Source of the DNA: Mycoplasmataceae bacterium
GTDB lineage: Bacteria; Bacillota_I; Bacilli_A; Mycoplasmatales; Mycoplasmoidaceae
Length of the DNA: 42,751 bases
Direction of reading: 5' to 3'
Assembly: GCA_031281575.1 (NCBI GenBank)
Contig: JAITFD010000008.1
Span: 1 to 42,751, forward strand
A model generated the notes under the pieces. It did not search any database, had not been told where the DNA came from, and saw only the letters and a list, made by a program, of their open reading frames with translations. Of the stretch, positions 1-42,751 are shown piece after piece. A program made the position numbers and the translations under genes. Numbering within the stretch: position 1 is the first letter of the stretch; each line of letters starts with the position of its first letter.

Positions 1-2189
1 TGACCACGAATCATTCGATTGAAAAAACGATTTCCCCAAGAGTTATCAACTTCACCATTACCCGTTAAATTGGTTCCCGTTCATTTGGCAGATTTCGGGA
101 CTTTTCATACTTGATTTCCGTGTTGATCTTGTTGCATCAAATGCGGTTTCGCCATTAACTCTTTCCGTTTTTTGGCCGCTCCTGCCATCCGGGTTGCATA
201 AGCTGCATTAACGTTTTCCGATTGAATTGATTTTGAACCAGGGTGAAATGTAATACCTCATTTGCCTGTTTTTTTACCCGAAATATCTTTTTCCTTTCCA
301 AAACTAATTCGGCCCACGTTTGCCGCTCGCCAATCACGTTGTTTTTGGTATTTCGAGACTTGCTCAGCCGGTTTATTTCATCAATCCTTTATTAACGGAT
401 TTCTTAAATTTTGTTCATAATAGCTTTTTGATGATTCAAATAGTTTTTTTCCCGCGCCAAAAAAGGTTGATCCTTGCGCGCTGAAATTACGATCAGTCAC
501 ACCATATATTTGTTTATCAACGGAATTTACCACCTGGAAAAAAACCGTAAAAATCGATTCACAAGCAAACATCAAACCAATCGATGTCGCAATATTAAAG
601 TTCTGTAATGCAATTTGATCCAGAGACGAAACCTCAATTTCGATTTGGGGAATAATGATTGAAAAAACGATTTCCGCCGCATTAAACATTAAATATAAGA
701 AAATAATACTATATCATCTTCCGTATAATGCCCGGTACCATTTTTTCGGAATTTCCGGTTTATTAATTCCCTGCGCTAAATAAAGTCAACCGATTGACCA
801 AGCATAAATCATTAAAAAAACGCGCTTAATGGAAAAATCAACATATGTATACATGATCATCACAAAACCTCAACACATAATTGAACCAAAAAAAATCCGA
901 TAAACAGAAAGATCAGCAAAAATACTTGGATCAACGGTATCATCTCAATGATAATAAGGACGACCAGTAACAATCGAAAATATTAATTTTACAATTGATG
1001 CACCACTACCATATTTATTATGACTAGCAAATTCATAAATATTTATATCACTGCTCGGATCAAGGAATCTTCATGCAATAGATCCGGATGATGGCGAGAC
1101 ATAAAAATTAATTTTTGTTGATGCCAGTACTTCATAAGTTAAATCATCGGTAAATGCTTGCAAGTAGGTAAGTTCCGTATTTCAATCTTGAGCAATTGTT
1201 GGATAAGCCGAACCATAACGTTCGGCAAAATTTTTCGATAATGTATCGTCCATGATTTGAGTATGAACTGTATTTAGTTGATAACAAGCGCTTTGCAATG
1301 CTTGAATTTGGCCTCCTAAATTTTTTAAAAACCGGCCTAAACTATCGGTAACATACATATCATTAAATGCAATGGTGTCGCCGATTTCATCATCGGCATA
1401 AAACGGATCAGCAAGCGCCGTTTGAATATATTTGATACTATTCGTTAACGCATTAAATGTTGATTTAATTCGATTTAAATATAATTCCAAGCGTTGAAAC
1501 TGTAACGATAAAGCAAAATCCGCTGGCTGCAATTGATCACGGGCTGCATCAATTTGTGTAATTAAACTTTCAATATTTGTCCGGCTAACATCGATATAGG
1601 ACGATAGCGTCATTCCGGAGAGATCAGTAAATACGACGTACTGGAGCATTCGTGAATATTGGCCGAGCAATTCATAACTTTCCATGTCAAATCGTTCGAC
1701 AGTATCGCTATCTAATGCTTTTGGTACATCATTATTAAAAGCACTAATAATTGCGGAAATGGTACTATCGACAAAGGTTAAAATGAAGGGGGTAAAAATT
1801 AAAATTAAAAACATTAAAATTGGTCATTTTAATTGAAATAAACGGGAACGTTGATTTACAGTTGGCTGCCCGTCTTCATCAACAATCCGCACTTCCCGAA
1901 ATTTAAGCAAAAAATTAATAAAGAAAACAATTAATGAGATCATTAAAATAACAATCACTACCGTATAAAAGCTTGAGTTCGGTTTGAAACTATAAACTGA
2001 TGATCCATCCGGATTCGTCTGGTAAAAAAAAAGATACGACATAAAACCGTTCGTAAAAAATTTAAAAATCTTAACCAATACATCAATCACTTGTAATGGT
2101 GCATAAATGAAAATAAAGTAAAAAAAATCCCGAATCGGTTCGAAAAAATCAAGAATTGTTTCAACAATTCATTGTACGAGCGTCAGCAT
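1..2189 (-). CDS. Large polytopic membrane protein, 3' end outside window
   Basis: The reading frame is open from an ATG at 2187-2189 to the window edge when TGA is read as Trp, giving 729 codons with the C-terminus missing. Hydrophobic segments lie near the N-terminus (VIVILMISLIVFFINFLL; PILMFLILIFTPFILTFV), followed by a roughly 200-residue polar region, more membrane segments around 600-950, and a basic polar region towards the edge. The layout recalls polytopic conjugation-type proteins (TrbL/VirB6 or the Mbov_0396-like transmembrane proteins of mycoplasma integrative elements), but this is by architecture only. It is a clear paralogue of the gene at 42039: both share PLQVI, NPDG..YSF, a membrane segment ending in FFxNFL, and the core RL..L.WPI. 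The frame is closed by TAG at 2232-2234, so the start must lie downstream of that unless a frameshift joins the leader ORF at 2209-2247. Confidence 0.75.
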
Positions 2190-2208
2190 TGCGCTATCTC
2201 ATCCGCCT

Positions 2209-2247
2209 TTAGTTTGCGCAAAAATTTGGCCTAAATCTAGCATCATA
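2209..2247 (-). other. Short leader ORF upstream of the membrane protein
   Basis: ATG ATG opens 6 nt after a perfect TATAAT and encodes 12 residues (MMLDLGQIFCAN) before TAA. It sits in a different frame from the main gene. A run of six T on the coding strand (2220-2225) separates the frames: removing one T would fuse the leader to the main ORF and give a continuous N-terminus. It may be a leader peptide, a slippage-controlled start, or a sequencing or assembly indel. Confidence 0.4.
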
Positions 2248-2253
2248 CATATA

Positions 2254-2259
2254 TTATAT
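2254..2259 (-). promoter_or_regulatory. -10 box for the left membrane protein
   Basis: Perfect TATAAT on the minus strand, 6 nt before the ATG at 2245-2247. Transcription would start at or next to that ATG, giving a leaderless message for the short ORF. No convincing -35 box is seen. Confidence 0.55.
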
Positions 2260-2297
2260 GTATAGTAATTTTAGTAATTAATAATCAGAATTAGTGA

Positions 2298-2996
2298 TTA
2301 TTTATTGATTTGTTTTTGGGCAAAACGGTAATATAATGATGGCGAAACCAACGAGAATGCGCAAAACACAATAGCGAAAGCAATTAAACCAACTAAAGCG
2401 ATTGACGAACTTGAATACATAATTGCATTACCGTTTTCTGTTCCACTATTAATTATTCCCTTAAAATATAGAAAATCAAGCAAAGCAATAATCGTTAAAA
2501 TAAAGCTGATTGCAATACCAAAAACAAAAATAAACCCATATAAAAATAAATTACGACGAATTTTTGGATCGTGAGTTGTGTTTGTTAAATAACCAATTCG
2601 TGCAATTCAAAAAATCGGACATGCAACAAAATATCAATGTGGTTTTAAACGGGCTAAAATTTCTTGATTACTATATCCACCAACACCACCAGTTGATCCG
2701 TCGGCACGTTCACCACGAATTGCTTTTAATGTTTTTGATTCACCAGCCACCATTCGCAATGATCGTGCACTACGTAATAAATTTTGTAATTTTTTTACAA
2801 CTCAAAATGCAGCAACCATAACAAGGATTAATACCCCAGCAACGATGAATCCGTTTGTACCTCATGTTGGATGCGGTATCGCGAAAACAAGGATCAGACC
2901 AATGAAGCATCCAAAACCAATGATCGCTAAAATAACAATTGCTCAGAAGAATTTTTTTTCTCGCGCTGTATACTCTAAACGATCTAATATACCCAT
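2298..2996 (-). CDS. Four-pass membrane protein of unknown function
   Basis: This 232-residue protein is continuous when TGA is Trp. Two membrane segments fill residues about 18-60 (FWAIVILAIIGFGCFIG; VAGVLILVMVAAFWVV). A polar loop follows with a basic stretch and a Gly-rich turn (GSTGGVGG). Two more membrane segments (LFLYGFIFVFGIAISFIL; SIALVGLIAFAIVFCAF) precede a short basic tail. A TATAAT at 3007-3012 lies 10 nt before the ATG, with no Shine-Dalgarno sequence. It is transcribed in the same direction as the large membrane protein at 1-2189, which has its own promoter. I do not recognise a family. Being next to that gene suggests, but does not show, a shared membrane function. Confidence 0.8.
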
Positions 2997-3041
2997 ATAT
3001 AGTTTTATTATATAACAAAAAACATATAATGTTTATGAGTA

Positions 3042-3530
3042 ATGAAAATTTTTAAAAATAATTTGGGCATGTATGCGGAAGCAGTCATTGACCGTACATG
3101 TGATTATTATCGGCAAAAAGAACTTGCAATAATTGAAAAACGTCAAATCCCGATTAAAATAATTCGGCGAATTGATGAAACGACAATCGTCGGAAAACTA
3201 CAAGCCAAATCGTTTGTTGATTATTTTGGTGTAATCAACGGTCACTATTTTGAATTTGAAGTTAAAGAAACCGATGCTGATTGTTTTAATGTAAATTTAA
3301 TTAAAAAACATCAATTTGAATATTTACAATATTTAATTAAATTAAATATTAAATGTTTTATTATTGTTTATTTCAGCAAACAATCTGCTTTTTATTTGCT
3401 TGATTTTAATTGATTGCTTAATCAAGATACCAAAAAAATAATTTTTGCCAAGATCAAAGAATCTTGTACCAATCTAGCAATTGTTTATCCAGGAATTCTT
3501 AATTTAATTGAAACAATAAATAATTTGTAA
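3042..3530 (+). CDS. recU: Holliday junction resolvase RecU
   Basis: This 162-residue protein matches the RecU family, which cleaves Holliday junctions during recombination and chromosome segregation in low-GC Gram-positives and mollicutes. Visible landmarks in family order are NLGMYAEAVID near the N-terminus, the basic RQIPIKIIRR segment, the metal-site block SFVDYFGVINGHYFEFEVKET with Asp, Glu and Lys, and KKHQFEYLQYL followed by a hydrophobic strand ending FYLLDF. One TGA codon (3411-3413) is read as Trp. The upstream ATG at 3035 leads to an immediate stop in another frame, so 3042 is the only sensible start. Its stop codon directly abuts the stop of the convergent zinc-ribbon gene. Confidence 0.9.
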
Positions 3531-3755
3531 TTATTTAGAAACGATGTAATTTTCGTTATGTCCGGCATTATGGTCACGACGTGATTTACGTTCGTTAACT
3601 TTGCCTTCACCGAATCGTTCATCTAAACTCATGTATCCGGTAATACGTGTGATCCCTTGAATGCGGTGAGATCCGCATACGGGACAACATTTATCTGATG
3701 GATGAAGATATGTTACACCATTAATTTGTTTTGAACCTACATTTTGTTTAGCCAT
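3531..3755 (-). CDS. Stand-alone NrdD-type zinc-ribbon microprotein
   Basis: A 74-residue protein resembling only the C-terminal zinc-binding segment of class III anaerobic ribonucleoside-triphosphate reductase. CCPVCGS at residues 23-29 is followed by ITRITGYMSLDERFGEGKVNERKSRRDH, the same order as the NrdD tail (CPxCG, RxTGYL, GKxxExxxR). NrdD normally has two CxxC pairs; here only one is visible and no glycyl-radical domain is present. A minus-strand TATAAT (3782-3787) and the purine-rich AGGTAGG about 10 nt before ATG support expression. It could be a conserved small mollicute protein using the ribbon for another purpose. It is not a working reductase on its own. Confidence 0.7.
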   Translation of the reverse strand: MAKQNVGSKQINGVTYLHPSDKCCPVCGSHRIQGITRITGYMSLDERFGEGKVNERKSRRDHNAGHNENYIVSK

Positions 3756-4071
3756 TGACTTTTACCTACCTTTGCATCTTTATTATATGCTTTCGGTAAT
3801 TGATCAGAAAAGAAAATATTATATTTGTTAATTTTGTAGGTTTTTTTATACTATAGTATTAAAAATTTTTGGTGAATTTTTGAATTAAATCTTAAAAATA
3901 TCATAAAAAATAAGCAGAAAAATATAATGAATTATCAAAATATTTATTGCTTAATAAAATCTGTTTAAAGTAAATAATTTGTAATGAAAATGTAGGAAAA
4001 TATTTTGCAATATTTTGAAAAAAATTAAAAATAATGTTAAAAATCCGCAATATAAGGTATGAGGGGATGTA
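3756..4071 (+). other. Divergent intergenic region, AT-rich
   Basis: 316 bp between the starts of the zinc-ribbon gene and the C39 gene. It holds the minus-strand -10 (3782-3787), one copy of the ATACTATAGTAT palindrome (3848-3859), and GAGGGG (4061-4066) as a ribosome-binding site 5 nt before the C39 ATG. Nothing else codes convincingly. Confidence 0.6.
3848..3859. promoter_or_regulatory. ATACTATAGTAT palindrome, copy 1
   Basis: Perfect 12-bp palindrome in the divergent region between the NrdD-like and C39 genes. The same 12-mer recurs at 6284-6295 and 22303-22314, always between genes. It is a candidate operator; the regulator is unknown. Confidence 0.45.
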
Positions 4072-6027
4072 ATGTATATAACCGAGCAAATTAATCGAGC
4101 TGAATGTGGAATATGTGTGTTAAATACATTATTTTATCATTATTATGGTCGTAACATCAAACAAGAACTATTAAAGTTGGCACCAATCAGTGAACAAGGA
4201 ATTAACATCTTTGATCTTGAAAATTTAGCAATCAAGCACGGAATATTGCTCGAAAGCTATCATGCAAGCATTACCGAACTAATGACAATTAAAAATAATG
4301 GGTTATTAATTACATTAGTAAAAGAAAAAGATGGTTTGCATTACACTTTAATCAAAATTCACAAAAAATATATTGAAATATTCGATTCAATAAAAGGGCA
4401 TTATCAAATAAATTTGGACAATTTTAATCAAATCTATACCGGGACCATCATTATTCCACACAAACACAAAATACAATTTGACGAAAATAATAAATTTAAT
4501 TTTCATCCGTTTTTTAAATTTCGATATGTCCTAACTAATTTATTTTTACAGCTCGCGGTGATTATTAGTTCAATTGTTGGCGCAAATTATTTTAGAATGA
4601 TCATGATTCATGGCACTAGTCAAAAATCAATTAAAAATTTAATTCTTGTGTCTTTTGTGTTTTTATTATTTTTTGTAATTAATGAACTGGCAGTTTTTGT
4701 TCAACGTTTATTAATTCGCAAAACAGTCCATATTAACTGCATGTTACTGACAAAGCAATTTATTGATTCATTAACAAAAAAGAATAATCAATTTCATCTA
4801 AAAAATGATATTACAAAATTAAATCGAGTTGAAGAAGCAATTATGTATATTTGTAATTTCCACGGATGAGTAATAATTAATTTCATCAGCGGAATTATTA
4901 CGTGTATCTTAATAATGAGCATTCTTACTTTCATTAATCATTGATATATGATTGCGTGTTTATCATATATCCTAATTAGCGGTTCCATTGGATTAATTGT
5001 ATATCAACAACAAAAAAAGATCATACAAAAAAATATTAATTACAACACCGCCAATGAAAACGCAACAATTAACACAATTAACTATTTCAAAAATCAGCAA
5101 AATAAAATTTTAATGAATAAAAATATTGATGACTTAAAAATTAATTCACATGAAATTAATAAAAGCAATTATCAAAGCGAAATTCATCATGGCTGAAGAA
5201 ATTTTATCAACGCATTATGTGGTCGGTTAATTTTAATTGCGATAATTATGATTGGTAGCATATCGATCATCGATGCACAACTTTCACTCGGAATGTTAAT
5301 TTTAACAATTAATTTATTAAGTCTATTTACTATTAATTTTAATCACGTGATCAATTTTAAATATGCGGATGCGTGTTACCGACAGATGCAAGAAATATAT
5401 GATAATTTTACAATGATCGGAAATATTGAAAATGGATCGATAACATTACCATTAAAAATTAAAACTGTAGCATATACCGTTGATGATTCGGAAATTTCAA
5501 TCAAAAACGGACAAACAATTTTTAACAATCAAACGAAATTTAATTATGCGATTACATGTCAAGAAAATAATAAACATTTTAAAGTAAAAATTAATAACAT
5601 TAAAGTTGATGAATTTAAAATTGAAGATATTTATGACCGTGTTATTATTTTTAATTATGATACTAAATTGCAGATTGATGATAGTTATCTTAATCAATTA
5701 ATTACATACAACTGTGTGATCGACTTTATTAAATTATTTCATTTTAACATTAAACGACCAGAGAAAATTTTACCGATTTCGTATTATCAAATTATTAATT
5801 TCTTAATTTCTTTAACGTGTCGTAACCATATAATTATTTTTGATAATTCGTGGCAATACATTAATAAACAAATGTGAGCACACATCAAAAAATATATTAT
5901 TCCGCAAATTAAAAAATTCAATTTTGTTATCTTCGAAAATAACGAAATTCACAATCAAAAAAAATCAACAAATAAATTAGCTTTCTATGCCAATAAAAAA
6001 GATCCAGTCCAAATTAAATCAATCTAA
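4072..6027 (+). CDS. C39 peptidase/ABC-exporter-like protein with degenerate NBD
   Basis: A 651-residue protein with the plan of peptidase-containing ABC exporters, which trim double-glycine leaders and export peptides. Residues 1-120 form a C39 domain: Gln6, catalytic Cys12 in AECGICVLN, His90 in GLHYTLI and Asp105 in EIFDS. Several membrane segments follow between about 150 and 430. The C-terminal 200 residues look like a nucleotide-binding domain in outline (KVKINNIKVDEFKIEDIYD resembles the strand after the P-loop; HIIIFDNS resembles Walker B). However, no Walker A GxxGxGKS/T and no LSGGQ signature exist. The P-loop position is filled by NYAITCQENNKHF. It may be an inactive or repurposed exporter, or need an ATPase in trans. 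GAGGGG lies 5 nt before the ATG. No substrate peptide gene is evident nearby. Confidence 0.8.
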
Positions 6028-6029
6028 AT

Positions 6030-6035
6030 TATAAT
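6030..6035 (+). promoter_or_regulatory. -10 box of the TM2-like gene
   Basis: Perfect TATAAT beginning 3 nt after the C39 stop codon and ending 6 nt before the ATG at 6042. The next gene would have its own leaderless transcript. Confidence 0.5.
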
Positions 6036-6041
6036 ATTAGT

Positions 6042-6284
6042 ATGGAGCAAACTGGCGCTTATACATCGTTCCCCATTTCATTTAACTATGTTCAAACGAT
6101 TATTTTGGCATTGATACCGCTAACAAATTATATTTTAGGTGGGGTGGAACGAATTGTTCGCGGTCAAGTTGTTTGTGGGATTCTTTGATTTGTAACCGTT
6201 GGATACTTCGGTATTGGGATTATTCTTGATTTAATTTCAATTTGTGTCTATAAAAACATCCGTTGATTAGTGTATTTAGATTAA
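6042..6284 (+). CDS. Small two-pass membrane protein, TM2-domain-like
   Basis: An 80-residue protein visible only when the two TGA codons are read as Trp. It has two hydrophobic segments (TIILALIPLTNYILGGV and VVCGILWFVTVGYFGIGIILDLISI). The second carries a Gly-rich half-membrane turn and ends in an Asp-containing LDLISI, as in TM2-domain proteins (G..GIL.L.T.G..GI..LID). The usual first-half FYLG motif is replaced by ERIVRG. It has its own -10 box and no Shine-Dalgarno sequence. Its stop codon overlaps the second ATACTATAGTAT palindrome. The function of such proteins is not established. Confidence 0.65.
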
Positions 6285-6295
6285 TACTATAGTAT
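6284..6295. promoter_or_regulatory. ATACTATAGTAT palindrome, copy 2
   Basis: The 12-mer extends here to a 14-bp perfect palindrome (6283-6296). It overlaps the stop codon of the TM2-like gene and lies about 40 bp upstream of the clpB CIRCE element. Confidence 0.45.
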
Positions 6296-6332
6296 TGTAA
6301 ATTAACTGCAAACACTATCTAATTTTATAAAA

Positions 6333-6359
6333 TTAGCACTCTTATTACCTGTTTGCTAA
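6333..6359 (+). promoter_or_regulatory. Degenerate CIRCE operator (HrcA site) for clpB
   Basis: The left arm TTAGCACTC matches the CIRCE consensus exactly. After exactly 9 nt the right arm is GTTTGCTAA, which matches 7 of 9 bases of GAGTGCTAA. CIRCE is the binding site of the heat-shock repressor HrcA, and clpB is a common target in mycoplasmas. The element ends 9 nt before the clpB -10 box, so a bound repressor would cover the -35 region. Confidence 0.8.
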
Positions 6360-6368
6360 TTTTTAACA

Positions 6369-6374
6369 TATAAT
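6369..6374 (+). promoter_or_regulatory. -10 box of clpB
   Basis: TATAAT 13 nt before the clpB ATG. With initiation about 7 nt after the box, the leader would be only some 6-7 nt, with no Shine-Dalgarno sequence. Confidence 0.6.
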
Positions 6375-6387
6375 ATTTTTAGCCGTT

Positions 6388-8520
6388 ATGGATTTTAGCT
6401 TTCAACCTGCCGAAAAAGAAGAAGAAGTACTTAAAAAGTACGGACGTAATATTAATCAAGACGTAATCAATAATAAAATTGATCCAATTATTGGACGTGA
6501 AGATGAAATTCGCCGTTTAATTGAAATTATTAGTCGAAAAACAAAAAACAATCCCGTATTAATCGGCGAACCTGGCGTCGGTAAAACAGCAATTGTTGAA
6601 GGTTTAGCGCAACGCATTGTTAATGGGGATGTGCCTGAACAATTAAAAAATCGGGAAATATGAGAAATATCATTAGCTAATTTAATTGCTGGTGCAAGTT
6701 TTCAAGGTGAGTTTGAAAAAAGAATTAATGCGATCATTAATCATGCGAAAAAATCAAATGGTAAAATTATTTTATTTATTGATGAGATTCATCAATTAAT
6801 TGGAACTGGAAAGACATCCAATGGCAGTGCAATGGATGCGGCGAATATTCTAAAGCCGCAAATGGCACGTGGTGATATTAAATTAATTGGTGCAACCACA
6901 GTTGACGAATATCGTCAATACATTGAAAAAGATCGGGCATTAGAACGACGAATGCAAAAAATTGTTGTCAATGAACCGTCAGTTCAAGAAGCATTAACAA
7001 TCTTACGTGGTTTAAAAGAACGCTGAGAATTATTTCATAAAGTAAAAATTCATGATGCCGCTTTAGTCAGCGCAGTTACATTATCCGATCGTTATATTGC
7101 TGATAAATTTTTACCAGATAAAGCGATTGATTTGGTTGATGAAGCAGCCGCAAAAGTTAAAACCGAAATGTATTCATTGCCGAGTGAATTAGCAAAAATT
7201 AATCGATTAATCATTGATAAGGAAACCGAAAAAGTATCATTATCCGATGATGCCGATCCAAATGCTAAAAAACGTTTAGCAATAATTGATACGGAATTAA
7301 ATAATTTAAAGTTAATGCAAAAAAAGGCAAATGATGATTGAATGCATTCGAAACAAGAACACGATCGATTAATTGCCATGAAGACTGATTTAGAAATTGC
7401 GAAAAATCGGATCGATCGTTTACAACAAGAAGGCGAATTTGAAAAAGCAAGCAAATTGCTTTATATCGAAATCCCTAATCTTGAAAAAGAAATTCATCAA
7501 TTAGAAGAAAAAATTAATAGTCAAAACTCAAGTTTCAAAGATGCAGTTGGCGCAAAAGAAATCGCCATGGTCATTTCGCGTGCAACCGGAATTCAATTAT
7601 CAAAATTAACTTTAAATCAAAATGATAAACTTGCTGAATTACCGGGATATTTAAAATCGCGTGTGATTGGTCAAGAACGAGCTGTAAGTGTTGTTTCTGA
7701 TGCGATTTTACGATCAAAAGCCGGTGTTAATGATCCAAATCGACCAATTGGTTCATTCCTATTTCTTGGACCAACTGGTGTTGGTAAAACCGAATTGGCT
7801 AAATCGCTTGCATATGCATTATTTGATACAGAAAAAGCAATGATTCGTTTTGATATGAGTGAATATATGGAAAAGCATTCAGTCGCAAAATTAATTGGAT
7901 CACCGCCAGGATATGTTGGATATGAACAGCCCGGATTATTAAGTAATGCAGTACGGCTTCATCCGTATTCCGTTTTGTTATTTGATGAAATTGACAAAGC
8001 TCATCCGGATATTCTAAATTTATTACTGCAAATTCTTGATGATGGTGTTTTGCATGATGCAAAGGGTAATATTATTAATTTCAAAAATACCATTATCATT
8101 ATGACATCAAACATCGGTGCGCAAGAAATTCTCGATGGTCATCCAAGTCAAGCCATTGAAGTTTTAAAGAAATTTGTTCGGCCAGAATTTATTAACCGAA
8201 TTGATGAAGTTGTGACATTCAATCAAATTGAAAAAGATAATGTTGCAAAAATTGCGGAAAAATTATTAAGTGAATTAACTGAACGATTAGTAAAAGATGA
8301 TATCCATATTGTTTTTGAAAAGTCCGTTATTGCAAAAGTTGCTAAAGATGGTTTTGATCCAATTTATGGTGCGCGACCATTAAAACGTTTTATCCAAAGT
8401 CGTGTTGAAAATTTCTTAGCTCAACAAATTATTGAAGGCCAAATTAAGAAAAATATTAAATATGCAACTACCGTTGATAAAAACGGCGGATTAATTATTA
8501 AAGAAGCACGCGCTGATTAA
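6388..8520 (+). CDS. clpB: Chaperone ClpB (disaggregase)
   Basis: A 710-residue Hsp100 ATPase that rescues aggregated proteins with DnaK. Two AAA+ modules are present. The first has IIGREDEI, Walker A GEPGVGKT at about 60-67 and Walker B ILFIDEIH; the second has Walker A GPTGVGKT near 460 and Walker [13 protein letters not shown] coiled-coil middle domain lies between them, rich in Lys/Glu (about 320-390). The N-terminal substrate domain of longer ClpB proteins is absent, as is typical of mollicute ClpB. The protein is interrupted by TGA codons read as Trp (for example 6661-6663, 7024-7026 and 7339-7341). Expression is likely heat-inducible through the CIRCE element at 6333-6359. It converges directly with tilS with no gap between the stop codons. 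Confidence 0.95.
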
Positions 8521-9384
8521 TTAAGGTGTGTAAGGAATGTAACGTTTATCACTAACACGATATATTTTTCCTGGATGTGATTTACTAAAAAAATGAATAA
8601 TGCCATTAATTTTATCTGTTGAAGGATTTAAAAATTCTTTTTCCGTTAACAATTTGTAAATTAAATAAAATTTAGTTACTGTTTGTTGACGATTCAAATA
8701 TGCGGCGCTATAATCTAAAATTTTTCAAGCCTGATAAATCCGTTTTACTGTGTGTAATATATTACGATGGATTTGATTGTATTCGTTAATTTTATCCATA
8801 AATAAAAGAAATTCAGTTTCGTTTCATTTACTAATTTTTTTACGTAATCGATTACGCAAGTAATCATCACCGAGATTTGATTCATCAATCCCATATGGAA
8901 TTTTTTTATGTCGACAATACTCCAACAATGTTACTTTGCGGAAATGAATTAGTGGGCGAACAATAATTAAATCTTGATAATGTGATTTACTTTTAATTCC
9001 ATAAAATAACGCTTTTGATTTTTTTAATTGCTGCATCATTGCTGTTTCACAAAAATCATCCGCATTGTGGGCAATTAATAGTTTTTCGCATTTAGCGCGT
9101 TTTGCACATTTAACAAAAAAATCATAACGAATTAAACGAGCAAGGGTTTGAAAATTTTTTGATTTTTTTTTATATTCATCATATAGCTTCTGCGTTACAC
9201 TTAAAACTTTCAAGGGAATATGATTTGAATGACAAAATTTTTCCACAATTTTTTGATCACGTAATGCTGATTTTCTTTTGTGGTAATTAACATGACAAAC
9301 CAAAGTAATTTTATGGCGGTAACGATATAACATCGCCATTGAATCAGGTCCACCACTGACTCCAGCAATATATTTTTTTTTCAT
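8521..9384 (-). CDS. tilS: tRNA(Ile)-lysidine synthase TilS
   Basis: TilS converts the wobble cytidine of the CAU-anticodon tRNA-Ile to lysidine, so that AUA is read as Ile. The N-terminal PP-loop SGGPDS is at residues 10-15 (KKKYIAGVSGGPDSMAML). Further N-type ATP pyrophosphatase features include LLIAHNADDFCETAMM and the R..N.lR pattern (DDYLRNRLRKKI). The 287-residue form chosen here begins at MKKK, as family members usually do. An in-frame ATG at 9412-9414 would overlap glyS by 23 nt. The C-terminal third is poorly conserved, as is usual in mollicutes. It follows glyS by 7 nt and is probably cotranscribed. Confidence 0.9.
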
Positions 9385-9391
9385 CGTAATT

Positions 9392-10777
9392 TTAGAAGAC
9401 CGAATGATTGTCATTTAAGTATTTGATCAAATCACGAATCTTAATTTTATCTTGAATTGTTGTATCACGATTACGAATTGTAATGGTTTTATGTTTAAGC
9501 GAATCAAAATCAACAGTAATACAATAATATGTACCAATCGCATCTTGCCGACGATAACGTCGTCCAATTGTTCCGGATGTATCGAATGTTGCACTAATTC
9601 CCAATTCAAGAATTTTTAAATATAAGGCTTTTGCTTCTTCATTTAACTTATTTACCAAAGGTAATACAGCAATCTTATAAGGAACTAAATCGTATGGTAG
9701 CGCTAAAAGTTCACGCACATCGTCGTTGATGGTTTCTTTTTTATAATGCGATGCAACAACTGCATAGAACAAACGATCGCAACCAACTGATGGTTCAACA
9801 ACTGATGGAATCAATTTTTCATTTGTTGTTGGATCTAAATAGTAAATATCTTTACCAGAATGTTTTTGATGTTGGGATAAATCGTAATTGGTCCGATTTG
9901 CTAAACCTCATAATTCACCTCAACCATGTGGGAATAAAAATTGAAAATCGATTGTTCGCGATGAATAATGTGATAGTTCTTCTTTTTTGTGTTCAACTTG
10001 CCGAATCAGTTGTGGATCAATCGTTAAAACATTTGCTAAAAAATTATTAATTTTAACAACCATTTGATTAAATATTGCATCAGCTTGTTGAGGATAACAA
10101 AAATATTCCATTTCCATTTGTTCAAATTCACGCGTACGGAAAATAAAATTTCCCGGTGTTATTTCGTTTCGGAATGCTTTACCAATTTGGCAAACAACAA
10201 AAGGCAATTTAGCGCGTGTTGTTCGTTGAATATTCATAAAATCAACAAATATACCTTGTGCAGTTTCTGGCCGTAAATATAATTCAGTGGCAGCATCTTC
10301 AACAACCCCTTGATTGGTTTTAAACATTAAATTAAATTTTCGTGGTTCAGTTCATTCCACTTTTCCACAAACCGGACATTTAATTTGTTTTTCGATGATG
10401 ATATCATATAAATCTTTTAAAGGTGTTGCTTCAGTTACATTAACGCCAGGTGCAAATTCCTCGATTAATTTATCAGCACGAAAACGATTATGACAATTTT
10501 TACAATCAATTAACGGATCAGAAAAATTACTAACGTGACCAGAAGCTTCTCAAACTTTACGATTCATTAAAATCGAAGAATCTAATCCGTATGCTTCAGG
10601 ATTTTTTGTGCAAAATTCTCTTCATCAAATGGCTTTAATGTTATTTTTTAATAAAACCCCAATTGGTCCATAATCTCATGTATTTGATAGTCCACCATAG
10701 ATTTCACTTGAATTAAAAATAAATCCGTAATTTTTTAGATAATTTACTAATTCATCTTGTTCAAATTGTAACTTCAT
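9392..10777 (-). CDS. glyS: Glycyl-tRNA synthetase, single-chain type
   Basis: A 461-residue class II synthetase of the homodimeric (alpha2) type, which charges tRNA-Gly. Recognisable blocks are [20 protein letters not shown] near the N-terminus, an SGH motif ([10 protein letters not shown]), zinc-type Cys pairs (CKNCHNRF and CPVCGKVEW), motif 2 [21 protein letters not shown], and motif 3 [11 protein letters not shown]. The C-terminal anticodon-binding domain includes IAVLPLV and [20 protein letters not shown]. Six or more TGA codons are read as Trp, including a WW pair in KAIWWREF. Start codon: ATG at 10775-10777, 14 nt downstream of TATAAT (10792-10797). Confidence 0.95.
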
Positions 10778-10791
10778 TATAATATTATTAT

Positions 10792-10797
10792 ATTATA
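10792..10797 (-). promoter_or_regulatory. -10 box of glyS-tilS
   Basis: TATAAT on the minus strand, 14 nt before the glyS ATG. A second TATAAT overlaps the start codon itself. No Shine-Dalgarno sequence is seen. Confidence 0.5.
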
Positions 10798-10965
10798 AAA
10801 GCAAAATTAGCAAAATATATAATTCTTTTTAGTGTTTTTTACCCGATAAATTTCCTTTTGATATTTATGAACAAAAAGCAAAATGTGCAACACTTTAAAT
10901 TTAGTTATTCGGTAAATTTTATTTGTTATTGTAATTAAATTCGGCTGGCTCATTAATCGTTATCC

Positions 10966-10985
10966 ATATTTAGTATACTAAATAT
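10966..10985. promoter_or_regulatory. 20-bp perfect palindrome, candidate operator
   Basis: ATATTTAGTA followed by its exact reverse complement. It ends 2 bp before a -35-like TTTACA (10988-10993). The rest of the 10778-11024 gap is AT-rich and non-coding. Confidence 0.5.
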
Positions 10986-10987
10986 GC

Positions 10988-11015
10988 TTTACAAAAAATC
11001 CAAGTAGTATATAAT
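10988..11015 (+). promoter_or_regulatory. Promoter of the 11025 membrane gene pair
   Basis: TTTACA (10988-10993), a 16-nt spacer, and TATAAT (11010-11015), ending 9 nt before the ATG at 11025. This is the best -35/-10 pair in the window. Confidence 0.6.
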
Positions 11016-11024
11016 TAGTATAAG

Positions 11025-11429
11025 ATGATCTTGAATCTAGATAAAATGTGAACATATATCAAAACTCGACCAGTTTTTTGTGCGTTTTTATGAACATTTA
11101 TTGTGACGATGGCGACAATTGTTCCGGCATCATTTGCTTTATACAACCACAATCGCATTTATGTTGTTGGCCCGAATAAGCTCTACGGCCTAGATGGTTC
11201 AGCTACTTATACAATATCTGGTGATAAATTCATTTATGGCAGCGAGAATTTAATTAAATGGGTTGTTTTAGATCGACCAAAAGAGTTTATCATTACCATT
11301 TATCAAAATGTTTTAACTTGATCGTATACTGGTATTGATGTTGAACAACCAGAGTATTACTTTCAACTTCGGGCTGAATATGAAAAATTAAATAGCGATA
11401 ATTTTCCGATTACCATTATTAACGACTAA
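11025..11429 (+). CDS. Single-pass membrane protein of unknown function
   Basis: A 134-residue protein with a short cytoplasmic N-terminus (about 22 residues, several basic). One membrane segment follows (FCAFLWTFIVTMATIVPASFALY), then an approximately 90-residue polar domain probably outside the cell. The start at 11025 depends on reading TGA as Trp at three or more positions. An in-frame ATG further on would remove the membrane anchor. No family is recognised. Its TAA overlaps the next ATG by one base, so the two genes are translationally coupled. The pair converges on the giant surface protein gene. Confidence 0.75.
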
Positions 11430-11986
11430 TGAAAAAAAAACAGAAAAAAATAATTGAAGATAAATCATTGCGATATTTTCGGATCATGCTTTTTTGATAT
11501 TTGACAATTACATGCGCAATTACTTTGCTTGCATTCATATGTACAATTTGTTTATTTTTCAAAATTGATTTAACTGGGGTTTATTACATTATGCCAAATA
11601 CTCGCGGTGACAACACCCAAGTAATTACGCCATATGGGATAATTATTTTAATTATTACATTTGTAGCGACTTGCGCGAATACATTATTAATTTTTAAATC
11701 AAAACATAAAATTAATTTATTTTATTTTGGCATCTTGGAAATTCTTTTCTTTATTTTATTTATTACAACAACGATTGGGATTTATAGTAATCCGCGTTTA
11801 TTTCTTCCTAGTTATGCAGAGTATATTTATGAAGGTCCAAATGAATGAATTCGAATTTATCATATTAATGACTATATTTATTTTCATTTAAGTATTTTAT
11901 TTTTAATTTTAACCGCCGTGATTGTGATGTTAATTAATTGATATCACAACCGCACAACTCGCCATATAAAAAAGCATCACTTTTAA
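11429..11986 (+). CDS. Four-pass membrane protein of unknown function
   Basis: A 185-residue protein with a basic N-terminus (MKKKQKK). Membrane segments fall at about 24-48 (LTITCAITLLAFICTICLFF), 70-88 (GIIILIITFVATCANTLL), 97-115 (FYFGILEILFFILFITTT) and 152-172 (HLSILFLILTAVIVMLI), with a basic His-rich C-terminus. An extracellular or periplasm-like loop lies between segments 3 and 4. Start and preceding stop overlap (TAATG). No family recognised. The shared promoter and coupling with 11025 suggest that the two products act together. Confidence 0.75.
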
Positions 11987-11988
11987 AT

Positions 11989-14900
11989 TTATTCGCGTTT
12001 ATGCATTTTACGTTTATGCGATGCCTCACTAATTTTGTGAATTTTTTCAATTACTTTTTTTCGGTTAATTGCATGATAACGATATTGACTCTTTGCTTGT
12101 TGTTTTAGTTTTTCTTTATTTTTCTTATGATGAAAGATTTTAAAAGTAAATAATACCCCATAAAATAAAATGATGCCTAAACCAGGAATAATACTAATAA
12201 AGAAAAGCGATCCATTAAGTGTTGTCCGTTCGGGAAAATAAATTTCCAAATTTTCAATCGCGATCACTTCGCCATCGGCTGTTGAAGCAACTAAAGGAAT
12301 AATAATTTTATCATTAATTCCAAATTTACTGATGATGATTCCTAATGACCCGTCGGGATAGAAAACAATTAAATCGGTTAATTCAGCCGGAAGTGATCAA
12401 GTAATTTCACCGTAATAGTCATAGTTTGTTCGTGGTAAATTTTTAAATTCTTCATACATATCGTTATGATCGATTTCAATTTTACGAATACCACGAATTT
12501 CAAGAAAAGGTAGGGTAATATTAAAATGGACGGGAAAAGCCTTAATCACGTGATCGTCATCGACCATGATGGCTTTAATGTTTAATGTATGATTACCAAG
12601 CGGAATGCCTTTATAAATACTTAAATAGCCCGTTGTTGCATTAATGTATACTTGATTATTTAATAAATCATAGTCCGGTGATAAAGGGTCAATTTCCCAA
12701 CGAATTGTCTGTGATAATTCGCTTGGTGAAATCATCGCTGTGAAACGAAATGCATATCCGGTCATTCCACGATACCAGTTAATTGTGTCGTTTTCTGGCA
12801 TATAGACCGTAATAATTGGATCGTTAATATAAACAATTAGTGAATAACTAGCAATTAACGGAACTCCCGCGGTAATTGATGGGTCATTGGCTTTAACATT
12901 AATCGTAATTGCTAATTCTTGGTACGAGTGAATGGTTTTAGGAACGGTTAATAATCCGTTGTTATCTAATTGTAATTGACTAGCCCCAGAACCAGTTAAT
13001 GATCATGTAACTGATTGCGATAATCCATACGGTGTATTAGTTGCGTTAAAAATTGGTTGAACAACGGCATTAAATTGCATTGTTCCACCAACCCCGTCCG
13101 TAAAACTATTCGTATCATTAGTTGTAATATCAATCATACTAGCATGTTGATTAATATTAAATGACGAAGATGTAACATGGGACGGCTGAGTAACACCAGT
13201 GGCAGTTACCTCGATATAATATTGACCAACCGCCAAATTTGGGTTAATGCGGATTTCTCCCATTGGCCCGGTAAATAAGTCCGCACTATCATAAGAAACC
13301 GATGCTGCAACTGTATATGTATAAACATACGTGTCAGTTGGTGATGCATTACAACTGGTTGCAATGGCAATTGTTTTGGGTACTTTTTGGACACCATCTA
13401 AATAATAGCCATTTAGTCCAGTCGCCGTAGTAGTATATTCCATGCTATATGAAATCTCGGAGATTCTTACATCGATCGGTAAGGTGTTAGTTAGTTTCGT
13501 TCCATTCGGTAATGCAAGCGCATTCGCGGCAACCGTAATTACTAAATTAAAATGCGCCCCATCATCCAATGCTAAATTTGTTAATGTTAAAATTCCTTGT
13601 GTATTATCGTTTGGATTTGGCGATAAGGCAAAATTACTTGCGCCGTCACCGCTTAATGTTCACGTCTTTGAATGATCCGACAATACGGTATTATTCGGCA
13701 TGGATATAACCGATGTAAAATTCGCAACTTGTCCGGCGGTGTTTTCAAAAAAACTGACATTTAATGGACCGGTTAAACTGATGGTTGGATTATTTACATG
13801 AATCGTTACTATAAAATCATTTAGACTTTCATAATCGCCATATCCAGCATGGATATTAAGCGGATACGTTCCAACTAGTAAATCCGCCGGAACAACAATT
13901 GATCCGTCACTACCAATATTAAATTGTGTTGAATTCGTAATTGTTCATGTCGGTATAACAACATGACCGTTCAATGTTGCGACAAGCGGTAGTGTTGATC
14001 CACCTTGGTAATAACTAAATCATGCATCATGGTCGCCATTAATAACGATATCATTTGCCAAAATCGCAATCCGAACATCAACCGTTTTTTTAATTGTTAG
14101 ATATGAAGCATCAAAGGCCGTTAATTGAATGTTATAGTTGCCATATTCAAGGCCGTCGGTATTAATAATAATGTCACAGTTATTATTTCGCACACCGGAT
14201 TTAATAATTTGAACATGATTAGTAAATACTTGGTTCGATGTAACAAACGATCAATCAATATAATCATTGGCATAAATTGCGTCCGGTCCAATAATTTCCG
14301 CCTGATATCCCGATAAAGTAATCGTACCAGAGTTTTGATATGATTCATGATAAGTAATCGGAGCATATAAATCGATGCTAGGTCCTTCGACAACCACTAC
14401 TACATCAATTGATGTTTGATAAACTTCAGCGTGTTCATCATCATAACCGGTCGCTTCAATCGATAATGTATATTCAGCCGGTTCACATCCTGGCTCAACA
14501 TATAATGTTACACCGAATACATCGTCCGGATTTGGTAATACATGAATTTTATCGGTTGTTGGGGAGCCATCGGCAAAAACTAATGCTCATTCCACATCTT
14601 CGATTGATGGATCGTTAGTATTAACATAGTACGTAGTACTTCCACCACCAAATACATCTGTATCAAGTGACAAGCTACCAGATAAATAATAATATGATTC
14701 ATCAGCTGATCCTTCCACAACGATCTGCAAATCATGGGTGTCGGTGATCACTGAATTATATGCAACTTGTGCTGATAAAACAACATTGTAAGTTCCGGGA
14801 GCGGTTGTGGTCGGAACAGTAATTAATCCCGAATATTGATTAATTTCAAATAACGGCGAATCAATTGATCATAAATAATTCCGCGGGATCGTTGTTGTAT

Positions 14901-16251
14901 CAGGTGTTGCATCAATTGATCAATTATTCATTTGTTGTCCTGGATAAGCACTAACTGAATCAGGACCTTTAATTTGAATTTGTGTAATTTCATTATCAAC
15001 AACAATTTGATCTTCAGATTGTAATCCAAATACACCGTCGGTATCACCTAATTTTAAATCACCGTGATGCGAACGATATGTTGCTAATTGTGCCTCTGTC
15101 GCACCGGGCATCATGTGAATAATTGTTTTTGCATTTAGCACATCAGGTCGGCTGACAATTGTTGGATCATAGTTTGCAAATTGAGCTCGCTGGTAGCCAA
15201 ACTCACCACTACTAGTTTGATAGACCTCTCAATACATTCCCGTACCGTCCCGAGTTGTTGAATAATCGTTGTCATATAAATATACATTGCGGATGTTTAG
15301 TGCATAAAAAAAACAACGATTAAGGACATTTTTAACATTTCGCAAATCAACTTCCGTAATTGAAAATGCTGAATCAAAACAACTAACGGGTAAAGTAATT
15401 AAGGTGTTTTCATCAAACAATTCCGTAATATTAATTGCTCCGGACGCTAATGAATTACCATAAACATGTTTGCTACCATTTTGATTAACAATAACTGCCG
15501 ATCCGTTAATTCCATTCACCATTGAATATGCAACTTTCATATTAGGATTGTTTGGATCGACAGTAATTTGATCCCATTTTAAATTTGGCGCACACCCAAA
15601 ACGTAATGTTTGTACAGTTGACGTAGTCAGTTTATCGGTAATTGAACGACCTAAATGAACAGAACGCAGATTTGTACAATTATAAAATGTTCGATATGGC
15701 AATTCAGTCATAAAATTATTTGAACTAAAACCATAAATTTCTTTACAAGAAATTTCTGGGGCGGATAGGTCGTTATATGAGAATGTACCAACAGTTGACA
15801 TCCCGCTTGTTCCGTCAAAAGGCGCACCAGCTAGTCCAGTAACCTTGAACGTTGTGCTAGTTGCGGTTTTAGTAACATAATCTTGGACTTTCAAGTAAAT
15901 TACAGAATTGACGTTGAAACGATACCCAGTTAATATTACTTCGTCGCTTGCTGAATTATAGCTTGTGCCCTGTCTTTGACCAAAATATAATTCATCGCCA
16001 CTACCAATACTTAATCCTCACTTTTCGTAATCGGCGTTTGTCTCAGTTAACGAAAAAACATTTTTATATTGTGTGTTGTTTGCACGAACTCCACCAGTTT
16101 GATAACTATCAGCAGCTTGAATTGATGCGAATTCTGCATCAATTTTCCGTCGATCATTTTCAACAAATTGCACAATTATAATCACAATTGTACTTAATGC
16201 AATTAAAATACTTAATGTTTTGATAATGAGGATTTGGATTTTTTTTGACAT
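11989..16251 (-). CDS. Giant surface protein with BspA-like LRR and Ig-like domains
   Basis: A continuous 1,420-codon frame with several TGA-Trp codons and no TAA/TAG. The N-terminal MSKKIQILIIKTLSILIALS and following residues form an uncleaved or signal-type membrane segment. Residues about 165-335 resemble BspA-type leucine-rich repeats (LPYRTFYNCTNLRSVHLG; LPVSCFDSAFSITEVDL). Residues about 400-1340 are beta-rich, Thr/Asn/Ser-rich, with repeated 'Y.L.G...I..A' strands and W-containing segments (WTITNSTQFNIGSDG; WSLTGSGASQLQLDNNG; WTLSGDGASNFALS) typical of tandem bacterial Ig-like domains. A second membrane segment (SLFFISIIPGLGIILFYGVLF) and a basic tail of about 45 residues end the protein, so most of it should be outside. 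ATG at 16249-16251 starts one base after the lipoprotein stop. It is probably an adhesin, but the target is unknown. Confidence 0.85.
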
Positions 16252-16252
16252 A

Positions 16253-16858
16253 TTAATATGGATAGATTTCATATTGAATTTGTAAATTAATTCCAAAGGT
16301 AGTTGTTGTATTTTGACATCATCAATAATAATTAACTTTAATGTTGTCGTAAATTACTCAAAATTGCATATTAGCGATATAATATCAATTTAATGATAAA
16401 ATTAAATCATCAGATTCAGAATCAAAATTAAGTTCGCATACATATTCATTAGATGTAAAAGTTAATTGATCAGTCACACTACTTTCCTTTGAAAATGCAG
16501 CAATTAATAATATATTATTAATTTGATTATTCTTATCAGCAGTAATAACATAATCAGTTTTATTAATTTCGTGATTGGTGATGCGATTTTGTAAAACTCC
16601 ACGAACGACAAAATCTTTTTGCGTTGCATCTGGTTTACGGGCTTGATAATGTTGTCCTTCATTGTAATAAAATGTATAATCAAAAGAAATTTCATTATAA
16701 TTTGAATTGTTTCGGAACATTGATAATGGGTTTTCGCCATATAATACATCATCATTAAATTTTTCGTATCGTCAATTATTTAATGGTTGTGAACATGAAA
16801 CAACTGTTAAAATGATAAAAAAAAATAAAAAAACGATCGACAGCAATTTGATCCTCAT
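16253..16858 (-). CDS. Putative lipoprotein upstream of the giant surface protein
   Basis: A 201-residue protein with a signal peptide and lipobox: a basic MRIK, a Phe/Leu/Ile core, then TVVSC with Cys at about residue 22. It should be acylated and exposed on the cell surface. TGA at the apparent end near 16382 is Trp, so the real stop is TAA at 16253-16255 and the C-terminus is about 43 residues longer than under the standard code. The next gene starts one base later, implying translational coupling with the giant surface protein. It has its own -10 box (16869-16874). No family is recognised. Confidence 0.8.
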
Positions 16859-16868
16859 CTTACAATTA

Positions 16869-16874
16869 ATTATA
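16869..16874 (-). promoter_or_regulatory. -10 box of the lipoprotein/surface protein unit
   Basis: TATAAT on the minus strand, 10 nt before the lipoprotein ATG and just after the stop codon of the upstream ABC gene. It would give a nearly leaderless transcript separate from the ABC genes. Confidence 0.5.
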
Positions 16875-16876
16875 TA

Positions 16877-18670
16877 TTAATTTGCCTCCGAGTCATTGAA
16901 TTGGCTTAAATATAATTTATAGTATTTTTGTTTATTTTTTAATAATTCATCATGTGTTCCAGATTCAACAAGTTGTCCGTGATCGATTACCAAAATTAAA
17001 TCAGCGTTTTTAATTGTTGATAAACGATGCGCAATTACAAATGTCGTTTTTCCTTTAATTAATTTACTAAATGCTTTCTCAACTTGAAGTTCTGTGATCG
17101 TATCAATATTGCTTGTTGCTTCATCTAGAATTACCATATGCGGATTAATTAGCATAATTCGGGCAATGCAAATTAATTGCTTTTGCCCTTCCGAGATTGA
17201 TGCATAATCATTAATTATTGTATCATAACCTTTCGGTAAAGAAGCAATAAAATTATGTAAATTAATTGCTCGACAGATATTTTCTAAGTGTTTTTGTGTG
17301 ATTTTCTTTTGCTGATAAACAATATTTTGGCGAATGGTTCCATTAAATATTCATGCTTCTTGTGAAACAACTGCATACAATGAACGCAAATAGTTAACAT
17401 TTAAATCAGATATGTTATATCCGTCGATTTTAATAACACCGCTATTTGGATCATAAAAGCGCATCAATAATTTTGTAATTGTTGTTTTCCCACCACCAGT
17501 GTGACCAACAATTGCAACTTTTTGTCCGCTTTGAATTTTAAAACTCAAATTATTAATTACGTTTTTTTTACCATAGGCAAATGTAACATTGTTAAATTCC
17601 ACATTGCCTTTAAATTGCTGACGGGGGATGACCAGATTTTTTGATTTAAATTTTTCATTTGGAATTGCTAAAATTGTTTCAATATGATTAAAATAACTTG
17701 CTCCTAATTGAATTGCTTCAAATTGAGTACTTAAATTAGCTAATGATAAATTGATTAATCCGACATAAACTAAAAAAGACGGAATTACTGTTATAAATTG
17801 CATGTTATGATCGCGAATTGCTCATACCGTTCCAAGCACGCACAAGGTAATTTCGCCAATATAAACGGCAGATAATAAAATCGGAGAAATTATTGATGAA
17901 TATAATTTCGCTTTTTTACTACTTTTATATAGTGCTTTATTTGCTAAATTAAATTTTTTTTGAAATATTTGATTTAAATTAAATGACTTAACTATTGCAT
18001 TACCGGTGTATGTTTCGTTGATTAATGTTGTAAAATTTGCGTTATCTTGTGTTGATTGACGGTAGTAATGATTGGTAAATTTAATAATTATTATTAAAAT
18101 CGAAAATACAATAATAACAATTGTTGACACAATTGAGGCGTAGGTTCATGAAATATAAAACATTCCAGCAATTGTAAATAAAATAAACATCACATTACTA
18201 GCAAATCAAATTGTTTCTGGAACAAAACGATCTTGAATATATGTCGCATCGTTTGCCACAGCAGCAATAATGTTTCCGGTGTCAACTTGATCAAAATATG
18301 ACAACGGTAAATGGTGGGTTTTTCTATTTAACTCGCTCCGTAAAATAAAAGTAATTTTTTTACCTAAAAAATGGATTAAATAATTATTAATCGTATCAAA
18401 TAATCCCGAACCAACAACAAGAACGATAAACAGTATACTATTGAAACAAATTTGATTTCACAAATCATCAAAGTGTCCATATGATGAGCTGTTTTTATCA
18501 AATGCAAGAAAAATATCTGCCGTAATTCTTTCCAAGATAATTGGCGAAACTAGTAATAAAAAATAAGAAAAAAATGAAAATATTAAAATAACAATTAATC
18601 ATCAAATTGCCGGACGATAAGATTTAAAAACACGAAAGATGCTGGGCAATAATTTAATTTTTGTTTTCAT
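16877..18670 (-). CDS. ABC exporter half-transporter, subunit with catalytic Walker B
   Basis: 597 residues: an N-terminal six-helix exporter domain (about 1-330) and a C-terminal ATPase. Walker A is GHTGGGKTT, Walker B MVILDEATSNID has the catalytic Glu, and the H-loop is VIAHRLST. The ABC signature is ISEGQ rather than LSGGQ. It forms an obvious pair with the next subunit upstream; its ATG overlaps that gene's TAA by one base (TAATG). Such heterodimeric exporters (BmrCD, TM287/288 type) move drugs, lipids or peptides outward. The substrate cannot be told from sequence. The lipoprotein and giant surface protein lie directly downstream. Confidence 0.92.
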
Positions 18671-20451
18671 TAAATTAGTAATGCCTCCTGATCCGTAATT
18701 TGACTTTTTACAATTTGCTGATAAGTTTTATTTTTTTGATATAATTCACGATGTGAACCGTGAGCAACAATTTTGCCTTGATCAATTAACAAAATCAAAT
18801 CAGCATTAGCAATATCAGCAACACGATGCGAAGTGATAATTTTTGTCGTATTTTTATATTTAATTAAAATCTTTTTTAAAACAGATTTGCTTGTACGATA
18901 ATCTAATGCTGAAAATGAATTATCGAAAATTAAAAATTCTGGATTTTTTGCTAATGCACGGGCAATTGAAACGCGTTGCTTTTGTCCACCAGATAAATTG
19001 ACACCGTTCTCACTTATTTGTGCATCATATTGATGCGGTAATGTAGTAATAAAATCATTTAAATGCGAAACATCGGCAATATCTTTCATTAACGTTTCAT
19101 TAATTTTAGTTTCCTTAAAATAAATATTATTTTTTAATGTATTACGAAATAGAAAAACTTTTTGTGATACGTAACCGATCTTATTTCTTAATATTTTTAA
19201 TGGGATTTGTCGTACATCAATACCATCAATTGCAATTGATCCTTTTGTGCAATCATAGAATCGTTGCATTAATTCGATAATTGTCGATTTTCCAGCACCA
19301 TTTGCACCAATAATACCTAATGTTTGACCTTTAGAAACATTAAAAGAAATACCTTTTAATGTCGGTATTGCTGAATTAGGATAAGTAAAAGAAACATTTT
19401 TGAAAGTAATTTCACCGGTGGTTGTGAATGGTTTACTAAGCTGTTTAACATCTTGAATTGGATCAACATAATTTAATACTTCATTAACTCTTCGTGCACT
19501 AACAATCGATTTTGGTAAAGATGCTAATGCTCCTGCGGTTCGCAAAAATGCATTAATTATTAACGTCGCAAATGTTGCAACAACAATAATTTGTGAAGGA
19601 TATAATGTTGCTGAATCGTCAAATACGCCATTAGTTTTTAACACTCATGCTCCTAATCAATAAACGGTGATATTGATTAAGTCAATAAAAGTATAACTAA
19701 GACTATATAGAATACACATCGAGAAATTAATTGAACGCACATTATTTGAAATAGCTTTATTTAAATGCTGAAAATTATTTAGATGAAATCCTTGCGCATT
19801 AAATGATTTAATTATTTTTGCGCCAGTTAATACTGAACTAATTTCATCATTAATTAAATCCAAATTTTTATCAACTTTTTTTGCTTTCTTTTCAACTAGT
19901 AATATAAATGAAACAAAAAAAATAATTAGAAACGTCGTGATTCCAATCACAATTAAAATAATGTTAATACTAAAGTTACTTAATGCTAATTGATTCCCAA
20001 TCATAATTAATGAAAAAATAATTGTAAATGGGCCAATTAAAACAATGCGTAAAAAATCACGGAATTGCGACGCAATTGTATCAATATCAATGGTGTTCCG
20101 TGAAATTAAACTTGCCGTAGTAAAATGATTAACTCCTGCCAACGACATACTATTAACTTTTTTAAATAATTGCAAACGAATTTCATAAGCAAATTTACTT
20201 GCAATAATTGATGAAAAAATTGCATTAATAATTAAAATACCGATTAATATTCCGCAATAAATAATTGTGCTAATAATGATTGTTTTAGATTCATTATTTT
20301 GTGGAAAAATACTATGATCAAATAATGCAACTAAATCACCGATTTTCACTGGAATTTGAATCTCACAATAAACTTGAACACCTAACAATACAAGTAATAT
20401 TGCAATCAATATTCATCTTTGTCAAGAAAAGAACTTTAATAGTTTAAACAT
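18670..20451 (-). CDS. ABC exporter half-transporter, subunit with degenerate Walker B
   Basis: 593 residues with an exporter membrane domain, then an ATPase with Walker A GANGAGKS, signature LSGGQKQR (canonical), Walker B LIFDNSFSALD and H-loop ITSHRVAD. The residue after the Walker B Asp is Asn rather than the catalytic Glu, so this subunit's own ATP site should be impaired. The N-terminus begins MFKLLKFFSWQRW with two TGA-Trp codons, which places the start at 20449-20451. It is the first gene of the pair. No strong -10 box as close as in other genes is evident. Confidence 0.92.
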
Positions 20452-20484
20452 AAAAGATACCTATTAATATATATTAATAGACCC

Positions 20485-20490
20485 TATAAT
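20485..20490 (+). promoter_or_regulatory. -10 box of tRNA-Arg
   Basis: TATAAT 8 nt before the 5' end of the tRNA, a normal distance for a tRNA promoter with a very short 5' leader. Confidence 0.55.
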
Positions 20491-20498
20491 AATTATAA

Positions 20499-20575
20499 GC
20501 GCTTGTAGCTCAGCTGGATAGAGCACATGCCTTCTAAGCCTGTGGTCAGGAGTTCGAATCTCTTCAAGCGCGCCA
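20499..20575 (+). tRNA. tRNA-Arg (anticodon TCT)
   Basis: A 77-nt cloverleaf with CCA encoded. The acceptor stem GCGCTTG pairs with CAAGCGC, the D-arm is GCTC..GAGC, and the anticodon loop CTTCTAA gives anticodon TCT, which reads AGA/AGG. The T-loop is TTCGAAT with discriminator G. The anticodon stem CATGC/GCCTG contains one T-C mismatch at the middle pair (29:41), while the rest pairs normally. It lies between divergent ABC and convergent tig genes. Confidence 0.93.
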
Positions 20576-20579
20576 TTAA

Positions 20580-21887
20580 TTAATTAAGCGATATAATTTT
20601 CTTGATTGCTTTATCATGAACGATGAATGATTCGATTGAACGAATATTATCACGATAATGCTCTTTTAATTGTTCAACACTAATCCCATAAACTTTCGAT
20701 GCTTTTTCAAAATATTCATCTAAATCTTTTTCCGTAACTTCGATACCATATTCATCAATAACTTTATCAATTGCTAAGGCAAAAACAATATTTTTGCGTG
20801 CTTTTTCTTTTTCATACACATCGTATTGTTCATCAGAAGAAAAACCTTTCTTACTAATTTCTTTTTGCACCGTTAAGTGATCTTTGTTAGCTTCATTAAT
20901 TAATTCATCATGTAAACGTCGTTGTTCATGTTGCACTAATTCATCAGGAATATAATCAACAGTAGTTAAATTTGATAATTTATCAGTAATTTGTTTTTTT
21001 AAATCAGTAAATTGATTGAACTCTTTTCATTCATAAATTTGTTTTTCAACATATTTATAAAACTCTTTTTCATTTTTAGCATCAATTTTAAATTTACTTA
21101 AATATTCAGCATTTAATTCGGGATATTTAATATCACATACACGATTAATGTAAACATCAAATACAACTGGTTTTCCGGCTAAACTTTTTTCGTGATAATC
21201 ATTTGGGAATGTCACGTTTATTTGTTTAGATTCATTTGCTTTCAAACCAATTAATTGATCTTCAAATCCAGCAATAAAAGCATTTGAACCGATAATTAAA
21301 TCATAATCATTCGCAGTTCCACCATTAAAAGGTTTATCATCAATTTTACCAATGAAGTTAATATTTACACTGTCACCTTTTTTTACCACTTGGTCAGCTT
21401 TTGGTACTAAAAGTGTATCTTTTTCTAAATAACGATGGATCTCATTCTCAACTTCTTCAGACGATACTTTAATTTTTTCATATTGTAGATCTAATTTTTT
21501 CAAATTTGGCAATTCAACAACTGGTCGTAATTTAAATTGGGCTTGAAAGTTAAATTCATTGTTATCTAACTTAATTACTTTAATTTCGGGCGATCCGTCA
21601 ATAATTTTAGCCGTAATTTTTTTATATTCTTTATTATGTCAAAATTGTTCATCGGTAAAAAAATTACGCAAAATCTTTTGTGCAGCACGAGCAAAAACAT
21701 CTTGTTCACTAATATTTTTCTTAATTAATTCGGGTGGAATTTTTCCAGAACGGAATCCTTGTATTTTTAATGATGAAGCTAATGCATTAAATGCATTCGC
21801 AACTGCTTCTTCTCATTCTTTGCCTTCTAATTTAAACTCGACAGCATATGAATGTTGATCAACAGCGGCTTCGTTAATTAGTTGCAT
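20580..21887 (-). CDS. tig: Trigger factor
   Basis: A 435-residue ribosome-associated chaperone. The N-terminal ribosome-binding domain carries the signature GFRSGKIPPELI (family: G.R.GK.P). The middle FKBP-type prolyl isomerase domain at about 155-240 begins VKKGDSVNINFIGKIDDKPFNGG and ends KPVVFDVYINRV. The remainder is the helical C-terminal substrate-binding domain. TGA codons are read as Trp in WEEAV, FWHNK and YEWKEF. It lies downstream of the SWIB gene on the same strand, with 42 bp between them including a hairpin. Confidence 0.93.
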
Positions 21888-21913
21888 CGTTATATATTTG
21901 TTTTATTAAGTAA

Positions 21914-21934
21914 CTTAATTTTTGAAAAATTAAG
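21914..21934 (-). terminator. AT-rich hairpin between SWIB gene and tig
   Basis: CTTAATTTTT and its exact reverse complement AAAAATTAAG flank a single base, so the stem is in practice 8-9 bp with a small loop. It overlaps the SWIB stop codon. All-AT stem; possible attenuator or weak terminator. Confidence 0.35.
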
Positions 21935-22187
21935 CAAGATGGTTAGAAACTGCTTTAGCAATTGCAAACATTTGTACATCTTTTTTACCTAAAAAAGCTG
22001 AAAGTTTTGCATCTTTAGAAGCAAGAATTGTACGACCGTCTTGTAATCCGTTTTTCTTAATATAAACTCAAATTTTCTTAGTGATATCCATACGAGAAAT
22101 TGGTGCCGTACCAACGATAGCTCCTAAGACTGCGTCTGGTTTTACTAATGTTCCTAATCCTGATCCTGCTTTTTTTGTTGTTGCCAT
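21930..22187 (-). CDS. SWIB/MDM2-domain protein
   Basis: An 85-residue protein that is essentially one SWIB domain. LVKPDAVLGAIVG corresponds to the first helix, PISRMDITKKIWVYIKKNGLQD is the conserved core (family: R.evtkklW.YIk.n.LQd), and LSAFLGKKDVQMFAIAKAVSNHL is the C-terminal block (l..l.g...v.mf.i.k.i..Hl). The conserved Trp is encoded by TGA. SWIB domains are best known from eukaryotic chromatin remodelling factors and, in bacteria, from Chlamydia. The product may bind nucleic acid or protein, but the role in a mollicute is unknown. A -10 box (22212-22217) precedes the gene; trigger factor follows. Confidence 0.82.
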
Positions 22188-22302
22188 AATTTTTTTATCT
22201 GGTATGACATTATTATATATCTTTTATCGCTTTTTTCCATTATTTTTACATTTTACAGCGGTTTATTGCTCACAAAAAACAAGAAAAAATTACCATATTT
22301 AT

Positions 22303-22314
22303 ATACTATAGTAT
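22303..22314. promoter_or_regulatory. ATACTATAGTAT palindrome, copy 3
   Basis: Third copy, in the 22188-22476 divergent region between the SWIB gene and ferredoxin. The surrounding 289 bp holds both genes' -10 boxes and loose inverted repeats, and no coding sequence. Confidence 0.45.
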
Positions 22315-22456
22315 TAATTTATCGTCATTTTTGTTTAATAAACATAATTACATAATAAACAACACAAAATCGTTTAAAATGAGCAAACTTAAGCAATAAA
22401 AGCAAAAATTACAATCGTGTTCCGAACGTTAATTCATCGGATCGGGCTTTATCATA

Positions 22457-22462
22457 TATAAT
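22457..22462 (+). promoter_or_regulatory. -10 box of ferredoxin-trpS
   Basis: TATAAT 14 nt before the ferredoxin ATG, giving a leader of roughly 7 nt and no Shine-Dalgarno sequence. Confidence 0.5.
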
Positions 22463-22476
22463 AACATTAAAGATTC

Positions 22477-22665
22477 ATGGCTAAAGCAAAAGGCGATAAA
22501 AATAAATGTATCGGGTGTGGCGCATGTATTAGTGCTTGCCCAGTCGGTGCAATTAAATTTGAAAATAATAAAGCGGTTGTTGATCAATCTAAATGTGTAG
22601 GTTGTGGAACATGTTGTGGTGTTTGCCCAGTCGGTGCGGTTAGTATTTCTGATTCCGATGAGTAA
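22477..22665 (+). CDS. 2[4Fe-4S] ferredoxin
   Basis: A 62-residue bacterial-type ferredoxin that shuttles low-potential electrons. Two cluster motifs are present: CIGCGACISACP and CVGCGTCCGVCP, each CxxCxxCxxxCP and each followed by VGA(I/V). An extra Cys lies in the second motif (CGTCCG). It has no in-frame TGA. Ferredoxins are uncommon in mollicutes, so partners such as a pyruvate:ferredoxin oxidoreductase would be expected elsewhere in the genome; none is in the window. Its last codons overlap the trpS start by 8 nt, which implies cotranscription and coupled translation. Confidence 0.95.
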   Translation: MAKAKGDKNKCIGCGACISACPVGAIKFENNKAVVDQSKCVGCGTCCGVCPVGAVSISDSDE

Positions 22666-23683
22666 AAAAGAGATTGTAATTACTGGTTTGCAACCGACGA
22701 GTGGGTCATTGCATATCGGCAATTACTTTGGTTCAATTAAAAACTTTTTAAATTATCAAGGTAAATATGATTTATATTTGTTTGTTGCTGATTTACATGC
22801 AATTACACCGAAAGAATATGATTTTAAACATTTAGCTGAATCAAAACGTAATTTAGTTGCATCCTATATTGCGAGTGGTATTGATCTAAAAAAAACAAAA
22901 TTATTTTTTCAGTCCGATGTTCATGCACACGCTGAGCTAGCTTGGGTTTTAATTTGTCAAACAACATTCGGTGAATTAAATCGTATGACACAGTTTAAGG
23001 ATAAAAGTCAAAAGTTTTCGGCGGCAAATGGAACTGATTATATTCCAACTGGTTTACTAGTTTATCCGCCATTAATGGCTGCGGATATTTTACTTTATGA
23101 TAGTAATTTTGTTCCCGTTGGTATTGACCAAAAGCAACACGTTGAACTAACCCGTAACATTGCGCAACGTTTTAATAATAAATTTGGAAAAACATTTACA
23201 ATTCCTGAACCAATCATTCCTGAACTTGGATCAAAAATTATGGATTTGACTGATCCAACAAAAAAAATGTCAAAATCGGCTGCATCACAAAATGGTGTGA
23301 TTTTTTTATTGGATAAACCAGAAGTTGCCGCGAATAAAATTAAAACAGCAATTACTGATAATTTTAATAAAGTTAAATATGATATTAAGAAACAACCGGG
23401 TATCAGTAATTTAATTTCCATTTATTCTTGTTTAACAAATTTAACAATTGCACAAATTGAAAAAAAATATGCGAATATTAAAAATTATGGTGAATTTAAA
23501 AAAGATATTTCCGACGAAATTGTTAAATTATTAAAGCAATTTCAAAATAAGTATAACGCAACATTAAAAAATTTCAACACAATTGCGCAACAAATGAAAA
23601 CAATTACTGCACATTGTAATAAAATTACTGAAGCTAAATTATTACAAGTATATCAAAATATTGGCTTAAAACCAAAGAAATAA
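22658..23683 (+). CDS. trpS: Tryptophanyl-tRNA synthetase
   Basis: A 341-residue class I synthetase that charges tRNA-Trp, which in this organism must also read UGA. The HIGH-type motif HIGN is at residues 19-22 (SGSLHIGNYFGS) and KMSKS lies near 203 (KKMSKSAASQ). Other family blocks include ADLHAIT, GTDYIPTGLLVYPPLMAADILLYDSNFVPVG and DQKQHVEL. I chose MSKKEIVITG as the start because the family begins at this position. Upstream in-frame start codons lie inside ferredoxin. It converges with pcrA with 6 bp between the stops. Confidence 0.95.
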   Translation: MSKKEIVITGLQPTSGSLHIGNYFGSIKNFLNYQGKYDLYLFVADLHAITPKEYDFKHLAESKRNLVASYIASGIDLKKTKLFFQSDVHAHAELAWVLICQTTFGELNRMTQFKDKSQKFSAANGTDYIPTGLLVYPPLMAADILLYDSNFVPVGIDQKQHVELTRNIAQRFNNKFGKTFTIPEPIIPELGSKIMDLTDPTKKMSKSAASQNGVIFLLDKPEVAANKIKTAITDNFNKVKYDIKKQPGISNLISIYSCLTNLTIAQIEKKYANIKNYGEFKKDISDEIVKLLKQFQNKYNATLKNFNTIAQQMKTITAHCNKITEAKLLQVYQNIGLKPKK

Positions 23684-23689
23684 ATTCAA

Positions 23690-25846
23690 TTAAACGACCA
23701 ACTTACGTTTAATTGCTTTATGATCAGCAGCAACTGTTTGGTGACCGTGTGGTGCTTTAAATGCCACATCAATAAAGCGTCCGACTTTATCAATTACCAC
23801 ACCTTCGCCAAATGTTGTATGGACCACAACGTCGCCAATTTCGTATTCAACCGATTGATCATGATAGTTATTGCGATAATTTTGTTTAATGTGCGAATCG
23901 AATCAAGGTGTATCTTGATCAGAAATTGGTTGATAGTGATCCGTAATTTCTTCAATCACATTTTGATCAATCTCATTAATAAATCGGGATTTCGTATCGT
24001 CGGCTTTCGTGCGTGGATTATAACTCGTTGAATATGAAAGAAACAACAATTTTTTTGCTCGTGTAATTGCCACGTAAAATAAACGGCGTTCTTCACTGAT
24101 GTTTTCCGCTTTACCGGATGGCAAAATTCCATCGTTGATTCCGGCAATGAATACGACTGGATATTCACTACCTTTAGCAATGTGAATTGTCATTAACGAT
24201 ACGGTATCTAGGTTTCGTTCTTTCTTTTTGCTAACATCGGTATAGAGTGCAATTTCTTGTAAGTATGCATTAATATCATGTGGATCAGCGGCATTTTGTT
24301 CATAAATTTGAATTGAAGAAATTAATTCGTCAATATTTTCTGATCGCGCATCAAAATCATCATCTTGATCTTTAAGAAAATCTTGATATTTAATTTTTTC
24401 CATAATGTAGATTAATGTTTCACTAACTGTTAAATCTTTTGTTTGGAAACGAAAGCCATCAATCAAATTTAAAAATTGAACGATGTCATCATCGTGTGAA
24501 GCGCGCATTGCATCGGCAAATGTACAATGATTTTGTAGTGCATAATTTGTTAGCACTGCAATCCGGGCTAATCCAATTCCTCGTTTTGGTACATTGATCA
24601 CTCGCTTTAATGATAATTCGTCATTAAAATTTACCATTAGTCGCAAATATGCTAATAGATCTTTAATTTCTCGCCGTTGATAAAAACGCAATCCGCCATA
24701 AATGTAATATGGAATACGCGCATTCGCCAATTCGTTTTCAATACTTCGGGATAATGTATTATTACGATATAAAATGGCGATATCTTCGTATTTAAATTCG
24801 CCACTAGCAACTAATTCTTTAATTTTTTTAGCAATAAATTTTGCTTCGTTAACTCCGTGATATAAAATAATTTTTTCTCCGGCTTCATTAGTCGTAATTA
24901 AGGCTTTTTCGTGTAAGCGCTGATTGTGATTTATTAAAGTATTTGACAATTGCAGAATTTTTTTACTTGAACGATAATTTAAATCAAGAATATATGTTTG
25001 TGTGTCAGGAAATAATAAATAAAATTCCCGAAAAATTTCTGGATAAGCACCACGTCATGTATAAATTGTTTGGTCTTCGTCACCAACGACAAAAATATTG
25101 TTGAGTTGTGCATTAACCAAATATTTAATAATCCGAAACTGATTTTTGTCTGTATCTTGAAATTCATCAACCAAGATGTATTTAAAAAAATTACTTCATT
25201 TATTTACAATTTCTGGATGTTCATCAAATATTGCTAAAACAAAAATTATCAAATCATCAAAATCCAATAAATTATTTTCCATCAATTTTTTATGATATTG
25301 AATATTAATTAATTTGATTACTTTTAATTCATCAAAGTCATAAACACCTAATGCTTTCATTTTTCCATAATCGTTGATTTCTTCAAGATTGATTCCTTTT
25401 CGTTTTGCTTCGGAAATTACGGCACGAATTTTTTTTGCGGTAAATTGTCTTTTCCCTAAACTAATTTTAAAATCATGAATCAAATCGTTAATGATCGTAA
25501 TTTGTTCTTCTTCATCAATGACATTAAAATTTGCATTAAAATTACCAATCGTCGCTATTTCAACCCGTAGGATCCGTAGACATAATGAGTGGAATGTTCC
25601 AATCGTAATTCCGTTTGCTTCATTTTCAAGCAATTTTGCTACACGATTGCGCATTTCATTAGCTGCTTTATTCGTAAAGGTGATTGCGAGAATTTCATAT
25701 GGATTAAAATGCATATGCTTAATTAGATACGCGATTCGTTTCGTAAGCACTGTTGTTTTACCTGTGCCTGCACCAGCAATAACAACGACTGGTCCAGATG
25801 CACACGAAACACATTTAATTTGGTTTTGATTTAAATCCGTTAGCAC
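23690..25846 (-). CDS. pcrA: ATP-dependent DNA helicase PcrA/UvrD
   Basis: A 718-residue superfamily 1A helicase for repair and rolling-circle replication. Visible motifs are Walker A GAGTGKTT (25-32), Ia [43 protein letters not shown] and [14 protein letters not shown]-terminal tail ends with an SH3-like segment ([16 protein letters not shown]) typical of PcrA. Start codon: GTG at 25844-25846, 6 nt after a perfect TATAAT, so it would be a leaderless GTG-initiated message. Several Trp residues are TGA-encoded. Confidence 0.93.
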
Positions 25847-25852
25847 AATTTA

Positions 25853-25858
25853 ATTATA
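25853..25858 (-). promoter_or_regulatory. -10 box of pcrA
   Basis: TATAAT on the minus strand ending 6 nt before the GTG start codon. The predicted transcription start falls at or beside the initiation codon. Confidence 0.5.
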
Positions 25859-25935
25859 TGGTTTTCGATGTTCGTGATATTCCAAATTTAAATTAACATA
25901 ATTTAATCGACGGATTAATTGCTTTTCAAAAATAA

Positions 25936-27429
<1,494 letters not shown>

Positions 27430-27471
27430 AAAATTCAGATTTTTATGATTTTTTCGACAATATATGGTTAG

Positions 27472-27816
27472 ATGGTACTTCGTCGCCTTACGTTCATTTT
27501 ACTATATCTGCTTACTGCCACAATTTTGATCGCATGTTTCATTAAAGTGGAAAAACTAAGCGATTGTCAAATCATAAAAGAAGAAAATAGTTATTTAATT
27601 ATTATTAATCACAACGATAACAAACACATTTATTACAATATGACAACAAACTTACGATATGATGACGAGCTATACGAAATTACATTTCTCAATCGTTATT
27701 ATCGCGAAAGTGAATGGGATTATTATTTTTTTAAAAGTAAAATAATTAATTTGAACTTCCCTAATTACATTAATTGCAAATTAATATTACCAAACCAAAA
27801 TTTATGATCAACTTAA
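27472..27816 (+). CDS. Small putative lipoprotein
   Basis: A 114-residue protein starting MVLRRLTF, followed by a hydrophobic core and LIAC with Cys at residue 22, a plausible lipobox. The rest is Asn/Tyr-rich and beta-like (YLIIINHNDNKHIYYN; EWDYYFFKSKIINLNF). One TGA near the end is Trp; the stop is TAA at 27814-27816. It follows gltX by about 40 bp. No family is recognised; surface anchoring is inferred from the signal only. Confidence 0.65.
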
Positions 27817-27867
27817 TTATAATTTTTCACTAAATAAATTGATTTAATAATATATTATTAAATAACT

Positions 27868-27873
27868 TATAAT
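27868..27873 (+). promoter_or_regulatory. -10 box of the DegV-like gene
   Basis: TATAAT ending 8 nt before the ATG at 27882, in the 65-bp gap after the lipoprotein gene. No Shine-Dalgarno sequence. Confidence 0.5.
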
Positions 27874-27881
27874 AATTACAT

Positions 27882-28739
27882 ATGGAAACGCTACCAATCA
27901 TTGTCTACGATTCATCTGGGATCGTTGATCCGAACTACGATCATAGTTTAATTTTTAAATTATACGAATTCCCATTACCGATTCTTGACACTAGTGCTGA
28001 TATCTTTTTCCAAAATAATGATCTTGATCGTTTGTGATTTGCAAATTCTTTACGTAGTGGATTACATTTTGAAGTTAAATCAATTACTGCTGCGGGCATT
28101 AATAATATGTTGGAACAATTTTACCGAATTAACAAAAGCGAAACTAACCAAGATATTCCAGTTATTTATTTTCCGTGTTCATTAAATATTGTTAATCAAT
28201 ACAATACAATTAAGATGTTAATTGAAATTCATCCAGGTGCTTTTTTTCTAGCCAATACAAAAAACATTGGTGTAATTACTAATTGGGCAATTAATAGTTT
28301 TGCTCAAGATATTCAAAATACAACATATAAAAACGCTTTTGATAATCTCGAAAAAATTTATGCAAATTCGTGTTCATTTTTTATTAGTAAGTTTTGGGAT
28401 ATATCGCCACAAATAAAATTAAAGTGATATGAAAAAATTCTTGCTTATAATAAGCATGCTATTTTTACTGTCGATGAAAAAATTAAATTTGTTACATCTG
28501 CACACGACATCCATCATTCAATTGATAAAATTATTAAACGAATTCCAAGTGATAAAAAAATAAAAAGGATTGCTCTAATTAATGGATTAATAAGCGAACA
28601 AGAAGTTCAAGTAATATGTGAAAAACTTAGTCGAGCATTTACTTTTCCAATTGAACAAATTGGCATCTATGAAATGCGCAATCCATTATTAGCTTTTTTT
28701 AATGTTGAAAGTTATGGCGTGCAAATTCTCTTTGAATAA
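27882..28739 (+). CDS. Divergent DegV-like (fatty-acid-binding) protein
   Basis: 285 residues. The N-terminal IIVYDSSGIV resembles the DegV opening (I.tDSs.dl), PVIYFPCSLNIVNQYNTIKM sits where DegV has the SSxLSGTYQSA loop, and the C-terminal IGIYEMRNPLLAFFNVESYGVQIL resembles the closing strand/GPGA region. DegV/FakB proteins bind fatty acids for phosphorylation by FakA. Key loop residues are not conserved here, so ligand binding is uncertain and the assignment rests on overall layout. It ends 1 bp before the stop of the convergent mnmG gene. Confidence 0.55.
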
Positions 28740-28740
28740 T

Positions 28741-30612
28741 TTATTCGTTTTGATCTAAATAATATTTAATCATAATGATATCAGTCATTGTTATCCCTTG
28801 AATTTTTTGAGCTTGTGCTAAATCATGCGGTTTAATTCGATTTAATTTGTCAATTGCTTCTAATGATAAATTTTTAATTTTTTTATAGTCTTTAATTTTT
28901 GTTAAATCAATATTTTGTAATTTTAAATAACGGTTGTGGTTCTTGATTTCGTTTTTAATGTATCCATCAAATTTTACATTAATTTCAATTTTATTAATAT
29001 CATCGTTCGATAATTTGACATATAATTTTTGGGGTAATAACATTTTTAAATTTATATTTGGCCGTTTTAACAACGCATATAACGTGTGTGCGCTATTACC
29101 GTATTTTTTCAATAAAGTACTTGTTAAGCTATGTGTTGATAAATATTTAATAACTTTTTGGCGAAGTTTTAAATGCAAATTAAATTGTTGGTAATCACTT
29201 AATCGAATAATTCCGGCTTGATATCCGTATTTAATTAAACGTTCGTCGGCATTATCATTACGTAATGTTAATCGAAATTCCGCACGACTTGTTAATAAAC
29301 GATAAGGATCAGTGATTCCTTTCGTAACAATATCATCAACCATCACCCCGATATATGCTTCATTACGTTTTAATATAATTGGTTTTTTGTGTTTTGCCAT
29401 TAAACTAACATTTAGACCCGCTAACATTCCTTGTCCTGCTGCTTCCTCGTATCCACTAGTACCATTAACTTGACCAGCAAAAAACAAATGCTTAATTAAT
29501 TTTGATTCAAGTGTTTTATATAACTGAATCGGATTGATTGCATCATATTCAATGGCATAGCCATAACGTTGAAACTTTGCTTTTTCCAATCCTTTAATTG
29601 AATGAACAACTTGATCTTGAACACTTGTTGATAACGATGTACTTAAACCTTGAATATACATTGTTGGTAATGCAAGTGATTCTGGTTCAATAAATAATTG
29701 ATGACGTGGTTTATCACTAAATCGTACGACCTTATCTTCAATACTTGGACAATAACGTGGTCCACTACCTTTAATCATTCCTGCATACATTGCTGATTGA
29801 TTTAAATTAGCCCGAATAATTTTGTGCGTTTTTTCATTTGTATAGGTTAGATAACACAATTGTTGTTTTTTAAATGGAACATAAGTAGGAGCAAAATGCG
29901 AAAAAGCAATTTTAGCTTTACTACCTGGCTGTTTCTCCATTTTACTAAAATCAATTGAATCAATAAAAATCCGTGGTGGTGTTCCGGTTTTTAAACGAAT
30001 AATTTCAAATCCAATTGATTTTAGATTATTACTTAACTTACTACTAAATGTTGAATATAGAGTTTCAATTTTATCTTGATGAACAACATCATAAATTGGT
30101 CCTGATTGTTCATTTTTTAATCCAATGTGCACTAATGAGTTTAGATATGTACCAGATGTAATTATGACAAACGATGAATTAATTATTCCGTTTTTAAATA
30201 ATTGAACACCAGCAACTTGCTTTTTTTTAATTATGAGTGATACAACTTCATCAATAACTAATGTGATGTTTTTTTGTTGATCAAGTTTTTTTAAAAATCA
30301 CTCGTGGTATTTAATTTTATCAATTTGTGCCCGTAATGCGCGCACACCTGCACCTTTTGATTCATTAAGGATTTTCATTTGGAGTTGATTAGCATCAGCC
30401 GCTAATCCTTGCATGCCACCCAATGCATCAATTTCCCGTGTAACAATTCCTTTGGCTGGACCGCCGACACTTGGGTTACATGGACACGATCCGATGCTAT
30501 CACGGTTTAAGGTTACCAACGCACATTTTAGACCTGCATGGGCACAAGCAAAAACGGCTTCAAGTCCGGCGTGTCCGGCACCAATTACAATTACATCAAA
30601 TTTTTTAACCAT
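28741..30612 (-). CDS. mnmG: tRNA uridine-5-carboxymethylaminomethyl modification enzyme MnmG (GidA)
   Basis: A 623-residue FAD enzyme that works with MnmE to modify wobble uridine 34 of tRNAs. The FAD-binding GAGHAG ([14 protein letters not shown]) is at the N-terminus, followed by SCNPSVGG-type [26 protein letters not shown] and [21 protein letters not shown] are family blocks, and the helical C-terminal domain ends [19 protein letters not shown]. The start is ATG at 30610-30612. It is divergent from secA across a 90-bp gap that holds a 32-bp near-palindrome. Confidence 0.95.
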
Positions 30613-30647
30613 AAAAAACTAATGTTAACTATATTACTTTCACCTAA

Positions 30648-30679
30648 ATTAACAACAAGGAATATTCCTTATTGTTAAT
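30648..30679. promoter_or_regulatory. 32-bp near-perfect palindrome between mnmG and secA
   Basis: ATTAACAACAAGGAAT is followed by ATTCCTTATTGTTAAT: 15 of 16 pairs are complementary. It ends exactly where the secA -10 box begins (30680), so it fills the -35 region. It is either an operator for the divergent pair or a DNA/RNA hairpin. Confidence 0.5.
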
Positions 30680-30694
30680 TATAATATATATAAT
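30680..30694 (+). promoter_or_regulatory. Two overlapping -10 boxes of secA
   Basis: TATAAT at 30680-30685 and again at 30689-30694. The second ends 8 nt before the secA ATG. No Shine-Dalgarno sequence. Confidence 0.5.
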
Positions 30695-30702
30695 TAATAT
30701 AT

Positions 30703-33243
30703 ATGGCTAATCTGACCGGAATGCGAAGATTTAACATCTTTGCTCCTTATCGTAAATTATTACGAAAAGCAAAACGTGTGGCAAATGATGTTGATGCATT
30801 GAAAAAACATTATCGTGCTTTAACCAATGAACAACTAGCAAACAAGACAAATGAATTTTTAAATAAACTAAATTCAGGACAATCACTAAATTCATTGTTG
30901 ATTGAAATTTTTGCAACAGTTCGCGAAGCCATTTATCGAGTTACTGGTTTGTTTGCATTTAAAGTTCAAATCATCGGAGCTTATATTTTGCACGGTGGTG
31001 ATTTTGCCGAGTTATATACTGGTGAAGGTAAAACATTAGTCTGTGTAATGGTCGCATATGCAAATGCGTTAATGAAACACGGCGTTCATGTTATTACCGT
31101 CAATGAATATTTAGTACAACGTGATGCAAAATTTTGTGCGGAGTGTTTAAATCCATTAGGAATTACTGTTGGTTATAATTTATCCTCATTTAACCCTGAA
31201 CAAAAACGCGAAATGTTTAATTGTGATATAACCTATACGACCAATTCCGAATTAGGTTTTGACTATTTACGTGATAATATGGTGCATAATTATCAAGATA
31301 AAGTAATTCGTGAATTATATTTTGCAATTGTCGATGAAGGTGATTCGGTCTTAATTGATGAAGCGCGAACACCATTAATCATTTCAGGAATGCCGAAACG
31401 TGATGTATCAAAATATGTTGATGCGGATAAATTCGTTAAAACATTAAAACCGACTGATTACAAAATTGATGCTGAATCAAATAGTATTAACTTATTATCA
31501 AGCGGAATTAAAAAAGCGGAAGATTTTTTCAAATTAAAAAATTATTTTTTAATTGAAAATTCTGATCTAGTTCATAAAATTCGTAATGCCCTTTTAGCAA
31601 ATTACGTTTTCGCAGTTGGGAAGGAATATATTGTTCGGGATGATAAGATTCTATTAGTTGATCAATTTACTGGACGGATTTTAGAAGGACGAAGTTATAA
31701 CGCTGGATTACAACAAGCGATTCAAGCCAAAGAATATGTTAAAATTGAACCAGAAAATATTGTTGTAGCAACAATTACTTATCAATCATTTTTCCGATTA
31801 TATAAAAAACTTGCTGCGTGTAGTGGTACGGCGTTAAGTGAAGATGAAGAGTTTATGAAAATTTACAATATGGTTGTTGTACCAGTGCCAACAAACAAAC
31901 CTGTCCTTCGTAAAGATAATGATGATTATATATTTAGCGATAAGGTCGGTAAATGACACCACGTTACAGCGGAAATTGAAAAAATCCATTCAACCGGCCA
32001 ACCGGTATTAGTTGGTACAGCGAGTGTTGAAGATTCTGAACAATTATGTACTTATTTGCGGAATAAGGGGATTAACTTTAATCTGCTTAATGCAAAAAAT
32101 AATGCAACCGAAGCTGAAATTATTATGAATGGTGGTCAAATTGGCGCGATTACCATTTCAACAAATATGGCTGGTCGGGGAACCGATATTAAACTTGGTA
32201 AAGGTGTTAAAGAACTTGGGGGATTATATGTGATTGGTACAGAGCATAGTGAAAGCCGTCGTGTTGATAACCAATTACGGGGCCGTTCTGGTCGACAAGG
32301 TGATGTTGGTATGACTCGCTTTTTTGTTTCGCTTGAAGATGAATTGTTCCGTCGATTCGCATGAGAAAAAATTGGAAAGTTGCGAGCAAACTTAGAAGGT
32401 GATAAAGCTTATCATAGTTGATTTTTTACCAAAATTATTCTTGGTGCACAAAAGAAAGTTGAAAGCGCGAATTTTGATATTCGAAAAAACTTAATTGACT
32501 ACGATACGGTTTTATCAAATCAACGAGAATTAATATATAAACAACGTGATCAAATTTTGTTCGGTAAAGATAATATTGCTATTATTACTAAAATGTGTGA
32601 AAATACCGCGAAAGAAATTATTAAAATTAATGTTGATCAACAAAACAACATTTATGTTGAAAGTGAAAAAGTGGCAAACATTTTAAATAATATTATTTTT
32701 AACAGTAATGTGATTAACCCAAATTTCTTTACCGAAAAACCGCTTGCCCAATGTGAAGCAATTGTGAGTGAAATAATTAAATTGAGTGTTAACGCTCGAA
32801 TTGATGCTTTAGGTGACGAACAAAGCGCACGTGTGTTAAAACAAATTCTGGTCCAAAATTTAGATTTCCAATGAACCAATCACATCGATTTAATGTTCAA
32901 AGTACGTGAAGGTGTACAATTGCGTAGTTACGAACAAAAATCACCATTAAATATTTATATTCAAGAATCGGATGATCATTTCAATGTTATGAAACAAAAT
33001 ATTGCGCGAAACGTGATTGCTTCACTCCACCGAATTTATGTTCCGAATGCGGATAAAAAAATTAAAGAAATGTTATTGAAAACGATTCCCCAATGTTTGA
33101 ATGAATCAGTTATTGATGATTTACAAAAACCAGCAATTCAAGCGGCTTTAAATAATGACAATATTGAAATTAAAAATTTGAGTATTTCAAGTACCCCGAT
33201 TGTTGAAAAAACCGCTAATGAACAAGAAAAAAACGAAAAATAA
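30703..33243 (+). CDS. secA: Protein translocase ATPase SecA
   Basis: An 846-residue motor that drives preproteins through SecYEG. The nucleotide site has Walker A GEGKT ([12 protein letters not shown], near 107), Walker B in [20 protein letters not shown], and the second ATPase half with [12 protein letters not shown] and [13 protein letters not shown]. The C-terminus ends in a charged NEQEKNEK without the zinc-binding SEC-C motif, as in other mollicutes. TGA-Trp codons occur at several places (for example KWHHVT and WFFTKII). It is needed for export of the lipoproteins and surface proteins in this window. Confidence 0.96.
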
Positions 33244-33310
33244 ATCGTTAATTTAATCCATATTTAATTGATAATTAGCGTTTTCGCATATAATATTATT
33301 AATAATAGAA

Positions 33311-33757
33311 ATGCTAAAATTTACATGTGTTGATGAATTTAAATTATTGCAGAAAGGGTTAAGTTTTTACGAGCCCAGATTTGCTGCTGTAACCCAACTA
33401 TGCGAAAAATATATGAAAGACAAAGATGCTGAATTAATGTTTGACGTTGTATTTACAACCGAAAAGAAAATTATTGAACTTAATCATAAATACCGCAAAA
33501 AAAATGAATCAACCGATGTTATTTCGTTTGCTTTTCACGATGATGAAGTTGTTAAAACACACCTTTTAGGTGAGTTTTATATTTGTGTTCCGTTTGTTGA
33601 ACATCGTGCCGAAAAAGAACATTTTTCTTTTGACGATGAAATTATTTTATTATTCTTACATGGACTATTACACTTACTTGGTTTTGACCACCAAACAAAA
33701 AAAGATTTTGACATCATGTTCAATATCCAAAAAAAGATTTTAGAAAAAGTATTATAG
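33311..33757 (+). CDS. ybeY: Endoribonuclease YbeY (rRNA maturation factor)
   Basis: A 148-residue metal-dependent RNase acting in 16S rRNA 3'-end maturation and ribosome quality control. The three-His zinc motif HGLLHLLGFDH is at residues 117-127; STDVISFAF and LLGEFYICV are upstream family blocks. Its own TATAAT (33289-33294) is 16 nt before the ATG. It converges with gyrA; the 9-bp gap and both stop codons lie in a small hairpin. Confidence 0.93.
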   Translation: MLKFTCVDEFKLLQKGLSFYEPRFAAVTQLCEKYMKDKDAELMFDVVFTTEKKIIELNHKYRKKNESTDVISFAFHDDEVVKTHLLGEFYICVPFVEHRAEKEHFSFDDEIILLFLHGLLHLLGFDHQTKKDFDIMFNIQKKILEKVL

Positions 33758-33773
33758 AATAAATAATTATTCT
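33756..33773. terminator. Hairpin shared by convergent ybeY and gyrA stops
   Basis: AGAATAA, a 4-nt loop, then TTATTCT: a 7-bp perfect stem overlapping both stop codons. It lacks a GC-rich stem and long T-tract, so termination is tentative. Confidence 0.35.
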
Positions 33774-36301
33774 TCGTTATCGTCGTCGGTTGTTGGATCT
33801 AATTCAATTTGTTCAGTTTTATGTCCTTCAGTATATGATCCAGCTAGTTCGCCACCTTTAAACATTGTGATTGATTGAATTTTTTCATCTGGTTCAAGTC
33901 GCATTAGTCGGACACCGCTTGTTGCTCGGCCAATCACGTTAATTGAACCTAATGGGAAACGAATTACCTTACCAGAATCCGTAATCATTAACGCATCTTC
34001 CGTACCAGTTACCGCGCTAATAAACATTAATTGACCAGTTTTATCATTAACCTTTAAGGTTCTTACACCCTTCGCATTTCGTTTTGTTAATCGGTATGCT
34101 TCGGTTGGAGAAAGTTTTCCAACACCTTTATTACCAACGGATAAAATTTTGTCACCCGCCGATGATGAACTTAATCCAACAACACGCGCTTTTTTATCTA
34201 AATTGATTCCCCCAACACCAGCTGCAGTTCGTCCCATTAAACGGACTTGGTCAACCTTAAAGCGGTTCATATTACCGTTGTTAGCGCCGATATATATTTC
34301 ATCATTATCATTAACCTTAATCACATTAAATAATTTATCATCGTCGTTTAAACCGATCGCAATTTTTCCATTCCGATTAATATTCATAAATTCTTTTAAT
34401 GCCGTTCGTTTTACCCGGCCATTAACGGTACAAAAGAACAATGAACCATTTTCATAATCAGCAATTGGTAAAATTGTTAAAATTCGTTCGCCTTTTTCAA
34501 TGCCAACAATATTGATTGCTGGAATTCCTTTACTGGCTTTGGATCCAAGGGGAATTTGGTGACCACGGATTCGGTAAATTTTTCCATAGTCAGAGAATAA
34601 TAATAAGTCAATATGGGTATTAGCCGAAATAATTCTTTCCACATCGTCGTCTTCATGTGTTTGAGCAGCATTTGCCCCAACTCCACCACGGTTTTGGGCA
34701 CGGTAAGCATCGACTGGTAAACGTTTTAAATAACCGTTTGATGACATCGTAATTAAGATGTCTTCTTGCGGAATTAAGTCTTCGTCATCAATATCACAAG
34801 TAATATCAGTTCGAATTACTGTTCGTCGTTCGTCGCCGAATTTTTTTGTAATTGCTTCTAATTGACTAATAATGATTTGAATTTTACGATCGTGTTTAAC
34901 TAAAATATCATTGATATCAGCGATTCGTGCACGTAATGTCGCTAATTCATCTTCAATTTTTTGACGTTCTAGTCCAGATAATGCGCGTAATTTCATATCT
35001 AAAATTGCTTTAGCCTGGATTTCAGTTAATTGATATTTATTCATTAATTTGTTCATTGCGTCATTGTTATCATCAGCAGTTTTAATTGTATTAATTACGT
35101 CATCAATATTCGTTGTCGCAATATGTAAACCAATTAAAATGTGTTCTCTTTCTTTTGCGCGTTTTAATTCAAAATTTAATTTTCGGGTTAATACTTCAAT
35201 TTGGTGATCTAAATATATTTTTAAAGCATCGATTACATTTAATAATTTTGGTTCACCATTCACTAATGCAAGAATATTAACACTGAATGATGTTTGTAAT
35301 GGTGTAACTTTATATAATTGATTTAATAATACTTCAGGAATAACATCTTTTTTCGTTTCAATTTCAATGCGGATCCCATCCCGTGAAGAATAATCTTGTA
35401 AATCCGCAATCCCTTCAACAACCTTCGTTTTAACTAATTCCGTAATTTTATCAATTAAATCTTTTTTACCAACTAAATAAGGTAACTCCGTAATAATGAT
35501 TGTTGATTTACCATTATCGTGGTATTTAATTTCAACTTTTGAACGCACTGGTACACTACCACGACCAGTCCGGAAATATGCATCAATACCTTCGAGTCCG
35601 ATAATTTCGGCCCCCGTGGGAAAATCGGGTCCTTTTAAAACATTTTTAATTTCTTCAACAGTTACATCTGGATTAGCCGCAATTAATTTAATTGCTGCTG
35701 TTAATTCATTTAAATTATGCGGTGGAATATTTGTCGCCATTCCCACGGCAATTCCACTACTACCGTTCGCTAATAAATTTGGAAATACTGCTGTTAAGAC
35801 AGTTGGTTCGCGTTCACTACCGTCATAGTTATCGGCAAAATCAACTGTATCCATTTCAATATCAGCTAACATTACGTCGGCAATTTTTGATAAACGTGCT
35901 TCAGTATAACGCATCGCTGCAGCACTATCATCTGTTGATCCAAAGTTACCATGACCATCAATTAACATATAACGCATACTGAAATTTTGCGCTAATCGCA
36001 CCATTGTTTCATATGCTGCTGTATCACCGTGTGGATGGTACTTACCGATTACTTCACCGACAATCCGTGCTGATTTTTTATGTGGTTTAGTGGAATCTAA
36101 TCCTAATCCATATGCGGCAAATAAAACCCGACGGTGAACTGGTTTTAAACCATCACGTGCATCAGGTAAAGCTCGCGCAACAATAACGCTCATCGCATAT
36201 TCAAGAAAAGAACTTTCTAATTCTTTATTAATCGGTAAATCATTAATCTTTGTTTTACTTAAATCACTTTTTATTTTCTCAATCGAGTTGTCGTTAGCCA
36301 T
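33767..36301 (-). CDS. gyrA: DNA gyrase subunit A
   Basis: 844 residues. Catalytic Tyr132 lies in [10 protein letters not shown]. The GyrA-box position reads QNRGGVG (family QRRGGKG), which marks gyrase rather than topoisomerase IV. At the two positions where fluoroquinolone resistance arises in other bacteria, this protein has Thr94 and Glu98 (HGDTAAYE). No in-frame TGA splits the gene. A real Shine-Dalgarno AAAGGA lies 6 nt before the ATG, unlike most first genes here, as expected for the second gene of a gyrB-gyrA operon (13 nt apart). Confidence 0.96.
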
Positions 36302-36307
36302 ACTTTA

Positions 36308-36313
36308 TCCTTT
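36308..36313 (-). promoter_or_regulatory. Shine-Dalgarno site of gyrA
   Basis: AAAGGA on the minus strand, 6 nt from the gyrA ATG. It is notable because operon-leading genes in this window mostly lack such a site. Confidence 0.65.
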
Positions 36314-36314
36314 C

Positions 36315-38291
36315 TTACACATCAATATTTTTAATAAATTTTGCATTTTTTGCAATAAAATCTTTTCGTGGCGCAACATCATCACCCATTAAAAAAGAAA
36401 AATTTTGATCAGCTAATACTGCATCTTCAATCGTAATTTGTTTTAAAATTCGGTTGGTTGGATCCATTGTTGTTTCTCATAATTGTTCCGGATCCATTTC
36501 TCCTAAACCTTTATATCGTTGAATCACATATTTGCTATCCGTATATTTTTGTTTAATTACTTCTAACTCGTCATCACTATATGCATATTCGACATTTTTA
36601 CCTGCGATAAATTTATATAACGGTGGAACGGCAGCATAAATATGACCAGTTTCAATCAATTTGCGCATGTGACGGAAAAAGAATGTTAATAAAAGAATTC
36701 GAATATGGGCTCCATCAACATCGGCATCCGTCATAATGATAATTTTATCATAACGAATTTTTGTTAAATCAAATTCTGGTTCAACACCAGCACCAATGGC
36801 ATTGATCATCGCATTAATTTCTTCATTATCAAAAATCTTTTCGGTTTTAGCTTTTTCCACATTAATAATTTTTCCCCGTAACGGTAAAATTGCTTGAAAG
36901 AAACTATTCCGTCCCATTTTTGCTGAACCACCGGCTGAATCACCCTCAACAATATAAACTTCGCTAATTTCCGCATTCTTTGATGAGCAATCCGATAATT
37001 TTCCAGGTAATGATCCAGAATCAAATGGTGATTTACGTCTTGTTGCTTCTCGTGCTTCAAGGGATTTTATTCGTGCTTCTTTAGCAAATAAAACTTTTTT
37101 AATGATTACAACAGCTTCATCGGGATTTTCTAAAATAAATTTTTCGAGAATTAACGACGTAATATCATTAACAAACGGGCGAACTTCCGTATTACCTAAT
37201 TCCCCCTTAGTTTGACCTTTATACTGTGGATTGGGGTGTTTAATTGAAATAATTGCAGTTAATCCTTCTAAAACATCATCTTTCGAAATTTTGTCATCTT
37301 GTTCCTTCATTAATTTTTTCTCAACCGCAAATTTGTTTAATAAACGCACTAATGCTAATTTAAAACCTTCTTCATGAGTTCCACCTTCGGCAGTTCGAAT
37401 ATTATTACAAAACGAATAACAAGAATTATTATAGGTTTTGTTATATTGGAAAGCAATTTCTCCCATTACACGGTATACTTTACCTGATTCTGTCGGTGAT
37501 TTTAAATCGTGGGTCATTTCACCATAAATAATCGCTGGTGTAAGTTTTTCTTTATCTTGATTAAGGTCTTCAACATATTGTTTAATTCCACCGCTAAATT
37601 CTCAAAAATCCGAAGTATTCGCAATTTCGTCTTTAAAAATGAACTTAATACCTTTATTTAAATATGCTAACTGTTTTAGCCTTGAAGCGATAATCTCGTG
37701 GTCCCATGGCGATTTCTCCATAATTGTAAAATCGGGATAGAATTCAATTCGCGTTCCGGAATTTTTATCCGAAAAATCAACATCAGTTACAATTTTTAAT
37801 GGTTCAAGTTGTGCTCCGTGATCAGGATCATGATAATAATCAGTTGAATTAAATTCCATATAATGAACAGCATTTTCACGTTTAACTCAAACCTTCATTC
37901 ATTTACTTAGCGCATTAACTACACTTGCACCAACACCGTGTAATCCACCAGAAATTTTATATGCCCCATCACCAAATTTACCACCAGCATGTAATTTACA
38001 TAGTGCTAATTCAATTCCGGTTTTGCCTGATTCTTGTTTTTTGGTTGGAATACCTCGACCATCATCATCAACAATTACCGAACCACTTTTCGTAATCGTT
38101 ACAATCACTCGGGACGCAAATCCCGCCATGGCTTCATCGACAGAGTTATCAACGATTTCTCACACCATGTGGTGTAATCCTTTGGCGCCAGTGTCGCCAA
38201 TATACATTCCAGGACGAATTCGTACTGGTTGTAACTCTTTTAATTCTTGAATCTCGTCGTAAGCTTGATTCGTTTGGTTTTGGTCGGCCAT
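36315..38291 (-). CDS. gyrB: DNA gyrase subunit B
   Basis: A 658-residue ATPase subunit of gyrase. The GHKL ATP-binding motifs are visible: [17 protein letters not shown] and [15 protein letters not shown]. The TOPRIM domain has EGDSAGGSA and DADVDGAHI, and the tail has [21 protein letters not shown], where the first Trp is TGA-encoded. Start codon: ATG at 38289-38291, 12 nt after TATAAT (38304-38309). gyrA follows after 13 nt. Confidence 0.96.
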
Positions 38292-38303
38292 ATGCTTATA
38301 TAT

Positions 38304-38309
38304 ATTATA
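38304..38309 (-). promoter_or_regulatory. -10 box of gyrB-gyrA
   Basis: TATAAT on the minus strand within a TA-repeat, 12 nt before the gyrB ATG. No Shine-Dalgarno sequence precedes gyrB. Confidence 0.45.
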
Positions 38310-38383
38310 TAATAATATATATAAATTTTTACATAAATTTAAAACTTAAAAAATAAACAAAATTAAATGTTGTTTTTATATTC

Positions 38384-39184
38384 CTATAAATGGAATTTTT
38401 CTTTATTTGTTAAATCGTTAACTAATTCTTTTTGACGGTTAACAACATCATCAACTTGACCTTGGTATAATTTTACATATTGTTGTAAACTGAATGTAAC
38501 TTCGTTTAATTCACGTTTAGCAGTGTTAATTTGGGCTAATAGTTGATCAATATCATTTAATGTAACAACTAATGTTGACTTTTGTCCATTTAATTCGTGG
38601 TATAATTGTGATTCACGGTTGGTTAATTCAACAAATTCGTTTGAATCATCAAAAGCATTACGACCAGTTGTTTTTTGCACGAAAGAACTAAAAGTAGGAG
38701 CAACATCAGCATCATTAGCGACTGCACCATAACCAGCTAAAGAGTTAGTTTCGCCGCTTGAAGCTGGAACATGAGCTGAAAAACTAACAGTTGAAGGTAA
38801 TACAGTAACTGAGCTATTGTGAGTTGTATGTGATACATGTTTAACAACAGGTGCTTGAACCACAGGTTGTTCAACAGGTTTTGGTGTTGGAAGTTTAATT
38901 TCTGGTAATTTAACAGTATTAAAAGCTTTTACTTTTGCTTGATTGGCAACAACAGCTGCTTGTGCTTCAGCAAGTTCTTTTTCGGCTTTTTCACGTTCTT
39001 TACGTTCTTTTTTTGTTTCTTCTGGAGCAGCAGCTAACGGAACAGTAGCGGCAGCAGGCGCTGGTGTACCAGTTGATTTATGAAAAGTACCAGCTGCTTT
39101 GCTCAATAATGCTTTTAATGCATCAAATGACTTATTAACAGTTGATTTTTCTTCCTCTACACTGATTTTATTTGTCTTTGCCAT
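38384..39184 (-). CDS. Coiled-coil protein with Ala/Pro linker, paralogue of 39213 gene
   Basis: 266 residues, no signal peptide or membrane segment, probably cytoplasmic. Order: a charged N-terminus, an Ala/Pro-rich stretch (TPAPAAATVPLAAAPEE), a charged helix (KKERKEREKAEKELAEAQ), a Pro/Val-rich linker (about 95-125), then a Ser/Thr-rich region. A C-terminal 85-residue coiled coil ends LYQGQVDDVVNRQKELVND plus KEKFHL. That final block is shared with the 120-residue protein upstream. The plan recalls modular cytoskeletal or attachment-organelle proteins of mycoplasmas, but no sequence family is recognised. It is second in a tandem pair, 28 bp downstream. Confidence 0.8.
   Translation of the reverse strand: MAKTNKISVEEEKSTVNKSFDALKALLSKAAGTFHKSTGTPAPAAATVPLAAAPEETKKERKEREKAEKELAEAQAAVVANQAKVKAFNTVKLPEIKLPTPKPVEQPVVQAPVVKHVSHTTHNSSVTVLPSTVSFSAHVPASSGETNSLAGYGAVANDADVAPTFSSFVQKTTGRNAFDDSNEFVELTNRESQLYHELNGQKSTLVVTLNDIDQLLAQINTAKRELNEVTFSLQQYVKLYQGQVDDVVNRQKELVNDLTNKEKFHL
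38391..38467. repeat. 77-bp repeat, copy 1 (3' end of coiled-coil gene)
   Basis: Aligns without gaps to 39220-39296 with 6 differences over 77 bp, and only 1 difference over 38411-38467. It encodes the shared C-terminal YQGQVDDVVNRQKE block. Confidence 0.85.
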
Positions 39185-39212
39185 ATTCTTCTAATTAAAT
39201 ATAAACTAACTA

Positions 39213-39575
39213 CTAGTGGTGGAATTTTTCCTTTTTATCTAAATCGTTAACGAATTCTTTTTGACGGTTAACAACATCATCAACTTGACCTTGGTAAGAT
39301 TTTAAGAATTGTTGAATAGCGAATGAAACTTCATTAATTTCACGTTTAAGTGTGTTAATGCTATTTAATGTAGTATCAACTTCCGTTAATTTTGCAATTA
39401 AAGCAATTTTAGCAGAATTTAAGATTTGGAATAGATCAGCTTGACGTTCAGCTAATGTATGAAATTCACCGCTATTATCAACTGAAGCACGTGATGTTTC
39501 TAATTGAACTAACTTTGTGAAATTCTCTTGAGTGTCTTCTACTGTTGTCGGTTGTGCTATTTCCTTGCTAGACAT
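39213..39575 (-). CDS. Short coiled-coil protein, paralogue of 38384 gene
   Basis: A 120-residue acidic/polar protein without signal or membrane segment. A helical coiled coil runs from about 40 to the end, with the terminal block SYQGQVDDVVNRQKEFVND and KEKFHH. The matching segment of the longer downstream paralogue also contains KRE(I/L)NEV.F..QQ. It corresponds to the coiled-coil module alone. A TATAAT (39588-39593) lies 12 nt before the ATG. The pair may form hetero-oligomers. Function unknown. Confidence 0.8.
   Translation of the reverse strand: MSSKEIAQPTTVEDTQENFTKLVQLETSRASVDNSGEFHTLAERQADLFQILNSAKIALIAKLTEVDTTLNSINTLKREINEVSFAIQQFLKSYQGQVDDVVNRQKEFVNDLDKKEKFHH
39220..39296. repeat. 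77-bp repeat, copy 2 (3' end of short coiled-coil gene)
   Basis: Partner of 38391-38467. The near-identity is much higher than in the rest of the two genes. Confidence 0.85.
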
Positions 39576-39651
39576 AATGACATATATATTATATACAAAT
39601 TTATTTTTTTTTCTATTTTATTCGCACAAAACATAACACTAATATTAATGA

Positions 39652-40275
39652 TTAATCCGTTTTTGATTGGCGATAGGTTCGTAAAATATTATTAAAGTCC
39701 ATATATAAATACAACGAAAATTTGTAAATAATTTGGTTATAACGATAATTAAATAATTTTATTCCGTTATTAAATTTGATTAATTTTGCTAAGATGTCAA
39801 GAAAGTTCTTTCCGTTATATTCAGTGATTTGAAAACAAAGCATTTCATAATGTTCGGCCAATGTTTGAAATGAATTTTTTTTAGTTTTAAGAATTTGTTC
39901 AATTAATGCTTTTTTTGTCGCGATATGTGTTTTTTCAATCATTGCTGCAAAATCAATTTTACTGAAATTATCAATTAATAAACGTTTTTTATTCAGGCGC
40001 GCTCGTGTTTCAATGTAATAAAATTGAATTGTTAAATTTAATATTATCGCAAACAAAGTTAATAAAAACAGTCATTGCAGTTGTAATTGAAAATATGCTA
40101 AAATAATTATTTCAATTACAAATATCACTAATAAGATTAATAATCATCGGCGTTGATGACGATACTCTTTGAATAAAATAAATTTAGCATTAATATTTAC
40201 CATAATTAGGATTAGCGCATTGTATAAATTGATTAAAATGAATAAGCCAACGATTATTCCAGCGAAGTAATCCAT
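39652..40275 (-). CDS. Membrane protein of unknown function downstream of dnaN
   Basis: 207 residues. Three membrane segments lie within the first 90 residues (GIIVGLFILINLYNALILIMV; LLILLVIFVIEIIILAYF; LFLLTLFAIILNLTIQFYY). A basic cytoplasmic-type domain of about 110 residues follows (RARLNKKRLLI; KTHIATKKALIEQILKTKK), ending RTYRQSKTD. The first 75 residues depend on reading two TGA codons as Trp. Start and preceding CinA-like stop overlap by one base (TAATG), so it belongs to the dnaN unit. No family is recognised. Confidence 0.75.
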
Positions 40276-40694
40276 TATTTTTTAATTGAATCGATAAATG
40301 ATGAAAAATATGTTAAACTCAAAGCTGCTGCCTCAACTGGATCGTTTTTATCAATCGTAATTTCTTTGATATAGTTTTTATCAAGAAAAATAATGCAAAT
40401 AAACAAAATGTTTTTTTTTAAATGGGTTGCGATACAAATATCAGCTGGAATTTTCCGTAATGTTTTAAGTGCAAACTCCAAAATATATGCCTTAGTATTT
40501 TTATTTGATGTTGCTCCCAATAAATCATTTAACGTTTTATCGTTTGTGAAAATTAATCCACCTAAATAAAATTTATGATAGTTCTTTTTTTGGGTTATTA
40601 AGCGAGCTAATAAACCGTTTGTTCCGTATTCACAAGTCGTAACTTTTAAATTATTTTTTTCTAAAACTTCGGAAATTGAATCAAGAGCTTTCAT
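40275..40694 (-). CDS. CinA C-terminal-domain-like protein, active site degenerate
   Basis: 139 residues with the CinA/PncC fold pattern. An N-terminal helix and strand (LEKNNLKVTTCEYGTNGLLARLIT) occupy the place of the nucleotide-amidase motif ESCTGG. FYLGGLIFTNDKTLNDLLGA matches the conserved f.GG.v.Y.n..K..llGv block. LRKIPADICIATHL matches the r...aD...a..G region. The catalytic Ser of ESCTGG is not evident (CEYGTNG), so amidase activity is doubtful. ATG follows the dnaN TAA directly (TAAATG). Confidence 0.65.
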   Translation of the reverse strand: MKALDSISEVLEKNNLKVTTCEYGTNGLLARLITQKKNYHKFYLGGLIFTNDKTLNDLLGATSNKNTKAYILEFALKTLRKIPADICIATHLKKNILFICIIFLDKNYIKEITIDKNDPVEAAALSLTYFSSFIDSIKK

Positions 40695-41825
40695 TTATGA
40701 ACGGGCTGGTAAAATTAACGAAGAATAATTGTGGTTTTTGTCGTCAAATAAATAAATTGGTGATAAATTGTTCGTAAATTTAACTGTAACGTTTGCATCA
40801 TCAATGTTTTTTAATAGATTAAGTAACGAAGCGGCATTTAAGATAATGGTTGTTTCTTCGTTGATTTTTCCTTTAATTTTAATTACTTCAAACATTATCC
40901 CTTTTTGTAAATTTTGGGCTTTAATTTGGATTTGTTCATTTTTAACCTCGATTGAGATCATTGTTTTTGACGATGATGGATCTTCAGAAACAATGATTGC
41001 TTTTTCAATTGCTTTTGTGATTAAGCGACGGTCAATTACAAATTCGTTTGGTAGTTCGTTGTTTTGAATGAATTTTTCGATGTTTGGATAATCACCTTCA
41101 ATTAAACGTGAAATATATTTAATATTATCGTTTTCAATAATTACACGGTTTTGTTCACCTAGATAAAAATTAAACTTTTTTTCTTTCGCTTGCGATGTGA
41201 TTAATTTAATTGTTTCAACATTCATTGTAATTCGAAATTTAGGTCCGTCATATTTATCTTTAATATAAGCTAAGTAGTGTGAATCAGTTGCGGCTGCTTC
41301 AATAAAATTATCTGTTCGTTTTGAATCAATTAAAACACCCATTAAAACTTTATTGATTGATATTTCGTTTTTTTTACTGCTAGCAATTCGAACTAATTTA
41401 TTAGCAATTTTAGCAAAAAAGTCAACGTTGATTATTCCGGAACTTTTATTTTCAGTATTAAAATCATAATGTGGATAGTCATCACAATTTAACAAATTTA
41501 AATCCATATTGAATGTTTCGGTTTTAATTTTTAGAATTTGTTCATCGACTAATTCAATTTCGATTTTGTTTTCTGAAATTTTACTTAGGATTTTTAAAAA
41601 ACTATTACCTTCAATTAATATTTTTCCTGGTTTAACAATTTCTAAATGTTTATTGATTGTTGTTTTAACAGCAACTTCTTCGTTGCTACCAGTTATTTCT
41701 AAATTATTCCCGTTTGTTTCTAACAATAAGCAACTTAGTAATGGATTAGCACTGGTGTTTGTTAAAATAGTGTTAAATATCGCAATTTCTTCATTAAATT
41801 TTTTATTATCAAGGATTAATTTCAT
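40695..41825 (-). CDS. dnaN: DNA polymerase III beta subunit (sliding clamp)
   Basis: A 376-residue clamp that tethers the replicative polymerase. It shows the three-domain DnaN layout and length: MKLILDNKKFNEEIAIFNTIL at the start, LEITGSNEEVAVKTTI, GVLIDSKRTDNFIEAAATDSHYLAYI and IEGDYPNIEKFI in the middle, and the tail SPIYLFDDKNHNYSSLILPAR (family: P.....d......yl.mPvr). The start is ATG, 9 nt after TATAAT (41835-41840). The two downstream genes overlap or abut it, forming an operon. dnaA is not adjacent in this window. Confidence 0.95.
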   Translation of the reverse strand: MKLILDNKKFNEEIAIFNTILTNTSANPLLSCLLLETNGNNLEITGSNEEVAVKTTINKHLEIVKPGKILIEGNSFLKILSKISENKIEIELVDEQILKIKTETFNMDLNLLNCDDYPHYDFNTENKSSGIINVDFFAKIANKLVRIASSKKNEISINKVLMGVLIDSKRTDNFIEAAATDSHYLAYIKDKYDGPKFRITMNVETIKLITSQAKEKKFNFYLGEQNRVIIENDNIKYISRLIEGDYPNIEKFIQNNELPNEFVIDRRLITKAIEKAIIVSEDPSSSKTMISIEVKNEQIQIKAQNLQKGIMFEVIKIKGKINEETTIILNAASLLNLLKNIDDANVTVKFTNNLSPIYLFDDKNHNYSSLILPARS

Positions 41826-42038
41826 GTTAATTAAATTATAACTTATATTAGTTATTATCTTTATATATATTTATTTATTAGGATGTAGGAAAACGAAAAA
41901 AATGTCGGAAAGTGCTAAAAAAGACCAGATTTTTGCATTTTTGAACAAAATTTAGAAAAATCGTTTTCTTAATCTTATATATACTACTATATATAATTTA
42001 AATATGAATATACTAAAGAGCCAAGTATTACTTAGAAA
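41826..42038. other. Divergent gap upstream of dnaN, no DnaA boxes seen
   Basis: 213 bp of AT-rich sequence between dnaN and the right-hand membrane protein. It holds the dnaN -10 (41835-41840) and a plus-strand TATAAT (41992-41997). I see no TTATCCACA or close variant on either strand, so it does not look like a replication origin. Confidence 0.5.
41992..41997 (+). promoter_or_regulatory. -10 box before the right-hand leader ORF
   Basis: TATAAT ending 6 nt before the ATG at 42004, which would initiate a leaderless message for the 15-codon ORF. Confidence 0.5.
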
Positions 42039-42051
42039 ATGAACAGAATAA
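42004..42051 (+). other. 15-codon leader ORF overlapping the membrane protein start
   Basis: MNILKSQVLLRKWTE followed by TAA, reading TGA as Trp. It lies in another frame and overlaps the main ATG at 42039 by 13 bp. Its position relative to TATAAT is the same as that of the leader ORF of the left paralogue. Confidence 0.4.
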
Positions 42052-42751
42052 TTGAATGATTTTTTTCTTGTATATTCGATATTGTTAACTTTTTTTGAGC
42101 TGATATTGTGCGAATTTTTGCCGGCTGATTTTTAACTTGAACATACCAACTTTTTATCTGATGTCCATTGCAAGTAATCAATTTTCTTGTTTTTCTTTTC
42201 CGAACATTTTGTACGGGTTTTTCTTCGGCAATTTTTGGTAGTACTTACAATCCTGACGGAACAACGAATTATTCGTTTTCGTGAAATTCAGGATTCGGTA
42301 CATTAGCGCTTTTTGTTTTCATTATTGGGTTATTAATGTTTTTTTTCAATTTCTTAATGAGTTTTAGTAACGAAAAAGCATTGGATGCATCCGGTCATCC
42401 GGTTGCAAATCAATCGCACCGTTTAGCTTATTTACGTTGACCAATCTTCATGATGTTTTTATTAATCGCTGGACCATCAGTGTTAATTTTAATGGATTCG
42501 ATTTTAGAAACAGCACTCAGACGGTTCGGAAATAACGGGGACATTGCACATATTACCACCCAAGATATCATGGATCTTAAAATAACTGTTTTAGGTGAAT
42601 TGGATGCGTTGCGAATGAATATTGGCATTGATAGTAAAACGTTTACTGACTATCTCGCTCCTTATCATGAAAAACTGAATGAATTATCGGATGTATTAGA
42701 AATTATTTCGAATTGAAAAATTGACCCGGATTTTCGTAATCAAGAATTAAT
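42039..42751 (+). CDS. Large polytopic membrane protein, paralogue of the 1-2189 gene, truncated by window end
   Basis: 237 codons to the window edge. An amphipathic/hydrophobic N-terminus rich in Trp (mostly TGA-encoded: IIEWFFS, NFFWAD, WFLTWTY) leads to PLQVINFLVFLFRTF. Then come NPDGTTNYSF, a membrane segment (LALFVFIIGLLMFFFNFL), a short polar loop, RLAYLRWPIFMM and another membrane segment. A polar helical region starts around 170. The same elements in the same order occur in the left paralogue. In-frame TAG at 42033-42035 limits the start to ATG 42039. Possible relation to VirB6/TrbL-like or mycoplasma ICE transmembrane proteins is by architecture only. Confidence 0.72.

Follow-up and report, generated by a model that had tools for sequence, protein, structure and literature searches.

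A candidate cell-contact cassette built around a large BspA-type LRR and cadherin-like protein in a mollicute of a genus with termite-gut members

Introduction

What might a mollicute do with a protein of 1,420 residues that appears to be tied to its membrane at both ends, and how does this protein relate to the lipoprotein encoded next to it? These questions are raised by a locus in the genome of a Mycoplasmataceae bacterium. BspA genes and proteins are known from Trichomonas-associated mycoplasmas, and two reports describe them in these bacteria (PMC4206474, PMC10557491), with a proposed role in cell-cell recognition in the second of these (PMC10557491). Moreover, Mycoplasmatales are among the lineages named as protist endosymbionts (PMC11257099). 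The window, i.e. the whole stretch of DNA analysed here (42,751 nucleotides), corresponds to an entire contig (C22) from a genome of 776 kb that is 85% complete. Our genus sample comprised 36 species, with one genome each, and our order sample 148 genomes. The accessions of two homolog-bearing MAGs, Mycoplasmataceae bacterium Nm470_bin14 (G028, JAITDP) and Mycoplasmataceae bacterium Zx50_bin17 (G030, JAITWZ), fall inside the range JAIRJQ-JAITXW under which termite gut metagenome MAGs were deposited (PMC11257099), and Nm470 stands for the lower termite Neotermes meruensis (PMC11707648). The members of the genus include termite-gut MAGs.

Results

The large gene and its homologs

The large gene is an open reading frame under code 4, in which 11 TGA codons are read through as W (Table 1). 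One base separates the stop of the lipoprotein gene from the ATG of the large gene, as stated in a first-pass annotation of the locus. The start of the large gene is not certain, as two further in-frame starts are located 7 and 15 codons upstream, which would give proteins of 1,427 and 1,435 aa; either of them would make the large gene overlap the lipoprotein gene. To identify homologs, the large protein of the window was used as a single query against 60 related genomes. Full-length homologs covering residues ~51-1355 were found in G030 (1.1e-112) and G028 (7.3e-91), both 30-32% identical to the window protein over nearly the whole length, and weaker homologs were found in G004, G015, G033 and G018. 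The first-pass annotation had allowed for the possibility that the frame corresponds to several genes in relatives. This is not the case in G030 and G028, where the frames are uninterrupted and encode about 1,403 and 1,446 aa, respectively. Altogether, the family is represented in only 7 of the 36 genus genomes (3 full-length members and 4 more diverged ones), which implies that the lifestyle of these bacteria does not depend on it. In its own genome the large protein is single-copy, and no strong direct repeats at the DNA level that would indicate internal gene duplication were detected in the gene. A recent horizontal gain was also considered and found to be unsupported, the fourfold-site GC of the gene being at the 45th percentile of the ORFs in its own genome.

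Table 1. Features of the locus, with positions in the window.
Feature	Position	Strand	Basis
134-aa protein, one N-terminal TM	11025..11429	plus	overlaps 4-TM gene by one base; position only
Small membrane protein, 185 aa, four TM; proposed third cassette member	11429..11986	plus	convergent with large gene
Large surface protein gene	11989-16251	minus	1,420-aa ORF, code 4, full-length homologs
Basic cytoplasmic tail (predicted)	11992..12150	minus	17 K/R, 4 D/E in last 46 residues
C-terminal transmembrane segment, residues 1349-1367	12151..12207	minus	hydropathy; conserved in relatives
Further beta-sandwich units, residues 768-809, 965-1024, 1067-1130, 1161-1245	12517..13950	minus	internal repeat HMM
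Cadherin-like domain 2, residues 521-623	14383..14691	minus	AF2 pLDDT mostly 70-88, beta sandwich; inside Foldseek-aligned stretch
Cadherin-like domain 1, residues 424-516	14704..14982	minus	profile vs PDB, AF2 pLDDT mostly 70-88, Foldseek
BspA-type LRR region, about residues 165-335	15247..15759	minus	profile vs PDB, Pfam LRR_5 in relatives
N-terminal hydrophobic segment, residues 9-27, probably uncleaved signal anchor	16171..16227	minus	hydropathy
Lipoprotein gene, 201 aa	16253..16858	minus	signal peptide, lipobox VVSC

A BspA-type LRR region

The presence of a BspA-type LRR region was confirmed at the level of the family. The profile of the family has matches in the PDB to BspA-type LRR proteins of solved structure (4fs7, 2.8e-9; 4gt6, 2.4e-7), and 5 of the 7 family members match Pfam LRR_5, the best with 8.2e-12. 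On its own, the window protein scores 20.6 bits against LRR_5 (E 4.4e-4), which is below the cut-off of 27.7 bits; unlike in 4fs7 and 4gt6, its LRR region is short and irregular, and this region was modelled by AF2 with low confidence. Every one of the 36 genomes of the genus contains LRR_5 (65 matches in the own genome), as do 47 of the 148 genomes that were sampled from the order. Judged by these Pfam matches, the BspA expansion is one that runs throughout the genus. When stretches of all contigs of the own genome were searched with one HMM, 25 LRR ORFs were obtained. On another contig (L104, G000:C47, 14241-18739), four genes in tandem encode LRR proteins that have TM segments at both the N- and the C-terminus, and at least two of these proteins terminate in long Lys-rich tails.

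Cadherin-like rather than classical Ig domains

The region following the LRRs had been described as a long series of Ig-like domains. A series of beta sandwiches is indeed present, the first two being supported by model and fold and several more by repeat units, but these are cadherin-like domains without calcium motifs and not classical Ig domains. Sequences of the first repeat unit from five species were combined in a profile, and the best 60 of its 109 PDB matches were all cadherin-family proteins (best 2.8e-11). Likewise, positions 451-554 of the family profile match cadherins. The AF2 model of residues 44-738 was based on an alignment of three sequences and is poor overall (mean pLDDT 52.6), with two beta sandwiches that mostly reach pLDDT 70-88. 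The top Foldseek matches of this model are nearly all cadherins or protocadherins (best 1.6e-10). Whole-model TM-scores are low, as would be expected when a chain is multi-domain and has poorly modelled parts, and the fold assignment therefore rests on the local matches together with the sequence profile. Among the repeat units, Pfam Cadherin was matched with 4.9e-7 at best and He_PIG weakly in 2 of 13 units (best 0.0039), while the classical Ig superfamily gave no better match than cadherin in either the Pfam or the profile-PDB comparison. The last unit (residues 1161-1245) obtained 15.8 bits in the first, non-circular round of the internal repeat HMM, the boundaries of the later domains being approximate. 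Thus, profile and Foldseek identify a cadherin fold in the window protein, and the repeat HMM finds serial units. Within the genus, Pfam Cadherin exceeds its cut-off in one genome only, inside the large gene of G028.

The fold is common to the window domains and animal cadherin repeats (E-cadherin, protocadherins, CELSR1) by profile and model. Unlike these, the window protein is bacterial, and a pattern scan revealed none of the LDRE, DxNDN or DAD/DGD-type calcium motifs. In this respect its units resemble the bacterial putative Ig or dystroglycan-type cadherin-like domains (He_PIG), which are also beta sandwiches without cadherin calcium motifs; however, the He_PIG match falls short of a convincing family assignment, and the units of the window protein are joined to LRRs.

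It had further been proposed that both the size and the domain mix are unusual for a mollicute. This is only half right, since BspA LRRs occur throughout the genus sample, in the order and in other, published mollicutes, and several ORFs of the own genome are larger than 1,420 aa. What stands out is the seemingly unusual combination of LRRs and cadherin-like repeats in one chain. At least eight other ORFs of the own genome have cadherin-like units by HMM, without LRRs. In stretches of all own contigs the HMM search found no other ORF with both, a count that depends on HMM sensitivity because the generic LRR HMM misses the divergent LRRs of the focal protein too. Two very large ORFs were observed on contig G000:C37. 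One encodes 3,337 aa without TM segments (L094, 2330-12343), and the other, which is cut by the stretch end, encodes over 3,000 aa with 7 TM segments (L116, 1-9267); any overlap of the L094 and L116 stretches within the contig would be confined to 18001-20000.

Predicted membrane topology

Hydropathy, by which all TM segments were called, predicts one membrane segment at each end of the large protein. The C-terminal segment is common to the homologs of G028, G030, G004 and G015. Signal peptidase I (PF10502) was found in none of the 36 genus genomes, as compared with 12 of 14 control genomes, which makes canonical cleavage of the N-terminal segment unlikely, even though a divergent signal peptidase could escape a PF10502 search. 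LspA (PF01252) was detected in 34 of the 36 genus genomes, including the own genome (4.1e-12). Anchoring at both ends, as put forward in the first-pass annotation, is consequently plausible. The idea that the C-terminal tail links the protein to the cytoskeleton is unsupported, as neither the length nor the character of the tail is conserved: only about 7-11 residues follow the last TM segment in G028, G030 and G004, and the tail is different again in G033 and G018.

The lipoprotein and 4-TM genes as conserved neighbours

The product of the upstream gene has a signal peptide and a lipobox cysteine (VVSC), and with LspA in the same genome it qualifies as a lipoprotein. Its mature part is mostly beta in a low-confidence model (pLDDT 47). 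Homologous partners are located immediately upstream of the large gene in the own genome, G028 and G030, with leave-one-out E-values of 8.5e-12, 5e-12 and 1e-6, respectively, although the G030 homolog is without the lipobox cysteine. The upstream neighbour in G004 (0.066) is a positional candidate. In all four species examined (own, G028, G030, G004) the partner and large genes abut or overlap, and for G028 and G030 this substantiates the proposed coupling of the two genes.

The large gene is directly followed by a gene for a 4-TM protein, which lies on the same strand in G028 and is convergent in G030 and in the window. The own 4-TM protein matches those of G030 (8.2e-7) and G028 (3.8e-4) in phmmer searches. 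Leave-one-out values are 1.9e-8 for the own protein and 1.1e-8 for G028, and the assignment in G030 rests on the pairwise match to the own protein. The 4-TM neighbours in G004 and G015 failed the leave-one-out analysis and were not counted, as they agree in position and topology only. No further members of the lipoprotein and 4-TM families were found elsewhere in the genus; the underlying profile searches (A3 and A4), which recover their own training sequences by construction, served solely to establish that there are no other matches. The 134-aa protein has no homolog at the other loci, so that its membership is uncertain.

The surroundings of the large gene differ between genomes: a glyS-like gene and ABC transporters in the window, mnmG...cmk in G028, sufB...thyA in G030, an ABC-F gene in G004 and der in G015. 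The finding of the same partners at three otherwise unrelated loci, which are the three firm cases, is evidence for a joint function, and from these sequence comparisons the lipoprotein, large protein and 4-TM protein look like a three-gene cassette. Some other genes nearby should be mentioned. The window also contains a Peptidase C39/ABC exporter gene of the kind exporting bacteriocin-like peptides (4072-6027), and a 6-TM protein of 748 residues that is cut by the contig end and has no Pfam match (1-2246). In G028, helicase-like and BrxP/DndC-like genes adjoin the cassette (L013, 12034-18189), possibly forming a defence island.

Discussion

We consider it about an even bet (probability roughly 0.5) that the cassette serves adhesion or cell contact in a gut-dwelling mollicute. 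Adhesion to a host or partner cell, which had been suggested at the outset, is the most plausible role by analogy with the BspA proteins of Trichomonas-associated mycoplasmas. In such a scheme, the large protein would be inserted in the membrane through two segments, the uncleaved N-terminal one and the C-terminal one, and the intervening part of about 1,310 residues would loop out of the cell, with either end held in the membrane. The BspA-type LRR region on the N-terminal side would be the likely binding part, the cadherin-like beta sandwiches without calcium motifs would serve as a stalk, and the lipoprotein and 4-TM protein would be accessory subunits of the surface complex of the large protein. 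The likely ligand would reside on a partner cell, for example on a flagellate of the gut or on the gut surface of the host. The stricter version, a three-part adhesion machine whose genes stay together while their locus changes, and which binds termite-gut protists with a cadherin fold devoid of calcium ligands, is doubtful at present.

The alternative that survives best, albeit as an improbable one, is that the double-anchored beta-sandwich loops form a structural coat, which would support or protect a cell that has no wall, or would hold sister cells together, without engaging any foreign ligand. Double anchoring would suit a coat, and the cadherin-like ORFs without LRRs in the own genome fit this idea as well. 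However, the patchy occurrence of the family in the genus (7/36) does not, and the columns conserved across all seven homologs lie mostly on the N-terminal LRR side, which points to a specific binding surface. Somewhat less probable still is that only the large protein matters and that its two partners are chance neighbours. While the varying strand of the 4-TM gene and the limitation of firm support for this family to three species would agree with this, members of both families border the large gene at the unrelated loci of three species, and the search of the genus yielded no others.

We regard two further proposals as quite unlikely. In the first, the lipoprotein and the large protein would bind a macromolecule and work with the pair of ABC transporter genes just upstream, which the window genes follow on the same strand at a distance of 18 bases. 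Yet, the cassettes of G028 and G030 have no ABC pair beside them, and the ABC genes are membrane-ATPase fusions with the layout of an exporter, not of a binding-protein-dependent importer. The second, a variable antigen that changes the coat to evade a host or predator with binding not being its main role, would be in line with the low identity of the homologs (30-32%) and with the repeat-length phase variation of Ca. M. girerdii BspA genes (PMC5476646), but there are no long tandem or simple repeats of note in or before the lipoprotein and large gene pair, and the own genome has no near-identical paralog of the large protein.

The closest parallel to the adhesion reading is provided by the BspA-like (TpLRR) proteins of Ca. 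Mycoplasma girerdii, likewise a mollicute with BspA-type LRRs. According to the accessible text of the two reports, this parabasalid-associated mollicute and its relatives have an expanded family of BspA-like proteins of up to 1,481 aa (PMC4206474, PMC10557491), and most Ca. M. girerdii BspA proteins have a C-terminal TM segment (PMC4206474). The same text mentions no cadherin or Ig part in these proteins (PMC4206474, PMC10557491). What sets the window protein apart is its long array of cadherin-like units and the constancy of its partner genes. The large protein and its lipoprotein neighbour are real and conserved, yet they represent a variant of the known BspA LRR surface proteins, and their function is putative.

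Trichomonas already provides examples of BspA-bearing mollicutes living with protists. Here, LRR and cadherin-like modules are joined in a conserved cassette, in a genus with termite-gut MAGs among its members, and this offers a concrete candidate for the means by which symbionts without a cell wall keep hold of a partner cell. If the genus-wide lack of a detectable signal peptidase I is true, double-ended anchoring would be a general and testable surface strategy of these bacteria.
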